A program made the translations under genes and the position numbers. From NCBI GenBank assembly GCA_026014585.1, contig JAOZIA010000023.1, positions 1 through 63,625 of the forward strand: a stretch of DNA of 63,625 nucleotides, in the 5' to 3' direction. The DNA is from Candidatus Bathyarchaeota archaeon. GTDB lineage: Archaea; Thermoproteota; Bathyarchaeia; Bathyarchaeales; Bathycorpusculaceae. The notes under the pieces were generated by a model. It made no database searches. It was given only the letters and a program-made list of their open reading frames with translations, and was not told the DNA's origin. Of the stretch, positions 1 to 63,625 are shown in pieces (position 1 is the first letter of the stretch; each line of letters opens with the position of its first letter).

Positions 1-30
1 AAAAACCCGCTTAGAAAAACTCTACAATTT

Positions 31-246
31 TTAAGGTTTCTTAGGCATTGGTTTCAAAGTAACTTTATAGCCACAACTCGAACAGGTAACTCTGATTAAT
101 TTCGATTCTGTATCCCATTCATAACCACAATGAGTGCATACAACATGGCGAGTTTGTTTTTCTGTTTCTGCGTTTGGCAATTTTGCTATCTTCCTGTGCA
201 TACTTATGTTGGTAGTAGTAGAAGTGGCAGTTGAGGTATTTATCAT
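31..246 (-). CDS. small zinc-ribbon protein
   Basis: A 71-residue protein with two CxxC knuckles (CTHC and CSSC, about residues 37-58) separated by a charged loop, the layout of a rubredoxin-like zinc ribbon, followed by a basic tail ending KPMPKKP. Such proteins bind DNA, RNA or a protein partner; the sequence does not say which. The first 15 residues are a Ser/Thr-rich low-complexity stretch that coincides with one copy of the ACT-rich repeat, so the true start may be the internal Met at 201 (56 residues). It is divergent from the gene at 363, and the repeats lie between them. Probably the first visible gene of the integrated element. Confidence 0.6.
   Translation of the reverse strand: MINTSTATSTTTNISMHRKIAKLPNAETEKQTRHVVCTHCGYEWDTESKLIRVTCSSCGYKVTLKPMPKKP
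211..235 (-). repeat. ACT-rich iteron-like repeat, inverted copy
   Basis: Read on the minus strand this is a run of ACT/ACC/GCC triplets matching the plus-strand repeats at 264-289, 305-324 and 7350-7372. It overlaps the 5' end of the zinc-ribbon gene. Together the copies form an inverted and direct array in the control region of the element, as seen at replication origins or repressor sites. Confidence 0.4.
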
Positions 247-263
247 TTATTAAACATTAATAC

Positions 264-289
264 ATACTACTGCTACCGCTACTGCTACC
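264..289 (+). repeat. ACT-rich iteron-like repeat, tandem copy
   Basis: Two tandem units of the form CTACTGCTACC and CTACTGCTACC separated by one GCTA step, in the intergenic space between the divergent genes at 31-246 and 363-716. Similar units recur at 305-324 and just upstream of the recombinase gene. Confidence 0.4.
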
Positions 290-304
290 TTAAACTATTT
301 ATTT

Positions 305-324
305 GACTACTGCCACTACTACCA
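305..324 (+). repeat. ACT-rich iteron-like repeat
   Basis: A GACTACTGCCACTACTACCA unit related to 264-289, placed about 40 bp before the start of the gene at 363. It could bind an element-encoded regulator or replication protein; no function is shown. Confidence 0.4.
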
Positions 325-362
325 TCAACCTTGTCAGCGTTTAAAGCTGGGGTGTAAAAGCT

Positions 363-716
363 ATGAGTCAAATATCCGAACAAAAAACCCAAAAATCAAC
401 AACTACCCTTGACCGCTTTAATTGGTCTAACAAAAAAACCGAAATAGAAGAAAAACCACGCTCCCTAATGGTAGGACAAAGCTGCATCGTTATCTATTCT
501 GAGTATGAAGAAGTAACCGAGCACCGAGAAGGTATTAGCCGAAAAAACAATCAGCCATACAGTTTTGATGTAAAATACTTCAAACTGCCCTGCAAGTGGC
601 TCCCAAACCGCACTAAAGGCTATGTGTTGCTGACCGAGGAACAATTTACCGAGTGTGCTCAACGCTTCGCTGATGCTGGCTACCCTGCCGAAATGGTCTA
701 TGTTAGGACAAAATAG
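363..716 (+). CDS. unknown element protein, 117 aa
   Basis: A soluble protein of 117 residues. Residues 1-35 are polar and likely disordered; residues 36-117 look like a compact alpha/beta domain beginning with MVGQSCIVIY and containing aromatic and charged positions (KYFKLPCKWLP). I do not recognise the family. The start ATG at 363 has a GGGGTG Shine-Dalgarno at 350-355. It opens a tightly spaced run of same-strand genes (363-2613) leading to the ATPase, so it is probably an early or accessory gene of the element. Confidence 0.55.
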   Translation: MSQISEQKTQKSTTTLDRFNWSNKKTEIEEKPRSLMVGQSCIVIYSEYEEVTEHREGISRKNNQPYSFDVKYFKLPCKWLPNRTKGYVLLTEEQFTECAQRFADAGYPAEMVYVRTK

Positions 717-743
717 CCTAACCAACCTTTCTTTTTTGGGTGA

Positions 744-1037
744 GTGGTGAAAAAATTGAGCAATGAAAGCATTTATTTTAACCGTGAAGAACAAAACAAA
801 ATTCAAAAACATGCCTCCGTCACTGGAAAAACTAAACGTCAAATACTAAACGAAATTGTAATCGTTGGCTTCCGAGATTTTTTTGAAGCGCCCTTAATCC
901 TAAAAGACTCCGATGTGGAAAGGATAAAAACCGTTGCTAAAACCTGCAATAAATCTCCTGAGTTTGTTCTTGATAACGCTTTGGACATTGGCTTAGCTTT
1001 GCTTCATTTGAGGGTTGATGATGTCCGAAAACATTAA
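744..1037 (+). CDS. small helical protein, possibly DNA-binding
   Basis: A 97-residue, mostly helical protein. Residues 9-40 contain a beta-strand then helices (SIYFNREEQNKIQKHASVTG) reminiscent of ribbon-helix-helix regulators: a short strand, a helix, a G turn, and a second helix KTKRQILNEIVIVG. This resemblance is by eye only. GTG at 744 or 747 or TTG at 756 could be the start; GGTGA motifs precede each, and 756 has the best spacing. The 3' end overlaps the next gene. A copy-number or transcription regulator of the element is a reasonable guess. Confidence 0.5.
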   Translation: MVKKLSNESIYFNREEQNKIQKHASVTGKTKRQILNEIVIVGFRDFFEAPLILKDSDVERIKTVAKTCNKSPEFVLDNALDIGLALLHLRVDDVRKH

Positions 1038-1533
1038 CCTCCTTGCACCCTGTATGGTTCTAACTCTTAACGGTCGGCAACTTTCAAATCCAATAAAAGG
1101 ATATTGCAACATAAGCCGACAAATAATTCTATGTTCATCTATTGACCGCCAAAAAGACGCTTTTAAACACAAAAACCAAACCGTAAAAGCTTATGCCATC
1201 CCTGAAGGTGTCGAACCTTACTATTTCCTCGACAAAAAAGGCTCTACACTAATCTGCTGGATAATAGACGCTGAAAAAGAAGTAGCTATAGACATACAAA
1301 AAGCGGTAGCTCAAGATCCGAACCTCAAAAAAGTGCTGATGCTCTGTTGTCAAGAAAGCCTCTGGAAATGGCTTGGCGTTGTAGATTTACCCTTCTGGAA
1401 AAAACTCCTATTCGTCTTTGGCGGTGCAGTAATAGGCTTTGTTGCCTGCGCTGGCATACTCAAATACGTTTTAGGCTGGGGGTCACCCGAAGATTTCGGC
1501 ATAATCACTCAAGCGGTGCTATGCCTTGTCTGA
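1021..1533 (+). CDS. membrane-anchored unknown protein of the element
   Basis: A 170-residue protein with a soluble N-terminal domain (about 1-118) and one or two hydrophobic segments near the C-terminus (about 124-150 and 158-170, LLFVFGGAVIGFVACAGIL). I chose ATG at 1021, with GAGGG at 1010-1014, over the upstream TTG at 1015. It overlaps the preceding gene by 17 nt and the next by 8 nt, which suggests translational coupling. A membrane protein next to a Zot-like ATPase fits a role in assembly or extrusion of particles. The family is not recognised. Confidence 0.55.
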   Translation: MSENINLLAPCMVLTLNGRQLSNPIKGYCNISRQIILCSSIDRQKDAFKHKNQTVKAYAIPEGVEPYYFLDKKGSTLICWIIDAEKEVAIDIQKAVAQDPNLKKVLMLCCQESLWKWLGVVDLPFWKKLLFVFGGAVIGFVACAGILKYVLGWGSPEDFGIITQAVLCLV

Positions 1534-1933
1534 ACAACCCCAACCGCAACCTAAACAGATACCCGCATACCTGCAAGGCTCAAAAGCAATGGGTCTTTTT
1601 CTCTCACCTAACCAAGCTATAGCGGGTGGTCTGCACGAATTAAGCCATGAAGGAAAAAGGCTTGGCGTATTCAAAGACTTTGAAGAACTCGACAAACCAA
1701 GAGTAATGTACTCACTATCTACAAACCTTGATGGGTCTGTTGATGATGATTTTGCTTGGCTTGAAAAAGAAGGAGACAGATACTTAGCCCTTTCAGTTTC
1801 AACCAAGAACGGATTAGGCTTAAAATACCTTGTAGAAGTCCTAAAAGCCACCGTATCAGGAAACAAAGAAGAACAAGGCTTAACCGACCGCATTAGAAAC
1901 TTTATTTCTTCCAGAACTGGCGGGGGTACATAA
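1526..1933 (+). CDS. unknown element protein, 135 aa
   Basis: A 135-residue soluble protein starting with TTG inside the end of the previous gene. It begins with a Gln/Pro-rich segment and then a globular alpha/beta region (about 20-135) ending in RTGGGT. I do not recognise it. Its position directly before the ATPase and the overlap with the upstream reading frame suggest it is made with the morphogenesis proteins. It could be an ATPase partner; that is inference from order alone. Confidence 0.5.
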   Translation: MSEQPQPQPKQIPAYLQGSKAMGLFLSPNQAIAGGLHELSHEGKRLGVFKDFEELDKPRVMYSLSTNLDGSVDDDFAWLEKEGDRYLALSVSTKNGLGLKYLVEVLKATVSGNKEEQGLTDRIRNFISSRTGGGT

Positions 1934-1971
1934 TAAGCGTATTTCCTCTTTGGGCTGTCAAAAACAAAAGC

Positions 1972-2613
1972 ATGCGCCAATGCTTTTGTGGTGGCTTGGG
2001 AACTGGAAAAACCCTTCTTTTAGTCCGTGAAGCCCACATCTACCAACACCTATTTCCAGATAACCCCATTTATGCAAACATTACTCTAAAAGGCATCAAA
2101 AACTTTGTACCCTTAACCAGCGCCAAACAACTTTTTGAAATAAACCATTCATGCTTTATGGGTTTAGATGAAGCTTGGCACATGGCAGACAGCCGAAAAG
2201 GAACCTCAGTACTAAATGACACTCTCGGAATGCTAATGATTAACAGTCGAAAGTTGGATTGGTGGGTCTGCCTGACTGAACAATATTACACCCAAGTTGA
2301 CCTAAGAATCCGCTACATCACTGAAATATGGAGTGAGCCCATGTACAATGATTTTACCGAGTTTATTTACATACCTTACTACACCAAAGAAGGGTATCTA
2401 TTTGATGAGGATAGCTACTATGCACCTAACCTTTACGATTTTTATGATAGCGGAGAACCACCTCTAACATTGGACATTGAAGACCTCAAAGAGCAATATG
2501 ACTATTACATAGCCAAACGGAAAGGACAAAAAACAAGAACACAGTACTCAACCCGTCCAGCAACCACCGAGCAGGAAAGGAAATGGATGGCAAACCTAAA
2601 AACCCGCAACTGA
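1972..2613 (+). CDS. Zot/HerA-like P-loop ATPase
   Basis: A 213-residue P-loop NTPase. Walker A is GGLGTGKT at residues 7-14; Walker B is FMGLDEAW with D66-E67; a third motif, LTEQYYTQVDLRIR, matches the sensor/arginine region of Zot (phage pI), HerA and A32-type packaging ATPases. Such enzymes extrude or package viral DNA at the membrane. The reading frame is open upstream to 1897 and looks coding (SVFPLWAVKNKS), but no ATG, GTG or TTG occurs before 1972. A longer product from a rare codon (ATA at 1930 or 1933) cannot be excluded. It is followed by structural-looking membrane proteins, so this is most likely the element's packaging or assembly motor. Confidence 0.75.
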   Translation: MRQCFCGGLGTGKTLLLVREAHIYQHLFPDNPIYANITLKGIKNFVPLTSAKQLFEINHSCFMGLDEAWHMADSRKGTSVLNDTLGMLMINSRKLDWWVCLTEQYYTQVDLRIRYITEIWSEPMYNDFTEFIYIPYYTKEGYLFDEDSYYAPNLYDFYDSGEPPLTLDIEDLKEQYDYYIAKRKGQKTRTQYSTRPATTEQERKWMANLKTRN

Positions 2614-2715
2614 TTTTTTGCGTTTTTCGGAACCAGGAGAGCTGATAAACTAGCCCTTTTCGTACTGGCCATGTGCGGTTTTCGTACTTTGATTTTCTAA
2701 CTTAGTCTAACTTAG

Positions 2716-2728
2716 TGGTTTATATCTA
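2716..2728 (+). promoter_or_regulatory. TATA box for the structural gene block
   Basis: GGTTTATATCT lies about 35-40 bp before ATG 2761 and 24 bp before GTG 2740. A start site about 25 bp downstream would fall near 2748, which favours GTG 2752 or ATG 2761 for the small membrane protein. The 127-bp gap after the ATPase gene also holds two copies of TTTTCGTACT (2658 and 2682). Confidence 0.45.
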
Positions 2729-2739
2729 GATTTTGCCCA

Positions 2740-3027
2740 GTGGTTTTTTCAGTGAAACAAATGCCAAACCTAAACCTAATCAACCAAAAATTTAAAACGG
2801 GTTTACAAAAGTTTGCCCGTAACCAAAGAGCCATGATGGACATGAAAAAATTAATGGATGTAATGATTATAGTCATCATGATTCCGATTTTTATGTCCAT
2901 GTTCACAGGTCTTGCGACTACGGGTAACGAGACTACGGACACCATGATAACAGCAATAACGGGAATTTTGCCCTTGTTCTTGCTGTTTGATGTGTTCAGC
3001 GGTTTAACTGGAAAAAGAAAGAACTAA
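2740..3027 (+). CDS. two-helix small membrane protein, capsid/VP-like
   Basis: At most 95 residues: a basic, amphipathic N-terminal part (KFKTGLQKFARNQRAMMDMKK), then two hydrophobic helices (about 44-64 and 70-90) joined by a short TTGNETTD loop, and a basic end KRKN. This layout matches major structural proteins of membrane-containing archaeal viruses (spindle-shaped and pleomorphic types), where two short transmembrane helices pack in the envelope. I infer that role from size, topology and position between the ATPase and the spike-like gene. No sequence family is recognised. The start may be GTG 2752 or ATG 2761. Confidence 0.55.
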   Translation: MVFSVKQMPNLNLINQKFKTGLQKFARNQRAMMDMKKLMDVMIIVIMIPIFMSMFTGLATTGNETTDTMITAITGILPLFLLFDVFSGLTGKRKN

Positions 3028-3088
3028 GCCTCTCTTTCCAGTCCCCCTTAGTTTTTTTTAAACATCAAATTTAGAGAAGTGAAATAAA

Positions 3089-4957
3089 ATGACAAAACCA
3101 AAAATGGCACTAATCGCGTTATTCTGCGTTTTTCTACTTGTAGGTACAGTCACCTACCTAAGCGTACCCGTAGAAGCAATCATACCGCTCATTGTCGTTG
3201 GGGTTGTCATTGGCTTAAGTGCCTTCGTTGCTGGCTGGTTCGTAATGGATGCCCTAACAACGCAAATGACAAATCCCTACGCGGGTTATCAATACGTTGA
3301 ACACACGGGTTTAAACTTCCAAAACCTAATGACGGCAACAATGCAAGAGTACGCCAATGAAGCTGAACTCATTCCAAGAGCATGCTACTACTGGATGCGC
3401 CGAGCAGAATCAACAAGTCAATACTACATAAACGAAACAACCTTCCCATACGCAAAAGTCTTTACCAATTCAGGACTTGAAAACGAATACTTCAACCTTC
3501 TAAACGGTACAAAAGCTAATCTTGAAGCTGTAAATAATGTTGCTGAAGGATTCGCCGAAACAACCTTCCAACAAGACTTAAGTATCTACGACATAAACGC
3601 CTATTACCTGTCACTGCAAGCACATACAAGCCTAAAACAAAACGATTTAACAGTTCTCTACGGCATACCTAACCATTGGACAACCTACCCAGTAGCAAAC
3701 GCATTAAACTGGACATTTACAGGTGACGCAACAATCCATGACTATATCATAGACGAAGGCTCAGGCATATTTACAGGTACATCTACCGACTTTGTGCTCA
3801 ACAACGCAACCACAGTAACATTTAGCGGTACAGTCTGGGGCAATAAAGCAACACAAAACGTGATTTTAGAGCTACGCAATGCAACAGATGATACACTAAT
3901 AGACAGCGACACCCAAAACTTGGGCTTTATAGGCACTAAAACATTTGCATTCGCGGTCACAAATCCAGAACAAGGCTTAGTTTACCTAATTCTAAAAACA
4001 ACATCACACGAAAACGGAGATATGCACATACAAACCTCTGGAATCGTAACCGACACGTTCCCTGTAGCAGACGATGCCAACCCATTCATCCCAGTGCTAA
4101 CCTACAACAACCAAATCATAGGCAGATACGCATTTAACAACGCCACAGCAACACCAACAGGCACAATAGCAGAAATTGATTTAGTACCCCTCTATAACCA
4201 AGAATCCCAATACGTTAACGCTGTAAAAGCACAACTATTTAGCGCAATGCAAAACGGCATCGCATACTGGCAATACCTAAAAGCTCTTGGATATGATGAC
4301 TACACAGACATACCCACACTGATTCCGACCCCCGATCTACTTATGCCACCAACAGACAGCACATTTTGGAGCAGTACCGAAATAGGAACAGCGGAACGTG
4401 AAGCAATGCTCGCGGCTTACATGCAAAGCCTCTATGATTTATTCCAAAACGAAACAGTTGCCCGAAATATTCAAAACGTAACTTTCACCGACATTAGCTT
4501 TACAAACCTGCCCGTCTGGTGCACTGGAACAATCCACTTTAACCAAACTGACACAACAACCGCAAATTGCAGTAGCATCTGGCTCCAACCCTTAACCTCA
4601 AGCCTGACCTTAACTAAAAACAGCACTGTAAGAATGGGGCAAAGTGTGCAAGCAGTCTATCAAGACGCCGAAACAGGAAAAATCACCTACGCAATGCTAA
4701 ACGAAAATGATGCTGTTAACATTGAACGCCTCTACACACGCGATAAATATGGAACCGTAACCGAGCGCCAAAGCGTAGCCATCAGCATAACCGACCTAAA
4801 CCGCTACAGCTACAACTACGTTACTGGGTATGACCCCTTAGACCTCTCAACCACTCCAAGCTTTGAATGGACTAACCTGTTAGTCACCATGATGATTGTG
4901 GTGGTTATGGTTTCAATGATTTCCTCCTTTAGTAAAGGGGGAAGGGGCAGACGCTAA
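3089..4957 (+). CDS. spike-like envelope glycoprotein candidate
   Basis: A 622-residue membrane protein. Two transmembrane helices lie at the N-terminus (about 6-27 and 30-54), followed by a large ectodomain (about 60-590) and one C-terminal helix (about 593-614) before a basic GGRGRR tail. The ectodomain is Thr/Asn-rich with many N-x-S/T sequons (NET, NGT, NWT, NAT, NQT). A beta-rich insert around 200-310 resembles a jelly-roll or Ig-like domain. SD-like GAGAAGTGA precedes ATG 3089. Topology and neighbours fit the spike or fusion protein of a pleomorphic or spindle-shaped virus. An ordinary archaeal surface protein is the alternative, but the N-terminal double helix argues against a simple secreted protein. 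Confidence 0.55.
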   Translation: MTKPKMALIALFCVFLLVGTVTYLSVPVEAIIPLIVVGVVIGLSAFVAGWFVMDALTTQMTNPYAGYQYVEHTGLNFQNLMTATMQEYANEAELIPRACYYWMRRAESTSQYYINETTFPYAKVFTNSGLENEYFNLLNGTKANLEAVNNVAEGFAETTFQQDLSIYDINAYYLSLQAHTSLKQNDLTVLYGIPNHWTTYPVANALNWTFTGDATIHDYIIDEGSGIFTGTSTDFVLNNATTVTFSGTVWGNKATQNVILELRNATDDTLIDSDTQNLGFIGTKTFAFAVTNPEQGLVYLILKTTSHENGDMHIQTSGIVTDTFPVADDANPFIPVLTYNNQIIGRYAFNNATATPTGTIAEIDLVPLYNQESQYVNAVKAQLFSAMQNGIAYWQYLKALGYDDYTDIPTLIPTPDLLMPPTDSTFWSSTEIGTAEREAMLAAYMQSLYDLFQNETVARNIQNVTFTDISFTNLPVWCTGTIHFNQTDTTTANCSSIWLQPLTSSLTLTKNSTVRMGQSVQAVYQDAETGKITYAMLNENDAVNIERLYTRDKYGTVTERQSVAISITDLNRYSYNYVTGYDPLDLSTTPSFEWTNLLVTMMIVVVMVSMISSFSKGGRGRR

Positions 4958-4984
4958 CCCCTCTCTTTTTTAGGAGTGCTTGAA

Positions 4985-6244
4985 ATGAACCAAAAAACCA
5001 AAAAAACCCTAACACTGGCATTAATACTATCAGTTTTGGCAGTTTGCCTAACAGTTTTGCCTCAAGTTCAAGCATCCCCCGTTGACATAATTGTTAACGG
5101 AAGCTTTGAAAACGGCGAAACAGGATGGACCCGTGTAGGCAGTGGACACGTAAACACTGGGGCTACTTATGCACATACGGGCGAGGGCTATGTTTACGCT
5201 GGAAGTGCGGGTTATGGGCTAAGACAAGATTTTGCAGAAGCTATTGCAGGTACAGACATTTTAAGCTGTTCTGTGTGGGTGCGTTATTACAATCAAGCTG
5301 GCTCTTTAACCATAACAATCTATTACTCTGATGAATCAACCGACACGTACCAACAAAGCACCACCATTACTTATGCCGAATCGAACATTTTAAGCCACAT
5401 TAACACTGCCAAAAGTGTAACAGGTGTAGAGGTAAAACAAACAAGTTCGGGAAATCCTATCTGGGATGATTTAACCCTAATAGTGAACCAACCCGACCCC
5501 GACACCACCCCGCCAACCTACAGCAACCTATCACATAGCAACGAAACAGCGAGCGCTCAATGCACCTTTAACATAACCTGCAATGACGAAATCGCACTAA
5601 GCCACTACACCTTTAGCCAAAACATTACAGGCAGCTGGCAAAACACAACCACCCAATTCACAACCACACCTGAAACAATAAGCCTAAACTACACTTTGCC
5701 ATCCGAGAACTGCACCGTTGCCTATCAATGGTTCTTCAATGATACATCAAATAACTGGAACAACACCGACCTACAAACCTTCAACGTCTTTGAAGCTGGA
5801 CCCGAACCCGATACAACATCGCCAACCTATAGCAACGTAACCCATAGCACCGAAACATCAGGGGAAAGCTGCCGATTCAACATAACCGTAACCGATGAAA
5901 CCGCCTTAAGTCAATGGATATTTGCCCACAACATCACTGGAACCATGCAAAATGTAACCTCACAAACCTTCTATGAGAACCCCGAAACTGTAAGCATCGC
6001 ATACGACTTACCCTTAAACAACTGCACAATAACCTATCAATGGTTCTTCAATGATACATCAAATAACTGGAACAGCACAGAAATTTACAGCGTAAACGTT
6101 ACTGGCTATGAAACAACACCAACGTTGACACCTTCACCAACACTAACAACTCCTCAAAATTCAGAAAACCAAAGTACCTTGATTTATGGGGTGGTTTCTG
6201 TTGTGGTGGTTTTAAGTATTTTTAATCTAATAAGACGCCACTAA
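4985..6244 (+). CDS. tail-anchored surface protein with tandem Ig-like repeats
   Basis: 419 residues from ATG 4985 (AGGAG at 4972-4976, spacing 8). A signal peptide (about 1-31) is followed by a carbohydrate-binding-like beta domain (VNGSFENGETGW, about 35-165) and two tandem repeats of about 105 residues starting PTYSNLSH and PTYSNVTH. A Thr/Pro stalk and a C-terminal helix ending NLIRRH complete it. Both repeats end in YQWFFNDTSNNWN, and the DNA there is identical over 42 bases (5721-5762 and 6033-6074), a sign of recent duplication or gene conversion. The many sequons suggest glycosylation. In the element it may be a receptor-binding or decoy surface protein; similar proteins also occur as host surface proteins. 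Confidence 0.6.
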   Translation: MNQKTKKTLTLALILSVLAVCLTVLPQVQASPVDIIVNGSFENGETGWTRVGSGHVNTGATYAHTGEGYVYAGSAGYGLRQDFAEAIAGTDILSCSVWVRYYNQAGSLTITIYYSDESTDTYQQSTTITYAESNILSHINTAKSVTGVEVKQTSSGNPIWDDLTLIVNQPDPDTTPPTYSNLSHSNETASAQCTFNITCNDEIALSHYTFSQNITGSWQNTTTQFTTTPETISLNYTLPSENCTVAYQWFFNDTSNNWNNTDLQTFNVFEAGPEPDTTSPTYSNVTHSTETSGESCRFNITVTDETALSQWIFAHNITGTMQNVTSQTFYENPETVSIAYDLPLNNCTITYQWFFNDTSNNWNSTEIYSVNVTGYETTPTLTPSPTLTTPQNSENQSTLIYGVVSVVVVLSIFNLIRRH

Positions 6245-6396
6245 TTTCTTCTTTTTTGAAAGCTACATGAGAAGGTTATGTAATGCTGGATAAACTAGTA
6301 AAATATAAAAGCTGAAAGTGCTCAATTAGCAATAACCTGCTTAGAAAACTTGGATTTATGCAATGTTAACATAAACATATAAAAAAGGTGTGAAAA

Positions 6397-6852
6397 GTGC
6401 AATTATTAGGACTTTTAGAAGGTCAAATAATCGGTTCTTTGGCGATTTTAATATTCTTTGGTATAATAATGGAGAAACGTTATGTTAGTTGGTGGTCTGT
6501 AGGTGGAAATGTAATTGGTTTGATTTTGACTTTTGCGACCCTTGATTTAGACCTTTTCGTTATTATTGCTTTATCTGGTTATGTTGTTGCTGGGTTGATT
6601 TGTGCAAAGAAAAGATGGAGGAAAGTTTATGTTTTATTCGGTTCTAAAACGTATGGCTCCGCTTTGCTTGTTTTAGGTTTATTCAGCATTAATGGGGCTT
6701 ATTCATGGGTCAATAATAGTTTGATGGCTCTGGGAGTGCCTTCAATTCCAATAATAGTGATGTTCCTGATTTTTTGGGCTATAATTTCAGGCATTGTTTT
6801 TATTATTGGTTATTTTGTTAGAAAGAAAATTGATGATAGATTAAATAGTTGA
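6397..6852 (+). CDS. polytopic membrane protein of the element
   Basis: A 151-residue protein with four or five hydrophobic segments (about 8-24, 33-50, 52-70, 88-105, 120-142) and a basic end KKIDDRLNS. GTG at 6397 follows AAGGTGTG at a good distance, and a TATA-like ACATAAACATATAAA lies about 20 bp further upstream. Base composition differs from the preceding genes (T-rich rather than C/A-rich synonymous codons), so it may have a separate origin. Pleomorphic archaeal viruses carry polytopic VP3-like proteins of comparable size; the match is positional only. Confidence 0.5.
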   Translation: MQLLGLLEGQIIGSLAILIFFGIIMEKRYVSWWSVGGNVIGLILTFATLDLDLFVIIALSGYVVAGLICAKKRWRKVYVLFGSKTYGSALLVLGLFSINGAYSWVNNSLMALGVPSIPIIVMFLIFWAIISGIVFIIGYFVRKKIDDRLNS

Positions 6853-6908
6853 CGATTTTTCACATAAATAACCCCCCATAGCACATTATTCTTTTTTTCG
6901 GCAATTCG

Positions 6909-7193
6909 GCGGAAAGGTTGCCCCTCCGAGTGGGGTTTTGCAGAGTTTACCCCTGAGTTATGGTTTTAATCGCCAAGCCTAACGGCGAAAAAAGAAGCCC
7001 AATAGGTAAAAGTGCCTGCCCCTTTTAGGGGTTGGTACTAAAACAAAGGGGTCGTGAGACGGTTACCGCTTCTTTTTTCGACTAAGGCAAGGGCGCTAAA
7101 CCTACGTGGCGGTAAACCAAGAACCCCCGAAGTGAGGGGAGTGTCCTTTCCGCAACCCCCACAGACCAACACCCTTGGTGTAGTCTGGGGGTT
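6909..7193 (+). ncRNA. candidate structured non-coding RNA of the element
   Basis: No gene fits in 6853-7387. Instead there are nested perfect pairings. GCGGAAAGG 6909-6917 pairs with CCTTTCCGC 7145-7153 and closes a 227-nt loop. Inside, the 13-bp stem CGAAAAAAGAAGC 6986-6998 pairs with 7068-7080, and GGTAA 7005-7009 with TTACC 7063-7067. Hairpins CCCC/GGGG occur at 6921/6932 and 7019/7028. Outside, a strong hairpin 7154-7193 has stems AACCCCC/GGGGGTT, AGAC/GTCT and ACACC/GGTGT around a CTT loop. G+C is well above the flanks. The fold could equally be a single-stranded replication origin. It lacks the conserved cores of RNase P, SRP and group I or II introns that I looked for. Strand is assumed from the neighbouring genes. 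Confidence 0.55.
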
Positions 7194-7223
7194 AGAATTG
7201 CAACTGTGCGTTTTCTTTGCTTA

Positions 7224-7282
7224 GCTTTCTTTTCTAAAGAAAGCCGTAGGCGTGGTGCGTGGCCGGGCGAAGCCCGCCACGC
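7224..7282 (+). other. two further strong hairpins
   Basis: GCTTTCTTT 7224-7232 pairs with AAAGAAAGC 7236-7244 around TCT. A GC-rich hairpin follows: GCGTGG 7257-7262 with CCACGC 7277-7282 and CGGGC 7264-7268 with GCCCG 7272-7276 around GAA. They continue the structured locus towards the recombinase and may be its 3' part, an origin or a terminator. T-rich sequence follows at 7283-7325. Confidence 0.5.
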
Positions 7283-7349
7283 CTTTCCTTGTTAGCACAT
7301 AACAAATAATGCCGTTTTGCTTTTTCCCCTAAAACAACCTTCTTATACA

Positions 7350-7372
7350 ACTGACTACCACTACTGCTACTG
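7350..7372 (+). repeat. ACT-rich iteron-like repeat before the recombinase gene
   Basis: A further copy of the ACT/ACC/GCT triplet repeat of 264-324, now 43 bp before the recombinase start and just after a TATA-like CTTCTTATACAAC (7340-7352). Finding it at both control regions suggests a shared binding protein. Confidence 0.4.
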
Positions 7373-7414
7373 TTTGGTGTTTGTTGGTTGGTGTTTCAAA
7401 GAGACGGGGGTGAA

Positions 7415-8656
7415 ATGGCAAAAATAGAATGTCCTACTTGTCATAGTACAGAAAATTGGAAAGATGGCAAAAGAAAAACTGATTTTGGTTCAATACAACG
7501 CTATCAATGCATTGATTGTGGTTACCGTTTCAGTGAAAAACTAAATAACGGTTGTACAGGTATTAAGGATAGCCAAATATGCGCAAAGGAAGCGAAAAAT
7601 TTGGGTTTTCGTCCACGTAAACACGTTGGTACGGGAGAAGTCACACCTGAAATCCAAGCAATGCTAACGGTATTTGAAGGCTGGCTCAAAAAAGAAGGCT
7701 ACAAACCTAACTGCTACCCAAAAAACGTTAAAACACTGGCGTATTTAGGCGCAGACCTTATGAATCCTGAAGATGTCAAAGAAAAAATTGCAGTGCACAA
7801 TGTAAAACGGCAAATGAAACGAAACCTAACCTATAGCTATGAAGCTTTTCTAACGATGAATGATATGACGTGGAAGCGTCCACGTTACAAAAAAGAAAAA
7901 TCTGAAAATGCGCCACCATTTATTCCTGAAACCAGCGAACTAGAACAGTTGATTGTTGCGGCACAGAGCAAACGCATGAAAGCTTACCTACAAACCTTAA
8001 AAGAAACTTTCGCAGACCCAGGCGAAGCCTTAGCTATAGAGTGGAAAGAGATAGCGGGCAAAATCGTGAACATTAATCATCCAGTAAAAGACCATTTGAC
8101 AGGCGGTTATGAAGCATCTGAACAGTTAATGGCAATGCTTTCTGTGTTGCCTCATGATTCGGAGCGGGTGTTTTCCTGTAGTTACAAAGCTATGTCTGTT
8201 GCGTTCAATAATCTCAAGAAGCGGGTTGCTAAAGACAATAAAAACGATAGGTTCTTAGCTGTTGAGTTGCGTTCGTTCCGTCATTGGGGCGGTACACAGA
8301 TTGCGGAGTTGTCAAATGGGAACCTGTTTTCAGTGATGAAGTATCTTCGTCACAGTAGCCCTAACAGTAGCATGAAGTACATCAATATTTGGAAGTTGTC
8401 TTTCAAAGCTGAAACTCAATATGAGTACATGGAAGTCACTACGCCTGAAGAGTTAAAAGCTGCATTGCTTGGCGGTTATCAGCATGTTATCGACAAGTTT
8501 GGCGCGTCTTGGTTTAGGCGTGCTAAGCGGATTGCCCTTGCGGGTACTCCTGTCGGGCAACGTGAAAAGCTGGAGCAGACAGGTCTTGAAGCCGTTAAAA
8601 ACCCTAGTGGATACAGTGAAACCTTAGAGAAATCATTTATATCCAACAATTATTAA
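7415..8656 (+). CDS. zinc-ribbon tyrosine recombinase (integrase)
   Basis: 413 residues from ATG 7415 with GGGGGTGA just upstream. An N-terminal transposase-type zinc ribbon (C6, C9, C32, C35) precedes a tyrosine-recombinase fold. The C-terminal boxes are recognisable: RSFRHWGGT (286-294), LRHSSPNSSMKYIN with the nucleophile candidate Y322. The first catalytic box reads TFADPGEAL (198-206), where the usual arginine is Asp201, and the HxxR box has Arg instead of His at 286. Either catalysis is unusual or another residue substitutes. It closes the element; no tRNA gene adjoins it, so the attachment site is unknown. The Cys-rich N-terminus probably helps DNA binding. Confidence 0.8.
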   Translation: MAKIECPTCHSTENWKDGKRKTDFGSIQRYQCIDCGYRFSEKLNNGCTGIKDSQICAKEAKNLGFRPRKHVGTGEVTPEIQAMLTVFEGWLKKEGYKPNCYPKNVKTLAYLGADLMNPEDVKEKIAVHNVKRQMKRNLTYSYEAFLTMNDMTWKRPRYKKEKSENAPPFIPETSELEQLIVAAQSKRMKAYLQTLKETFADPGEALAIEWKEIAGKIVNINHPVKDHLTGGYEASEQLMAMLSVLPHDSERVFSCSYKAMSVAFNNLKKRVAKDNKNDRFLAVELRSFRHWGGTQIAELSNGNLFSVMKYLRHSSPNSSMKYINIWKLSFKAETQYEYMEVTTPEELKAALLGGYQHVIDKFGASWFRRAKRIALAGTPVGQREKLEQTGLEAVKNPSGYSETLEKSFISNNY

Positions 8657-8681
8657 ATACGTTAAAACGGAGAAACATCAA

Positions 8682-9020
8682 ATGAGACCTTCAAGTCAAA
8701 TTTATTGGATACGCGCTGTTCTAGGTATAGTTGCAGGTGCAGTAGGCGCAGCAATTGCGATAGCTCTACCAGTTGACCCTGCAGCAAGCTCATTTGACCA
8801 GATAACTCCACTCTTAAACTCGTTAACTACAGCCGTAATCTTTTACTTTGCTTCCTACTACATATTGAGAGCTAAATTCCAAGGCAAGCTAGAGAAACCC
8901 TCACAAGTAAAAACTATGGGTGTCGGCATGTTTTTCTTCATGTGGCTTACATTCATGGTGCTATTCTACACTATAGCCTTTGAAGTAATGAAACCCGATT
9001 TTATTCTTTCCCTGCTTTAA
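8682..9020 (+). CDS. small membrane protein, three helices
   Basis: A 112-residue protein with three hydrophobic helices (about 9-28, 44-62, 78-104) and polar loops. ATG 8682 follows CGGAGAAAC. Its stop lies 20 nt inside the convergent gene ending at 9001. Family not recognised; the arrangement next to the conserved 9001-10499 pair suggests it belongs to the chromosome rather than to the element, so the element probably ends between 8656 and 8682 or very close. Confidence 0.6.
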   Translation: MRPSSQIYWIRAVLGIVAGAVGAAIAIALPVDPAASSFDQITPLLNSLTTAVIFYFASYYILRAKFQGKLEKPSQVKTMGVGMFFFMWLTFMVLFYTIAFEVMKPDFILSLL

Positions 9021-9447
9021 CAAAATTAGACATTGTAGCCTGCTTTTTATCGGCTCGTACTGTTTCAACTTTTTGTCCTGAACCTGCTTTGTCGTTGGGT
9101 GATGGAATGTTCATGCGTGCTATGATTCTCATGCAATCCGCCCACGCTGAGAAGTATCCACGGTCAAAATCGCCATGCAAGCTGCTTTGCATGTTTTCTA
9201 GGAATTCTTTGCGGTAATTGTGCAGGGCTACTTTGTCGGTTAGGTCAAGTTTTGAAAAGAAAGAGTAGTTGTCTTGATTGTTTTTACGTGATAGATACAT
9301 TCCGTACAGTGCACGGAAGTATCCGCGGTTCCAGTCTGTTTTCTGCATTTTTTGTTTGACGCGTTCAAGTTCGCGTTCTGATTCAGTGAATTGTCTGTTA
9401 ACGATTAATTGGAAGTACCGTGTTACTAAAGCTTGGGATACAGGCAT
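9001..9447 (-). CDS. conserved unknown protein downstream of radA
   Basis: A 148-residue soluble, helical protein with many Arg/Lys/Tyr positions (NRGYFRALYGMYLSRK and DRGYFSAWADCMRIIAR look like two related helical modules, about 39-55 and 95-112). A Lys-rich tail follows. It starts 5 nt after the radA stop, so the two are co-transcribed, which hints at a role with DNA repair. I cannot name the family. The similar GYF-A segments suggest an internal duplication. Confidence 0.65.
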   Translation of the reverse strand: MPVSQALVTRYFQLIVNRQFTESERELERVKQKMQKTDWNRGYFRALYGMYLSRKNNQDNYSFFSKLDLTDKVALHNYRKEFLENMQSSLHGDFDRGYFSAWADCMRIIARMNIPSPNDKAGSGQKVETVRADKKQATMSNFVKAGKE

Positions 9448-9452
9448 TTTTT

Positions 9453-10499
9453 TTAGCGACCACGCTTGGATGCTTTCTCCTCTTCAGAGACATCTTCTAT
9501 ACCGTTTTCTGTTACTTTAAGTATTTCCTCTCCGTCAGGCAAATATGGGCTTGAAACAAGTCTTGCGATGCGGATTGGACCATGACTGGCGCGTCTTAGG
9601 TAAACTCTGGTGTGGCTTGTGTGTCCCACGATGTGTCCGCCGATGGGGTGTGTTGCGTCACCAAAGAACTGGTCAGGCTTAGCCATAACTTGGTTTGTGA
9701 CAACTGCGACTGCATTAAAAGCACGGGCTAACCCGATGAGTTTGTGCATGTGCTTGTTGAGTTTCTGTTGTCTTGACGCCAGCATTTCTCTGCCAATGTA
9801 TTCGCTTCTAAAATGAGCTGTTAATGAGTCAACGATGATTAGTTTGATGTTGTTTTCCTTGATTATTGTGTCAGCGTTCTCAAGCAGAAACATTTGGTGG
9901 TCAGATGTGTAGGCTTCTGCGTAAATAATGTTTTTAGCTACTTGCTCGGGGTCTAAACCTAAATGCTTAGCCATTTGTACAATACGTTCAAGACGGAAAG
10001 TGTTCTCAGTGTCCACGTACAAAACACCGCCCATTAAGCCACCCCTCTCAGGAGGCAACTGAACATTAACGCAGAGTTGGTGGCACATCTGGCTTTTGCC
10101 GCTGCCGTACTCGCCGTAGAACTCGGTGATTGTTTGTGTTTCCAATCCGCCGTCAATGATTTTGTCTAAGGCTTTGCTGCCTGTGGTTAAACGTAAAACT
10201 TTTGCACGCTGTTTCATGAGTTCATCAGCGCGGATAAACGAGACACCTATAGCTGAACGTGCAGCATCTATTACGGAGAAGGCTTTTTTCTCGCTGATGC
10301 CGACAGGTTCAAGTTCGCGTGCTGTCGCCATTGCTAAGGACTCAACGGTGTGGTATCCGAGGTCTCGAAGTTTCTGTGCTGTAGCAGGCCCGACTCCGGG
10401 CAAGTCCTCTATGAACTTGTACTTTGATTCTTCAACTTCGGGTTCTTCTTTTGGTTCCTCTTCTACTGCGGTCTCGGAAATTTCATCTTCTTCAGTCAT
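9453..10499 (-). CDS. radA: DNA repair and recombination protein RadA
   Basis: Archaeal RecA/Rad51 recombinase, 348 residues, forming ATP-dependent filaments on single-stranded DNA for strand exchange. An acidic N-terminus (1-25) is followed by a helix-hairpin-helix domain (about 28-85, LPGVGPATAQKL). The ATPase core has Walker A GEYGSGKS at 129-136 and Walker B LIIVDSLTAHFR. The GHxxxHTxHTR-like segment near the end (GGHIVGHTSHTRVYLR) belongs to the DNA-binding loop region. Length is usual for the family. A TATA-like TTTAAATATACC lies upstream on the minus strand near 10540. It heads an operon with the 148-residue gene. Confidence 0.97.
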   Translation of the reverse strand: MTEEDEISETAVEEEPKEEPEVEESKYKFIEDLPGVGPATAQKLRDLGYHTVESLAMATARELEPVGISEKKAFSVIDAARSAIGVSFIRADELMKQRAKVLRLTTGSKALDKIIDGGLETQTITEFYGEYGSGKSQMCHQLCVNVQLPPERGGLMGGVLYVDTENTFRLERIVQMAKHLGLDPEQVAKNIIYAEAYTSDHQMFLLENADTIIKENNIKLIIVDSLTAHFRSEYIGREMLASRQQKLNKHMHKLIGLARAFNAVAVVTNQVMAKPDQFFGDATHPIGGHIVGHTSHTRVYLRRASHGPIRIARLVSSPYLPDGEEILKVTENGIEDVSEEEKASKRGR

Positions 10500-10764
10500 T
10501 GTAATTCACGCTTGAATGGGATTGATGTATAATTAGGTATATTTAAAACAAACTAGAAATAGTGTATTGTAGACTGGGGAGGGGTAAGTTAAAGAAACAA
10601 GCGGATAATCTGTAAAAACCCAGTAACCCCTACAAAAGCCACGATTGTTGTCTCTTGTTTTAACTTGCTATTTTTAAACTGAAAAGCGATGTGCCTCTTG
10701 GTTACTATGAAAGATGCGGAAAATGTTTAAATCACCACGTCAGCAATATAGCAGAATATAGTTT
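10500..10764. other. intergenic region between radA and tRNA
   Basis: 265 bp with the radA promoter at its left end and, at its right end, an AT-rich stretch (GCAATATAGCAGAATATAG) that probably contains the tRNA promoter. Partial inverted similarity exists between 10586-10602 and 10660-10675, but it is imperfect. I see no convincing gene or RNA in the middle. Confidence 0.4.
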
Positions 10765-10838
10765 GGGCCCGTAGCTCAGCTAGGTAGAGCGCCAGACTCA
10801 TAATCTGTTGGTCGTTGGTTCAAATCCGACCGGGCCCA
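10765..10838 (+). tRNA. tRNA with CAT anticodon (Met or Ile2)
   Basis: A 74-nt cloverleaf. Acceptor GGGCCCG pairs with CGGGCCC; the D arm is GCTC/GAGC; anticodon loop CTCATAA gives anticodon CAT; the T arm GTTGG/CCGAC has loop TTCAAAT; discriminator A at 10838; CCA is not encoded. The anticodon stem has one C-T mismatch at its top pair (27-43). Anticodon CAT serves elongator Met or, after agmatidine modification of C34, Ile(AUA); the GGGCC acceptor and A73 lean to Ile2, but I cannot decide. The base after the discriminator is already the stop codon of the convergent gene. Confidence 0.92.
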
Positions 10839-11483
10839 CTATTGGCACTTCTTAACAAAAAGTTGGGCTTGATTTCTAAGAGTTGCTCTTGGACAGTTAG
10901 TGTATGCTCGGGCAAAAACCAGCATCTGACGTTTGTCATCCGCGTTTTTCTGCAATGCATCAAAAGTCTGTATGGCTTTTTCGGCTATAACCAGCTTGCA
11001 TTCTTCAGTTAAGTGCGGTGTTACTTTGAGGTTTTGCACTTTGAGCAGTTCGTTGATGATTTTTTGGGTAAGGTACGGTTTTGCCTCTGCGATTTTGGTG
11101 GAGTTGCCAACCACGTTTGCCACCGTAACCATGTACTCGTTGCCAAGGAAGCCGTAGTATTTGGTAAATATCTGGTCAAATTTGTTCTCCTCGTCAACTG
11201 CTGTGAGGTTTGCAATTATAGTCATGGCTGTCCAGGTTAAGATGCGGTGTTTGGAGTCAAGCATTTGAGTGAAAACCTCAAAATGTGGGTAAAACTGTTG
11301 GGGATGCTTTTCGCTTAAAGGAATCAGGGCGTTCCCGCAGCCGTAACGTATTGATGCTTTTTCTGATTTTGTGCCTTCCAGTAGCATGGGAATTAGGTTA
11401 AAGTCCGCTTCCACTATGTTTACCAGTTGAGATTTGTTGATTTTCTTGGCTGCAAGTAACTGAAAAATTTCGTGCTCCATCAC
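10839..11483 (-). CDS. HEAT-repeat-like protein
   Basis: A 214-residue all-helical protein. Segments such as KASIRYGCGNALIPLSEKHP and RILTWTAMTIIANLTAVDEE have the paired-helix pattern of HEAT/ARM repeats, about four or five units. These usually mediate protein-protein contacts; no catalytic motif is seen. The start could be either Met of the initial MM. Its TAG stop abuts the 3' end of the tRNA on the other strand with no spacer, so the two transcripts must overlap. Partner unknown. Confidence 0.65.
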   Translation of the reverse strand: MMEHEIFQLLAAKKINKSQLVNIVEADFNLIPMLLEGTKSEKASIRYGCGNALIPLSEKHPQQFYPHFEVFTQMLDSKHRILTWTAMTIIANLTAVDEENKFDQIFTKYYGFLGNEYMVTVANVVGNSTKIAEAKPYLTQKIINELLKVQNLKVTPHLTEECKLVIAEKAIQTFDALQKNADDKRQMLVFARAYTNCPRATLRNQAQLFVKKCQ

Positions 11484-11525
11484 TACACCACTAATAACAG
11501 CAGTGGAGTAAATATAAAAAATTTG

Positions 11526-11981
11526 TTAAGCCTTGATTTCGTTGTCGTGGTTTTTGGGCGTGGTTTTTCGGTAAAGCGACATGCCCTCGACAAAAAACAG
11601 TACCATAGCTATAATGGTTATGCTCATCAAAAAGTAGAAACTGGTTTGAATCACTAAACCCTTAATTATAAAACTAAGCAATATTATTCCTACTTCTGCG
11701 GTGAATGCACCTATAAAAAAGAAGGAGTAAAACATCAACCGCGGCACGAGGCTTTTTCCGACCCACACATGCCCGTTGATGCTGGCTTTCTGCTTTAGCA
11801 CGTAATCGCCGTAGGAGTCCTTCTCAATTAAGCCTGAGCTTTCGAGTTTCTGCAGGTGCCTGTGCGCTACGCTGGTGCTGCTTAGATTTGCGCCGCGGGT
11901 TACATCTCTGGTTCCCACTGGCTTATCCGCATGCACGATATAGGCGTAGACGATTAAGGTGTTGCCTTCCAACTCTTCCAC
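11526..11981 (-). CDS. membrane-bound winged-helix regulator
   Basis: 151 residues. The N-terminal half (about 1-65) is a winged helix: TRDVTRGANLSSTSVAHRHL as the helix-turn-helix, KLESSGLIEKDSYGDYVL as the wing. Two transmembrane helices follow (about 80-103 and 112-134) and then a short charged cytoplasmic tail. One-component membrane-tethered regulators of this type are common in archaea. The gene lies directly downstream of, and in the same direction as, the secreted-protein gene at 12014 (32-bp gap), which may be a target or sensor partner. Confidence 0.75.
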   Translation of the reverse strand: MEELEGNTLIVYAYIVHADKPVGTRDVTRGANLSSTSVAHRHLQKLESSGLIEKDSYGDYVLKQKASINGHVWVGKSLVPRLMFYSFFFIGAFTAEVGIILLSFIIKGLVIQTSFYFLMSITIIAMVLFFVEGMSLYRKTTPKNHDNEIKA

Positions 11982-12013
11982 ATTTGTTGCACCTAAGGTT
12001 TTAACTCAGGCAT

Positions 12014-12790
12014 TTACAAAGGACTGGGTACTGGAATTTCCATTTGGTCTGCAGGTACTTCGCCAAAGATGAACCGGTCACCAACTCTTGTGAGCTCTAT
12101 GTGGTCAATGACTGCAGTGTTATCCGCAAGCGTTACAGTAGTGGTGTTAGCGCCAAATATTATGGACCCGATTCTGTACACATCAATGTATATTGTTTGA
12201 GCATTCTGCGCGTTTAAGAATTCCTGAGGTAGCATATCGTTTACCCAACAACTGCTGCCTGAACAGCGACCCACGCCGCTGGTCCAGCCGATAGCTAACC
12301 TTTCCGCCATGGTCCCATTGAACTTGGTTACGAAACAACCGCCGCCAGTGATTCCTGAAGAGTTAAACCAATCTTCACGCGAAAATGCGAAAGACTTCAT
12401 ATAGTCAAAGTTGTCTCCGCAGTTGGCTCCAAAATACGTTGTCTCGTTAGCTATCTGGCCTATGTCTGAGTAGATTTGCAGTTGGAAATATTCTGCGCGG
12501 GCGTTTTCAAGGTTGTCTTCTGCTGCTGGGTTCAAGGTATAGTTTAAATCGATAAAGCAGCTCGTTTCGTACCTTATTGTATCAAGTGTTCCAGTGCCCT
12601 CTATGTATGTGCTTGAGTTTTCACTGACTGCTCTAAACCAAGCGCAGGGTACTTCAGCATTGAACCAAGGTACGTCATTGTTTGTCTGAGCTTTCGCGGT
12701 TGACATAAAGAACGCTAAAGGTATGACTGATGCTATTCCGATGGATATGGCTAAGATGCTGCATAGGATTAGTTTTTTCTCGATTTTCAT
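12014..12790 (-). CDS. secreted or anchored protein of unknown function
   Basis: 258 residues with a signal peptide or N-terminal anchor (about 7-35, ending STAKAQ). The exported part carries about eight cysteines (CAWF, CFID, CGDN, CFVT, CSGSSC) that could form disulfides, and several N-x-S/T sequons. It has a beta-rich look. No enzyme motif recognised. Upstream (12841-12880) is an array of GAAC/GTTC half-sites before a TATA-like AAATATATCC. It may be functionally linked to the membrane regulator gene that follows it. Confidence 0.65.
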   Translation of the reverse strand: MKIEKKLILCSILAISIGIASVIPLAFFMSTAKAQTNNDVPWFNAEVPCAWFRAVSENSSTYIEGTGTLDTIRYETSCFIDLNYTLNPAAEDNLENARAEYFQLQIYSDIGQIANETTYFGANCGDNFDYMKSFAFSREDWFNSSGITGGGCFVTKFNGTMAERLAIGWTSGVGRCSGSSCWVNDMLPQEFLNAQNAQTIYIDVYRIGSIIFGANTTTVTLADNTAVIDHIELTRVGDRFIFGEVPADQMEIPVPSPL

Positions 12791-12840
12791 TTAGTCACCG
12801 CTTTTCCCAAAGTCTCTGGGAGGATATATTTCTCTCTTAG

Positions 12841-12880
12841 GAACAAAACTGTTCTCCAAAAGAACACATAAAAGAAGTTC
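12841..12880 (-). promoter_or_regulatory. array of GAAC/GTTC half-sites upstream of the 12014 gene
   Basis: GAAC 12841-12844, GTTC 12851-12854, GAAC 12862-12865 and GTTC 12877-12880 form overlapping palindromes, the best being GTTCT-N5-AGAAC at 12851-12865. The array is directly upstream of a TATA-like element at about 12820-12830 (minus strand) for the gene starting at 12790. It looks like an operator; the binding protein is not known. Confidence 0.4.
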
Positions 12881-12926
12881 ACCGCTGACTAACAGAACAA
12901 AAAAGGGTGAATAATTGATTTGGCTG

Positions 12927-13781
12927 TTACTGCATCAAAGCTTCTATAACGTTAAGGATGGTGTCAGATGGTATGGCAAAGCCTAATCCGTCCGAGTTCT
13001 CAACGATTGCTGTTGTTATTCCGATGACTTGTCCGTTGTAAGTTATTAGTGGACCGCCAGAGTTGCCTGAGTTAATGGGTGCGCTGGTTTGGATGAGCCC
13101 GGTCATTTCGTAGCTGCCGCCTGTGTCTTGTGTTATGGTTATGGTGCGGTTTAATGCGCTGATTATTCCTGTTGTCATTGTTCCCGCTAACCCGTAGGGG
13201 CTCCCTATAGCTGCCACGGAGTCGCCAACGCGGGCGCTTGCTGAACTAGCAATTTGTAGCGGGTAATATTCGCTTGAGGGTGCGCTTGTTGAGAGTACCG
13301 CTAAGTCCGTTGTGATGTCTACTCCCAGAGTCGTTGCAGTGTAAGTGTTTCCGTCAGCAAATGTTATGGTTATGCTGTCTGCGTTTTCTATCACGTGATT
13401 GTTTGTAATTACCACCATTTGCCCTTCGTACTCGTAGATGAAGCCTGAACCTTGGGATTCCGCGGTTGTGGATGCTTGCCTACCAAAAGGCATAGTGTAG
13501 TATTGGGTGATGCTGCATTTTACTGTAACAACAGAATTTTCCACTGCGCTGTAGAGGCTGGATAGCGAAACCGTTTCTGTGTCTGAAACAAAAGTTGTAG
13601 TGCTGGCTGACACCGTTTTTAAATTGTCTATCTGCGTTTGCATCGACGAAACCTGACCGCTCAATATGAACAAGCCCGCTGTGCTGACTAAGCTGACAAT
13701 CATTAAAAGTGCTATGACAACCAAAGTGACAGAGCGTTTGTGCTCCTGCCTATTTTCCGCTTCTTCCATTTCTTTTTTCAC
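12927..13781 (-). CDS. HtrA/DegP-like serine protease without PDZ domain
   Basis: A 284-residue S1C-family (trypsin-like) protease. One N-terminal transmembrane helix (about 18-42) anchors it with the protease domain outside. The catalytic triad is visible: H129 in NNHV, D159 in TTDLAVL, S241 in GNSGGPL. The chain ends right after the protease fold (LGFAIPSDTILNVIEALM), so the PDZ domains of typical HtrA proteins are absent. Likely degrades misfolded exported proteins. GGTGA upstream of ATG 13781 is a good Shine-Dalgarno. The leader carries a large stem-loop (13792-13871). Confidence 0.9.
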   Translation of the reverse strand: MKKEMEEAENRQEHKRSVTLVVIALLMIVSLVSTAGLFILSGQVSSMQTQIDNLKTVSASTTTFVSDTETVSLSSLYSAVENSVVTVKCSITQYYTMPFGRQASTTAESQGSGFIYEYEGQMVVITNNHVIENADSITITFADGNTYTATTLGVDITTDLAVLSTSAPSSEYYPLQIASSASARVGDSVAAIGSPYGLAGTMTTGIISALNRTITITQDTGGSYEMTGLIQTSAPINSGNSGGPLITYNGQVIGITTAIVENSDGLGFAIPSDTILNVIEALMQ

Positions 13782-13791
13782 CTTTTATCGC

Positions 13792-13871
13792 AAACTCTGA
13801 AGCAAATTTTTGGGCTAAAAAGGGATTTTTTTAATCCCCCTTTTAGCTTCTTCTTCGCTCACTCAGAGTTT
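13792..13871 (-). promoter_or_regulatory. large stem-loop in the HtrA leader
   Basis: Nested inverted repeats immediately before the protease gene. Outer arms AAACTCTGA 13792-13800 pair with TCAGAGTTT 13863-13871 (9 bp). Inner arms GCTAAAA 13814-13820 pair with TTTTAGC 13841-13847, and GGGATT 13822-13827 with AATCCC 13833-13838. The outer stem ends about 10 nt before the start codon, next to the ribosome binding site. It could regulate translation or act as terminator of the small gene upstream. Confidence 0.45.
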
Positions 13872-13973
13872 CAATTCGGCACAATATGCATTCTGTGAAA
13901 ATTGCAATTAAGGCATTTTCCAATATTACGCCATATTTTTACCCAAAATAAGCCCTATATTCTCATTGAAAAG

Positions 13974-14144
13974 TCATGGTTGACAGCTTACTGTGTTTTC
14001 GGAAACTTGCGTTGATTCAACGTGTTTTTGTGTTTCCAGTAGCCAATCTGAGAGTAGCCTGCATTTTTCCGGGTTACAATTGTACTTTTGGTTTTCGTCC
14101 CATCGGTGGCAGGTGTTGCATGGAAATTGCTCGTTGCTAACCAT
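13974..14144 (-). CDS. small Cys-rich protein, 56 aa
   Basis: A 56-residue reading frame beginning at ATG 14144: MVSNEQFPCNTCHRWDENQK, then a CNPEKC knuckle, then the amphipathic end LLSDWLLE. The two CxxC-type pairs (C9/C12 and C23/C28) would make a small zinc or Fe-S site. The codons look coding and hydrophobic/charged spacing is protein-like. Similar short cysteine-knuckle proteins are widespread in anaerobic archaea, but I cannot name this family. It lies between the NapH-like gene and the protease gene on the same strand. Confidence 0.55.
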   Translation of the reverse strand: MVSNEQFPCNTCHRWDENQKYNCNPEKCRLLSDWLLETQKHVESTQVSENTVSCQP

Positions 14145-14211
14145 TTTAATCCTGATTTCATCGGTTAAAAATTGATATATCCCTTATGAATCCCAAATCA
14201 AGAGCAAAAAT

Positions 14212-15417
14212 CTATGCCGCCTGCTTCTGTTTTGTCTCTTTCTTTTGGGTTCTGCGCCTAAAAAATTCTGAAACCGCCACAAATGCTTCTGGCTTACCAA
14301 TTAACTTGATTTTTATGGCGCCCCGTTCGCATTCGCAATAACATTCAAGGCATTTGGTACATTTAACCCGTGAGGCAGAATCCAGCAGGTTAATGTTTGA
14401 TGGGCAAACGATTTCGCAGTTGCGTCTGTCAGATGCTCGGCAGGCACCACAGTAGCCCAGTTTGGCATCTGGGCAGTCTTTGGGGCAGCCTTTACGGATA
14501 CATTTCTCGGGGTCAATTGTTGGCTTTAGGAACGGGCTGAGGTATGCGCCAAGGGTGAGTAGTGCCCAGATGGGGCAGATTTTGTTGCACCAGAATCTTT
14601 TCTCACGCAGGCTCATTAGGATGGCGGCTGCTGGCAGGATTAGGAGTTCTAAAAAGAAGGGGTTAACCACTTTGGTGACAAACGTGGTTGCTTTGAGGTG
14701 GAAGAATCCTCGGGTGCTGATTCCGATGGGGCAGATGGTGCAGAACACGTTAAATCCCAACGCCGTGGAGCCCACCACGGTTCCAAGCAGAACGCCGTTG
14801 CCTACTGCGCCGTACTTGTTAACTAGGATTCTGTCGATTGGGCACACTGGACAAATAGGGCTGGTTTTGCAGTTGTTGCTGAGGCATTCTCTGTTTAGGC
14901 GGGAGCGTTCTTCACGTTTAGCTTCAAGTTTGGGTTGGAATTTTCGGATGTATAAGTCAAAAGCGTCAATCATGGTTCCCAGTGGGCATATCCAGCCGCA
15001 GAAAATGTTGCCCACCAAAAGAATTGGGATGATAAAAAGTAAGATAGCAATAATTACTTGGTAGAAAAAAACTGAGCCCACCTGTCCAGTTATGAGTGCT
15101 TGTATGCCTCCCAATGGGCACAAAATCCATCCCAGTGGGTCAATGCTGCTAAATCGTCCCGTAGTCCACAGACTGCACACGGACTCACTTAGCGGTACAA
15201 TGGTGATTGGAGGTTGGCTTAAGCCGCCTGTGGTGAAACTGTAGATTTTGGCTGTTGGCACATTAGCCAAGAAAGTGAGGGGTATGACAAAAAGCAGCAG
15301 CAGTGAGATTTTGACCGTCCATCGGAATATACGTATGTATTTTTTTTGGTTACGCTTTTTAGATTGCACAATAGCCCCTCTCTTGGAAGATAGCGGGTTA
15401 ATTGATGAGAAGTTCAC
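14212..15417 (-). CDS. NapH/polyferredoxin-type membrane Fe-S protein
   Basis: 401 residues with about five transmembrane helices and several cysteine clusters: CGWICPLG, CTICPIG and CNKICPIW at membrane boundaries (the 4Fe-4S NapH/CcoG/NosR signature), a CxxCxxCxxxC-like ECLSNNCKTSPICPVC set, and a C-terminal ferredoxin-like segment CTKCLECYCECERG. Members move electrons across or along the membrane between quinone-like carriers and exported proteins. No partner oxidoreductase adjoins it. The first 25 residues are polar and Ser/Lys-rich; an internal start is possible. Confidence 0.8.
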   Translation of the reverse strand: MNFSSINPLSSKRGAIVQSKKRNQKKYIRIFRWTVKISLLLLFVIPLTFLANVPTAKIYSFTTGGLSQPPITIVPLSESVCSLWTTGRFSSIDPLGWILCPLGGIQALITGQVGSVFFYQVIIAILLFIIPILLVGNIFCGWICPLGTMIDAFDLYIRKFQPKLEAKREERSRLNRECLSNNCKTSPICPVCPIDRILVNKYGAVGNGVLLGTVVGSTALGFNVFCTICPIGISTRGFFHLKATTFVTKVVNPFFLELLILPAAAILMSLREKRFWCNKICPIWALLTLGAYLSPFLKPTIDPEKCIRKGCPKDCPDAKLGYCGACRASDRRNCEIVCPSNINLLDSASRVKCTKCLECYCECERGAIKIKLIGKPEAFVAVSEFFRRRTQKKETKQKQAA

Positions 15418-15498
15418 TTACAAAGTTATGATGTACAGAAAATAAAAACATATCTGACACTTACCTCAGATGATTTCCCGAATTTTTGTGGCTGGATT

Positions 15499-16563
15499 TT
15501 AGCGTCCATCCAGTGTGTACGAGGCATTGGTGAGCTTCTCTGCGCCATCCTTTGTGATTAGCACGGTGTCCTCAATTCGCACACCGCCCAACTCCGGCAA
15601 ATAAATCCCCGGTTCATCCGTAACAACCATGCCCGTCTGCAAAACATCTTTACTATTAGTGCTCAATGTGGGTGCCTCATGCACTTCCAAACCAACCCCG
15701 TGCCCAAGATTATGGCAGAAATACTCGCCAAACCCAGCATCCGCAATAGTTTTCCTTGCAATTGCATCCACATCTCTGGCTAACGCACCTGGTTTTAGGG
15801 CTTTAAACGCGTTATCCTGTGCCAGCTTGACGGTTTCGTAGATTTTTAGCTGTTTTTGTGTGGGTTTGCCTGCGATGAAGGTGCGGGTTATGTCTGAGCG
15901 GTAAAACTTGAAAATCGCTCCCAAGTCAACCACAACAAAATCGCCTTCCTGAATTATTCTGTCTCTGCATGGTGGGCAGTGTGGTAGTGCTGAGTGGACG
16001 CCTGAGCCGATAATGGTGTCAAACCCTACTCCCTCCGAACCCATCACACGCATAGTATATTCCAACTCAGCAGCAATTTCTTGCTCACTTGCGCCGGGCA
16101 CAATAATTTGGCTTGCAAGATTCACCGCCTCATCCGCCATCTTGCAGGCTTCTCTGATAAACCCAATTTCTTCCTCATCCTTAACCGCCCTAAGCTCCCT
16201 AATCATACCTCTTGCAACTTCTATTTTGTTCTCTCCAACCATTTTGGCAAGAGCCTGCCAGCTTTCAATGCCCATTGTGTCAACGGCAAGTTTTCCCTTT
16301 TTTGTGGCTGCTTGGGCGGCGATTTTTTCTAGCAGGTTTTCTCCTCGTTTCATGATTTCGACTTGGAAGTCTTGGTTTTCTTGGGCGGCTTGCTGCTGGT
16401 TTACTGGGTAAACATAGAGGGTTTTTTCGCCGCTTTTAGATATGAGTAGGGCTGCTGGGCATTGTGACTGGGAAAAGTAGGTGATGTTTGCTGGGTTGAA
16501 GACTGCAAAATTTTCTATGTCGGTATCTTTGATTTTTTGTTGCAGTGCTTGGGTTTTGTTCAT
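15499..16563 (-). CDS. M24-family Xaa-Pro peptidase
   Basis: 354 residues, pita-bread aminopeptidase or prolidase. An N-terminal creatinase-like domain (about 1-125) precedes the catalytic domain. Metal ligands are visible in order: D in VVDLGA, D in RSDITR, H in GHGVGLEVHE, E in DEPGIY and E in RIEDTV. It removes an N-terminal residue next to proline or splits Xaa-Pro dipeptides in the cytoplasm. The family cannot be narrowed to aminopeptidase P or prolidase by eye. It stands alone, with its stop 80 bp downstream of the start of the NapH-like gene. Confidence 0.93.
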   Translation of the reverse strand: MNKTQALQQKIKDTDIENFAVFNPANITYFSQSQCPAALLISKSGEKTLYVYPVNQQQAAQENQDFQVEIMKRGENLLEKIAAQAATKKGKLAVDTMGIESWQALAKMVGENKIEVARGMIRELRAVKDEEEIGFIREACKMADEAVNLASQIIVPGASEQEIAAELEYTMRVMGSEGVGFDTIIGSGVHSALPHCPPCRDRIIQEGDFVVVDLGAIFKFYRSDITRTFIAGKPTQKQLKIYETVKLAQDNAFKALKPGALARDVDAIARKTIADAGFGEYFCHNLGHGVGLEVHEAPTLSTNSKDVLQTGMVVTDEPGIYLPELGGVRIEDTVLITKDGAEKLTNASYTLDGR

Positions 16564-16705
16564 CGGTTTCGCCTAAATGATGATTGGGGTTGATTGGTTT
16601 AAGTTTATGCTAAAGTTTTCGATTGCTGAAAAGTAGTTCCGATTTACGCGTTTATAAGTAAATTATATAAGAACAAAACAATAACCCCCACTTCAGGAAT
16701 ATGCC

Positions 16706-16888
16706 GTGAATAAGGTCTGCGCTATGCTTTTTTCCCTTGTTCTGATGTTATCCTCAAGTGTTGTTTTGTTTTCAAGCGTTACCGCTTCCGAAGCTGAAGT
16801 GGAGAACACTTGGAAAACCAAAACACCCATACCCCAAGCACACGGTGTAAAATCTGTAGCAGTAAACAACATACTTAATGATGGGTGA
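16706..16888 (+). pseudogene. truncated kelch surface-protein gene
   Basis: 60 codons: a signal peptide (about 1-27) and the first kelch strand (ENTWKTKTPIPQAHGVKSVAVN), then a premature stop at 16886. The start matches the kelch protein at 27491-28546 (signal, then VWETKTA...), which continues for about 300 more residues. A TATA-like AAATTATATAAG precedes it (16659-16671). It reads as the broken 5' end of a kelch gene, followed without delay by another surface-protein gene, possibly through deletion or recombination. Confidence 0.6.
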
Positions 16889-16920
16889 GTTAACTGACAA
16901 AAAAATTAATAAATAAAATA

Positions 16921-17784
16921 TTGTTTGTGCTAATGGCTTTGCTTTTGGTTCAAATTTCTTTCTTAACAACCGTTTATTGCACTTCTCAAGATGCAAACCC
17001 TGTCTTAACTGTCTTTTCAAATCCAGGAGGTTCAGTTATCGTCAATTCGTCAGCGATCAATAATGGGCAATCAGTAATTGTTGACCAAGGACAAACACAA
17101 AGTTGGGTGCTTCCCTTTGGAACTAATGTAACTTTAACGCCAACGGATTTGTCACCTCTTATTGCTTTTAGCGGGTGGGGCTTTACTGCACCTAAAACAC
17201 TTGAAATCTGCGTTACCTCTTCAATTACAATTAAAGCCGCATTTCGGGCTGGCGGAAGCGCCCTTAACGATATTTCTGTAGCTATGGCGCAGCCTATGCG
17301 AACTGACGATGATTTACTTGTCTCCTTCAACATAACAAATAGTAGAGCCCCCTACACAGTAGTTAAGGAAATTTATGATGTCACCCTTTACTTGGATAAA
17401 ATTCCTGTTCCTAACATAAGCTGGGTACGCATTGTCCTAGAATCTGGGGCAATTTACCAATTGAACTCATTGGTGCCAATAACGATGTTTAAGAATGGAA
17501 ATCATAGCCTATATGTTCTCGCTAAAACCAGCTTTTTAACTCCAAACCCTCTCCCATGGGACCCCGCAACTATATGTGATGGTTCAGGAATATCAAACAT
17601 GGTTTATTATCAACTCCAAGAATCTACAACGCCTCAACCAACACCGCCGCCAACTAACAGTTCTGAAAATAGCCAGCCAATCTGGACTGATACAACCGCC
17701 ATAATTGCAGGAGTAGCTGTTGCAGTTACAGTTATTGCAATTACAGGCGCTACCGTTTACAATTTTAGGTATACACCCCGTTAA
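16921..17784 (+). CDS. anchored surface protein
   Basis: 287 residues from TTG 16921: signal peptide (about 1-21), a beta-rich exported region (about 25-235) with a VFSNPGGSVIVNSSAI start resembling bacterial/archaeal Ig-like surface repeats, a Thr/Pro/Ser stalk and a C-terminal helix (WTDTTAIIAGVAVAVTVIAI) ending in VYNFRYTPR. The end matches that of the kelch protein at 27491 (SDTTTLVAGAAVAAG ... VYHFKHAP). Starts are uncertain: CTG 16894 has GGTGA at 16883-16887 and would add KKLIN before the hydrophobic stretch; GTG 16927 and ATG 16933 are also possible. Confidence 0.7.
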   Translation: MFVLMALLLVQISFLTTVYCTSQDANPVLTVFSNPGGSVIVNSSAINNGQSVIVDQGQTQSWVLPFGTNVTLTPTDLSPLIAFSGWGFTAPKTLEICVTSSITIKAAFRAGGSALNDISVAMAQPMRTDDDLLVSFNITNSRAPYTVVKEIYDVTLYLDKIPVPNISWVRIVLESGAIYQLNSLVPITMFKNGNHSLYVLAKTSFLTPNPLPWDPATICDGSGISNMVYYQLQESTTPQPTPPPTNSSENSQPIWTDTTAIIAGVAVAVTVIAITGATVYNFRYTPR

Positions 17785-17938
17785 GGAATTTGTCGGCTTT
17801 ATATAAGGGGGCTCTAAATTGCCAAGAGAGCCAGAAAGAACTATATTTAGTCAAACCCCTAAAAGACCTTGTTTTTGGTGAAAAATGAGCCGTTAACTTA
17901 AATATTGATTTTAACGCTCTTTTTGATAGGCGCTAAGA

Positions 17939-18475
17939 ATGCCCGAGGGGAAACCAAACATGGTGCGAGCGCAAGACCGAAAATTCATAATAGCAGACCC
18001 AAACAAATGCAGTGGCTGTGGCATTTGCGAGTACATTTGCAGCTTGGCTAACGAGAAGGCTTTTAACCCCTACAAGTCACGCATCCGCACCATGCGAGTA
18101 AACCAGTTAGCGAACATAGCAATTACGTGTCGGCACTGTGAAGACCCCGACTGCGTCGCTGTTTGCCCCAGAAACGCGCTAAAACAAGAAGAAAACACCT
18201 GCATTATCCGTGTTGATGAAAAAGCCTGCAACGGCTGCGGATATTGTATTGCGGCGTGCCCATTTGGCGCAATTAACTTGCATCCCGACAAGAAGGTCGT
18301 GTTTACCTGCAACAATTGCAGCGAAACCGATGAAAAAGAGCCCCAATGCGTAAAATGGTGCCCTGACCAAGCCTTATCTGTGGTTACTGCGGAAACATTG
18401 GCGCAAAAAAGCCGTCAGAAAGCAGTTAAAAACATATTTCGCCCTGAAGAAATAGCTCAATCAAAGAACCCTTAA
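17939..18475 (+). CDS. four-cluster ferredoxin-type electron transfer protein
   Basis: 178 residues, DmsB/HycB-like. Four cysteine sets bind [4Fe-4S] clusters: CSGCGICEYIC, CRHCEDPDCVAVC, CNGCGYCIAAC and CNNC...QCVKWC. Such proteins carry electrons to or from a catalytic subunit, often a molybdo- or tungsto-enzyme such as aldehyde ferredoxin oxidoreductase. No catalytic gene is next to it here, so the partner is encoded elsewhere. ATG 17939 or the internal Met at residue 8 (MVRAQDRKF) could be the start; the latter fits related proteins. Confidence 0.88.
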   Translation: MPEGKPNMVRAQDRKFIIADPNKCSGCGICEYICSLANEKAFNPYKSRIRTMRVNQLANIAITCRHCEDPDCVAVCPRNALKQEENTCIIRVDEKACNGCGYCIAACPFGAINLHPDKKVVFTCNNCSETDEKEPQCVKWCPDQALSVVTAETLAQKSRQKAVKNIFRPEEIAQSKNP

Positions 18476-18542
18476 CTTTTCAGTTTAAATTGTTTGCTAA
18501 GGTTTTTAAGGTGAACAACTCCATAAATTCTTAGGATTACCT

Positions 18543-19034
18543 ATGAAAAGGCTCACGGCAGTTACGGGGTTTCTTCTCTGGTTTTTGACAGCAAGCAGTT
18601 TGTCTTTTACTTTGAGCCCTAAACAGATTACCAGCGCATACGTACAATACTCCATGCCTGCGGCAACATTTCAAATCCCATTTTTGGATTTTATCCCTTC
18701 CTACTTACAAATTACTGTTGGTATATTGGTTGTTGTTTTGATAGTGGCAGTTGCCGTTGTCCTAACAAGAAGCAGAAACAGGCGGCACCGTGCTTATCCT
18801 CCTGACTATTTTGGTTCCTATTATGAACCTGAAATGTCTGAGCTATGCGAGTACGAGCCGATGATGTGTGAAGAAGACATGTTCGAAGAAGAATATGTTC
18901 CTCAAAGAAGTTATGGGGCAGTGGGCAATCAGTACGGGCGATACGCTACTTCCATGATTCCTTGTCCATATTGTGGTCATCCTGTCCGCGGCGACCAAAG
19001 CATCTGCACGTATTGCCACCAAAGAATCGCGTAA
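18543..19034 (+). CDS. membrane protein with C-terminal zinc ribbon
   Basis: 163 residues. A signal-like hydrophobic N-terminus (about 5-22), a second helix (about 55-78, LQITVGILVVVLIVAVAVVL), an acidic/Tyr/Met-rich linker (SELCEYEPMMCEEDMFEEE) and a C-terminal zinc ribbon CPYCGHPVRGDQSICTYC. The zinc ribbon is predicted to be cytoplasmic. Zinc-ribbon tails of this kind occur on many archaeal membrane proteins of unknown role. The Met/Cys/Glu-rich linker could bind metal, but this is only composition. Confidence 0.65.
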   Translation: MKRLTAVTGFLLWFLTASSLSFTLSPKQITSAYVQYSMPAATFQIPFLDFIPSYLQITVGILVVVLIVAVAVVLTRSRNRRHRAYPPDYFGSYYEPEMSELCEYEPMMCEEDMFEEEYVPQRSYGAVGNQYGRYATSMIPCPYCGHPVRGDQSICTYCHQRIA

Positions 19035-19051
19035 AAATTGGTAGGTTGTTG

Positions 19052-19465
19052 TTAGCCGTAGTAATGCTGGTTGGGTGCATACTGTGAAGCAATTGTGCCA
19101 GTGTCTGCCCACACTGAAACCTCCCAGTCTTCGGTGGATTGCTGGTACAGAAATTCGGCGGTAACTGTCCATTCAGGATAAGCCATGGTGCTGTTGCTTC
19201 TTGTGTGCAGTGTGTCAAGGGTTGCATTGTGGAAGGCAACGTATATTTCTGCTATTTTGAAGTTGTTTTCGTTGGCGTGCTGAGTTATGTGTGGCATGGC
19301 AATTTCAATGGCTTTATCAGAGGAGATGCATCCAGCGGGCAACGTGTCGGGTTGGTCAACATGGACTGCTGGGGTAGCAAAAAAATAGTAAAGTGTAAAG
19401 CCCGATACAATGCCTAAAATAATAATTAATGTTAACACGCTTAAGAGTAGCTTTTTGTTTTTCAC
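19052..19465 (-). CDS. anchored extracytoplasmic protein, PepSY-like
   Basis: 137 residues with one N-terminal transmembrane helix (about 6-28). The outside part has the pattern SSDKAIEIAMPHITQHANENN, followed by beta strands ending WTVTAEFLYQ...WEVSVWADTGTI. This is the helix-then-strands layout of PepSY/DUF-type domains that often bind or inhibit extracellular proteases. That assignment is tentative. It is convergent with the zinc-ribbon gene and separated by 17 bp. Confidence 0.6.
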   Translation of the reverse strand: MKNKKLLLSVLTLIIILGIVSGFTLYYFFATPAVHVDQPDTLPAGCISSDKAIEIAMPHITQHANENNFKIAEIYVAFHNATLDTLHTRSNSTMAYPEWTVTAEFLYQQSTEDWEVSVWADTGTIASQYAPNQHYYG

Positions 19466-19647
19466 TTTTCTCTCGCCTGCCTAATTACCAAATGCTCTTT
19501 GATAGTTTTGCCTTTTAAATTTATAGCAAAAAACAAAACAAGATGCGTAGGTCTGAGAGCAGAATGACTTTGTTTATTCCTAGACTTCCAGCGTGGCTTC
19601 TTGTGGGTGGAGAAGGGGAAAAATAAAAAAATGAAGGGGGGTGATTG

Positions 19648-20223
19648 TTATTTTACTGGGCAGATTGGGAGGACTGTTTTTCCGTTTTGTTCGTTTATGA
19701 TTTCTGCTATGCCAAGGTAAAATGCGCTGCCACCGCAGATGATGCCTTCTATGCCTGTGATTGTGTTGAACCATGCTGGATTGCCGATAACTTCACGTAT
19801 TGTTAGCATAAAGAACAGTATTGCTAAGCTCATGAAGACGAATTGCAGTGCTCGGTTTGTTTTTAGGGTTCCAAAGAACATTCCAAAGGTGAAGAGTCCC
19901 CACATTAGGAAGTATGCTGCCATTGCTGCGTTGTCTGCTGCGCCTATAGTGCCAAAGAATGTGGTGCCTGGAAGCAGAATTAACGCTACAAGAGACCACC
20001 AAAAAAGTCCATAAGAACTAAAAGCTACTGTGCCAAAAGTGTTGCCTTTCTTGTACTCCATAATACCCACTATGACTTGTGCAAGTCCACCGTAAGCAAG
20101 ACCCATCGCCAAAATCATACTACTTAATCCGAATAAGCCCGCATTGTGTAAGTTGAGTAGCACCGTTGTCATTCCGAAGCCTAAAAGTCCTAAAGGAGCA
20201 GGGTTAGCTAATTTTATGCTCAT
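19648..20223 (-). CDS. satP: acetate/succinate transporter, GPR1/FUN34/YaaH family
   Basis: 191 residues with six transmembrane helices. The family signature [14 protein letters not shown] is at residues 7-20 and the second half has the characteristic FFGT/GTLKTN loop. AceTr proteins move acetate or succinate with protons across the cytoplasmic membrane. The gene is divergent from the OFA-type transporter at 20416, which suggests a shared interest in small organic acids. A 24-bp dyad at 20243-20266 is placed to control it. Substrate direction (uptake or release of fermentation acetate) cannot be read from sequence. Confidence 0.88.
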
Positions 20224-20242
20224 GCGCTTTTTTCTCCGTTTA

Positions 20243-20266
20243 AGACAAAAACGTGTAATTTTGTCT
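20243..20266 (-). promoter_or_regulatory. dyad operator candidate upstream of satP
   Basis: AGACAAAA 20243-20250 and TTTTGTCT 20259-20266 are perfect 8-bp inverted arms around an 8-bp spacer, 20 bp before the satP start. In that position a bound protein would block transcription initiation or the leader could form a hairpin. Confidence 0.45.
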
Positions 20267-20415
20267 CAAATACTTTTGGTTGGTAATTTATGCATGTTGG
20301 CAAAGAATTACTTTGAAGCTGATGCATCACTGGTGTTAATGGTTTAAAATGAGGCTCAAGCGCTAGTAAATGAAGCGAAAGAGATTTAATTAATGATTGT
20401 GGAAATGTGCGCTAA

Positions 20416-21762
20416 GTGAAAAATATGACAATGTCTGATAAATCAAATGTTGAAGCAAAAGTTATGAATCGTTGGGTCATCGTTGTAGGCGGCATACTCA
20501 TACAGCTTGCTTTAGGAGCGATTTATGCATGGTCTGCATTTACCGGTCCCCTACAAGGTGCATCTGGCTTTCCAAGTGAATTTGCTTTTACAAAGACAGA
20601 AACCCAAGCAATCTTCAGTGTAGGACTTCTGGTTTTCGCTATTTTCACCATTATTGGTGGGAGGCTCCAAAGTAAACTTGGACCAATGAAAGTGGCGATG
20701 ATAGGCGGTATCCTGCTGGGTTTGGGATATATCCTTGCCTCTTTTATGGGCGTAAGTTTTATTGGAAAACTAATCTTCCTCGGAGTTGTGGCAGGCGCAG
20801 GTATCGGTTTAGCTTATGTTGTGCCTATCGCAACCGCGGTTAAATGGTTCCCTGACAAAAAAGGTTTAGTTAGCGGACTTGCAGTAGCAGGCTTTGGTTT
20901 TGGCGCTTTCATCTGGATACTCTTAGCTAACCCACCAAGTGTTCTTGGATTTACTGGCTTAATCAGCAAACAGGCAGGTGCATACGCATATACCGTTGCA
21001 AACGTTGACTTTGCATTCCTTGTTTACGGCATAATCTTTTTGGTTCTGGTGCTCACTGGCTCACTTACCATGAGGAATCCACCTGCAGGCTATAAACCAA
21101 AAGGCTGGAATCCCCCACAGGTAACATCTGGAAAACCATCCGTTATTTCACTAAAACCCAAAGAGATGCTAAAAACAAGAAACTTCTATCTGCTCTGGAC
21201 AATGTTCCTTGTCGGCGCCCTCGCAGGACTCATGGTAATCGGTAACGTTCAGAACTTTGCTAAAAGCGCAACTGACGGATTCATGGCGTACGGTTTTAGC
21301 TTAACTGAAGCAGCAGACTTTGCAGTAATCGGTGCAGCAGTGTGTCTACCAATCTTCAACGGTGCAGGACGAATCGCTTGGGGACAAGTTTCCGACAGAA
21401 TCGGACGCCGCAAAGCCTTAATCGGCATGTTCATCTTCCAAACAGCAATGATGGCAGCATTCTTCTACACTACCTCAAACCCGATAGTGTTCTATGTTGT
21501 TGCAGCCTTAATCGGCTTTAACTTCGGCGGAAACTTTGCGTTGTTCCCAGTTAGTTGCGCAGACTGCTTTGGATCAGAGAATTTGGCGTTAAACTATGGT
21601 TTCCTCTTTACATCCTATGGTATAGGCGGTATTGTAGGGCCAATTCTGGCAGGTGTAGTGCAAGACGCAGGCATGAGCTTCCTGTACGCGTTCATCCCAG
21701 CAGCCGTAATGTGCTTAGCTGCGGCAGGGCTTGCATTCGTCTACCGAGAAATCAAGCATTAA
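20416..21762 (+). CDS. MFS transporter, oxalate/formate antiporter (OFA) family
   Basis: 448 residues with twelve transmembrane helices. The N-terminus NRWVIVVGGILIQLALGAIYAW and following SAFTGPL match OxlT-like carriers; GxLxDRxGRRK-type loop appears as GRIAWGQVSDRIGRRKALIG between helices 8 and 9. OFA members exchange oxalate/formate or import lactate and other monocarboxylates. GTG 20416 is the longest start; ATG at 20425 or 20431 could also serve. It faces satP across a 190-bp control region. Confidence 0.87.
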   Translation: MKNMTMSDKSNVEAKVMNRWVIVVGGILIQLALGAIYAWSAFTGPLQGASGFPSEFAFTKTETQAIFSVGLLVFAIFTIIGGRLQSKLGPMKVAMIGGILLGLGYILASFMGVSFIGKLIFLGVVAGAGIGLAYVVPIATAVKWFPDKKGLVSGLAVAGFGFGAFIWILLANPPSVLGFTGLISKQAGAYAYTVANVDFAFLVYGIIFLVLVLTGSLTMRNPPAGYKPKGWNPPQVTSGKPSVISLKPKEMLKTRNFYLLWTMFLVGALAGLMVIGNVQNFAKSATDGFMAYGFSLTEAADFAVIGAAVCLPIFNGAGRIAWGQVSDRIGRRKALIGMFIFQTAMMAAFFYTTSNPIVFYVVAALIGFNFGGNFALFPVSCADCFGSENLALNYGFLFTSYGIGGIVGPILAGVVQDAGMSFLYAFIPAAVMCLAAAGLAFVYREIKH

Positions 21763-21844
21763 CGCCAAAAACTATCCTTTTTTCTTTTTTTTGTTTTAAA
21801 AACCGCGTTTTTAATAGAATAAAAAATGTGAGAATTTGTGATGT

Positions 21845-22162
21845 TTATTTTTTGATTTTTTCAAAAAACGCCAATGTCTGAGCTGGAACCGTTACGATTC
21901 GGGTCTCAACATCTGTGAAGGTGACTTTTTCCATGTTTTCAGGTTCCTGTTCATACTTTTCAAAAGCCTCCATGTTTGGCGTTTCATAAACTGCCCAAGA
22001 CTTGTGTCCCCAACGGTCAGTCCATATTCCCACAACTTTGATGCCGTGTTTAGCGGCTAATTCATCAACTTTTTGGAGCCAAATCATGGATGTCTGAAGG
22101 TTTTTTTGGTTGCCTATAGGGCAGCTTTCAGGAGAATGTGAATACACCTGTAATACATACAT
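21845..22162 (-). CDS. small ferredoxin-fold-like conserved protein
   Basis: 105 residues with an alternating strand-helix pattern (MYVLQVYSHSPESCP, KHGIKVVGIWTD, SWAVYETPNMEAFEKY, VETRIVTVPAQTL) typical of dimeric alpha-beta barrel proteins such as DUF3303 relatives. Conserved His and Trp positions (WTDRWGHKSW) line what might be a small-molecule pocket. No reaction is known. It sits alone downstream of the OFA gene on the opposite strand. Confidence 0.6.
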   Translation of the reverse strand: MYVLQVYSHSPESCPIGNQKNLQTSMIWLQKVDELAAKHGIKVVGIWTDRWGHKSWAVYETPNMEAFEKYEQEPENMEKVTFTDVETRIVTVPAQTLAFFEKIKK

Positions 22163-22246
22163 TTACAATTTCCTCTGTGTAATTTTATCAGCACACGTAT
22201 CATTCAACAGATTTAAACTCTTTTGAAAAACAAAAAAGAGGTGTGG

Positions 22247-24997
22247 TTACATGTCGCCTCGTCTTTTGCCCGCAACGTATTTTCCTAATTCAAGTAAGCC
22301 AAACACTAGTGCAACAGAGATTCCTGCAACACCCCAAATTTCAAGGGTAGGCGGGGCTATGTCAAATGCGCCTTGTAATCCGGGCACGTAAAGTATGATT
22401 AGCTGTAATGCAAGTGATGATAGTAGCGCGTACCATAGAATCTTGTTCTTGAAGAACCCAACTTTGAATACTGGGTACTTAAGTGACCGTGCGGCTAACG
22501 CGTTAGCTAACTCCATTAAGATAAGCGTTGTGAATAGTTGTGTTCTTGCGGTTGTGAGTTGTGACATGCTTTCCCATGGTTTATACATAAAGTAGCCGAT
22601 AAGCAAGAGAATAGTCATCATTACCGGCACTGCGGTCAAGTAAACTTTGACGTCTCTGGTGAATATGCTTTCTTTGGGGTTTCTTGGTTGTTGCTCCATT
22701 AAATCTGGGTCCCCTGGGTCAACGCTCAAAGCAATAGCGGGCAAGCCATCAGTTGTGAGGTTAATCCAAAGAAGCTGAATAGTGGTTAAGGCTATACCTG
22801 CTTGACCAATTAATGCAACATCAGAGTTTGGCGATACGATTTGCGCTATTACTGGTACTGAAACAACTGCTATCAGAACCACCATAATCTCCATGATGTT
22901 GCAGCGTAGAAGGTAGGTGAGGTATTTTTTGATGTTTCCATAGATTTCTCTGCCTTCCTTTACGGCTTTAACTATTGATGCAAAGTTGTCATCTGCCAGA
23001 ACCATGTCTGAGGCTTCTTTGGTTACTTCTGTGCCTGTGATGCCCATTGAAACCCCAATGTCAGCTATTTTTAGTGCTGGAGCATCATTTACGCCGTCAC
23101 CTGTCATGGCTACTACTTGGTTTTTAGTTTTCCAAGCTTTCACTATTCGGGTTTTATGCTCAGGCGAAACACGAGCGTAAATAAAGATGTCTGCAATTTT
23201 TTCAGTTAACTGCTCATCACTCATTTTATCAAGTTCGGCGCCTGTTAGAACCTTGTCATCCTCGTTTTTGCTGATGAGGTTTAGTTCTTTGGCTACAGCT
23301 ATGGCGGTGAGTTTATGGTCGCCTGTTATCATTACAACGTTTATGCCAGCGTTTTTGCAGACTTTTATTGCATCTTTCACTTCGCCTCGGGGCGGGTCAA
23401 TCATGCCAGTTATGCCCACAAAAATGAAGCCTTCTTCCATGCTTTCCTCAAACTGTTTCAAATCTTTGGGCAGTTCTTTGTATGCAAAACCCAAGTTTCT
23501 AAGCGCCTGCAACGCCATGTCCTCAGTAACTCTCATCAAGTTTGCCTTATGTTCAGCAGAAAGCTTGACAATATCCCCATTAAGCATAATGTGAGAACAT
23601 TTTTGCAAAACAACTTCGGGTGCGCCTTTCATGTACACAATCTTTTTTGAGCCCGCCTGATGGATGGTGGTCATGCGTTTGCGTTCAGACGAGAATGGAA
23701 TTTCAGATATTCGCGGCTCCTGCTTGACAAGGTCTTCTTTTAGCAGGTAAGCTTTTGCCGCGGCAACAATTAATGCACCTTCAGTGGGGTCGCCTTTAAC
23801 AACCCATTTCTCTGTTTTCTGGTCAAATTCAATTAGGGCATCATTACACAATGAACCTGCCTTAAGTAGCACATTTAGTGCATTATTAGGCTGAATTTTT
23901 TTGTCCTCAAGGAAAAAGTCGCCTTTAGGCTCATAACCGATACCTGACACTTTGACCATTTGATTATCGGCGTATATTTTCTGAACTGTCATTTCGCCTT
24001 TAGTCATCGTGCCAGTTTTATCTGAGCATATAACGCTGGTGCTTCCAAGAGTTTCAACCGCGGGTAACCGTTTAACTATCGTGTTAACCTTTGCCATTCT
24101 GTACATGCCCACAGAAAGCGCCGCTGTAACTATAGCTGGCAACGCAACAGGCACAGCTGCCACGGCAAGACTAATCGCCCATTGAATCATTTCAAGAATC
24201 TGGCGTCCCTGCAAAATCCCAATGATACCCACAGTGATTGCAATGCCTATAACAAGTATGCCTATCCATTTGCCTACGCTTGCCATGCGTTTTTCTAGAG
24301 GTGTTGTTTCTTGTGGGGCTACTTGGACCATTTCGGCAATTTTTCCAAATTCTGTTTTCATGCCCGTGTCAGTTACAATTGCTTTTGCCCGGCCGTAAAC
24401 AAGAACTGTCCCGGTGAAAACCATGTTTTTTCTATCGTTTAACTGGGTTTCATCAGGAAGTGGTGCAGTGTTTTTGTCAACTGGCGCTGATTCACCTGTT
24501 AGTGCTGCTTCTTCAAGCTTAAGACTGAAGGTTTCAATAAGGCGGGCATCAACTGGCACTTTATCGCCAGTGTAAAGCATGATTATGTCGCCTGGAACAA
24601 GTTGGCTTGCGCGAATCTGTATTTCTTTTCCATCACGCAAAACCATTGCCATTGGTGCAGTCATTTTTCTGAGGGCTTCAAGGGCTTTTCCTGAACGATA
24701 CTCCTGTCTAAAACCAAGAAGAGCACTGACAATAACAATTACAAGAATGATGGTGGCATCAACAAATTCGCCCATGACAAGTGAAAGCGCTGTTGCGACG
24801 ATTAGGATAATCATGAGGATGTCTTTGAATTGGTGGAGAAAAATTGTTAATGGTGATTTACCTTTTTCTTTTTTAAGCTCATTAGAACCATACTTTTCTA
24901 ATCTTTCTTGAGCTTGTACAGTGGTTAACCCTTCGGTAGAAGTGTCAAGTTCACTTAGTGTTTCTTGAATGGTTTTGCTGTGCCACGGTTTTGCCAT
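22247..24997 (-). CDS. P-type cation-transporting ATPase (P2-like)
   Basis: 916 residues, full length. Cation-ATPase N-terminal domain (about 1-70), actuator motif TGES at 167-170, membrane motif PVALPA at 283-288, phosphorylation motif DKTGT at 326-330, hinge TGDGVNDAP and TM6 motif NLTTDGLPA. About ten helices. The C-terminal half resembles SERCA/PMR1-type Ca2+ pumps, whereas PVALPA in TM4 is the form seen in proton pumps (P2A pumps usually have PEGLP). The transported ion, Ca2+, Mn2+ or H+, is therefore uncertain. Monocistronic, with a 315-bp upstream gap. Confidence 0.92.
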   Translation of the reverse strand: MAKPWHSKTIQETLSELDTSTEGLTTVQAQERLEKYGSNELKKEKGKSPLTIFLHQFKDILMIILIVATALSLVMGEFVDATIILVIVIVSALLGFRQEYRSGKALEALRKMTAPMAMVLRDGKEIQIRASQLVPGDIIMLYTGDKVPVDARLIETFSLKLEEAALTGESAPVDKNTAPLPDETQLNDRKNMVFTGTVLVYGRAKAIVTDTGMKTEFGKIAEMVQVAPQETTPLEKRMASVGKWIGILVIGIAITVGIIGILQGRQILEMIQWAISLAVAAVPVALPAIVTAALSVGMYRMAKVNTIVKRLPAVETLGSTSVICSDKTGTMTKGEMTVQKIYADNQMVKVSGIGYEPKGDFFLEDKKIQPNNALNVLLKAGSLCNDALIEFDQKTEKWVVKGDPTEGALIVAAAKAYLLKEDLVKQEPRISEIPFSSERKRMTTIHQAGSKKIVYMKGAPEVVLQKCSHIMLNGDIVKLSAEHKANLMRVTEDMALQALRNLGFAYKELPKDLKQFEESMEEGFIFVGITGMIDPPRGEVKDAIKVCKNAGINVVMITGDHKLTAIAVAKELNLISKNEDDKVLTGAELDKMSDEQLTEKIADIFIYARVSPEHKTRIVKAWKTKNQVVAMTGDGVNDAPALKIADIGVSMGITGTEVTKEASDMVLADDNFASIVKAVKEGREIYGNIKKYLTYLLRCNIMEIMVVLIAVVSVPVIAQIVSPNSDVALIGQAGIALTTIQLLWINLTTDGLPAIALSVDPGDPDLMEQQPRNPKESIFTRDVKVYLTAVPVMMTILLLIGYFMYKPWESMSQLTTARTQLFTTLILMELANALAARSLKYPVFKVGFFKNKILWYALLSSLALQLIILYVPGLQGAFDIAPPTLEIWGVAGISVALVFGLLELGKYVAGKRRGDM

Positions 24998-24999
24998 TT

Positions 25000-25314
25000 T
25001 CTATCTCCATTAAATACACGTGACTCTTTAATTAAGGATAAGTTTGTTTGTTGTTATTTTGCTTAGAAACTGTTTTCTTATTTTGCTTCTACTTAAAAAT
25101 GCAACTGTGACGTGTGTTTTCTTTATTTAATGAATTGTTAACTTAAGAATTAATCATGCTTTGGAGCTACGAAAGGTTATTAAGTAATTGGGTATTCTTT
25201 CTAACGGCAAGAAATGCAGAATCATTCTGCCAATTTCAAGGTAACCTCCAGCTCAACAGGCTGGTGTAACCAACCCAAAAAGGTTAAAATACCCGAATGA
25301 AGAGGTGAAAAGGT
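25000..25314. other. intergenic region before the P1 gene
   Basis: 315 bp that must hold two divergent promoters: AT-rich sequence near 25010-25060 for the ATPase gene and a leader for P1. Short inverted repeats occur at 25209-25224 (GCAGAAT/ATTCTGC) and 25253-25263 (CAGC...GCTG) in the P1 leader. I see no gene. Confidence 0.4.
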
Positions 25315-25626
25315 ATGGAAAACATTTACGCTGCAATGCTCCTTCACAAGGCAGGAAAAGAAATCAACGAAGATGCAGTAACAAAAGTTCTCTCAGCAGC
25401 AGGACTCGAAGTTGATGCAGTTCAAATTAAAGCTCTAGTTGCGTCTCTTAGTGAAGTAAACATTGAGGATGCAATCAAAGCCGCGCCAACAATGATGGCA
25501 GCCGCTCCAGTAGCAGCTCCAGCAGAAGAAAAACCAGCAGCTCCAGCAGAAGAAAAGAAGAAGCCTGAAGACGATAAAGCCAAAGAAGAAGCAGCGCTTG
25601 AAGGATTAGGTGCCCTGTTCGGGTAA
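25315..25626 (+). CDS. rpl12p: ribosomal stalk protein P1 (L12ae)
   Basis: 103 residues: N-terminal helical dimerisation domain (1-60, [20 protein letters not shown]), an Ala/Pro/Glu/Lys hinge (about 62-90) and the conserved C-terminal [13 protein letters not shown] that contacts translation GTPases. GAGGTGAAAAGGT is an excellent Shine-Dalgarno. In most archaea this gene follows L11, L1 and L10; here none of them is adjacent. The leader contains a hairpin GCAGAATcATTCTGC. Confidence 0.95.
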
Positions 25627-25811
25627 TAAATTAACCTCAACCATTTTTTAATTTATTTTTATTTTCTAATTCTTTATTGATTTAGTGTTAAATCTGTTTT
25701 GATTAATTTGCAACAGAAATGCTTCGTTAGAAGAGTCATCATTTGTCTATAGATTAAATATAGAAATGGTGGATAACTTTTTTAAAGTTATTATTTTAAA
25801 TTTATTTATTC

Positions 25812-26045
25812 ATGGAAATTAAAGATAAATTATCGGGTATTGATTGTTTCTTTTTATTTTTGTTTGCAGTTTTTTCCATATTTGCCATATCTTTTAAGAT
25901 GTTTTCAGTCTTTAATAACGGGCTTTTAGCCACCAGCTACTTCGCAGTCCTGATTATTTCAGTTATAGTTTTATCATTTGATTCTGACAGACAAAAAAGG
26001 CGAAAAAGAGCAAACATCAATGCCGCCCTATCGCCACAACAATAG
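25812..26045 (+). CDS. small two-helix membrane protein
   Basis: 77 residues with two hydrophobic helices (about 11-30 and 38-57) and a strongly basic tail (DRQKRRKRANI). ATG 25812 follows an AT-rich promoter-like region. The family is unknown and the protein could be spurious, but the topology obeys the positive-inside rule, which supports a real gene. Confidence 0.45.
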   Translation: MEIKDKLSGIDCFFLFLFAVFSIFAISFKMFSVFNNGLLATSYFAVLIISVIVLSFDSDRQKRRKRANINAALSPQQ

Positions 26046-26091
26046 ACTTTTTGGCACAAACGATGACGTTATTGTTTCCAAGAAATTTTTG

Positions 26092-27264
26092 TTAAGCGTT
26101 TTGGGTTGGCTGAGCTGGCTCTTGCGGTGTTCCCATAGTTTGGTCGGGTTGTGCAAGTTCTGGCGCTGGTTCGGCAGGTTTTGGCTTGTTTCTATCCAAG
26201 AAAAGCTTAATCGCTACTATAGGTACCCAACCGCTAATAATCATAAGTGTCCCTGGGAATCCGCCCAGTTGATGCCCCAGAAGCGGCGAAAGTACCAATA
26301 TAATCTCCGCTAAGAAAGCTTCCCAAATGCCAAATGCCAATGTCATTGCAAAGATTGCTATGTACGCGGTTTTTTTGCCAAATTTTTTGTAGGTTTGCAC
26401 TGCAAGGACGCCTGCAAAAAAGAAGTCGCCCAGTCCTAATCCGCGGAAAGCAAACCCAGCCCATGTTACGGTAACGGGGATGTTGGGTAAGTAAACCAGC
26501 ACTGGCAATCCAAGGTTTGTGAATGTGTGTGCTGCAGCAACCATGGGTCCGCTGAAAACCAAAATGATGTCTAGAATTGTTAGCATAACCGCGAATATCC
26601 CGACGGTTTTCCAGTTAAACAGTGTGCTCAAGTACAATATGATGAGCAGGGCAAATGTGAAGCCGAACATGTCCATCAGAAACGGTGACCAAACCGCTGC
26701 TGTCCACGCATTATAAAACACGTTAAAGAAAACAAACAGTAACAAAAACAGCAGTGCTGGCTGAGCAGCTAAGTACCAGCGGAATTTTTTTGCTTGGTGT
26801 TTCTTTTCTAAGATTAAAGCTGTAAAACAGAACGCTGCGGCAGCAAAGAAGGCTATTGCCCGAACGATTGTCAAGTTATCTGTGACGGGGGCAAAAAGGC
26901 AAACTAATCCAATGATTATACCTGCAATGCCAAATCCGATGGAGACTACTTGTGCGCGTGTCTTGTTTAATCCTGAGAACACGTACGAGAACGTGTATAG
27001 TAGCATTGTGTATGAGCCGAGGAATAGGAGCAGGAAAATGTTTGAGAATATTTGTTCAGGTGCATACGTGGATGTGTAAGCTATCACGGAGATGGCTGCT
27101 GCGATGAACACGACAAGAAGCGCTACATCTTTTGTTTTGAACTCTTTTTCTTCCACTGTTGCCGTTAATCTGCCTTCTACGCGCTTGTTAAGTGCAGTTG
27201 CAACTAGCACGACAATCAAAAGAGCAATCGGCATGGCAACATCAATAGAGGGCATAAGCTTCAC
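26092..27264 (-). CDS. putative GxGD intramembrane aspartyl protease (presenilin/SPP-like)
   Basis: 390 residues, about ten transmembrane helices, and a cytoplasmic Pro/Glu/Gln-rich tail (about 355-390). A helix with an Asp (LTILDIILVFSG) is followed about 55 residues later by GLGLGDFFFAGVLA and finally by a PGTL motif near the last helix. These match in order the YD, GxGD and PAL motifs of presenilin and signal peptide peptidase. The family cleaves peptide bonds within membranes, such as leftover signal peptides. The first motif (LD rather than YD) and PGTL are degenerate, so this is a tentative call; otherwise an uncharacterised polytopic protein. Confidence 0.5.
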   Translation of the reverse strand: MKLMPSIDVAMPIALLIVVLVATALNKRVEGRLTATVEEKEFKTKDVALLVVFIAAAISVIAYTSTYAPEQIFSNIFLLLFLGSYTMLLYTFSYVFSGLNKTRAQVVSIGFGIAGIIIGLVCLFAPVTDNLTIVRAIAFFAAAAFCFTALILEKKHQAKKFRWYLAAQPALLFLLLFVFFNVFYNAWTAAVWSPFLMDMFGFTFALLIILYLSTLFNWKTVGIFAVMLTILDIILVFSGPMVAAAHTFTNLGLPVLVYLPNIPVTVTWAGFAFRGLGLGDFFFAGVLAVQTYKKFGKKTAYIAIFAMTLAFGIWEAFLAEIILVLSPLLGHQLGGFPGTLMIISGWVPIVAIKLFLDRNKPKPAEPAPELAQPDQTMGTPQEPAQPTQNA

Positions 27265-27389
27265 AAATGGTCAAAGCAGTTTTTATCCCTTTACCAAAAA
27301 CAAGGAAAAATAACATGCCAAATGATGGGTTAACTTCACCAATCGCGGCTGGAAGAACCTGTTTTTGAGTTGAAAAATTGCCCTTTGGG

Positions 27390-27448
27390 CTATTAGGAGC
27401 CTCCCCTCTATCGTTTCTGCAATGAGTTTCTATTTGGAGCCTAATAGG
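27390..27448 (-). repeat. dispersed repeat, copy A
   Basis: 59 bp shared with 28702-28756 and, in the other orientation, 60760-60816. Read on the minus strand it has direct repeats AGGCTCCAAATAG and AGGCTCCTAATAG flanking a core AAACTCATTGCAGAA and ATAGAGGGG. It lies 43 bp after the stop codon of the kelch gene. Confidence 0.6.
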
Positions 27449-27490
27449 AATGTTGATACATTGGTTTTAGTTGTTCCCAGTTAGCTCTTT

Positions 27491-28546
27491 TTAGGAGGGT
27501 TTTGAGGTTTTGGCGGGTGCATGCTTGAAATGGTATACTGTTACGCCCATCCCCAAAGTAACCCCTGCTGCTACGGCTGCTCCTGCAACCAAAGTGGTAG
27601 TGTCTGATAGGTTTGAGTTATCACCCGATGAGGTGGATGGTTGCACAAAATTGTAATCTAAAGGTGTGTAAACGTCGATTGATTGTGTGTATTCAAACCA
27701 GTCAACTGGACCGCCTATGCAGTAAATTTTATCGTCCAGTACTGCATGGGCAAAGCTGTAACGTGCCGTGGGCATACTTGCTGCAGAACTCCACGTATCA
27801 GAAGCAACATCATACACAAAAGTAGCATTCAACACACTATCAACAAACCCCTCGCACCCGCCTAAAACATAGATTCTCTCAGGAGCAAACTGCCCCGTCG
27901 TAGCCACGATGCCTGTGCAGGCGTAATACTTAGGTATTTGTGCGCCAGTGCTCCAATTACCCGTTTTGGTATCATAAATGAGGGTGGCTGTGGGGATTAT
28001 AACGTATATTTTCTCGTTAACACTGACAGGTTTCACATCAAGGCTGCTTAGGGAGGTTATTTTTGTCCAAGTATCAGTTGCTGGATCATACTGCTGGATT
28101 TCTTGATTGATTAACACATAAATTTTATTGCCTATAACACAAGCATCTACACTGCTAGATGTGTATGTTAAAGGCTTTTTTGTTTCCCAAGTATCAGTTT
28201 GCGTATCATAAACCTCATTAAGATTTGTCGGCTTATCGGTCAGGTTCTTGCCACCTATCAGATAGATTTTTTCACCTACTGCTGCTATAGCAAAACCTGT
28301 CCTAGGAGTAGGCATAGCAGTCTTATTTATCAACGTGTCAGTTTCCGGGTCATACCTGTAAGTGGAAACCATGTGGAAAATAAATATGTGATCACCCACA
28401 GTAGCGGCCTTAAAGAAAGATAATGGTGGGACGGTGGCTGTTTTGGTTTCCCATACATCACCTGTTGGGGCTGCTGCTGTAATCATTATGCTTAAACCAT
28501 ACATTGCTAAAAGAATAAGACAAGTAACTATCATGCGAAGCTTCAT
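27491..28546 (-). CDS. kelch-repeat surface protein
   Basis: 351 residues: signal peptide (about 1-25), then about six kelch strands of a beta-propeller with repeating VYDTQTDTWETKKPL / KIYVLINQEIQQYDPATDTW patterns (about 30-295), a Ser/Gly/Asp linker and a C-terminal helix (about 316-338) ending VYHFKHAPAKTSKPS. The propeller is outside the cell; such proteins bind ligands or polymers. Two related broken genes lie in the window (16706-16888 and the tail at 28768-28927). The C-terminal anchor is shared with the protein at 16921. Confidence 0.88.
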   Translation of the reverse strand: MKLRMIVTCLILLAMYGLSIMITAAAPTGDVWETKTATVPPLSFFKAATVGDHIFIFHMVSTYRYDPETDTLINKTAMPTPRTGFAIAAVGEKIYLIGGKNLTDKPTNLNEVYDTQTDTWETKKPLTYTSSSVDACVIGNKIYVLINQEIQQYDPATDTWTKITSLSSLDVKPVSVNEKIYVIIPTATLIYDTKTGNWSTGAQIPKYYACTGIVATTGQFAPERIYVLGGCEGFVDSVLNATFVYDVASDTWSSAASMPTARYSFAHAVLDDKIYCIGGPVDWFEYTQSIDVYTPLDYNFVQPSTSSGDNSNLSDTTTLVAGAAVAAGVTLGMGVTVYHFKHAPAKTSKPS

Positions 28547-28701
28547 TTTGTTTCTTCACACTCAAACGTGGGTTTTTGTTTGTTTATAAATTTTTTTTAA
28601 ATCTCGCCATTTGCCAGAAGCTACCTATGCGGTTACGCAACGACAAACACAACCTAAAAATCAACACTTCCACTTTCTTGCCAAACACATTCATCAAGCA
28701 A

Positions 28702-28756
28702 GATGCTATCCCTCTCTATCTTTTCTGCAAGGGTTGGCTATTTGGAGCCTAATAGA
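28702..28756 (-). repeat. dispersed repeat, copy B
   Basis: 55 bp matching copy A over TATTAGGCTCCAAATAG, TTGCAGAA and ATAGAG; the second terminal unit is degenerate. It begins 12 bp after the stop of the surface-protein remnant at 28768-28927, a location like that of copy A. Confidence 0.55.
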
Positions 28757-28767
28757 AATGCTGACTA

Positions 28768-28927
28768 TTAGTGTCTGCGTTTCCTGTAGAGCAATAGGCT
28801 TGTGGCAACTATCACTGTACATGCTATGATGGCTCCCGCAATCAACGCCATTGGGGGGCAACTCTTGATTCTGAGTCGGTGTTGCTGTGGGCGTTGGTGT
28901 AGCAGTGTTCACGGTGAAGATGTGCAC
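28768..28927 (-). pseudogene. frameshifted tail of a surface protein
   Basis: A Thr/Pro stalk (TATPTPTATPTQNQELPP) in one frame is followed, after a run of six G/C at 28853-28858, by a perfect membrane anchor in the next frame (PMALIAGAIIACTVIVATSL then LLYRKRRH and a stop). A one-base slip in the homopolymer separates the two halves. The 5' part of the gene is missing: only a few residues precede the stalk before the neighbouring gene. This is the remnant of a stalked, anchored surface protein. Confidence 0.6.
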
Positions 28928-28929
28928 AG

Positions 28930-29796
28930 TTAAGAGATAACGCCAGTGTTGAAGTAAACGTTGAAGAGTGCAAGCGTTGCCAAAAGAGCTTCCTCAGTGC
29001 GAACCGTAACTGTTCCCTGCTCTGGAACCGTGTTTACCACAAAATCCGCCAGTTTCTCAATGCGTCTGCCCTCTGATTCTGCAATCTCATCTAACCCCCG
29101 CGAAGGCGCACCAAACGCAACCAGAACCTGTCCCGCATTTGCCCAGCGAGCCCCAATTTTTTCTGTAACATCAGCGAAGACGTCGCCGATTTTGCTTGTG
29201 GCAACCACTAAGTCAAACCCGCCAGCGTCAATCACGCGCGAGAAAGATTTGGGTTCAACCTTAACTTGGTAGCTCCAATATGACTGTATATCCTCGCGGT
29301 TTACGGTTTGCACTTCAACTCTGCCGCCTAAATTAACCACTTGCAAGGTTAGGCGCTGATTAACCGTGAATTGATGCTCTCGCAAGAGTGCAGGATGCTC
29401 AACGCCGATGTCCACCATTAAGCCATCCTTAGTTTCTGAAACTACCACGCCGTCGCGGTACTCGCCTACTTTGAGATGTTTGGTTTTGCCGCTCAACGGA
29501 TGGTTTGGCGTACGCAAGGGTGGAAGAATGCCTGCGTATTGTAGGTCAGGTTCGATGCCAAAGAGGGTTTTGCGTAGGTATTGTGGGGTTTCCAGATAGT
29601 TGAGCAGTAATTCGATGAATTGTAGGTTTTTTTTCTGGTTGGCTTTTGGATTGTCGGGGTACAGGATTATTTGGTCAACTCGAAAAATGGCGGCTGCTCT
29701 GCCGATTAAGCCAATTTTAGCGGTTTTTTCCCGCAGGTGTGGTGTGTCAGATATGACTGAGGCTGGAATTGCAATTGAGAGTTTCTTTTTGGGCAA
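28930..29796 (-). CDS. SPOUT-family RNA methyltransferase (COG2106 type)
   Basis: 288 residues from TTG 29796 (AGGAG at good spacing; MPKKKLSIAIPASVISD). A knotted Rossmann fold with an inserted OB-like domain (about 90-160, VGEYRDGVVVSETKDGLMVDIG) is typical of COG2106. The C-terminal part VLVAFGAPSRGLDEIA and FVVNTVPEQGTVTVRTEEALLATLALFN is the SAM-binding knot. The homologues are thought to methylate rRNA; the target base is not known here. A longer reading frame to 29883 exists but would start before the Shine-Dalgarno and close to the TATA element, so it is unlikely. Confidence 0.85.
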   Translation of the reverse strand: MPKKKLSIAIPASVISDTPHLREKTAKIGLIGRAAAIFRVDQIILYPDNPKANQKKNLQFIELLLNYLETPQYLRKTLFGIEPDLQYAGILPPLRTPNHPLSGKTKHLKVGEYRDGVVVSETKDGLMVDIGVEHPALLREHQFTVNQRLTLQVVNLGGRVEVQTVNREDIQSYWSYQVKVEPKSFSRVIDAGGFDLVVATSKIGDVFADVTEKIGARWANAGQVLVAFGAPSRGLDEIAESEGRRIEKLADFVVNTVPEQGTVTVRTEEALLATLALFNVYFNTGVIS

Positions 29797-29858
29797 ATTT
29801 TTTGCTCCTAGATAAGTTTTAATTCGCGGTTTATCGTTGAGCTTAAAAGGCGGAGAAG

Positions 29859-29871
29859 AGATATAAAAACT
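29859..29871. promoter_or_regulatory. TATA box between divergent genes
   Basis: GAGATATAAAAAC reads as TATA elements on both strands, 63 bp before TTG 29796 on the minus strand and about 65 bp before ATG 29935 on the plus strand. One site may serve both directions. Confidence 0.4.
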
Positions 29872-29934
29872 ACGGGTGCCCATGAAGCTTAAATGTTCAC
29901 GGCTCTACCAAAGCCCTCTGGAGATGTAGCATTT

Positions 29935-30129
29935 ATGCGTGCAGACAGACAAGTGCAGTTAATTCTTGCTTTGGCTGTAACTGCAGTATTTGCAGTTTTG
30001 TCTCTAACCTTCGTGTTTAAATTGATTGATTATATTTTATTGCAACAGGTAACAGTCGTGGTCGGCGCAATCTTGGGCTCATTAGTGATTTTAGCAATAG
30101 GAGATAAAGATAATGAAACCACAAACTGA
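29935..30129 (+). CDS. small membrane protein before pgi/pmi
   Basis: 64 residues from ATG 29935, preceded by GGAG at a good distance; the longer frame from 29893 lacks a ribosome binding site. Two hydrophobic helices (about 7-27 and 33-52) and an acidic tail. Its end overlaps the isomerase gene by 17 nt, which suggests a transcriptional and translational unit. No family recognised. Confidence 0.55.
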   Translation: MRADRQVQLILALAVTAVFAVLSLTFVFKLIDYILLQQVTVVVGAILGSLVILAIGDKDNETTN

Positions 30130-31234
30130 AAGTTCCCTTGATAACCTCAAAAAGATTCAAGACCAAGACAAAAGCAACATGCTCTCTTTCTGCATAAACA
30201 TCTCCGCAAATTACCTCCAAGCCTACCAACTGGCAAAAACCATAAAACTATCTTATCCCAAACCAAGCAGCATAATTGTTGCTGGAATGGGTGGCTCTGC
30301 AATAGGCGGCGACCTGCTCAAGGATTGGGCAAAAGACAAAATTGCAGTTCCAATCGAAATAAACCGAGACTATCAACTACCCGCTTACGCTGGCAAGAAA
30401 ACGCTTGTGATTGTAAGTAGCTATTCAGGCGAAACCGAGGAGTCTTTGGGTGCTTTTCTTGACGCAAAAAAACGTGATTGCATGATTTTCTGTGTCAGTT
30501 CTGGAGGTGCATTGTTAAAGTATGCTGAAGCGTTAGGTGTGCCCTTTTTGTGTGTTCCTAAAGGGATGCCGCCGCGGGTTGCGCTTCCATATATGTTGAT
30601 GCCGCTGTTTGTTTGTATGGAGCGGTTGGGTTTGGCATCTGGTGTTTCTGAGGAAGTCGTGGAAGCTGCAGAAGTGCTAAAGCAACTTGCTGATGAATAC
30701 GCCACCGAAGTTGCCTCAAAAGATAACTTGGCAAAAACCTTAGCCTTAAAACTTAACGGCTCGGTTCCAACAATTTACGGGTTTGAAATTTACCGCAGTG
30801 TATCTCAAAGATTCAAACAGCAAATAAACGAAAACTGCAAAAACCCCGCCAAATGGGCAGTATTCCCCGAGCTTAATCATAACGAGATTGTAGGATGGGA
30901 AAACGCTAAAGACACCGCCCATCTCTTCTCAGTTATCTTCATTGAAGACAAGGACGCCTCAAAAGCAATAAAAAGCCGCATATCAGTCACCAAGCAACTG
31001 ATGAAAAACTCAGGAGCAAAAATGCTCCAAATCCAAAGCCAAGGCAAAACAGCGCGGGCAAAAATGCTCTCCGTTATCTGTTTGGGTGATTTTGTAAGTG
31101 TTTATCTTGCAGTTCTAAGAGGAGTTGACCCAACGCCTGTTGAAACCATAAACCAGCTTAAATCAGCTCTTGAAAAGAGCGGTGTAAAAGAGGAGATAGT
31201 TGCGGGTTTGGAGAAATTGGCGGAGAACTGTTAA
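30113..31234 (+). CDS. bifunctional phosphoglucose/phosphomannose isomerase
   Basis: 373 residues with two SIS domains. GMGGSAIGGDLL (about 57-68), SSYSGETEE (about 102-110), ELNHNEIVGW and RGVDPTPVETI are family landmarks; the Thr of the last motif is linked to the mannose activity. It interconverts glucose-6-P and fructose-6-P, and mannose-6-P and fructose-6-P, feeding glycolysis, gluconeogenesis and surface sugar synthesis. It overlaps a small membrane protein gene upstream. Confidence 0.95.
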   Translation: MKPQTESSLDNLKKIQDQDKSNMLSFCINISANYLQAYQLAKTIKLSYPKPSSIIVAGMGGSAIGGDLLKDWAKDKIAVPIEINRDYQLPAYAGKKTLVIVSSYSGETEESLGAFLDAKKRDCMIFCVSSGGALLKYAEALGVPFLCVPKGMPPRVALPYMLMPLFVCMERLGLASGVSEEVVEAAEVLKQLADEYATEVASKDNLAKTLALKLNGSVPTIYGFEIYRSVSQRFKQQINENCKNPAKWAVFPELNHNEIVGWENAKDTAHLFSVIFIEDKDASKAIKSRISVTKQLMKNSGAKMLQIQSQGKTARAKMLSVICLGDFVSVYLAVLRGVDPTPVETINQLKSALEKSGVKEEIVAGLEKLAENC

Positions 31235-31497
31235 TCTGTTTTATCAGGTTTTTCTTGACTGCTTTTTGAGCTAGCGGATTTTATACTTTCTCTTATTTTA
31301 CGTTTATACAAGTAACCTTCCAGAACATACAGCAAGAAAATGATGAAGGGCACCATTAACGCCATGAACAGTGCCGCCCAGAAGACATGAATAATCGTGT
31401 TTTTCTCAAAGTAAATCATCAAGTCCCCTATGACGTTGAAGGCAAAAAAAGCAATAATCAATATCGCCGCTATCACTGGAAGATTACGCTTGTTCAA
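31231..31497 (-). CDS. small two-helix membrane protein
   Basis: 88 residues with two hydrophobic helices (about 5-26 and 36-60) and a charged C-terminal tail (KRKIRESIKSASSKSS). It overlaps the 3' end of the isomerase gene by 4 nt on the other strand. Unknown role. Confidence 0.5.
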   Translation of the reverse strand: MNKRNLPVIAAILIIAFFAFNVIGDLMIYFEKNTIIHVFWAALFMALMVPFIIFLLYVLEGYLYKRKIRESIKSASSKSSQEKPDKTD

Positions 31498-31580
31498 TCA
31501 ATTGAGCCCCACTAGGTTGTGTAAATCCCGCAATGAATTAGAAAGTTAATGAAGCAAGCGGTTATAAGCTTTAAGGCGGG

Positions 31581-32003
31581 CTACTTGTTTTTCAGTTTTT
31601 CTTCCAGCAACAAAAGCAGTTCCTGAGGCTTAACAGGCTTAACTAAGTATGCATCTGCTCCTTCATCAAGAGCTTTAACCCCAGTTTCCAGCGAAGGAAA
31701 CCCTGTAATCATTATCTTCACAGTATTTTTAAGCTGGGTTTTCAGTTTTGCCAGCAAATCGGTTCCATCCATGTCTGGAAGTCTAATGTCAACTAATGTT
31801 AAATCGTAATGTTGTTTTTCAGTTTTTTCTATTGCTTCTTTTCCTGTTTCAGCAACATCGATTTCATAACCGTTCTTTTGGAGAATACGTGTAAAAGTTC
31901 TAAGAATCGATTTATCATCGTCTACTACAAGAATCTTTTTTTTGTGTTCCAATTTTGGTTCCTTCCAGTCCCCATAATTTTTTGTTGTACTAGTGGTGAA
32001 CAA
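31581..32003 (-). CDS. stand-alone response regulator receiver
   Basis: 140 residues from TTG 32003 (AGGAG precedes it). A complete CheY-like receiver: acidic pair DDD (ILVVDDDKS), phospho-acceptor Asp in TLVDIRLPD, Thr/Ser in MITGFPS and Lys in YLVKPVKP. There is no output domain. The N-terminal 25 residues are a polar extension. It faces the TrmB-CBS regulator across 195 bp, suggesting that they act in the same signal pathway. Confidence 0.88.
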   Translation of the reverse strand: MFTTSTTKNYGDWKEPKLEHKKKILVVDDDKSILRTFTRILQKNGYEIDVAETGKEAIEKTEKQHYDLTLVDIRLPDMDGTDLLAKLKTQLKNTVKIMITGFPSLETGVKALDEGADAYLVKPVKPQELLLLLEEKLKNK

Positions 32004-32198
32004 TAAAATTTCTCCTGACAATAGGCTTTTAGCCCTGTACCTTTCCGTTATTGCTATTTGAGTTTTCGAGATTAATAAACGCTATCCTAAAGTTAACATG
32101 CTAAATTATCGCATAAGCGAAAATATGGCTTATTTTTAAGCTTTATATAAACCGTGCTTATCTATTTTTAGTGATTATTGTTTTAAGGGCGAAAATAC

Positions 32199-33890
32199 TT
32201 GAGTCTCAATGAAAAGGACATAACTAAATTTCTGCAGATGCTGGGGCTTTCCAAAAGAGAAATTCAAGTTTACATGTTTCTCGCCAAAAGTGGCGTACAA
32301 TCAACCAGTTTTGTTGCGAAACGGCTAAAAATGGAGCGTGTGCAGGCTTACCGTACCTTCAAAAAACTGCAGGAAAAAGGCTTCATCGAAGCAACACTTG
32401 AGCGGCCAACACGCTTCACTATTGTTCCATTTGAAAATTTAGTTGACAGCTTCATTAACGTAAAAAAGAATGAAGTAAACAACCTGAGCGAGCAAAAACA
32501 GGGGCTACTTGCCGCTTGGCAATCAATTAGTGCTCCAGAATCCGAATACACCCTAGCCAAGTTTTCCATAATCACTGGCAAGAAAAAGATTCATTCAAAA
32601 ATGCTCAGCATGATTGAAGAAGCAAACAATGAGGTCCTAATCTTAACCACTGCGTTGGGTTTAATTCAAGAAGATATTGCTGGCATATTTGATGCTGCAA
32701 TGACAACAAAAGGCAAAAACCTTCAGCTTCAAATAATCACTTCAATAAGCCAAGAAAACCTCAAAGTCGCCGAGCGCCTCGAACGCAGCATAGCTGAAGA
32801 CAAAGTAAACGTTAAAGTCCGCCACCTCAACTTAGACTCCAAATTCTTCCCCCGCTTTCTAATCAAAGATGAGGAAGAAGCTATCCTTTATGCGCCATTT
32901 GGCAATGAGGCGTCAGTTCTTAACTTGGAAGATGAGGGATTGTGGATTAACGATAAAATGTTCAACAGTGTTTTGAAAGCGTTTTTTGGTCAAATGTGGC
33001 ATGTCGGCATTGACGCTTCCAGACGCATTGAAGAGTTAAAAACAGGAATCCCTATGGGCGAAACCGTGGTTATCAAGGATGCAGAGGAAGCTTGGAAAAA
33101 AATAACGCAAGTATTGGAATCAGCACAAGACGATGTTGCCATAATCACATCCTCACAAGGTATCAACAGTCTGGCAGAAAATGACCCCTTAATAAAATTC
33201 TTAAAAAAAGACCTGCAAGTCCGCATCATGGCATCAATTGATTTGGACAATCTGGGACCCGCCCAAAAACTCTCCGCTAACTACCAAATCAAACACGTGC
33301 CAATCAGCTACTTAACCATGATGCTTGTGGACAACAAGCACTTGTTCATGTTCAAAAATCCGCCATTAAATGATGTAGGTAATGAATTCAACGAAGCAAC
33401 ATTTTATCTTATAGATACCTTCTACAGCAGTGACCCAAGCCAGATTGAACGTGTCGCCGAAATGCTCAATGACATTTGGAAACGTGGCATAGAAATCTCT
33501 GAGGTCAGTAACCAAGCAGGCATGAAACTGCCCAGTGTTGAAGTTTCAATTTCAGACACAGCTGAAACGTTGGTTAATGCCCTGCTCGATAACAGCGTAA
33601 ACACTGTGTTATTGATGGAGAACAGTAAACCCATAGGTGTAATTTGTGATCGTGATGTTTTGCGGGAAATTGTGGTTAAACAAAAAGACCCAAGAAAAAC
33701 ACAGGTTAAAAATTTACAGTTTACACCACTTGTTGTTTTAGGTAGTAAAGGCTCCATCACCAGTGCTTTGAAAATCATGAAGGAACGCGGAATGAGCCGC
33801 ATTGCAATGGTAAAGAATGGCCAACTAGTTGGAATGCTCACAGAAGAAGTTGCTCAAAAATCGGTGGCTACCCCAATAAACATTGCATAA
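32199..33890 (+). CDS. TrmB-like regulator with two effector domains and CBS pair
   Basis: 563 residues from TTG 32199. N-terminal winged helix of the TrmB type (LGLSKREIQVYMFLAKSGVQ, about 15-75), then two tandem related phospholipase-D-like/TrmB effector segments (about 115-265 and 285-425: VLILTTALG and VAIITSSQG are parallel starts), then a CBS pair (about 435-555, VLLMENSKPIGVICDRDVLR and MSRIAMVKNGQLVGMLTEE). CBS domains usually sense adenine nucleotides. A DNA-binding protein reporting energy state or sugars is likely. The doubled effector module with CBS is unusual. Confidence 0.78.
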   Translation: MSLNEKDITKFLQMLGLSKREIQVYMFLAKSGVQSTSFVAKRLKMERVQAYRTFKKLQEKGFIEATLERPTRFTIVPFENLVDSFINVKKNEVNNLSEQKQGLLAAWQSISAPESEYTLAKFSIITGKKKIHSKMLSMIEEANNEVLILTTALGLIQEDIAGIFDAAMTTKGKNLQLQIITSISQENLKVAERLERSIAEDKVNVKVRHLNLDSKFFPRFLIKDEEEAILYAPFGNEASVLNLEDEGLWINDKMFNSVLKAFFGQMWHVGIDASRRIEELKTGIPMGETVVIKDAEEAWKKITQVLESAQDDVAIITSSQGINSLAENDPLIKFLKKDLQVRIMASIDLDNLGPAQKLSANYQIKHVPISYLTMMLVDNKHLFMFKNPPLNDVGNEFNEATFYLIDTFYSSDPSQIERVAEMLNDIWKRGIEISEVSNQAGMKLPSVEVSISDTAETLVNALLDNSVNTVLLMENSKPIGVICDRDVLREIVVKQKDPRKTQVKNLQFTPLVVLGSKGSITSALKIMKERGMSRIAMVKNGQLVGMLTEEVAQKSVATPINIA

Positions 33891-33926
33891 CCCCCTTGTT
33901 TTTCTCAAAAAGGTAAACGATATTAA

Positions 33927-34646
<720 letters not shown>

Positions 34647-34656
34647 AAGTGAAATC

Positions 34657-35547
34657 TTGAAGGTTGAACCTGAATGCGCATCGTGCCTTCTGTGCCGCGC
34701 ACAAATCGAAACCTACGACGCAACAACTAACCCAGCACTGCGTTTTCGCTGCATGGCAGAAGTTGTTAAACTAATAAACCGCGAATTCCGCCCAACCGCT
34801 GTCTCTGCCGATTTGGGAACCAAACGAGACCGCATAATCAAACAACTCACCGGATGCAACGACCCCTACGCAAGAAGCAAAAAACTTGCCAACGAAAAAG
34901 CGTTACAGATGCTACCCGGAGCTAAAAAAATGGTGCGCTCCGCCAACAATCAGCAGGAACGCTTCAAAAAAGCTGCCCTCTGCGCAATCGTTGGAAACAT
35001 AATGGAGTTTGACATTCCAGGCAGCAAGTTTACCCTTAAAAACTTCCACAAAACCTTCAACGACGCCGCCAAAGACCTCTTCATAGATGACCTTGACAAA
35101 GCCTACGAGTTGGCTAAAAAAGCTGACGGTGTGCTTTTCCTTGCAGACAACGCCGGAGAAATCGTTTTTGACACTTTGCTGGCTGAGCAACTCAAAAACA
35201 TGGGGTTAAAAGTTACCTACGTGGTTAAAGGTGCACCGGTGCTTAACGATGCAACCATGGAAGACGTGGAATTGTCAGGCATGGACAAGATGGTTGATGA
35301 CGTAATCACAACAGGTACTGACGCAGTGGGGTTGCTGAAAAAAGAGGTTTCCAAAGAGTTTTTGGACGTTTACGAAAAAGAGCAACTTGTCTTTGCTAAG
35401 GGTATGGGTTATGCTGAGACACTCACTGAGTACAAACTCACTAAGCCACACCTTTTACTGTTCCGTACCAAATGCGTGCCCGTGGCAAACTATTTTGCTG
35501 CTCCACGAAACAAAAACATCGCCAAACTCCTTATGCCTACGCCATAA
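34657..35547 (+). CDS. DUF89/ARMT1-type damage-control phosphatase
   Basis: 296 residues from TTG 34657 (SD-like GAAGTGA). N-terminal EPECASCLLCRAQ with paired cysteines and the core ADNAGEIVFDTLLAEQL (Asp and Asn metal ligands), KGAPVLNDAT and the late KGMGYAETL motif. DUF89 enzymes dephosphorylate unwanted sugar phosphates, using Mn2+ or Ni2+/Co2+. Placement directly after tpiA fits repair of triose- or fructose-phosphate side products. Confidence 0.87.
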   Translation: MKVEPECASCLLCRAQIETYDATTNPALRFRCMAEVVKLINREFRPTAVSADLGTKRDRIIKQLTGCNDPYARSKKLANEKALQMLPGAKKMVRSANNQQERFKKAALCAIVGNIMEFDIPGSKFTLKNFHKTFNDAAKDLFIDDLDKAYELAKKADGVLFLADNAGEIVFDTLLAEQLKNMGLKVTYVVKGAPVLNDATMEDVELSGMDKMVDDVITTGTDAVGLLKKEVSKEFLDVYEKEQLVFAKGMGYAETLTEYKLTKPHLLLFRTKCVPVANYFAAPRNKNIAKLLMPTP

Positions 35548-35636
35548 AACTTTCTTTTTTTTTACCGTTTTTCTGAAATACGCCGTATGTAAACCCATAT
35601 TAAACGCCCATCCTGATACTATCAAGTGATTCTTAC

Positions 35637-37688
35637 ATGAAGTTACCGTCGATAACGTTGACTCAAGCACAAATTTCCCGCATAGAAGAATCAATACAGA
35701 AAGAATGGCTAATAACCAACGGCATCGGCGGATACGCTTCATGCACAGTTCCCGCAGTAAACACCCGAAAATACCATGGACTACTAACTGCTGCTCTTAA
35801 CCCGCCGGGAAACCGAACCGTTTGCCTCTCAAAACTTGACGAAGACCTTATTTTTGGCAACCAAGTGTATCGTTTGGGAAGCAACGATTTTGGTGACACA
35901 ATTTATCCTGAGGGGTTCACGCTGCTTTCCCAGTTTTCCCTATCACCCTTCCCAAAGTACACCTTTGATGTTGGGGGTGTGAAGCTGGAAAAAACCATTT
36001 TTATGCCTCAAGGCAAAAACGTTGTCCACGTAATCTATCACATTTTAAACAGTAGCCAACAAGAAGGCAAACTGCTGCTTTACCCCCTGATGAGCTGCCG
36101 ATACTTCCACAATGTCGCAAGCAAGCATGATTGGTCCATGAATTTCCAACAGACACAAACCAGCCATGAAGTCCAGGTTTCTTTTCCTAACCAACACGTC
36201 GCCGTCACTTGCCAATGTACCCAGGGAGAATTTAACCCGAACATTAACTGGCTTGAAAAACTAAACTACCGCGTTGACGCCTCAAACGGGGAATCAAGTA
36301 TTGATGACTGTTTCCAATCAGGCTTTTTCGAAGTTAATGTTCCAGTTGGCGAGAGCAAATTTGCAGTTGTAGCCGCAGTAAATCAACCCGAAGAGGTTTC
36401 TGATTTAGAATTTGACATAATTGAGTCTTCCTTTAAACGTGAAGTGAAACGGCAGACTGATTTGCTGGATGCCTTTTACAATTTTAACTCCTCTATTCCC
36501 GAAAGTGACTGGTTAAGCTGGATTGTACTGGCAGCCGACTCTTTTGTGGTGCAAAATGAGTTTGGCGAAAAATCTATTATTGCGGGTTATCACTGGTTTG
36601 AACCTTGGGGCAGAGACACTTTCATTTCAATGCCAGGTCTGCTACTGGTGCGAGGTAGATTCTGTGATGCAAGAGAGGTATTGCAGACTTTTAGCAATTA
36701 CCTAAACGAGGGGTTGATTCCAAATTTTGTCGCTGACCACTCAGGACAAGCAGGATACAATACTGTGGATGCAACCTTGTGGTTTGTTAATTCAGTGTGG
36801 CAGTATCTTAAGTACACGGCGGACACAGCGTTTGTGCAGGATAAATTATGGGGTAAACTTCAAAGCATAATTGATTGGCACCAGAAAGGTACAATGTATG
36901 AAATCCGTGTGGATTCGGATGGATTGCTGATGCATGGTTCACGGTTAACATGGATGGACGCCATGGTTGGAGGCAACGCGATTACTGCCCGAGAAGGTAA
37001 AGCAGTTGAAATCCAAGCCCTCTGGTACAACACCCTACAAATCATGCATGCCTTAGCCGAAAAATTCAAAGAAAAAGAGCTTCAAGAAAAATACGCTGAA
37101 ATGGCAAACAAAGCCTCCCAAAGCTTCAACAGCAAATTCTGGAATCCTAACTTTAACTGCCTCTTTGACGTCTACGCCTCAGATGGTGCCGATCCCTCTC
37201 TTCGCCCCAACCAAATTTTTGCCGTGTCCCTCGATTTTTGTATGCTGGATAAGGAGCGGTGCAGGCATGTTGTTGAGGTAGTGCAGAGTGGTCTTTTTAC
37301 GCCTTACGGTTTGAGGACGCTTTCGTTTGATGACCCAAAATTTGTGGGTATGTGCGCTGGAGAACGACACAACAGAGACAAAGCCTACCATAACGGAACT
37401 ATCTGGCCATGGCTACTGGGACCCTTCATAACTGCAAACCTAAAAGTCAACAATTACTCACCAGAAAGCCGAGCGTTCGCCTCAAAAAACTTTGTTGAAC
37501 CACTATTCCAAGGTGCAGTTGCCCAATCTGGACTGGGCTCAGTCAATGAAATCTACGACTGCGAATCACCCAACACGCCCAGAGGCTGTATTTCCCAAGC
37601 ATGGAGCGTGGCTGAGCCATTGCGCGCCTACATTGAGGATGTACTGATGATTCGCCCCAAGTTCGAGAAGCAATTTTTAGACGTTTAA
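35637..37688 (+). CDS. archaeal glycogen debranching enzyme (amylo-1,6-glucosidase type)
   Basis: 683 residues. An N-terminal beta-sandwich (about 15-240; EWLITNGIGGYASCTVPAVNTRKYHGLL is the classic start) is followed by an (alpha/alpha)6 barrel with YHWFEPWGRDTFISMPG and NDNTVDATLWF-like YNTVDATLWFVN plus the acidic DGLLMHGSRLTWMDAMVG. It hydrolyses alpha-1,6 branch points of glycogen or related glucans. Its 3' end overlaps the convergent galT by 12 nt. Confidence 0.92.
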   Translation: MKLPSITLTQAQISRIEESIQKEWLITNGIGGYASCTVPAVNTRKYHGLLTAALNPPGNRTVCLSKLDEDLIFGNQVYRLGSNDFGDTIYPEGFTLLSQFSLSPFPKYTFDVGGVKLEKTIFMPQGKNVVHVIYHILNSSQQEGKLLLYPLMSCRYFHNVASKHDWSMNFQQTQTSHEVQVSFPNQHVAVTCQCTQGEFNPNINWLEKLNYRVDASNGESSIDDCFQSGFFEVNVPVGESKFAVVAAVNQPEEVSDLEFDIIESSFKREVKRQTDLLDAFYNFNSSIPESDWLSWIVLAADSFVVQNEFGEKSIIAGYHWFEPWGRDTFISMPGLLLVRGRFCDAREVLQTFSNYLNEGLIPNFVADHSGQAGYNTVDATLWFVNSVWQYLKYTADTAFVQDKLWGKLQSIIDWHQKGTMYEIRVDSDGLLMHGSRLTWMDAMVGGNAITAREGKAVEIQALWYNTLQIMHALAEKFKEKELQEKYAEMANKASQSFNSKFWNPNFNCLFDVYASDGADPSLRPNQIFAVSLDFCMLDKERCRHVVEVVQSGLFTPYGLRTLSFDDPKFVGMCAGERHNRDKAYHNGTIWPWLLGPFITANLKVNNYSPESRAFASKNFVEPLFQGAVAQSGLGSVNEIYDCESPNTPRGCISQAWSVAEPLRAYIEDVLMIRPKFEKQFLDV

Positions 37689-38717
37689 TTTCTTTTTGAG
37701 TTCTGTTGCGGCGGTTTCTGGGGGCACTGTGTTAATGTACATGCCCGAACTCAACTCGAATCCTGCCCAGGTTGAAAGTTTAGGATAAACCTCCAAGTGC
37801 CAATGATAAAAATCCTCCGCGTCTTTGTTGATGGCGAGGTGAAAACCATAATTGTAGGGGGGGTCGTTTACGAGGTCTTTTAGGGCTTTAAGCATGGTTT
37901 TTAGGTTTCTTGCAAACGCTACAATCTCTACTGGTGATAGTTCAAGAATGTTGGATGCGTGTTTTTTGGGTAAAATCCAAAACTCAAGCGGAACAATACT
38001 TGCATATGGCGCTATCGTAACAAAATCTTTGTCCTGCATGATTAATCGTGGACTGTTGATTTCTTTTTGGATTAAGTCACAAAACACGCATTTGTCGTGC
38101 TCTTGATGGTATTTTTTGCTTGCCTCTATCTCCTCTGCGACCAAGGATGGAACAGTAGGAGTTGCGATGATTTGACTGTGAGCATGCGAGAGCGAAGCAC
38201 CTGCTTCCAGCCCGAAATTACGGAAAATTGACACACCCTTCACATAAGGCTTAGCGCTTAATTCATGGAGCCTGTCAATGTATGCTTGAATTAATAGTTC
38301 AAGCTGGGGCAAATCCGCGTCTGCGGGGTCTTCATCATGGTTTGGTGACTCCACAATAACCTCGTGCGCCCCAATCGCGTAGCCAAAACTTTCGTTTTTG
38401 AAGATTTCCTGTGTGTCTTGTGCTTGTTTGGGTGGGGCGAATGCGGGGTAAAGGTTGGGGATTGTGCGTATTAGCCAGTTTTTGGGTCGCTTACCCTCCG
38501 CTGGGTCTTGGGTTTTGATTATTTTTCCGTCTTGTTTTAGGTAAAGCATTACTGCGGGTGGGGTCATGTGCTCGTTGCCCACACACATGGGACAAACCGA
38601 TGCTTGGCTGTTTTGTGCTCTTGCTTTGGCAAAATCGGTTGGTCTGCGTGCTCGTTCTGTGGCGATTACTACCCAGCGGTTAAGCAGGTAGTCTTTGCGT
38701 AGCTCATTATAAGGCAT
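37677..38717 (-). CDS. galT: galactose-1-phosphate uridylyltransferase
   Basis: 346 residues from ATG 38717 (GTGGAG at 8 nt; the frame continues to 38738 but lacks a ribosome binding site). HIT-superfamily fold with two zinc-type cysteine pairs (CPMC near 45, CVFC near 215), the active-site segment GASLSHAHSQ and a late HWHLEVYP. It swaps UMP between UDP-glucose and galactose-1-P (Leloir pathway) or acts as a related nucleotidyltransferase. Confidence 0.93.
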   Translation of the reverse strand: MPYNELRKDYLLNRWVVIATERARRPTDFAKARAQNSQASVCPMCVGNEHMTPPAVMLYLKQDGKIIKTQDPAEGKRPKNWLIRTIPNLYPAFAPPKQAQDTQEIFKNESFGYAIGAHEVIVESPNHDEDPADADLPQLELLIQAYIDRLHELSAKPYVKGVSIFRNFGLEAGASLSHAHSQIIATPTVPSLVAEEIEASKKYHQEHDKCVFCDLIQKEINSPRLIMQDKDFVTIAPYASIVPLEFWILPKKHASNILELSPVEIVAFARNLKTMLKALKDLVNDPPYNYGFHLAINKDAEDFYHWHLEVYPKLSTWAGFELSSGMYINTVPPETAATELKKKLNV

Positions 38718-38777
38718 ATGCTTTGCTCCACAAGACAAGGGGACGCTGAACCATATTAGGCTTATTTTCTTATGATG

Positions 38778-39134
38778 TTATCTTTTGCGGATGATTGTGC
38801 ACTGCATAACTTTTGGGCAAACAAGGCAATCATCTGGTAACGGTGCACCGGGAGGTCGGTGGTCTAATGAACCGTTTACATGTACGCATTTTGCGGGTGA
38901 ATCAAAAACTCTTGGGTAATCAACTGCTTTTATGTCAACGATTTTTCCGCCTCTTTCCGTTGTGATGTCAATTTTGGACATGCAGAAGGGGCAGGCAAAG
39001 TGTGTTTCGCGTGTGACTCCAACGGTGTCGGTTACAACGGTGGGTTTGTCAAAGGTTTTTTCGCAACCTTCGTAGGGGCAACGTAGATGTCGCTCGTTTG
39101 AGCGTAGACTAAACCCTAAACCCATTGGTTTCAC
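38778..39134 (-). CDS. two-cluster zinc-binding protein
   Basis: 118 residues with two cysteine groups: CPYEGCEK...CPFC (about 19-51) and C-terminal CVHVNG...CLVCPKVMQC. The first half resembles a zinc ribbon; the second resembles an Fe-S or zinc knuckle. Family not recognised. It lies between galT and PPK2 on the minus strand, 61 bp before the galT start. Confidence 0.6.
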   Translation of the reverse strand: MKPMGLGFSLRSNERHLRCPYEGCEKTFDKPTVVTDTVGVTRETHFACPFCMSKIDITTERGGKIVDIKAVDYPRVFDSPAKCVHVNGSLDHRPPGAPLPDDCLVCPKVMQCTIIRKR

Positions 39135-39283
39135 TTCATAGTATCGGGCAACTTAAGAGTTAATAAAGCTTGTCGTTGACACGAACAACACAAATACATA
39201 CCAAAAACCCAGAAAAAACAGCCTGCTCAGCCTCAACAGCAATTATTAAGCACAAACACCCTCAATATCAGGGCTGATTCAAA

Positions 39284-40180
39284 ATGAAAATGGATGCCAT
39301 AAAAAATTTTGAGGTCGCCGCAGGCAAAACTGTTGAACTGAAAAATTTTGACACCAACTGGGTTCCCAAATGGGCTAAAAGCACAGACAACAAAACAGTA
39401 AAACAGCAGGCGCAATCCATTTTGGACGCTAACAGACAAATTTTAAGAGAAAAACAGGAACTGTTTTGGGCAAGCGACACCTACTCAATGCTTGTCATAT
39501 TTCAAGGTATGGACACCGCTGGCAAAGACAGCACAATCAAACATGTCATGTCAGGCGTTAACCCGCAAGGTTGCCAAATTACCAGTTTCAAAACACCAAG
39601 CGAAGAAGAATTAGACCACACTTTTCTTTGGCGAGAAATGAAAGCATCGCCCGAGAGGGGACGCATCGGCATCTTTAACCGCTCCTACTACGAAGAAGTA
39701 CTTATCGTGAAAATTCACCCTGAAATTTTGCAGAAACAGAAACTGCCGCCCCAAACAAAAAACGGTGATTTCTGGGAAAACCGATACAATGATATCAACT
39801 CTTTTGAGCGGCACCTCGTGCGAAACGGCACCATTGTGGTCAAGTTTTTCCTTCATGTTTCAAAAGGGAGACAAAAACAGCGGCTTCTAAAACGCATGGA
39901 AAAACCCAACAAAAACTGGAAATTTTCTCCATCAGATGTTTCGGAACGCGAGAAATGGCCTAAGTACATACAAGCCTACGAAGAAGCAATAAGCAAAACT
40001 AGCACAAAATGGGCACCATGGTACATCATCCCTGCGGATAAACGGTGGGTTACGCGGGCTTGTGTTTCAGAGATTTTAGCATCAAAAATTGAGTGCCTTA
40101 ACCTGCAGTACCCCAAGTTGACGGCGGCGCAGATGGATGAGCTTAAGAAAGCTAAACAGCAGCTTGAAAATGAAAAGTGA
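39284..40180 (+). CDS. ppk2: polyphosphate kinase 2 family
   Basis: 298 residues. Walker A GMDTAGKDST, GCQITSFKTPSEEELDHTFLWR, the RGRIGIFNRSYYEEVLIVKIHPE core and the lid KRMEKPNKNWKFSPSDV are all PPK2 landmarks. The enzyme transfers phosphate between polyphosphate and nucleotides (AMP, ADP or GDP; subclass not decided). Length fits the single-domain class I or III. Its stop is 5 nt before the tRNA-Thr gene on the other strand. Confidence 0.93.
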   Translation: MKMDAIKNFEVAAGKTVELKNFDTNWVPKWAKSTDNKTVKQQAQSILDANRQILREKQELFWASDTYSMLVIFQGMDTAGKDSTIKHVMSGVNPQGCQITSFKTPSEEELDHTFLWREMKASPERGRIGIFNRSYYEEVLIVKIHPEILQKQKLPPQTKNGDFWENRYNDINSFERHLVRNGTIVVKFFLHVSKGRQKQRLLKRMEKPNKNWKFSPSDVSEREKWPKYIQAYEEAISKTSTKWAPWYIIPADKRWVTRACVSEILASKIECLNLQYPKLTAAQMDELKKAKQQLENEK

Positions 40181-40184
40181 CTGA

Positions 40185-40261
40185 TGGAGCCTCGAGCGGG
40201 CTTTGCTCCCGCGGCCTGCTGCTTACGAGGCAGCCGCTCCACTGGGCTGAGCTATCGAGGC
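40185..40261 (-). tRNA. tRNA-Thr(CGT) with unusual D and T loops
   Basis: All four stems pair perfectly: GCCTCGA/TCGAGGC, GCTC/GAGC, GCTGC/GCAGC, GCGGG/CCCGC. Anticodon loop CTCGTAA gives CGT (Thr); discriminator is T; CCA is encoded (40185-40187). The T loop is AGCAAAG instead of TTCAAAT/TTCGAAT, so positions 54 and 55 are A and G. The D loop AGCCCAGTG lacks the canonical G18 and A21. Hence the usual G18-Psi55 and T54-A58 contacts cannot form. Perfect stems argue for selection rather than decay. TrmY, which acts on Psi54, is encoded 1.1 kb away. Confidence 0.85.
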
Positions 40262-40363
40262 ACCCAACAAAACATAAAAACCCACATTTTTAAAGGTTCA
40301 CAAACAAAAACGCCAAACCTATTAAGCGCAAACAACCACAACAAAACAGGAGAAACCCCAAAA

Positions 40364-41374
40364 GTGCGCAACACCAACAAAACCTCAACTGCTGAAGAGT
40401 TGGGCGAGCGAAAAATCATTCAAACAATCAAAAATCACTTAACCTCAATGCCCGGTGAGCCTGTTCCTTTCGGTGATGACGTATCCGCAGTGGATTTTGG
40501 CTGTGAATTGGCGGTTCTAAAAACAGATATGCTAGTCAGAGCAACTGATATTCCTGTGGGCATGAATGCTTATCAAACGGGCCGAAAAGCCGTTGTTATG
40601 AACGTGAGCGATTTCGCCGCAAAAGGCGCCAAGCCAGTGGCGGTTCTGGTTGCTCTTGGGTTGCCTGCTAAAACATCTCAAGAAGAAATCGTGCAAATCG
40701 CAATGGGACTAAATGATGGTGCTCAAGAGTACGGGGCATACGTTGTCGGCGGGGACACCTGCCAAACTGACGACCTCACAATTTCAATTAGCCTTTTTGG
40801 GTCTGCAGAGAAAAACAAGTTGATGCTTCGAAGCGGCGCTAAAGCGGAGGATATTTTGGCTGTTACTGGTTTTTTTGGGAACACAACAGCAGGGTTAAAG
40901 TTGCTGTCCGAGAAATGCGTGGTTACCGAACGCTTGCACAAGCCACTTTTGGATTCTGTTTTCATGCCAGTGGCGCGTCTTAAGGAAGGCTTTGCTCTTT
41001 CAGAGTCAAATGCGATTTCAGCATGCATGGATTCCAGCGACGGCTTAGCCATAAGTCTGCATCAGCTCTCAGAAATGAGCAACGTGGGCTTTAGGATTGA
41101 GCATTTACCTGTCTCAGTTGACGCTTCCGAGTTTGCCCAGTTGAACGGTTTGGATGTGGCGGATTTGGCATTGTATGGTGGGGAAGAGTACGAGCTGGTT
41201 TTAACGGTTAAGCCTGAAATGTGGATGCAAGCGGAGTCCGCGGTCAAATCCGTTGGTGGTCGTTTGCTGCCGATTGGAAAAGCTACTGCAGACAAACAAA
41301 TCCTTTTAGACGAGGGCGAGAAGAAAAAAGTTATTGTTTATGGTGGTTGGGAACACTTCAAAAGTGAGCCTTAA
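40364..41374 (+). CDS. thiL: thiamine-monophosphate kinase-like protein
   Basis: 336 residues from GTG 40364 (AGGAG at 40348-40352). The frame is open further upstream, but that part runs antisense through the tRNA gene. ThiL family marks: ELGERKIIQTI start, GDDVSAVDF, the KTDMLVRATDIP segment, MNVSDFAAKGAKP, VGGDTCQ and the MDSSDGLA nucleotide site. It phosphorylates thiamine monophosphate to the diphosphate. The stop overlaps the trmY stop on the other strand. Confidence 0.92.
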   Translation: MRNTNKTSTAEELGERKIIQTIKNHLTSMPGEPVPFGDDVSAVDFGCELAVLKTDMLVRATDIPVGMNAYQTGRKAVVMNVSDFAAKGAKPVAVLVALGLPAKTSQEEIVQIAMGLNDGAQEYGAYVVGGDTCQTDDLTISISLFGSAEKNKLMLRSGAKAEDILAVTGFFGNTTAGLKLLSEKCVVTERLHKPLLDSVFMPVARLKEGFALSESNAISACMDSSDGLAISLHQLSEMSNVGFRIEHLPVSVDASEFAQLNGLDVADLALYGGEEYELVLTVKPEMWMQAESAVKSVGGRLLPIGKATADKQILLDEGEKKKVIVYGGWEHFKSEP

Positions 41375-41922
41375 TGGTCAAGCAAGTAATTGATTATGGT
41401 TATGCATGAAGCGGCAAGATAAGGTTGCTTGCCTAAACTGATTTTTTCTCCAAACCTAAGAGCGAAAGATTCAGCCTTTTTTGGCAAGCCCACATGGTCG
41501 CCCAAGATAAACACAGAGTTTTCGGGTAGCACTGTTTCTGCGGCGTTTTTGCCGTCTTCTTCAAGTACAAAGAGGTTGTGGGTTTTGGTTTTTTCTTTAA
41601 TTAGCGCCTCGAAGCTGGTTTTGTCGGTTGTTATTCCGGGGTGGGATTTGCCTGCGATGACTTTTTTTAGAATTTTTTTCCAAGTGTCGACATCGGTTCG
41701 CACATCGTAGAGGGTTTCTCCGTTGATTTGGATGTGTAGTGGCGGGTTTGGTGGTCCGTTTAGGATTGCGTGGAAGGTTACGTCTCTGCGTAGCCCGTGA
41801 GACAGGAATAGGCTTGAGACTATGCATTCGTGTGCTATGTCTAGGCGTCCTGCATCATGTAGGTTGGCAAAGTCTGGGCTGGTTTTTCCTATTCTTGAGA
41901 ACAGTACGAACTCTCTTGGCAC
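41371..41922 (-). CDS. trmY: tRNA pseudouridine-54 N1-methyltransferase
   Basis: 183 residues, SPOUT (DUF358) family. REFVLFSRIGKTSPDF start, LFLSHGLRRDVTFHAIL, and the C-terminal knot FILGDHVGLPKKAE plus SLGKQPYLAASCITIINYLLD where SAM binds. TrmY methylates N1 of pseudouridine 54 in the tRNA T loop, replacing ribothymidine in many archaea. The gene's presence shows that this organism normally has Psi54, which makes the A54 tRNA-Thr nearby stand out. Confidence 0.93.
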   Translation of the reverse strand: MPREFVLFSRIGKTSPDFANLHDAGRLDIAHECIVSSLFLSHGLRRDVTFHAILNGPPNPPLHIQINGETLYDVRTDVDTWKKILKKVIAGKSHPGITTDKTSFEALIKEKTKTHNLFVLEEDGKNAAETVLPENSVFILGDHVGLPKKAESFALRFGEKISLGKQPYLAASCITIINYLLDH

Positions 41923-42119
41923 AGTGCGGTCACAAGCAAAATAGTTGACGCTTAAGCTTTAAAGTGCTTCTATAAATTTTGGAGTAAAAATTTTATTATT
42001 TACATGTAACTGAGCGGTTGCTTATTGTTTTAAACATATATTAACTGTAAATTCATAGTTGAAATTAAGAAACGCTTAATTGATGCAAGCGAAATACTAG
42101 TTGGCTGAGACGAGCAAAC

Positions 42120-42698
42120 TTGCCGTTTAACTTATTCCGAAAAAAGAAAGAAGACGAAATAGAAGAGCAAGCTCAACCAGAAGTAGTCGAGCAAGCTTCT
42201 CCACAACAAGAACCAGAAGAGCCTACACAGGAAACCGAGACAGTGGAAGCTGAAACTGAAACATCCGAGCCTGCCGAGACGCCAAAAGAAGAACCCACAG
42301 CTGAACCTGCAGTGGTTGCACCTGAAGCACCTCAGCCAGAACCCGAACCTGCACCATCCGTAGAGCCAGCGCCTAAAGTTGAGGCTGAAGTGACAAGCAA
42401 AATGTACCTTAAAGCCATGCCTCTGCGTGAACTAGACGATGTAGAAACCATCAAAAAAGACGTTAAAGATGGCAACATCCTGATTTTACGTGTAACACCT
42501 CTTGCAAGCAAAAGCATTGAGGACGTGAAAAAAGCCGTCAATGACCTCTTCGAGTTCACAGAAGCCAATGGAGGAGACATCGCCCGTTTAGGTGAAGAAC
42601 GTGTGGTTATTTGTCCAAAAAATGTACGGGTTTGGCGTGAAAAAAAGCCAAGTGCTAAAGAGCCGATTTCAAAACAGTCGCTACCTACAGCAGCCTAA
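42120..42698 (+). CDS. sepF: archaeal SepF, FtsZ membrane anchor
   Basis: 192 residues from TTG 42120. The N-terminal MPFNLFRKKKEDE can form the amphipathic membrane helix; a long acidic Pro/Glu/Ala linker (about 15-92) follows; the C-terminal domain YLKAMPLRELDDVETIKKDV to RLGEERVVICPKNVRVW matches SepF (DUF552). In archaea SepF tethers FtsZ to the membrane and organises the Z-ring. It implies FtsZ-based division. The linker is longer than in most homologues. The 3' end overlaps the convergent fttA by 14 nt. Confidence 0.9.
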   Translation: MPFNLFRKKKEDEIEEQAQPEVVEQASPQQEPEEPTQETETVEAETETSEPAETPKEEPTAEPAVVAPEAPQPEPEPAPSVEPAPKVEAEVTSKMYLKAMPLRELDDVETIKKDVKDGNILILRVTPLASKSIEDVKKAVNDLFEFTEANGGDIARLGEERVVICPKNVRVWREKKPSAKEPISKQSLPTAA

Positions 42699-44610
42699 AT
42701 GTTTCTAGGTTTGCTGGGGTAATCGTGTTTATGTTTGCCTTGTTGTTTAGGAAGTGGGCAAAGTTGATGGTTTTTTGTTTTTCTCCGTGGCAGACAAAGA
42801 TGCGTTCAGGTTTTGGCGTAAGATGCGTTAGGTAATTGACTAGTTGGCGTCTGTCAGAGTGTCCTGAGAATCCATCAACTGTATCTATCTGCATTTTTAC
42901 TTGGAACGCAGCGATTTTGCCTTCATTGTCCATCATTGTGACTTCGCTGACGCCTTTTTGCACACGTTTACCCATTGTGCCCTCGATTTGGTAGCTTACA
43001 AAGAGTATTGTGTTTTTGTCGTCACCCGCCCAGCTTTTGAAGTACTCAATTACTGGTCCACCTTCAAGCATGCCTGAGGTTGCTAGCACAATGCAGGGTT
43101 CGCCGTCGATGATGCTTTGGCGTATGCTTGGGTGCTCAACGATGGTGAAGTAGTCGGATTGGAATGGGTTTACTTCTTCGTGTAGGATGCTGTGGCGTAC
43201 TTCTCTGCCTAGGTATTCGGGGTAAGCGGTGTGTATGGCGGTTGCTTCGCTTATCATGCCTTCGATGAAGACAGGTGCTTCTTTTAGTATGCCTCGTTTC
43301 ATGTACCCATCTATGATGAGCATGATTTCTTGGGCTCTGCCAACGGCTGGAACAGGAATAAGCACTTTGCCTTTGCGTTCCAAAGTTTGATTCATGATTC
43401 TAACCATGGCTTCTTCTGCTTCAGTGCGTGAGGGCATGAAATCGTCTGTGCCACCGTACGTGGATTCGGTGATGACGGTTTCGATGCGTGGGAACTCTGT
43501 AGTTGCAGCTTCAAGCAGCATGGTTCTGCCAAACTTGTAGTCACTTGTATAGACTATATTGTGTAAGCCTTCACCAATGTGCAAGTGTACCATGGAGCCG
43601 CCCAAAATGTGCCCCGAATTGTGCAGGGTTAAGCGGATGTCAGGTGCAATATCTGTGACAACACCATAACGCAAGGGGATAGTGTGTAGGACGCATTCAC
43701 GTACGTCTTTTTGGTCATAATAGGGGGTGACGCCTTGTTTACTGGCAACGTCAAGATAATCCAGTTGCAGCATAGTCATAAGATTAGAGGTTGGTGCAGT
43801 GCAGTAGATTGGGCCATCATACCCGTACTTGTAGAGGAATGGGGCTAAACCACAGTGGTCAAGGTGTGCGTGGCTGATTACAACTGCATCTAAGGAATCA
43901 ATTTGGAACTGTGGTGAATCAAAACGTGGGAAAGACTCAAAAGCCCGCTGTGAACCCGGATTAATACCGCAGTCTAAAAGCACGCTGCTTTCACGTGTTT
44001 TTATTAGCCATGCAGACCTACCGACTTCCTGCGCGCCGCCCAGAACAGTCATACAGATGTCGCCAACATCGTAGGTTTTTGGTCGGAAAATGCGTTCGCC
44101 AACTGTTCTTAGGATGCGTTCGCGTTCTTTACTTTCTGAGTGCAGGTAGTGGCGCATGTGAGTTACTATTTTGGATTTGATTGGTGGGCTGCGGAGAACT
44201 TGGGGTCTCCATTTGGTTTTTTTGATGATTTCCTGCAAAACTGCCCCGTTTCGTCCGATGACTAAGCCTGGTTTTTTGGTTTCGATGATGATTTCGCCTA
44301 GGCTGGGGTCAAAGTTTATGTCGGTTATTTCTGCTTCTGCAGGGATTAGTTCGCGAGCGATTTTTTCTGCTTCTGTTTCATGTAGCCTCACTGATGGGTC
44401 TGGGCGTATAACAATTCTTTTTCGGATTACGCCAACGATTTCAGCCACAATGTTGCCTTGGTCTACTAGAATTTCGGGTTTTTTTGTGTAAACTGAAAGC
44501 ATGGGTCCTTCGTATTCGATTCTGGTGACTTCTGCATCGCGAGGGACATGCTCCAGAATGTACTGGCTGATTTCTACTTTGTCTTTGTCTTTTTCTTGTG
44601 TTCTAGCCAA
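42685..44610 (-). CDS. fttA: FttA/aCPSF1 transcription termination nuclease
   Basis: 641 residues. Two KH-type modules (about 1-140; the second has GLVIGRNGAVLQEII), then a metallo-beta-lactamase core with HAHLDHCG and SGHILGGSMV, then the beta-CASP domain (VFIEGMISEATAIHTAYPEYL) and final SGHSDRRQL and CHGEKQ motifs. This 5'-3' exo/endonuclease cleaves nascent RNA and ends transcription in archaea. Length is as expected. Adjacent to psmB (14 bp), a pairing found in many archaea. Confidence 0.96.
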   Translation of the reverse strand: MARTQEKDKDKVEISQYILEHVPRDAEVTRIEYEGPMLSVYTKKPEILVDQGNIVAEIVGVIRKRIVIRPDPSVRLHETEAEKIARELIPAEAEITDINFDPSLGEIIIETKKPGLVIGRNGAVLQEIIKKTKWRPQVLRSPPIKSKIVTHMRHYLHSESKERERILRTVGERIFRPKTYDVGDICMTVLGGAQEVGRSAWLIKTRESSVLLDCGINPGSQRAFESFPRFDSPQFQIDSLDAVVISHAHLDHCGLAPFLYKYGYDGPIYCTAPTSNLMTMLQLDYLDVASKQGVTPYYDQKDVRECVLHTIPLRYGVVTDIAPDIRLTLHNSGHILGGSMVHLHIGEGLHNIVYTSDYKFGRTMLLEAATTEFPRIETVITESTYGGTDDFMPSRTEAEEAMVRIMNQTLERKGKVLIPVPAVGRAQEIMLIIDGYMKRGILKEAPVFIEGMISEATAIHTAYPEYLGREVRHSILHEEVNPFQSDYFTIVEHPSIRQSIIDGEPCIVLATSGMLEGGPVIEYFKSWAGDDKNTILFVSYQIEGTMGKRVQKGVSEVTMMDNEGKIAAFQVKMQIDTVDGFSGHSDRRQLVNYLTHLTPKPERIFVCHGEKQKTINFAHFLNNKANINTITPANLETFRLL

Positions 44611-44624
44611 ACTTCTTTAACTTC

Positions 44625-45263
44625 CTATTTTGCGAGAAGTTGCCTTTTTTCTTCGTCGCTTAACTCTTTATAGCCATTATCATCAATCACAGTCACGTTA
44701 TAGTTGTTGCCGCTTGCAACATCACGTTTCATAGCTGCATTCACAGCCTTCACAATAATTGGCAACAACTCAGCAATTGACATGCCTTCCTTGTATTTAT
44801 CTTCCAAAATACCATAGGCTACAAGGGAGCCTGAACCAGTGCTGACTGATTTTTCTTCAGTTAAGCTACCATATGGGTCAAGATTGTAAACGTGTGGTCC
44901 GCTGTCATCTATCCCGCCAACAAGAACTTGTGTTGCCAGTGGCATGTACCTTGCTTGGAAAAGTAGGTTTGCAACAAGTCTTGCTGCTGTGGCAACGGGC
45001 ATTGGTCTGTTCATGCTTATCTTGTAGAGTTGGGCGTTTGCTGTTAGAATGTCAACTACGCGCTGGGCATCGGCGACGGTTCCCGCGATTGTCATGCCGA
45101 GGTGATCATCTATTTTGTAGACTTTTTTTCCAGCTTTATGAGCCACATAGTAGCCCATTGTTACTCTTGTGTCAGAAGCCAAAATTACGCCGTCTTTACA
45201 AACGACACCTATTGTGGTTGTTCCCTTGAGCACTAATTGGTTAGTTGTGTTGTTTTGTGACAT
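44625..45263 (-). CDS. psmB: proteasome beta subunit
   Basis: 212 residues from ATG 45263 (GGGAGA six nt upstream). A short propeptide ending in Gly precedes the catalytic Thr (LVLKG|TTTIGV). ASDTRVTMG, the catalytic Lys in the AGKKVYKIDD strand and GSGSLVAYGILE are conserved. The subunit forms the inner rings of the 20S core. The frame extends to 45314 without a ribosome binding site and is not needed. Confidence 0.96.
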   Translation of the reverse strand: MSQNNTTNQLVLKGTTTIGVVCKDGVILASDTRVTMGYYVAHKAGKKVYKIDDHLGMTIAGTVADAQRVVDILTANAQLYKISMNRPMPVATAARLVANLLFQARYMPLATQVLVGGIDDSGPHVYNLDPYGSLTEEKSVSTGSGSLVAYGILEDKYKEGMSIAELLPIIVKAVNAAMKRDVASGNNYNVTVIDDNGYKELSDEEKRQLLAK

Positions 45264-45433
45264 GTTCAGTCTCCCTAAAACTTGGAAATGCCATCCACTA
45301 GGAAGTAGCATCATGTAATCTTTTCTGAGATATTAATTAAGATTACGGTTTACACCCCTTGGCAAAGACAAAAAAATGTGCTCCAACTCTGCACCTACAT
45401 TAATCACCTGTAAAAATAGGAGAAACAAATAGT

Positions 45434-46387
45434 TTATTCTATTTGGTAGCGGTTCCCAACGCTGCCCCACGCAAAAGCCTCAGGTAACGCTTGTGCGATT
45501 GCTTGTATTGCTTTCCAGCCTGTGCAATGCGACGCAACAATCAATGCAGGATTAATGTCTTTTAATTCCTCTACTGTTTGGGCGATTCTTTTTTCGTACT
45601 CTTGCCCTGCCAAATGAAATCCGCCCAAAACAGCATAAACACTCCTATCTGTTAACTGTTGAGCATAACGCAGTGTATTAATAATTCCCGCATGAGCGCA
45701 ACCTGAAACAACCACCAACCCCTTACCTGCAACATCAAAAACCAAAGCGCGCTCCTCAACAAGAGCAGGGTCAGGTTGCCATTTGTTGTTCTCCAAAATT
45801 CTGTTTGAAGCGTTTCCTGTTTCAAAACTGGTTTTTCTTGGAATCTCACCCGTGACAAGGGCGCAGCCATCAGCGATTAAACTGGGGTGCTTGGTGGTTA
45901 TGATTTTGCAGGGATTTAGTTGTTCGGGGTTTGGTAGGCGTTTGTGTTCTCGTATTGTGCCATTGGGCATTGCAGATCCGTGCAGTTTAAACATGTTTTC
46001 ATGAGCAATTATTTGTAGGTCGGGGTTGTTTATGGCTTGAACTGCCGCTTGCAAGCCGCCGCAATGGTCATAGTGTCCATGAGACAAAACCAGCCAATCT
46101 ACCTCCCCTAAATCCAGACCCATGCGTAGGGCATTGGTTACTACACCATCTGAGCTAACACCCGTATCAAAAAGGATAGTGTAGGGTTTGCCCGCGTAAA
46201 TTTTGATTAGTAATGCAAATCCGTGCTCGCCCATTGGTAATTGAGCGCCTTCTTTTCGACTTGCAGTGTTCCAGCGTCTATACGTTAATACCTGTTTTTT
46301 GTCATTTGCTGAAAGAAGATCTACAGAATTGTCTACCAAGCTTACGATTTCGATTTTGCGTGCTGCTCTAATTTGGATTTGTGGCAT
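45434..46387 (-). CDS. metallo-beta-lactamase-fold hydrolase (COG1237 type)
   Basis: 317 residues. Motifs SHGHYDHCGG, VSGCAHAGIINTL and the late VASHCTGWKA show the MBL metal site. The family includes the enzyme that forms the methanopterin precursor (7,8-dihydropterin-6-yl)methyl-aminobenzene ribofuranosyl phosphate; the INNPDL.IIAHEN pattern fits. Whether this copy makes pterins is not provable here. ATG 46387 follows the lrp stop directly (TAGATG), so the two form an operon. Confidence 0.85.
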   Translation of the reverse strand: MPQIQIRAARKIEIVSLVDNSVDLLSANDKKQVLTYRRWNTASRKEGAQLPMGEHGFALLIKIYAGKPYTILFDTGVSSDGVVTNALRMGLDLGEVDWLVLSHGHYDHCGGLQAAVQAINNPDLQIIAHENMFKLHGSAMPNGTIREHKRLPNPEQLNPCKIITTKHPSLIADGCALVTGEIPRKTSFETGNASNRILENNKWQPDPALVEERALVFDVAGKGLVVVSGCAHAGIINTLRYAQQLTDRSVYAVLGGFHLAGQEYEKRIAQTVEELKDINPALIVASHCTGWKAIQAIAQALPEAFAWGSVGNRYQIE

Positions 46388-46957
46388 CTATAGGGTGCCT
46401 CTGTACTGGTTTGTGGTTGGGCATCCAACGCATTTTTTTGATTCAAATCTGCTACAAGGGTTGCAATCAACCTTGCAGGGAGTACCTTCTTTTTCTTTAC
46501 TTGCCAAATTTTCGCGTATTTGTAAAAATGTTGAGAAGTATGTTTCGCTTACTGGGTAGAACTCTGAGCGGCGGATGCCTTTGCTGCACCGAAGTGAACA
46601 TTTTTCCATGGATATGCTTTCAAGGGTTTCTTGGGTTTCTGCGACGACAATTGCGATAAGGTTGTAGCCGCCCACGGTTTTGAACATCTGGATTACTCGT
46701 GGGCATTTTTCGTATCGGTGTAAGAGTTCTTGCATTGCTTCGGCGCTTTCCATTTCCAGCATGACAATGGCGGGGTGTAGTCCAAGTGCGGTTGGGTTTA
46801 TGAGTGCGGAAACTTTGATGGTGCCGTTTTTTAGTAGGCGTTCTAGTCTTTTTTTGGTTCCCATGCTTGTGTAGCCTATGGCTTGGGATAGTTCTTGTAG
46901 GGTAATGCGTCCATTTTCTTGGAGGCAGGTGATTATTTTTTTGTCTATGGCGTCCAT
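46388..46957 (-). CDS. Lrp/AsnC-family regulator with C-terminal cysteine cluster
   Basis: 189 residues: winged helix (about 1-60, RITLQELSQAIGYTSMGTKKRLERL), an alpha/beta RAM-like domain (about 65-145) including a CSLRC pair, and an added C-terminal segment CKVDCNPCSRFESKKCVGC with five cysteines. Ordinary Lrp proteins lack this tail; it resembles a metal or Fe-S site and could be a redox or metal sensor. The gene is divergent from mrp and has operator palindromes at its promoter (46985-47030), so it likely regulates itself and the neighbouring genes. Confidence 0.85.
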   Translation of the reverse strand: MDAIDKKIITCLQENGRITLQELSQAIGYTSMGTKKRLERLLKNGTIKVSALINPTALGLHPAIVMLEMESAEAMQELLHRYEKCPRVIQMFKTVGGYNLIAIVVAETQETLESISMEKCSLRCSKGIRRSEFYPVSETYFSTFLQIRENLASKEKEGTPCKVDCNPCSRFESKKCVGCPTTNQYRGTL

Positions 46958-46984
46958 CGTTGGTTCATCTTTAACTTGTAAGTT

Positions 46985-47030
46985 GTTTATAAAATAAACA
47001 AAAAGTATTAATAAGGTTTATGTTATAAAC
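46985..47030. promoter_or_regulatory. paired operators clamping the lrp/mrp TATA region
   Basis: GTTTA-TAAAA-TAAAC (46985-46999) and GTTTA-TGTTA-TAAAC (47016-47030), 31 bp centre to centre. The 16-bp spacer AAAAAGTATTAATAAG holds TATTAATA, usable as TATA box in both directions: about 21 bp leader for mrp and 26 for the lrp gene. Identical architecture is found at 51616-51661 and 53004-53049. Confidence 0.75.
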
Positions 47031-47054
47031 TCAAGATACTTAGAAGATGAAAAA

Positions 47055-47993
47055 ATGACCGATAAAACAACCACCCCTGAAGAATGCAACGGCAAATGCG
47101 ATACATGCAACACAACAGACAACTGCAACGACCCAAAAAAGAAGCAACAACAAGAAGACCAACAAAGAAAAGCCAACCTAAGCAAAATTAAACATAAAAT
47201 CGCAGTTATCAGCGGAAAAGGTGGAGTAGGCAAAAGCACCGTAACCGCAAACCTTGCCGCAGCATTCAGACAAAACGGCAAAAAAGTCGGCGTACTAGAC
47301 GCAGACATCCACGGTCCATGTATCCCCAAAATGTTGGGGCTTAAAGGCAGAACCTTAACCGGAGGTTTTGATGGCAAATTCCTTCCAGTAGTGGGCAAAA
47401 TGGGCATAAAAGTCGTTTCCATGGATTTTCTGCTGGAAAACGATGAGGAACCCGTAATTTGGCGTGGCCCTCTCAAAATGCGGGCAATTCAGCAGTTCAT
47501 ATCTGATGTGGAATGGGGTGAACTAGATTACTTGTTTGTGGATTTGCCGCCGGGAACAGGTGATGAACCCTTAAGTGTCATCCAACTAATCCCCGACCTA
47601 GACGGCGTACTCATAGTAACCATGCCCTCCGAAGTTTCCGAGGCAGTGGTTAAAAAATCCGTTTCATTCGCCAAAGCCGCTGAAGTTCCAGTAATCGGCA
47701 TCATCGAAAACATGAGCGGGTTTGTTTGCCCCGACTGCGGCAAAAAAATAGATATCTTCAAGTCAGGTGGCGGCAAAAAGATCGCGCAAGACCTATCCGT
47801 ACCCTACTTAGGCAGCCTCCCAATTGACCCAACTGTTTGCACCGATGCAGACAAAGGCTTAGCTTTCATTGTTGAAAACCAAGATTCGGCAGCCGCTAAA
47901 GCCTTCAGGGAAATAATCACAAAAATTACTCAGTCACAAAAAGCCGACACCAAAAACAAGTTGTCAGCTTTATTTTCAGGTGGTAAAAAATGA
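47055..47993 (+). CDS. Mrp/NBP35-type Fe-S carrier ATPase
   Basis: 312 residues. A Cys-rich start (CNGKCDTCNTTDNC, about 10-25) as in NBP35 is followed by the deviant Walker A GKGGVGKS (about 57-64), switch DADIHGP, GWGELD-like EWGELDYLFVDLPPGTGD and a CPDCGKK pair (about 223-228) that can hold a bridging [4Fe-4S] cluster. It assembles and transfers Fe-S clusters. The following NifX-like gene overlaps by 4 nt, the same partnership seen as a fusion in Desulfovibrio MrpORP. Confidence 0.92.
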   Translation: MTDKTTTPEECNGKCDTCNTTDNCNDPKKKQQQEDQQRKANLSKIKHKIAVISGKGGVGKSTVTANLAAAFRQNGKKVGVLDADIHGPCIPKMLGLKGRTLTGGFDGKFLPVVGKMGIKVVSMDFLLENDEEPVIWRGPLKMRAIQQFISDVEWGELDYLFVDLPPGTGDEPLSVIQLIPDLDGVLIVTMPSEVSEAVVKKSVSFAKAAEVPVIGIIENMSGFVCPDCGKKIDIFKSGGGKKIAQDLSVPYLGSLPIDPTVCTDADKGLAFIVENQDSAAAKAFREIITKITQSQKADTKNKLSALFSGGKK

Positions 47994-48358
47994 AAGTATG
48001 TGTTAGCTCAACAGCAGACAATTTAGATGCGCAAGTTGACCCACGCTTTGGTAGATGCCAATACCTCATTGTGGTAGACACTGAAACCATGCAGCACGAA
48101 ACCATCCCCAACATGGCTGCAGGCTGCTCAGGCGGAGCAGGAATCCAAGCAGCACAAAACATGGTAAACAAAGGCGTAAAAGTGGTTATAACGGGAAATG
48201 TTGGACCTAACGCTTTTGGAGCCCTATCCGCTGCAGGCATAGAAATAGTGACTGGCGCATCAGGAACAATCCGTGAAGCAGTTGAAAAATTCAAAAACGG
48301 TAAATTGCAAAAGGCTGGTTCGCCAACAGTTGACGGCCACTTTGGCATGAACCCTTAA
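47990..48358 (+). CDS. NifX/dinitrogenase-cofactor-like protein 1
   Basis: 122 residues of the DiMo/NifX fold: MKVCVSSTADNLDAQVDPRFG start, a middle PNMAAGCSGGAGIQAAQ with cysteine in the cofactor pocket, VVITGNVGPNAFGALSAAGI, and a C-terminal helix. Such proteins bind Mo-Fe-S or Mo-Cu clusters in transit. Overlap with mrp suggests that it receives clusters from it. Confidence 0.9.
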   Translation: MKVCVSSTADNLDAQVDPRFGRCQYLIVVDTETMQHETIPNMAAGCSGGAGIQAAQNMVNKGVKVVITGNVGPNAFGALSAAGIEIVTGASGTIREAVEKFKNGKLQKAGSPTVDGHFGMNP

Positions 48359-48382
48359 AGTACCCTTGTTGGAGGTGAATGT

Positions 48383-48757
48383 ATGACAAAAAGAATTATT
48401 GTTCCCACAGAAGACCAAAACGGTTTAAACACTGCCTTAGCACAACACTTCGGACGTGCACCATACTTCACAGTTGTCGAATTAGACGATAGCGGCAATG
48501 TTGCTAACGTTAAAGCAGTCGCAAACACTGGCGAACACGCCGGCGGTGTCGGTCAAGCACACGACCACATTGTAGCACTACAACCCGATGCAATCGTAGC
48601 TTACGGGATGGGTCCTAGAGGTTTAATGAGCTTTGCAAACGCTGGCATAAAGGTTCTAAAAGCAAACGCAGATACAGTAAATGAGGTCGTCACAGCCTAC
48701 AAAGAAGGCAAACTTTTGGCACTTACCGACGGCTGCGAACACGCACACCATCAATAA
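48383..48757 (+). CDS. NifX/dinitrogenase-cofactor-like protein 2
   Basis: 124 residues, same fold as the previous gene: IIVPTEDQNGLNTALAQHFG start, and GEHAGGVGQAHDHIV in place of the first protein's Cys-Gly segment. It ends DGCEHAHHQ. The His-rich motifs suggest a different metal or cluster from copy 1. TTGGAGGTGAATG upstream of ATG 48383 is a strong ribosome binding site. Confidence 0.9.
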   Translation: MTKRIIVPTEDQNGLNTALAQHFGRAPYFTVVELDDSGNVANVKAVANTGEHAGGVGQAHDHIVALQPDAIVAYGMGPRGLMSFANAGIKVLKANADTVNEVVTAYKEGKLLALTDGCEHAHHQ

Positions 48758-48811
48758 AAACAAACCCCTATCTTTCCTTATTTTATTTCTTTTTTAGTGG
48801 AGGAAAAATCT

Positions 48812-49648
48812 TTGATAATTTCAGTTGCCAGCGGAAAAGGTGGAACAGGAAAAACCTCAGTAGCCGTGAATATGGCGCTTTCCGTGGGGAACCTTCAACT
48901 TTTAGACTGTGATGTTGAAGAACCCAACGCACACCTGCTTTTGCACCCTGAAATCACCCGCAAAGAACCCGTTTACACCCAAATCCCCAAAGTAGACCAA
49001 CAACTCTGCAACGGTTGCGGAGAATGCGCCAAAACCTGCCAGTTCCATGCTCTATTTGTAGCCGCAAAAAACGTCATGATTTTTCCCGAACTCTGTCACA
49101 GCTGTGGCGGATGCGCGCTTGTTTGCCCTCAAAAAGCAATCACTTGGGAAAAACACGAAATCGGTACTCTAAACTTTGGAAAAACTGACAGTTTAGAGCT
49201 TGTTTTTGGGGAACTTACCGTGAGTAAACCGTTAGCTATTCCGGTTATTAAAGCCGTCAAAAACCAACTCAATCCAGAGACTAACGTGATTGTTGATTCT
49301 CCACCCGGAACCAGTTGCTCATTTGTGGAAACTGTTCGTGGTAGTGACTTCTGCATTCTGGTTACTGAGCCGACGCCGTTTGGGTTGCATGATTTGACGA
49401 TTGCTGTTGAGGTTCTGCGTCGTTTATCTGTCCCGTTTGGTGTCGTGGTTAATCGTGCGGGTGTAGGTGATAGAAAACTTTACCAATACTGCCAAGATGA
49501 AGGCATCCAGATTCTGCTTGAGATTCCCTACGACCGCCGAATCGCTGAGCTTTACTCGCGGGGAACTGCGTTTGTTTTAGAAATGCCCCAGTGGAAAGAA
49601 AAATTCCAAGCCCTCTACAAAAACATCAAGGAGACAGTTAAGAAATGA
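48812..49648 (+). CDS. MinD-type ATPase with ferredoxin insert 1
   Basis: 278 residues from TTG 48812 (GGAGG at 48799-48803, eight nt away). Walker A GKGGTGKTS, two [4Fe-4S] sets inserted after the switch I region (CNGCGECAKTC and CHSCGGCALVC), and DSPPGTSCSFVETV as Walker B region. These Fe-S ATPases occur as pairs in orp-type operons. The second copy follows with a 4-nt overlap, suggesting a heterodimer. Confidence 0.92.
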   Translation: MIISVASGKGGTGKTSVAVNMALSVGNLQLLDCDVEEPNAHLLLHPEITRKEPVYTQIPKVDQQLCNGCGECAKTCQFHALFVAAKNVMIFPELCHSCGGCALVCPQKAITWEKHEIGTLNFGKTDSLELVFGELTVSKPLAIPVIKAVKNQLNPETNVIVDSPPGTSCSFVETVRGSDFCILVTEPTPFGLHDLTIAVEVLRRLSVPFGVVVNRAGVGDRKLYQYCQDEGIQILLEIPYDRRIAELYSRGTAFVLEMPQWKEKFQALYKNIKETVKK

Positions 49649-50520
49649 AGCAGTTAACCGTTTTAAGTGGCAAAGGCGGTACAGGCAAAACCTCGCTTAC
49701 TGCATCTTTTGCGGTTTTGGCAAAACATGCGGTTGTTGCGGATTGTGATGTGGATGCTCCTGACCTTCACATGCTCTTACATCCCCAAGTTATCAGCGAG
49801 CAAGACTTTGTTGGTTCAAAACTTGCGACTATAGACCAAGAAAAATGTGTTAAATGTGGATTATGTAAAAAAAGTTGTCACTTTGACGCCATAACCAGCA
49901 GCTTAGAAGTTGACGCAGTTGCTTGTGAAGGCTGTGGTGTATGCAAAATTGTTTGCCCCGCTGATGCAGTAACTTTTGCGCCCCGGGTCTCAGGTAAAGC
50001 CTTCATTTCAAAAACAAAATATGGGTTCATGTCTCATGCCCAGCTTTTCCCTGGCGAGGCGAACTCTGGGAAACTGGTGACACTTGTTAGACAAAACGCA
50101 AAAGTCATAGCTGAAAAGGAAGGCTGCGGCTTGGTTATTATTGATGGTTCGCCTGGGATTGGTTGCCCCGTTATTGCTTCAATCGCTGGCGTGGATGCGG
50201 CGTTGGTGGTTTCTGAGCCGACTCTTTCAGGGATTCATGACTTAACCCGTGTTCTCCAACTGTTAAAACACTTCAACGTGCAACCCTTCATCTGCGTAAA
50301 CATGCATGACATAAATGCTGAAAACACCAAAAAAATCATGGACTACTGCAAAGAAAACAGCGTTGAGATTGTGGGCACGGTTTCTTATAACGCTAAATTT
50401 ACTGAGGCAATGGTGAATGGGCAAACCGTTGTCGAGTACGCGCCTGAATCTGTTGTTTCACAGCAAATTCGGGGTATGTGGAGCCAACTGTTTAAGGTCT
50501 TAAATGCCGACACGAAATAA
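49645..50520 (+). CDS. MinD-type ATPase with ferredoxin insert 2
   Basis: 291 residues. Walker A GKGGTGKTS, cysteine sets CVKCGLCKKSC and CEGCGVCKIVC, and DGSPGIGCPVIAS as switch II. Sequence similarity to the previous gene is clear along the whole length, so the pair arose by duplication. ATP use is likely coupled to cluster loading of the NifX-like proteins, as proposed for the ORP complex. Confidence 0.92.
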   Translation: MKQLTVLSGKGGTGKTSLTASFAVLAKHAVVADCDVDAPDLHMLLHPQVISEQDFVGSKLATIDQEKCVKCGLCKKSCHFDAITSSLEVDAVACEGCGVCKIVCPADAVTFAPRVSGKAFISKTKYGFMSHAQLFPGEANSGKLVTLVRQNAKVIAEKEGCGLVIIDGSPGIGCPVIASIAGVDAALVVSEPTLSGIHDLTRVLQLLKHFNVQPFICVNMHDINAENTKKIMDYCKENSVEIVGTVSYNAKFTEAMVNGQTVVEYAPESVVSQQIRGMWSQLFKVLNADTK

Positions 50521-50522
50521 TA

Positions 50523-50987
50523 CTACTCGTATATGGGTATGTCTGAGTGTTTTTTTGCTTCATCAATTATTGGACCTTTAACGATAAAGCCAACTGCTAG
50601 TCCACTGCCCCTGATAACAAGTAAGTTGTCTTGTGGGTTTACCTCAAATTTTTTGAGGGTATCTATTGGAACCATGATGCTTTCCCTTATTTTTTTAACC
50701 CAGCAGTAAACATGTGAACCCACCCTTGTTGCTTGTCCCTCTGCAATCTCAAATGTTTTAAGTTGAGGACACTTATCCAGCACTGTCCACAAAACCGTGT
50801 CCTTTAGCAACTCGGTAGATGTTACGCCAAAACCGCCTGAACGCTTACTGCCCGACATCAAAATTACTCTCGCATCATCAACCAAGTTGTACTCTTTGAG
50901 GGCTTGGTCTGGAATTGTGATTTTCCCGTTATTGCTCACCTTTGACCAAGCGAAAACAAATTTTCCACCTTTGACTAACTGAGGCAC
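50523..50987 (-). CDS. AbrB-like two-domain protein
   Basis: 154 residues with two swapped-hairpin-like segments: VSNNGKITIPDQALKEYNLV (about 17-36) and ESIMVPIDTLKKFEVNPQDN (about 106-125), each followed by a VILMSGS/LLVIRGS strand. This resembles AbrB/SpoVT DNA-binding repeats. It is convergent with the ATPase pair (2 bp apart) and could be a regulator in the redox island. The assignment is by pattern only. Confidence 0.55.
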   Translation of the reverse strand: MPQLVKGGKFVFAWSKVSNNGKITIPDQALKEYNLVDDARVILMSGSKRSGGFGVTSTELLKDTVLWTVLDKCPQLKTFEIAEGQATRVGSHVYCWVKKIRESIMVPIDTLKKFEVNPQDNLLVIRGSGLAVGFIVKGPIIDEAKKHSDIPIYE

Positions 50988-51008
50988 ACTGCTTTTTCTC
51001 CAAAAAGG

Positions 51009-51581
51009 TTATTTGATGCGGAAAATGGTAAAAGACTGCTCAGGGAGAAATGTTTCTTCTTTATCCAATTGGTAACCTGCCTGATTCATCTCCGCTATCA
51101 GGTCTTCTTTGGCTACAAAATGCCCAAACACCTTATGAAAACTCAATCCAACGCTGGCGTTGTACTCCAAAATTGCAACTCTTCCCTCTTCTGGGTTTAG
51201 GGCAATTCGCAGTTTCTTAAAGTATTCAACGCGGTCAGGAAGGTGATGGCAAACGTTACGCATAAACACTAAATCCAGGTCTCTTTCTGCTTGAGGCGGG
51301 GTTTTTTCAGCAATCAGAACTGTTTCAAGATTAGTTAGTCCTTGTTCTTTTGCGCAGTCTTTGATGTAGTTTAAGAAATCCACGTTCACGTCTATGGCGA
51401 ACACGCGTCCTTTTGGTCCAACTGCTTTGGCAAACTGCATGGCAAAATATCCGCCGCCTGAGCCTATGTCTGCAATTTTTTGTTCTGGTTGCAGATTTAA
51501 GGCTTTGAGGACTTGGTCGGGTTTGTTTTTGGGGTCAGAGGCTTTTTTGTTAAACATTTCTGCTTTGGTGTTTTTAGTCAT
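51009..51581 (-). CDS. SAM-dependent methyltransferase (class I)
   Basis: 190 residues from ATG 51581. Rossmann motif ADIGSGGGYFAMQFA, then VFAIDVNVDFLNYI, VFMRNVCHHLPDRVEYFKKL and AILEYNASVGLSFHK; the UbiE/ArsM-like class. Substrate unknown; arsenic or other metalloid methylation is conceivable but the typical cysteines are not evident. Its promoter carries the paired operators of 51616-51661, linking it to the redox island. Confidence 0.85.
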   Translation of the reverse strand: MTKNTKAEMFNKKASDPKNKPDQVLKALNLQPEQKIADIGSGGGYFAMQFAKAVGPKGRVFAIDVNVDFLNYIKDCAKEQGLTNLETVLIAEKTPPQAERDLDLVFMRNVCHHLPDRVEYFKKLRIALNPEEGRVAILEYNASVGLSFHKVFGHFVAKEDLIAEMNQAGYQLDKEETFLPEQSFTIFRIK

Positions 51582-51615
51582 GTTTACTTGCCTCAATTAT
51601 GGTAGATTATATGGT

Positions 51616-51661
51616 GTTTAATTGTTAAATAATTTTGTTATATCGTGTTTATTTTCTAAAC
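51616..51661. promoter_or_regulatory. paired operators at the methyltransferase/ferritin-like promoter
   Basis: GTTTA-ATTGT-TAAAT (51616-51630, last base deviates) and GTTTA-TTTTC-TAAAC (51647-51661), 31 bp centre to centre, flanking AATTTTGTTATATCGT with TTATAT or, on the minus strand, GATATAAC. The TATA position fits the methyltransferase gene (leader about 30 nt); the ferritin-like gene begins 73 bp away and may use the same or a later TATA (51686-51700). Confidence 0.72.
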
Positions 51662-51734
51662 TACAGTTAAGGTTTTAACCCAAAGAAATAAAAATATTTT
51701 AGAACTAAATAGTAACAAGAAAGAGGCTAAAAGT

Positions 51735-52022
51735 ATGTTGTCAAAAATCCCAATAAACCTAGATAAAATAAGCAAAGAAAACATAGACAAAGAAATCATC
51801 CGTGCAGGAATAATCGCTGAAATGGATGCCATAAACCTATACGAAGAAATGGCCGCCCTAGCCCAGAGCCCCCTGCTAAAGAAAATGCTCCTCGATATTG
51901 CCAAAGAAGAAAAAACCCACACAGGCGAATTCCAAGCACTACTACTGGAAACTGACCCTGAACAAGCAAAAGAGCTTGAAGCAGGCAAAAAAGAAGTCGA
52001 AGAATTAAAAGAAGAAGCCTAA
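51735..52022 (+). CDS. encapsulated-ferritin-like (rubrerythrin-type) protein
   Basis: 95 residues, two helices with AEMDAINLYEEMA and DIAKEEKTHTGEFQALLLETDPEQAKEL. Glu and ExxH residues form a di-iron ferroxidase site across a dimer. The sequence closely follows the ferritin-like segment that begins the Pyrococcus furiosus encapsulin fusion, as I remember it. Here it is a separate protein, and no encapsulin shell gene lies within the window. Iron storage or oxidation control fits the neighbouring peroxiredoxin. Confidence 0.82.
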   Translation: MLSKIPINLDKISKENIDKEIIRAGIIAEMDAINLYEEMAALAQSPLLKKMLLDIAKEEKTHTGEFQALLLETDPEQAKELEAGKKEVEELKEEA

Positions 52023-52070
52023 TCAGGCCTTTTTTTCTTTAAATATTTAATTTTTTATAAGAAAAAAGGA

Positions 52071-52292
52071 TTACTGGATTATTGTTTCTCCAGTTTTGGT
52101 GAGCTTGTATTTTGCATCTGCTTCTTCTGCAAAGCCAGCATTTTTCAGTTCCCTAAGCCCGCTACGCACTTTAAAGAGGGGCTGTCCAGTTTTAGCTGAG
52201 ACTTCCTCAGGGCTCAATGCTCCATCCTTTAGCGCGGTCAGTGTTGCTTTGCCTGTGCTGGTAGGTTTTCCGTCAGGGGATACGCAAGGCAT
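52071..52292 (-). CDS. small winged-helix protein
   Basis: 73 residues from ATG 52292, five bp after the peroxiredoxin stop, hence the same operon. PTSTGKATLTALKDGALSPEEVSAKTG then KVRSGLRELKNAGFAEEADAKYKLTKTGE is a complete winged helix. It begins MPCVSPDGK; the Cys could be redox-active. A regulator for the peroxide response is possible. Confidence 0.72.
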   Translation of the reverse strand: MPCVSPDGKPTSTGKATLTALKDGALSPEEVSAKTGQPLFKVRSGLRELKNAGFAEEADAKYKLTKTGETIIQ

Positions 52293-52297
52293 TATGC

Positions 52298-52966
52298 TCA
52301 ACTCTCGGGGAGTTTCTTTTTGCAAAGGTACCAGTCTTTGCATTCGTAACCTTGCTCTTTTAGGCGTTCCTCAACCCCTTCGATGGTGGTCGGCGCGGGA
52401 ACAACGACGGAGTCGCCTGGCTTCCAGTTGGCTGGGGTGGCAACGTGATATTTGTCGGTTGTTTGCAGGGCTACAACAATGCGCAGAATTTCCTCCATGT
52501 TCCTGCCTGTGGTTAAGGGGTAGTAGAGCATGATGCGGATTTTGCTTTCAGGGTCAATGACAAAGACGCAGCGGACGGTTTCTGTTTTACTCTCGCCTGG
52601 TTGTATCATGCCGAACTTTTTGGAAACTTCCTTGTTGAGGTCGGCTATGATAGGGAACGGGATTTTTATACCCATTTTTTCTTCCACATTTCTTATCCAA
52701 GCGATGTGGGATGATACGCTGTCTACGCTGAGTCCAAGGAGTTCGGTGTTTCTTTTTTTGAGTTCGTCGTATATTTGTGAGAAGGCGATGAATTCGGTGG
52801 TGCATACTGGCGTGAAGTCTGCTGGGTGTGAGAACAGTATAACCCATGTTCCTTGATAGTCGGATAGCCGCAGGGTTCCTTGTGTGGTGGTTGCTTCAAA
52901 ATCAGGGGCTTTTTGACCTAATACTGGAAAAGTGTTTTCTTCTTTTTGAGCTGGGAGTTCACTCAT
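52298..52966 (-). CDS. peroxiredoxin (Prx6-like)
   Basis: 222 residues. The peroxidatic Cys is in HPADFTPVCTTEF (about 47-59), with the conserved Arg in GESKTETVRCVFVID; C-terminal arm TANWKPGDSVVVPAPTT and a YECKDWYLCKKK end containing two more cysteines. It reduces hydrogen peroxide and alkyl peroxides. Typical archaeal size. Paired operators at 53004-53049 surround its TATA box. Confidence 0.95.
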   Translation of the reverse strand: MSELPAQKEENTFPVLGQKAPDFEATTTQGTLRLSDYQGTWVILFSHPADFTPVCTTEFIAFSQIYDELKKRNTELLGLSVDSVSSHIAWIRNVEEKMGIKIPFPIIADLNKEVSKKFGMIQPGESKTETVRCVFVIDPESKIRIMLYYPLTTGRNMEEILRIVVALQTTDKYHVATPANWKPGDSVVVPAPTTIEGVEERLKEQGYECKDWYLCKKKLPES

Positions 52967-53003
52967 TTATTTTATCTCCTAAAAAGTTACTAAAAATAGT
53001 AGG

Positions 53004-53049
53004 GTTTAGTTAATAAAAATCTTGTGTATATATAGTTTATAATCTAAAC
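53004..53049 (-). promoter_or_regulatory. paired operators at the peroxiredoxin promoter
   Basis: GTTTA-GTTAA-TAAAA (53004-53018, last base deviates) and GTTTA-TAATC-TAAAC (53035-53049), 31 bp centre to centre. The spacer ATCTTGTGTATATATA contains TATATA. On the minus strand this gives a leader of about 37 nt to ATG 52966. Confidence 0.75.
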
Positions 53050-53072
53050 TTCAATTTTGGTTGACAAAACGC

Positions 53073-53411
53073 TTAGGGGTTACTGTTGTTTTCTGATTTT
53101 TCGTTTGGATTTGATGGGGTTATGTGGATTGGTCTTCCTTCGCTGAGAGCTTGGGCTGCTTTTCTTCTTGCGCTTTGAACCAGCCGCCAAATTGTTCCTC
53201 TTGAAATGTTCATTTTTTGACCTGCTTCTTCTTGTGATAGTCCGTCCATGTCTACGAGTCGGAAGGCTTCGAGTTCTGCTACTTCAATGACTATTGGGTT
53301 TGGGTTTCTTGTGGGGGTTGGGGTGAAGCTGGTTATAGATGGTGTGTTGGTTAGGGTGACTGGTTTTGGGTATCTGCCTCTTTTTCCGCATCGGTGTCTT
53401 CCTCGCCACAT
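53073..53411 (-). CDS. DUF134 DNA-binding protein
   Basis: 112 residues: a basic start (WRGRHRCGKRGRYPK), then the DUF134 core VIEVAELEAFRLVDMDGLSQEEAGQKMNISRGTIWRLVQSARRKAAQAL, a sigma-70-region-4-like helix-turn-helix. DUF134 genes commonly accompany NifX/Mrp genes. It is divergent from the DUF5320-like gene and separated by a 44-bp dyad (53457-53500), its probable operator. Confidence 0.88.
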   Translation of the reverse strand: MWRGRHRCGKRGRYPKPVTLTNTPSITSFTPTPTRNPNPIVIEVAELEAFRLVDMDGLSQEEAGQKMNISRGTIWRLVQSARRKAAQALSEGRPIHITPSNPNEKSENNSNP

Positions 53412-53456
53412 TTTGTTTTCCCTGCTGTTTTGATGGGTTGGGGAACTTTTATATAT

Positions 53457-53500
53457 TTTTGTGCACTATCACATAATTGATTGTGTGCATAAACACAAAA
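53457..53500. promoter_or_regulatory. 44-bp dyad operator between DUF134 and DUF5320-like genes
   Basis: Outer arms TTTTGTG (53457-53463) and CACAAAA (53494-53500), plus inner CACA/TGTG (53470-53473, 53484-53487), share the same centre of symmetry. TGTGCAC and TGTGCAT also repeat directly. The dyad covers the expected start site, 20-30 bp after TATA CTTTTATATA (53446-53455). Confidence 0.6.
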
Positions 53501-53527
53501 TAACCCATCCAGAGGTGAAAACAAAAA

Positions 53528-53887
53528 ATGGGATGGCAAAACAGACAAAACCAATACCCCGGCAGAGGACCATTCAGTAACCTTCCACCATGGCAACGAC
53601 CAGGACGAGGTTGTGGCGGAAGAGGCTACGGCAGAGGATACAACGTTAACCCCAACCAATGCGCAAGATACCCCTGGCTCCCCCGCTGGTGGTGGGCAAA
53701 CTCAACAACCACACAAAAACTACCACTACCTGTTCCTCAAAACGAAATCGCCACACTCGAAGAATGCAAAAAGCAGCTTGAAGACGAAAAAACCAGCTTA
53801 GAGCAGGAAATCAACAGTTTAGAAGCTCACCTAAAAGAGCTGAAAACTGCTGCAGAAGCAGACAAAAAACAACCCGACCAACAATAA
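53528..53887 (+). CDS. DUF5320-like Gly/Arg-rich coiled-coil protein
   Basis: 119 residues. A glycine/arginine/aromatic first half (RPGRGCGGRGYGRGY, then YPWLPRWWW) is followed by a coiled coil (about 75-108, LEECKKQLEDEKTSLEQEIN). Small proteins with this plan are typical companions of NifX/Mrp/MinD genes in anaerobes. GAGGTG at 53512-53517 is the ribosome binding site. Function unknown; the coil suggests oligomer formation. Confidence 0.8.
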   Translation: MGWQNRQNQYPGRGPFSNLPPWQRPGRGCGGRGYGRGYNVNPNQCARYPWLPRWWWANSTTTQKLPLPVPQNEIATLEECKKQLEDEKTSLEQEINSLEAHLKELKTAAEADKKQPDQQ

Positions 53888-54024
53888 CGAGGTATACAAA
53901 CCACCTGAACCTCTCCCTTTTTAGACTAACCCCTTAAGATTTGCTGAAAACCTGATAAGCAAATTTTTTCTTTTGCATCATTATGCTTAAATTACTTGTA
54001 GCAAACCAAGTCTTGGTGAACTTT

Positions 54025-54450
54025 ATGGCAAAACTTAAGGCGAAAGCAGTTTTTCTTGAAAATGTCCGTTCAATTGTTGATAACCAACGAAACCACAGTA
54101 TAGTCTGCGACCTACCCGTACCTCAAGGCGGAACCGACACTGGACCAACCGCGCTGGAGTTGTGTCTTATGTCATTGGCAGAGTGCGGCATGACCATTTT
54201 CGCAGATGTATGCAAGAAAAGCAATATCGCCCTCAAAAAAGCTGAAATAACTGTGGAAGCCGACAAGGTGCCTGATTCTCCAGTCGTTGATAATATCTCT
54301 ATGAAGGTTTCTGTGGAATCTTCTGCGAGAAAAGAACTCATTGAGGCAGCGTGGAGAAGAACCGAAGCTTTCTGCTCAGTAATGTTCTTGCTTAAAGAAC
54401 AAATTTCAGTTAAAGTTGAGTTAGAATCAAAAATCATCCAAGGCGACTGA
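54025..54450 (+). CDS. OsmC/Ohr-family protein
   Basis: 141 residues from ATG 54025 (GGTGA five nt upstream). Conserved catalytic cysteines: AECGMTI (helix) and EAFCSVMFLL. OsmC-type proteins reduce organic hydroperoxides with thiols. Two nt separate it from the flavodoxin, which may belong to the same operon. The longer frame from 53983 lacks support. Confidence 0.88.
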   Translation: MAKLKAKAVFLENVRSIVDNQRNHSIVCDLPVPQGGTDTGPTALELCLMSLAECGMTIFADVCKKSNIALKKAEITVEADKVPDSPVVDNISMKVSVESSARKELIEAAWRRTEAFCSVMFLLKEQISVKVELESKIIQGD

Positions 54451-54452
54451 CA

Positions 54453-54989
54453 GTGAAGTCGGCACTTATTGTTTATTGGTCAAAAACAGGCAACACACAG
54501 AAAGTAGCCGAATCCATCGAGCAGGGACTCAAAGAAGCCAATTACGCGGTAACCGTAAAAAAGCCTGAAGACGCTCAAGACGTGGAATATTTCGATTACG
54601 ACTTAGTCTGCGTTGGTGCACCCTCTTATTCTTGGCATCCCCCAGAGCCAATGACCCAGTTTCTAAAGAAAAAATTCAACCAGTACCGCCAACAAGGCAT
54701 GATTAAACCCTGCGCGCCCAAAGTGCCCGGAAAATACGCCATCGTATTCGTAACCTACTCGGGACCACACACGGGCTTAGATGAGGCAACCCCTGTTGGC
54801 AAAGATATTGGGCAATATTTTGAGCATATAGGCTTCTCGGTTATTGCAGAATGGTATGTGTTGGGTGAGTTTCACGGTTCTCTTGAGCATAGTACAATGG
54901 GCAGAATGGGTGATATAAGGGGTAAACCTACCGTGGAAGATTTAGAGAAAATTAAAAAAGATACAAAAAAGTTAGCGGCTAAGCTTTAA
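54453..54989 (+). CDS. flavodoxin-like protein
   Basis: 178 residues. FMN phosphate loop YWSKTGNTQKVAE at residues 8-20, VGAPSYSWHPPEP as the second FMN loop and TYSGPHTGLDEATP as the third. It carries electrons at low potential. Near the end GEFHGSLEHSTMGRMGDIRG is a segment seen in flavodoxin/NADPH-quinone-like enzymes. Stop overlaps the convergent reductase gene by 4 nt. Confidence 0.9.
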   Translation: MKSALIVYWSKTGNTQKVAESIEQGLKEANYAVTVKKPEDAQDVEYFDYDLVCVGAPSYSWHPPEPMTQFLKKKFNQYRQQGMIKPCAPKVPGKYAIVFVTYSGPHTGLDEATPVGKDIGQYFEHIGFSVIAEWYVLGEFHGSLEHSTMGRMGDIRGKPTVEDLEKIKKDTKKLAAKL

Positions 54990-56467
54990 GCTTCGCCATC
55001 TTCTTTTTTTGCCTGCTCAATCAATTTCTTGGAAACTTCAGTTGCAAACTCAAACATTCGAACTGCACTCCCAAGCCCCCACTCCATAAAGTCAACTGGG
55101 TTTTCTATAGCGTCTTTTGCAACGTTAATTCCTACCTGAGTCATTTTTAGCATGTTGTTTGGACTTGTTTCTGGGTTTTTGAGCATTTCCGCAAGGGCTT
55201 CAAAACCAGTTGATGTTGCTGCTTCTTGAATAACCCCTACTAAAATTTTGTAGGTGACTTGCTGATTTGGAAAAACCATCCCTGAAAGAATTGCACCAGT
55301 AATTTTTGCGTATTCGGGGTCTTTTCTGCTTCTGTCTCCCATAATCTCTAATGTTTTCATCCAAACTGGACTAAGGCTACGGTTACGCACTAAACTGAGC
55401 ATAAGATTTGAAACTTTAAGACCATACCCTAACTCGGCGTCAACGCATTCAGGGTATACTGACAGAGCAGCTTTTGATAGGTTGTTTTTTAAGAGGCACT
55501 TTATTGCGGTTTCTGCAGCCCATTTACCGCTGAGCAGAGCAAAGTATGTGCCTTCACCGTTAAATCCGTTAATTAGTCCTGCTGCTTCACCTGTCAGCAT
55601 GACGCGGTCAGACACAAGAGGCATTGTAGAATCATACATGTTTAGCTCTGAGACTTTGAGTTCGCCTTTTAATTCTGCTTTTTCAAGGCGTTTTTTCATG
55701 CCTTCATCATTTTTTATGTGCTCCATAAGCAATTCTTTGGGTGTTTTGGTTGCTGGTGTAACATCAGTAAGCAAGCCGATGCCCACATTGGCGCGGTTCA
55801 TGTCTAAGGGGAAAATCCAGCTGTAACCCACAAAATCATCATCATTATAATATACGCCTCCCTGATTCGCTGCACCTGTAACATTTTCAAAGTAACCACG
55901 GAGAACAACTGCTTTGTGATTGTCTGGCCATTGGGCGCCGCGGAGTTTTTTGGCAATCAATGAGTTGTGTCCGTCTGCACCGATTAGCAAGCGGCTTTTA
56001 AGGGTGACTTTTTCGTTTTGGTGCTCACCCATAACGGTAACGCCGTCGATATTAACTTGAAAATCAGTAACATTGAACCCTTCAACAACTGTGGCTCCTG
56101 CGTTTTTTGCGGCATCCAACGTTAAATTATCCAAAACTATACGGGGAACAATAACGCTGTAACTGGTTAAATCAGGGTACTCTGGGAACAAGCCTGCCAT
56201 AAGTTTTTTGCCATTTAGGTAAATTCCTGCGCGGTCAACCTTGTTGAACTCGGATAGACTGGTGATTTTCATGTTTTGCAGTTCCCTGATTGCGCCGGGG
56301 CTAATCATGTCGCCTGCAATTTTTTCTCTTGGGAAAGCTGCTTTGTCCAGCAAAGTAACTTTGATGCCTTTCAAGGCAAGATAGTATGCTGCGCATGTGC
56401 CAGCTGGACCTGCTCCAACAATGATGACGTCGGAGACTTTTTGATTTGTAACGTTTGTAATCTCCAT
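54986..56467 (-). CDS. geranylgeranyl reductase-family flavoprotein
   Basis: 493 residues. Dinucleotide-binding GAGPAGTCAAYYLA (18-31), DKAAFPREKIAGDMISPG as the family motif, RLLIGADGHNSLIAKKL and RVMLTGEAAGLINGFNGEGTYFAL. It uses FAD to saturate isoprenoid double bonds or oxidise related lipids. The C-terminal 130 residues are helical and form the substrate part. Monocistronic; archaeal membrane lipid saturation is the probable role. Confidence 0.92.
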   Translation of the reverse strand: MEITNVTNQKVSDVIIVGAGPAGTCAAYYLALKGIKVTLLDKAAFPREKIAGDMISPGAIRELQNMKITSLSEFNKVDRAGIYLNGKKLMAGLFPEYPDLTSYSVIVPRIVLDNLTLDAAKNAGATVVEGFNVTDFQVNIDGVTVMGEHQNEKVTLKSRLLIGADGHNSLIAKKLRGAQWPDNHKAVVLRGYFENVTGAANQGGVYYNDDDFVGYSWIFPLDMNRANVGIGLLTDVTPATKTPKELLMEHIKNDEGMKKRLEKAELKGELKVSELNMYDSTMPLVSDRVMLTGEAAGLINGFNGEGTYFALLSGKWAAETAIKCLLKNNLSKAALSVYPECVDAELGYGLKVSNLMLSLVRNRSLSPVWMKTLEIMGDRSRKDPEYAKITGAILSGMVFPNQQVTYKILVGVIQEAATSTGFEALAEMLKNPETSPNNMLKMTQVGINVAKDAIENPVDFMEWGLGSAVRMFEFATEVSKKLIEQAKKEDGEA

Positions 56468-56633
56468 AAACCTCTCTCCTAAGTACAGTTAACGGTAACT
56501 AAACAGTTGCTGCTTATATTAATAATTTACCAAATACACTTGTTTTGCATAAAAAACAACAAAACCCCTGTTTCCTTCAAACCCATGCGCAGTCAAGATA
56601 CTTTAATTAACTAAAACCGCCAATTAAACAATC

Positions 56634-57365
56634 ATGCACTACAAAAAAGCCCTAACAACTGCTACACTTATCGCATTAATAGTTCTTGCCGCGTTTTCTG
56701 CTTCTGCTTTTGCAACTCAATTAGCAATGGGTGTTGAAGTTGGTGACTATGCTGAATACACTGTTGACTACACTGGCACACCTTGGGAGGGGCATGATGC
56801 GACATGGGCAAGAATGGATATTGTCAGAGTTGACGGGTTACAGGTTGATGTAAACTTTACCACACGTCTAACTGACGACTCAATCGTAACTGCATATGAA
56901 CAACTGGATTTTAGTGCTGGAAAATACATCGACTACTTTGTTATCTCTTCAGGCTTAAAGAAAGGTGACAGCTTTTTTGACAGTGGAATAAATGGTACCG
57001 TAACTATCCAAAATCAAGAAGTCAAAAATTACGCAGGCGTAGACCGCACTGTAATTTCAGGTGTGACCTCTCATGAGTCATCTGAGGGAACCGCAACAAC
57101 CACATGGTACTGGGACCAAAAAACAGGCATAGCTTTAGAAGCAATCTCTGATTACCCACAATTCACCATGCACACCACTATCGAAAAAACTAACCGTTGG
57201 ACGCCTCCTGTTCAACCCGACACTACCAATTTAGCCATATTTATAATTGTATTTGTGGGTATTGTGGTGGCTATTTATTTGTTGAACCTTTTCTTTAAAA
57301 AGAAAAAGATTACCACTTTTTCTTTTAGGTCTCGTGATAAGGCAGTTTCTGCTTCACGGTTTTAG
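56634..57365 (+). CDS. tail-anchored surface protein
   Basis: 243 residues: signal peptide (about 1-27, ending SAFAT), one beta-rich domain (LAMGVEVGDYAEYTVDYTG..., about 30-190), a short Pro/Asp linker and a membrane helix (about 200-220) with the cytoplasmic RSRDKAVSASRF tail. Proteins of this plan are frequent in the same clade. No catalytic motif. Confidence 0.75.
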   Translation: MHYKKALTTATLIALIVLAAFSASAFATQLAMGVEVGDYAEYTVDYTGTPWEGHDATWARMDIVRVDGLQVDVNFTTRLTDDSIVTAYEQLDFSAGKYIDYFVISSGLKKGDSFFDSGINGTVTIQNQEVKNYAGVDRTVISGVTSHESSEGTATTTWYWDQKTGIALEAISDYPQFTMHTTIEKTNRWTPPVQPDTTNLAIFIIVFVGIVVAIYLLNLFFKKKKITTFSFRSRDKAVSASRF

Positions 57366-57420
57366 GATAATGCTTTTAAGAAAATTAAGCAAAGTTATAG
57401 GTGAAAATGGGGGTCTCTAG

Positions 57421-59259
57421 ATGAAAAAAGTTTTCAGCTTATTACTAGCGTTGTTATTGTGTAGTTTTCTTGTTGTTCCTTTAAGTCTAAATCTTGCTTG
57501 TGCAGTAGACTCAACTACTTCTGAACCAAAAACCATCACGGTTCCCACAGATGCGAACTCCATTGCCCAAGCCTTAACAGATGCCAATGCAGGAGACACA
57601 ATCTTTGTGCAAAGCGGCATTTACTATGAAAACTTGGTGATTGACAAGTCAATTTCGCTGGTTGGTCAAGGCGCTGACAGTACTGAATTAGTTGGTGATG
57701 GTAATGTGGCAAAAGGCGGACGTGCAGTAATCAACATTACCGCTCCAAACGTAACAATAACAGGGTTCACCATTCAAAGTGTGAGTTATTCTGAATCAAA
57801 CCTGCGCGCCTCAGGTATCAGCATTAATGCAGACGGGGCAAACATAACTGAAAACAACATCATCAACACTTACTATGGGGTTTTCTGTTCCAGCCAGTCA
57901 GGAGTCACAATTGCATACAACAACATAACCAACTCTGCAAAAGAGGGTATACGATGGTGCGGGGGCTCACAAGATTCCTTCATAGGAAACATTATCATAA
58001 ACAGTAAACAATCCGCCATTTCGCTGGAAGGCTTCCAGCATGTCATAGCCAATAACACCATGATTAATAATGGACGTGCTCTTGGTTTGGCTGCTTCTTA
58101 TTGCCTTGTATTTGGCAACATCGTGGATGATGATTTAGGCAGTGGCTTCTACATCGGCGGAAGCTACAACACCATCTGCGCCAACACCCTTTCAAACGGT
58201 GACTACGGCTTTCACTTCACCTTCACCTTTGCAAACCCACAAGAAAACCTGCTCTACCTAAACAACCTATACGATAACCAATACAACGTATACTTTGCCG
58301 ATTTCGCTACACACCAGAACTGGACAAGCCAAATGATGGGTAACTACTGGGGCGACTACACAGGCACAGACAGCAACGGAGACGGCATCGGAGACACACC
58401 CTATCAAATCAACAACCTAAACAATGACACCTACCCTTTAATGGAGCCCATAAACATCACAGCTCAAACAATGCCAGAGCCAATTCTCCCATCGGTTCCT
58501 GATACAGACTCAACTGTGGCATGGTGGCACTTTGACTCAATAAACGATGCAGGTGTAACCCCTGATGAAACAGGACAAAACCCCGCCGTCATCGGAACCA
58601 CTGATGAGTCGGCTGCTACATACACTCTTGTCGAGGGCGAATCAGGTAGTGCCCTGCAGTTTGATGGCATAAAATATGCTTACGTTCCTGTTTCCCCCAG
58701 CTTAACTCTAAGAGAAGAGTTCTCTTTTGAAGCAGTCCTAAAACTAGAAGGGTACAAGGCTGTGGATTACAACGTTATCTATATGGAAGCCGCCCGAACA
58801 ACCTCCACGTACCCCGATAGGATTATTGGTTTTGCAGTGAACGGCAACCCCGACAGCACCATTCCGCTTGGTGCCCTTCGCGGTTTCATGCTTGATGAAA
58901 ATGGCGTATTCAACGAGATTGTCTCCACCGAGCAGGTTGTTCAACTCGACCAGTGGACAAACGTGGTTTTCACCCGAAGCCTAAGCAACGGCTTGCACCT
59001 CTACATTAACGACAAAGAAGTAGCCGTAAACGTGACCTCTGGCATCCAAAATCCTCAAGGCTTAGCTGCGGAGGGCGGAGAAATCTACATCGGACATGAC
59101 TCATATAGCACAATTGATGAGCTTGGCGTCAGAAACTATGTCCTATATCAGCAAGGTGGTTATGCAAACACTTTGTTGCTGGCTATACTTTCAGGTGTAG
59201 TGGGTGCCTTAGTGGTCTTTTTGATTGTGCTCCTCAGGTACAAGCGAAAAGATTACTGA
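57421..59259 (+). CDS. NosD-like beta-helix protein with LamG domain and anchor
   Basis: 612 residues: signal peptide (about 1-28), right-handed parallel beta-helix (about 40-330, repeated ITENNIINTYYGVFCSS-type units), Ca-binding DSNGDGIGDTPYQI tail, a LamG/concanavalin-like domain (about 360-570, WHFDSINDAG to YIGHDSYSTIDELGVRN) and a membrane helix (about 585-604). Probably binds or processes polysaccharide at the cell surface. Strong similarity to other NosD proteins is usual in these archaea. Confidence 0.88.
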   Translation: MKKVFSLLLALLLCSFLVVPLSLNLACAVDSTTSEPKTITVPTDANSIAQALTDANAGDTIFVQSGIYYENLVIDKSISLVGQGADSTELVGDGNVAKGGRAVINITAPNVTITGFTIQSVSYSESNLRASGISINADGANITENNIINTYYGVFCSSQSGVTIAYNNITNSAKEGIRWCGGSQDSFIGNIIINSKQSAISLEGFQHVIANNTMINNGRALGLAASYCLVFGNIVDDDLGSGFYIGGSYNTICANTLSNGDYGFHFTFTFANPQENLLYLNNLYDNQYNVYFADFATHQNWTSQMMGNYWGDYTGTDSNGDGIGDTPYQINNLNNDTYPLMEPINITAQTMPEPILPSVPDTDSTVAWWHFDSINDAGVTPDETGQNPAVIGTTDESAATYTLVEGESGSALQFDGIKYAYVPVSPSLTLREEFSFEAVLKLEGYKAVDYNVIYMEAARTTSTYPDRIIGFAVNGNPDSTIPLGALRGFMLDENGVFNEIVSTEQVVQLDQWTNVVFTRSLSNGLHLYINDKEVAVNVTSGIQNPQGLAAEGGEIYIGHDSYSTIDELGVRNYVLYQQGGYANTLLLAILSGVVGALVVFLIVLLRYKRKDY

Positions 59260-59315
59260 TTAGCCCAGACTTGTTTCTCAAATTTTAAATATCCCCACCA
59301 CTCTTTACCAATTTT

Positions 59316-60062
59316 ATGCAGACAATCCCCCTACGAAGTCGCATCACATGGAAACAGCCCGCAGCCTTTGCCATCGCCACCGCGGTAAGCACGGTTTTGG
59401 CAATTTACGCTGTTGTGTTCCCAGCGGGAGACGCGCCTGTTCCAGGGGTTTCAGGTCTCTACATTGCCGCCGCAGTTTATGTTCCCTTAGCGCTCTGGTT
59501 TGGCATCTGGGGTTGCCTAGCTGGATATGTTAGCTGCTTCATTTTAGCCCTCTACAGTGGTTACGCGTTGCCTCTTGCGCTTGTCTGGTCACTAGCGGAC
59601 TTCTTTGAAGGATTTGTGCCCCTGATAGTTTATCGTTCCATCAAAATCAAACCTGAACTACACCTTAAAAAACCCAAAATCACCTACGCCATAAACGTGC
59701 TCTTAGCCGCGGTTTTTGTAGTTTCCGCTTATGCACTAATCAATGCATTAACTAGTATCTTCATTGGCACATTTATCGCTTCAATCGTTCTGCTAATTCT
59801 TCAGGCCGCCGTTGAAGACCGCAAGACTTGGATAACCTGGCTGGTTGTCGGCGTGTTTGTTGCCAGTATAATGTCGGGGATTTTTGGTGCGGGTGCTTTA
59901 GCATTGTTTGGGGCTTTTCCGATGGAGATTTTTCCAACAGTGTTTTACGGCTGGATTTTTGGCGACATCATTGTGCTCGCCACAATTGGTACCATAATGA
60001 CGGTGGTTTTAACGCCTTTTATCGTGAAGTCTGGCTCATACGTGCGCAAATACTTCAGTTAA
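59316..60062 (+). CDS. polytopic membrane protein, ECF S-component-like
   Basis: 248 residues with about six transmembrane helices and PGVSGLYIAAAVYVPLALWFG and PLALVWSLADFFEGFVPL segments like those of ECF transporter substrate-binding (S) components. The exact vitamin or metal substrate cannot be read. TATA-like TTTTAAATATCC (59282-59293) precedes it. It overlaps the S51 peptidase gene by 8 nt at the 3' end. Confidence 0.6.
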   Translation: MQTIPLRSRITWKQPAAFAIATAVSTVLAIYAVVFPAGDAPVPGVSGLYIAAAVYVPLALWFGIWGCLAGYVSCFILALYSGYALPLALVWSLADFFEGFVPLIVYRSIKIKPELHLKKPKITYAINVLLAAVFVVSAYALINALTSIFIGTFIASIVLLILQAAVEDRKTWITWLVVGVFVASIMSGIFGAGALALFGAFPMEIFPTVFYGWIFGDIIVLATIGTIMTVVLTPFIVKSGSYVRKYFS

Positions 60063-60687
60063 GCCTTACTTTTTCGCCGTTTTCAAAAAGGTAAATTTTA
60101 CCCAAAAAAGACAAGCCATCCCCGTTAGCTACTATTGCTGAGCCTTTAGGAACAGCATAAACCCGCTCCTGCAAAGAAAACCGCAAAAGTGCTTCATCAT
60201 TGACCCTTTTGTAATGAGCTTTAAGAGTTAGGTCCACCAATCCGAAGCCGTCAATTAGCCGCATCTTCTTGCTGTCCCGAAGAGTAACCACGCACCGATT
60301 GCACAGCACCAGTGCACCCGCGCTTCTGCCCACAACTGTGCCCTTGTATTTTTTTAGGAGCTTATCAACGCCACTACGATTTAGCCTTTCAATCAACACA
60401 CTGGGTTGCCCGCCTGTCAAATAAACAAGATTTGCCTCAGAGAGTTTACGCTCAATATCCTCAATACCCTCAGAGTAATCTACTGCGTTGATTTCGCCTG
60501 CGCCTAAACCTCGAAAATAATCCCACAGCCTTTTCTGCCTCAAATAGTTGCGGTCAAAGCTTGCTCGTGCCCACGAAAAAACCAGAACCGACGGTTTCTC
60601 TCCAGCGTCGGCGAATGCGGCTTCGTTTACGGGTTTAGCGTCTTGGCGACGGATGTTTTCTCCGCCCAGCAGGTAAAACTTTGCCAT
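60055..60687 (-). CDS. S51-family (peptidase E-like) hydrolase
   Basis: 210 residues. GRSAGALVLCNR contains the nucleophilic Ser in the GxSAGA motif, preceded by LVYLTGGQPSVLIERL and followed by GFGLVDLTLKAHY (His). These identify the class I glutamine amidotransferase-like S51 family that includes aspartyl dipeptidase PepE and cyanophycinase. The substrate is not known. Its promoter is in the 298-bp gap that also holds repeat copy C. Confidence 0.85.
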   Translation of the reverse strand: MAKFYLLGGENIRRQDAKPVNEAAFADAGEKPSVLVFSWARASFDRNYLRQKRLWDYFRGLGAGEINAVDYSEGIEDIERKLSEANLVYLTGGQPSVLIERLNRSGVDKLLKKYKGTVVGRSAGALVLCNRCVVTLRDSKKMRLIDGFGLVDLTLKAHYKRVNDEALLRFSLQERVYAVPKGSAIVANGDGLSFLGKIYLFENGEKVRLN

Positions 60688-60759
60688 ACCTCAAAAAGGA
60701 AGTTGGTGCCTAAAAAAGGCAACGACAAAACAGTTAAAGCATCATCAACCACACCAGCA

Positions 60760-60816
60760 TATTTGGTGCCTATTAGAAACTCCTTGCAGAACCTATAGAG
60801 GGGTAGGTGCTATTAA
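60760..60816 (+). repeat. dispersed repeat, copy C
   Basis: 57 bp in a 298-bp gap between two divergent genes (60688-60985). The core AAACTCCTTGCAGAA and ATAGAGGGG matches copy A (minus strand); the flanking units read GGTGCCTATTAG and GGTGCTATTAA. The remainder of the gap shows only promoter-like AT stretches (TTTTTATTA near 60930). Confidence 0.55.
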
Positions 60817-60985
60817 CGGATTTTGCGTCCAAACGGCTACTTATCTGATGTGAAGTGAATAAAATTGTGCTTGATTTGCTTGTTTTTTGGGTGCTGTTGT
60901 CGTGGTTGCTTGTAGTGGATAGAGAAAGTTTTTATTAGCGTATGAAAATTAACAACGCCGATACTTAGAAGGATTGAAATAAAAC

Positions 60986-61813
60986 ATGGCACTTCAAAAA
61001 GGCGATTTCATACTAACAAATTATGTTGCCAAAGTAAAAGAGACAAACGAAGTTTTTGATACAACTGACGAGGCAGTTGCCAAAAAAGAGCACCTCTTCA
61101 AAGAAGGCGAAATTTATGAGCCTAAACTGGTAGTCGTCGGAGAAGGCTGGCTTCTAAAACCAGTCGATGAAGCATTGCTAACCATGGAAGTTGGCAAACC
61201 CGTAACCGTAGAAATTTCCCCAGAAAAAGGCTTTGGACCACGCGACCCAGAAAAAATCAAACGTGTCCCAATCAAACAACTATTGGCAAAAGAAATTAAC
61301 CCAGTTATCGGAGCAAGAATCGAATATCAAGGCAAAAACGCCACAGTCCGCGCAATCGGCGCAGGCAGAGTCTTGTTGGACTTTAACCCACCATTGGCTG
61401 GAAGAACCCTCATCTACGACCTAACTGTTACCAAGCAGATTGAGAAAGCAGAAGAAAAAGTTGGCGCACTCATTCACAGACGTGTACCCGTTGTGGAAGA
61501 AGAAAAATTCAAACTTGCACTTAAAGAAAACAAACTTACCGTTGACATGCCAGAGGACACATTCTACGTTGAAGGCATACAAATCGCAAAACGCGGCATC
61601 GCAATGGACATCCAAAAATACACTACTGTGTACGAAATCAAATTCATAGAAACCTACAAGTCCGAACCAAAACCAGAAGCAGCACCCGCAGCAGCCAAAG
61701 AAGAAAAGAAAGAAGAAAAACCTGCCGCAGAAACCAAAGCAGCTAAGCCAAAAGCTGAAAAGGCAAAACCAAACGCCAAAGCCAAAAAAGCAAAAGCAGC
61801 AGCTGAAGAGTAA
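60986..61813 (+). CDS. FKBP-type peptidyl-prolyl isomerase with charged tail
   Basis: 275 residues: FKBP domain with an insert-in-flap (1-90 and 130-155; GDFILTNYVAKVKETNEVFDTT and SPEKGFGPRDPEKIKRVP), a second alpha/beta part (about 156-215), and an Ala/Lys/Glu-rich tail (about 220-275). It helps protein folding in the cytoplasm. The lysine-rich tail may contact nucleic acid or ribosomes. The long archaeal class is typical. Confidence 0.92.
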   Translation: MALQKGDFILTNYVAKVKETNEVFDTTDEAVAKKEHLFKEGEIYEPKLVVVGEGWLLKPVDEALLTMEVGKPVTVEISPEKGFGPRDPEKIKRVPIKQLLAKEINPVIGARIEYQGKNATVRAIGAGRVLLDFNPPLAGRTLIYDLTVTKQIEKAEEKVGALIHRRVPVVEEEKFKLALKENKLTVDMPEDTFYVEGIQIAKRGIAMDIQKYTTVYEIKFIETYKSEPKPEAAPAAAKEEKKEEKPAAETKAAKPKAEKAKPNAKAKKAKAAAEE

Positions 61814-61915
61814 CCCTCTTCTTAATTTTTAATTTTTTTAGTTGTAAATTTTTCTTGGTCTTTTTTATCGAAAAACCTATTTAAAATTACAGATTATAGT
61901 TCACCCCGACGTAAA

Positions 61916-62929
61916 ATGGATCGAAAAGACTACCTCCAACAACCAGTTAAACACATAAAAATCGACAAACCCCAAACCGTAAACCAACTCATGTTACAAT
62001 TTAAAAACTCAGGCTCTTTTGGCGCTGGGCGTCTTGCGACAGCCTGTGATATTTTTGAGAAAATGGTTAAAGAAAAGGATTGCACGGTTTTTTTGGCGCT
62101 CAGCGGCGCGATTGTGCCAGCGGGGTTACGTACGATAGTTGCTGATTTGGTTAGGCGTCACTTGGTTGATGTGATTGTAACCACGGGCGCATGCATGGTT
62201 CATGATGCCATCGAAGCCGTGGGTGGTCATCATTACAGGGGCAGCTGGATTGTTGATGATGTTGAACTCTACAGGTATCATCTTTTCCGAATATACGACA
62301 TTTTTGTAACAGAAGAAGACTACATGAAACTTGACTACCAACTCTCAGATATGTATGATGAAATCGCCAAAGAGCACAAAGGCAAATCTCTCTCCTCAAA
62401 CGAGTTCACCCACGAAATCGGCAAACGCTTAACCGACAAAGACTCCATCCTACGCGCAGCATACGAAGAAAACGTGCCAATTTTCGTGCCTGCACTACGC
62501 GATTCCGAATTCGGCTTTATTCACTGGATGCATTCCTCCCAAGAAGGCAAAAAAGAGGTGCTGCAAGTTGACGCCTTCAAAGAAGTTCCTACAATCTGCA
62601 ACATCTGCGAGCAATCCCCAAAAAACGCCATGATAGTGCTGGGTGGGGGTGTTCCAAGAAACACTGTGCAATCTTCTACGTTGGCGTCCAAAAAAGGCTT
62701 GGATTACGCGATTATTGTGACGATGGATCGTCCTGAAACTGGTGGCTTGTCGGGTTCCACGTTGGAGGAAGCGGTTAGCTGGGGTAAAGTCAAAGGTGAA
62801 GCCGCGCAAGTAACGGTTGTGGGCGATGCGATGATGGTTTTTCCATTTATTGTGGCTTCGGTGACCGAGCGTGTGGGTGAAGATTTTAAGCGTCAGGGCT
62901 TTCTGCAAAGCCAGGGTAGATTGCCATGA
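61916..62929 (+). CDS. dys: deoxyhypusine synthase
   Basis: 337 residues. NAD-binding and polyamine motifs appear in FGAGRLATACDIFEKM, LALSGAIVPAGLRTIV, TTGACMVHDAIEAVGGHHY and PIFVPALRDSEFGF. It transfers the aminobutyl group of spermidine to a lysine of aIF5A, needed for translation. The catalytic lysine region (near 290) reads SGSTLEEAVSWGKVK, which agrees with the archaeal form. Overlaps the next small gene by 4 nt. Confidence 0.94.
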   Translation: MDRKDYLQQPVKHIKIDKPQTVNQLMLQFKNSGSFGAGRLATACDIFEKMVKEKDCTVFLALSGAIVPAGLRTIVADLVRRHLVDVIVTTGACMVHDAIEAVGGHHYRGSWIVDDVELYRYHLFRIYDIFVTEEDYMKLDYQLSDMYDEIAKEHKGKSLSSNEFTHEIGKRLTDKDSILRAAYEENVPIFVPALRDSEFGFIHWMHSSQEGKKEVLQVDAFKEVPTICNICEQSPKNAMIVLGGGVPRNTVQSSTLASKKGLDYAIIVTMDRPETGGLSGSTLEEAVSWGKVKGEAAQVTVVGDAMMVFPFIVASVTERVGEDFKRQGFLQSQGRLP

Positions 62930-63123
62930 CCGAGAAATATTGTGGTAACTGCGACAGCCATAGTTGCTACACGTATCCCTCAAAAATTTTCTGCTCCACC
63001 CGCCACGCACAGGGCAAAGACCCCATCGTAGATACGTTATGGTGCTGTGAAAGCTGGAATTTGGTCAGCCAAGAATGTTACTGCGTGCGGGAAGCCCTCA
63101 AAGCAAAAGAAAACAAAAAGTAA
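62926..63123 (+). CDS. small Cys-rich protein, 65 aa
   Basis: 65 residues with CGNCDSHSC (6-14), C24, a C45-C46 pair (LWCCESW) and C56/C58 (ECYCVREAL): about nine cysteines. It overlaps dys by 4 nt (ATGA), so it is translated with it. It could bind zinc or an Fe-S cluster. Function unknown; the overlap suggests a link to translation or polyamine metabolism. Confidence 0.65.
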   Translation: MTEKYCGNCDSHSCYTYPSKIFCSTRHAQGKDPIVDTLWCCESWNLVSQECYCVREALKAKENKK

Positions 63124-63364
63124 CCTCTTTATTTTTTTGGTTTGATTTCGTTGTTGTACTTGTATTTGCTTATGTGCAGGGCCTGTCTTTTTTTGAGTTA
63201 GCTCTTATTGATGACGGTGTATCCTATATTCTGCGTTTGTTGGTTTTCAGGGTTGACTACTGAGTATTTGCATCAGTGCCTGTAAAATTAATCTGCTTCA
63301 AGGTTTTTTTGCGATAGTGTCATAAGTGCAATACGTCTACTTTATGGTTAGGGCTGATTAGCGA

Positions 63365-63625
63365 GTGCATAAAAAACTGTTACTGATAACGGTAATTCCC
63401 CTTATCCTCTCTATAGTTGCCGTTTCACCCGCCCAAGAAACCACCCCCGCATGGAACATACAAGTCATACCCTCAAATGGAACAATTGGGGCTAGTTCTT
63501 TAGCCTTAGACTCGGCAGATAATCCTCACATATGCTACAGTGAACATCCGAAACAAGATCACACTATTGCAGACGTATTAGTTTATGCTCATTGGAACGG
63601 AACTGCTTGGAGCACACAAAAAATA
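63365..63625 (+). CDS. secreted protein, 3' truncated by window
   Basis: At least 87 residues from GTG 63365: signal peptide (about 1-23, HKKLLLITVIPLILSIVAVSP), then an exported beta-rich start (NIQVIPSNGTIGASSLALDS and HICYSEHPKQD) with an NGT sequon. The frame is open to the last base. The pattern, LALDSADNPHICY, is like the repeating strands of beta-propeller surface proteins. A stretch of 241 bp without a gene precedes it and holds only T-rich sequence and AT-rich promoter-like segments. Confidence 0.65.
   Translation, partial: MHKKLLLITVIPLILSIVAVSPAQETTPAWNIQVIPSNGTIGASSLALDSADNPHICYSEHPKQDHTIADVLVYAHWNGTAWSTQKI

Follow-up and report, generated by a model that had tools for sequence, protein, structure and literature searches.

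A probable rolling-circle replication origin with a large, exchangeable folded module in a virus-like element of a bathyarchaeon

The stretch of DNA analysed here (the window, 63,625 nt) belongs to a 2.31-Mb archaeal genome, in which it is contig C22, and it carries a GC-rich segment with strong folding potential and no evident gene. Is this segment a structured RNA, or a DNA signal used in replication? The original prediction located it at 6909-7282, described it as nested stems with additional hairpins, and considered an RNA first and an origin second. Folding of 6895-7290 with RNA parameters gave -174.6 kcal/mol, with a z-score of -6.9 on the + strand (none of 100 dinucleotide shuffles was as good) and -5.6 on the - strand. 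With DNA parameters, the z-scores for 6901-7288 were -9.5 (+) and -7.9 (-), and the helices were nearly identical under the two parameter sets. The GC content of the region is 0.53, compared to 0.35-0.45 in the flanks, and a sliding scan singled it out as the most structured part of the element in which it lies. The stems described previously were recovered, namely one of 9 bp (6909-6917/7145-7153, with 227 nt between) and one of 13 bp (6986-6998/7068-7080), together with several of the further hairpins. The region was also confirmed to be gene-free, its sole ORF of at least 50 aa (56 aa) being unsupported. The stems are not independent, however: the best structure is a single imperfect rod of about 300 nt followed by two hairpins (Table 1). 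Similarly, the core of the region stands as described but its ends do not, since the start falls at about 6897-6901 and the right end at about 7310, through the conserved CCTTTCCTTGTTAGCACATAACAA block. The GGAAAGG within the 5' edge motif (6911-6917) could pair with CCTTTCC at 7282-7288, closing the entire region. A GGAAAGG/CCTTTCC closing stem common to all members was nevertheless rejected, because the 5' GGAAAGG is absent from the related elements G128, G130 and G007 introduced below, and CCTTTCC is therefore more likely to be recognised as sequence. The conserved block also contains a 6-bp palindrome, TTGTTA/TAACAA, at 7289-7305.

Table 1. Features of the structured region and of the surrounding element, in window coordinates.
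Feature	Position	Strand	Basis or remark
Sequence of 122 bp common to the ends of contigs C21, C22, C23 and C7	1..122	+	Assembly break through both proviruses
117-aa protein	363..716	+	Near-identical in both proviruses; an RstB-like match is marginal (E 0.059) and is given no weight
Zot-like packaging/assembly ATPase	1972..2613	+	Weak: E 0.026 with Pfam Zot (PF05707), under the gathering threshold
Putative virion proteins, including small membrane and spike-like (622 aa) ones	2740..6852	+	No family match in Pfam or PHROGs
5' edge motif TTCGGCAATTCGGCGGAAAGGT	6897..6918	+	Common to provirus 2 (21/22 identical), interior differing
Long imperfect rod, about 12 helices, outer helix 6901-6907/7195-7201	6901..7201	+	RNA and DNA folds; proposed single-strand origin module
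Side hairpin of the rod, AACCCCCA...TGGGGGTT	7154..7193	+	Folding
9-bp hairpin GCTTTCTTT/AAAGAAAGC	7224..7244	+	3' half (from 7233) kept in provirus 2
Terminal GC-rich hairpin with C-GAA-G triloop (CGAAG 7268-7272)	7248..7284	+	Fold and provirus 2 alignment
Conserved block CCTTTCCTTGTTAGCACATAACAAATAAT	7282..7310	+	Rep proposed to nick here at CTTG^T (7291/7292)
Zinc-ribbon tyrosine integrase	7388..8656	+	PHROG integrase, 8.7e-13
Candidate right attachment core AGAAATCATTTA, 12 bp	8628..8639	+	Repeated at the left end on contig C7

The structured region sits in a provirus of about 10.03 kb, here called provirus 1, which spans contigs C7 and C22. A second provirus of the same genome, provirus 2, spans C23 and C21. 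The two share their left part, and this is why an identical 122-bp sequence terminates four contigs. The gene order of provirus 1 is Rep (443 aa), a zinc-ribbon protein, the 117-aa protein, small ORFs, the Zot-like ATPase, a small membrane protein, the spike-like protein, others, the structured region and the integrase. The rep gene lies just past the 122-bp end on contig C7 (L017:89-1420:-), so that in this element Rep and the proposed origin are on separate contigs, linked through the shared 122-bp end and provirus 2. In provirus 1, rep is at one end and the integrase gene at the other, so that excision would bring them together. Excision would also alter the last residues of the integrase, because the 3' end of its gene contains the candidate attachment core (8628-8656). 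The homologue of the Zot-like ATPase in provirus 2 has a PHROG Zot-like match at 0.0023, and the Pfam and PHROG searches of the putative virion proteins gave no family match. A zinc ribbon occurs in a 71-aa protein (31-246, - strand) divergent from the early operon, and another is fused to the N-terminus of the integrase (7388-7540). Similar CTACTGC/CACTACTACC repeats are found at 265-330, upstream of the gene for the 117-aa protein, and at 7351-7395, upstream of the integrase gene; they are possible shared regulatory or Rep-binding sites.

Comparison of the two proviruses reveals which parts of the region are kept. Their Rep proteins are 97% identical in amino acids and their left 742 bp are 95% identical. 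The interiors of the structured regions are unrelated, and what they share is confined to 22 bp at the 5' edge and to the 3' part beginning at 7233. The provirus 2 interior folds equally strongly (z -7.2), in both proviruses the + strand folds only modestly better than the - strand, and the apical hairpin of the provirus 2 rod resembles that of the G130c rod. In the alignment, the terminal hairpin of provirus 2 has one extra C and one extra G that pair with each other, i.e. a compensated insertion. As a separate observation, both proviruses, split by the assembly at the 122-bp repeat, combine near-identical replication genes with diverged virion genes, a pattern of sequence indicating modular exchange.

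Homologues of Rep were found in nine other genomes among the 401 searched. The equivalent region was located in provirus 2 and in five Rep-bearing elements of three relatives (G128, G130a, G130b, G130c and G007). A strong hairpin followed by CCTTTCCTTGTYNRCA marks the end of the region in six of these seven elements, including four of the five from the relatives. The seventh, G007, with a Rep 39% (about 40%) identical, has a GGCGAGCGAAGCTCGCC/GCGAAGC hairpin and CTTGTTA before its integrase, and the more distant G014 has a hairpin with CTTGATA. Thus, a hairpin with CTTG[T/A] is present in all seven elements with closer Reps and in G014. Across the 401 genomes CCTTTCCTTGTYNRCA had 13 matches, compared to 3 for the reversed control pattern; six are exactly the six elements with closer Reps, and the remaining seven adjoin neither a Rep nor a GC-rich hairpin. 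Apart from the terminal hairpin, the window contains no perfect C-GAA-G hairpin with a stem of at least 5 bp. Within the loci of the related elements, such hairpins lie inside the proposed origins, just before CTTG and on the + strand in four of four cases, and one was found elsewhere (about 180 kb of loci scanned). A second hairpin, GGC-GA-GC-GA-GC-GAA-GC-GA-GC-GA-GCC, occurs at L036 5524-5560 and at the equivalent places of L037 and L039, with its tandem G.A mismatches kept in all three. A hairpin match in G013, short, AT-rich and in a different context, was rejected as an element.

The position of the region relative to the genes varies. It directly follows rep in G128, G130a and G130c, lies between rep and integrase in G130b, and precedes the integrase in proviruses 1 and 2 and in G007; in G128 and G130 the module adjoins rep and is well away from the integrase. 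The loci of G128, G130 and G007 gave no detectable Zot homologue. Therefore, as judged from gene neighbourhoods, the structured module goes with Rep and not with capsid genes or the integrase. Scans of viral contigs with ATPase, spike, Rep and Rep-profile queries returned nothing usable, apart from two matches to the integrase zinc ribbon in which the element is absent, and the 21 matches of the nick pattern there were discarded as chance (none with a Rep). The integrase profile found nothing in the genome collection, nor did a tblastn search of plasmids and phages with Rep.

What kind of protein is Rep? The 12 Rep homologues share a motif I F-TLTT, a motif II EGxGVxH and a motif III with Tyr. 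Searches of Pfam, NCBIfam and PDB sequences with Rep gave nothing significant, and PF25227 (Rep-Arvir) did not match; in PHROGs, one distant homologue modestly matched PHROG 3419, 'rolling circle DNA replication initiation' (9.5e-5). An AlphaFold model of full-length Rep (pLDDT 47) was discarded, and a second model was made of a compact 256-aa homologue with 12 sequences, the core of which reached a pLDDT of about 90. The best structural matches of this core were microvirus replication initiators (E from 1.3e-5; phiX-like G4 A* is among the matches listed) and, within the PDB, SIRV1 ORF119 (E 0.022, prob 0.99). The element would accordingly seem to possess a cognate initiator of HUH type, with weak sequence matches and a moderate fold match to the model.

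We next consider whether the structure is selected, and in which nucleic acid. Covariation in homologues had been proposed along with the original prediction as a check of the fold, and compensatory changes were indeed found among G128, G130a and G130b: of 87 pairs, 30 differ at both partners and still pair, and 94% of cells pair. This set is small, with three related sequences from which the structure itself was derived, but the margin over controls was large: these values were not attained in any of 500 shuffles, and slid versions yielded 3-7 doubly changed pairs. The helices of the window's own rod are predicted purely from energy, because this rod has no sequence relative. Covariation alone does not separate RNA from single-stranded DNA. 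The composition of the pairs is more informative in this respect. Over the seven regions, G.U pairs account for 6.4% of the pairs predicted on the + strand and 5.5% of those on the - strand, compared to 17% in the SRP RNA and 10.5% in the RNase P RNA of the same genome by the same method, and 9-18% in shuffles. Since G.U pairs are rare and equally so on both strands, selection seems to act on DNA. With DNA parameters the proposed origins have fold z-scores of -4.3 to -11.5, and the C-GAA-G loop is known for its exceptional stability in DNA (PMC10527192). The low G.U content and the C-GAA-G hairpins thus point to single-stranded DNA.

These data bear directly on the strongest of the alternatives, a structured non-coding RNA of the element (a regulator, a scaffold or a large RNA of the ornate type) transcribed from the + strand. 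The strong fold, slightly better on that strand, the gene-free setting, the compensatory changes and an AT-rich, TATA-like sequence upstream of 6900, recognised by its letters only, would all suit such an RNA. We nonetheless regard it as unlikely: Rfam scans of the region found no match at gathering thresholds or even at E<5, and instead of a strand-asymmetric fold with ordinary G.U content we found about 6% G.U on either strand, where genuine RNAs of this genome have 10-17%. Moreover, interiors that are unrelated between proviruses with near-identical Rep and early genes would be unusual for a trans-acting RNA, and the sequence conservation is at the hairpin/CTTG end, with its C-GAA-G loops. 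Considerably less probable is a packaging signal or a secretion-recognised hairpin of a filamentous-type single-stranded DNA virus. In filamentous phages, hairpins of this kind separate the virion genes from the replication genes, and here the element encodes a Zot-like ATPase and its virion genes precede the region, but in relatives where no Zot homologue was found the same module comes directly after rep; in proviruses 1 and 2 the region may serve packaging as an additional function. An integrase recombination site (a folded attP as in CTXphi) or an inserted transposable repeat, suggested by the adjoining integrase gene and by a 21-bp hairpin of similar sequence that occurs once elsewhere in the genus, is hardly credible, as the attachment repeats are at the element ends (in provirus 2 a 22-bp repeat identical to the tRNA-Phe 3' end, in provirus 1 AGAAATCATTTA), the module lies by rep and away from the integrase in G128 and G130, and in its own genome only the 3' part recurs, once, in provirus 2, so that the region is not a dispersed host repeat.

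We therefore return to replication, and consider it likely that an integrative virus-like element uses the region as its origin of rolling-circle replication. The original prediction was right to include an origin, and this reading is favoured over the structured RNA that it named first, in view of the co-occurrence with Rep, the hairpin and CTTG end, the Watson-Crick-dominated pairs without strand bias and the presence of the module in elements lacking detectable capsid genes. The best reading is a double-strand origin, formed by the hairpin and CTTG^T, with a large exchangeable folded module upstream, which by analogy with known plasmids is probably a single-strand origin. A nick-type motif with an adjacent hairpin is indeed common to the replicons with the same Rep family, and a large imperfect fold of the leading strand lies upstream of the proposed double-strand origin. 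On the other hand, motif II of Rep has a single His (HUU-F) in place of a full HxH, and CTTG is short and followed by variable bases; both count against an origin. CS-6 (TAGCGA/T), a feature of some Gram-positive single-strand origin types and not a universal one, is found in two of the seven rods (G130c and G007) and is absent from the other five, including that of the window. In the proposed cycle, the integrase would excise the element as a circle, and Rep, the catalysis of which we infer, would recognise the terminal hairpin/CCTTTCC block and nick the + strand at CTTG^T. The + strand would then be displaced as single-stranded DNA, its upstream segment of about 300 nt would fold into the rod, and the host would start the complementary strand there. 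The rod is an exchangeable module, its design kept and its sequence replaced among elements with the same Rep. We infer the exact nick, 7291/7292, by analogy with phiX174 (CTTG^A) and pGT5/pTN1 (TTATCTTG/ATA).

Known systems offer close parallels for the double-strand origin. In phiX174 the annotated nick CTTG^A follows CAACTTG, with a CCCC-GAA-GGGG hairpin about 30 nt after it; Rep_1 (pC194) plasmids have the nick motif CTTGATA (PMC10378824), and Rep74/75 of pGT5/pTN1 nick at TTATCTTG/ATA (PMC9569500). The present elements share with these a CTTG^A-type motif, a nearby hairpin and a HUH-fold Rep with an FxTLT motif, microvirus Reps being the best structural matches. By contrast with phiX174, pC194 and pGT5, here T follows CTTG (A in G014), CCTTTC precedes it, the hairpin is directly upstream, a rod of about 300 nt is attached, and Rep combines a single-His motif II with no significant Pfam match. 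Known single-strand origins lie upstream of the double-strand origin, function in one orientation, are folded, and differ between related plasmids (PMC5703833, PMC4595007, PMC9569500), a description that suits the rod. Like ssoA, ssoU and ssoT of Gram-positive plasmids and sso1 of ICEBs1, the module is a large leading-strand fold upstream of the double-strand origin and varies among related replicons, while being larger, rod-like, more perfectly paired and devoid of a consistent CS-6.

Among archaeal elements, the betapleolipovirus SNJ2 is also a provirus whose rep and integrase, at opposite ends, meet on circularisation, and its origin resembles the region in having a conserved DNA hairpin with a more variable inverted repeat upstream (PMC13107129). 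Its Rep-Arvir (PF25227, TBP-like fold) belongs to another family, whereas here the fold match is of HUH type and the rod is much larger. In the Sulfolobus plasmid pRN1 (PMC3869888), a structured non-coding origin of 232 bp with a 100-bp stem-loop lies 3' of the replication gene, similar to what is seen here; the initiator there is the primase-helicase Orf904, the loop has a GTG motif, and the abstract of that study mentions no CTTG block. Finally, archaeal inovirus-like proviruses (PMC6813254) are likewise small elements with a Zot-like ATPase, a small membrane protein and an integrase, but their reported hosts are Euryarchaeota and Aenigmarchaeota, whereas the present elements are from Bathyarchaeia, score weakly for Zot and have virion proteins that match no family.

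The type of origin is thus a known one, and it is set apart by a Rep family that Pfam does not significantly match and by the unusual size of its exchangeable folded module. It is tempting to go further and speculate, with somewhat less than even confidence, that these elements represent an undescribed family of archaeal rolling-circle initiators whose origins are bipartite and combine a small conserved nick unit with a cassette-swapped folded single-stranded DNA module of about 250-300 nt, a new class of archaeal single-strand origin selected as DNA structure and not as sequence. The replication of small viruses and plasmids of Bathyarchaeia is largely unstudied. With a specific candidate nick site, the Rep family that goes with it and seven origins to compare, lagging-strand initiation in archaeal rolling-circle elements becomes directly testable. 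In genome scans, the pairing of low G.U content with compensatory change can also serve to tell folded single-stranded DNA from RNA.
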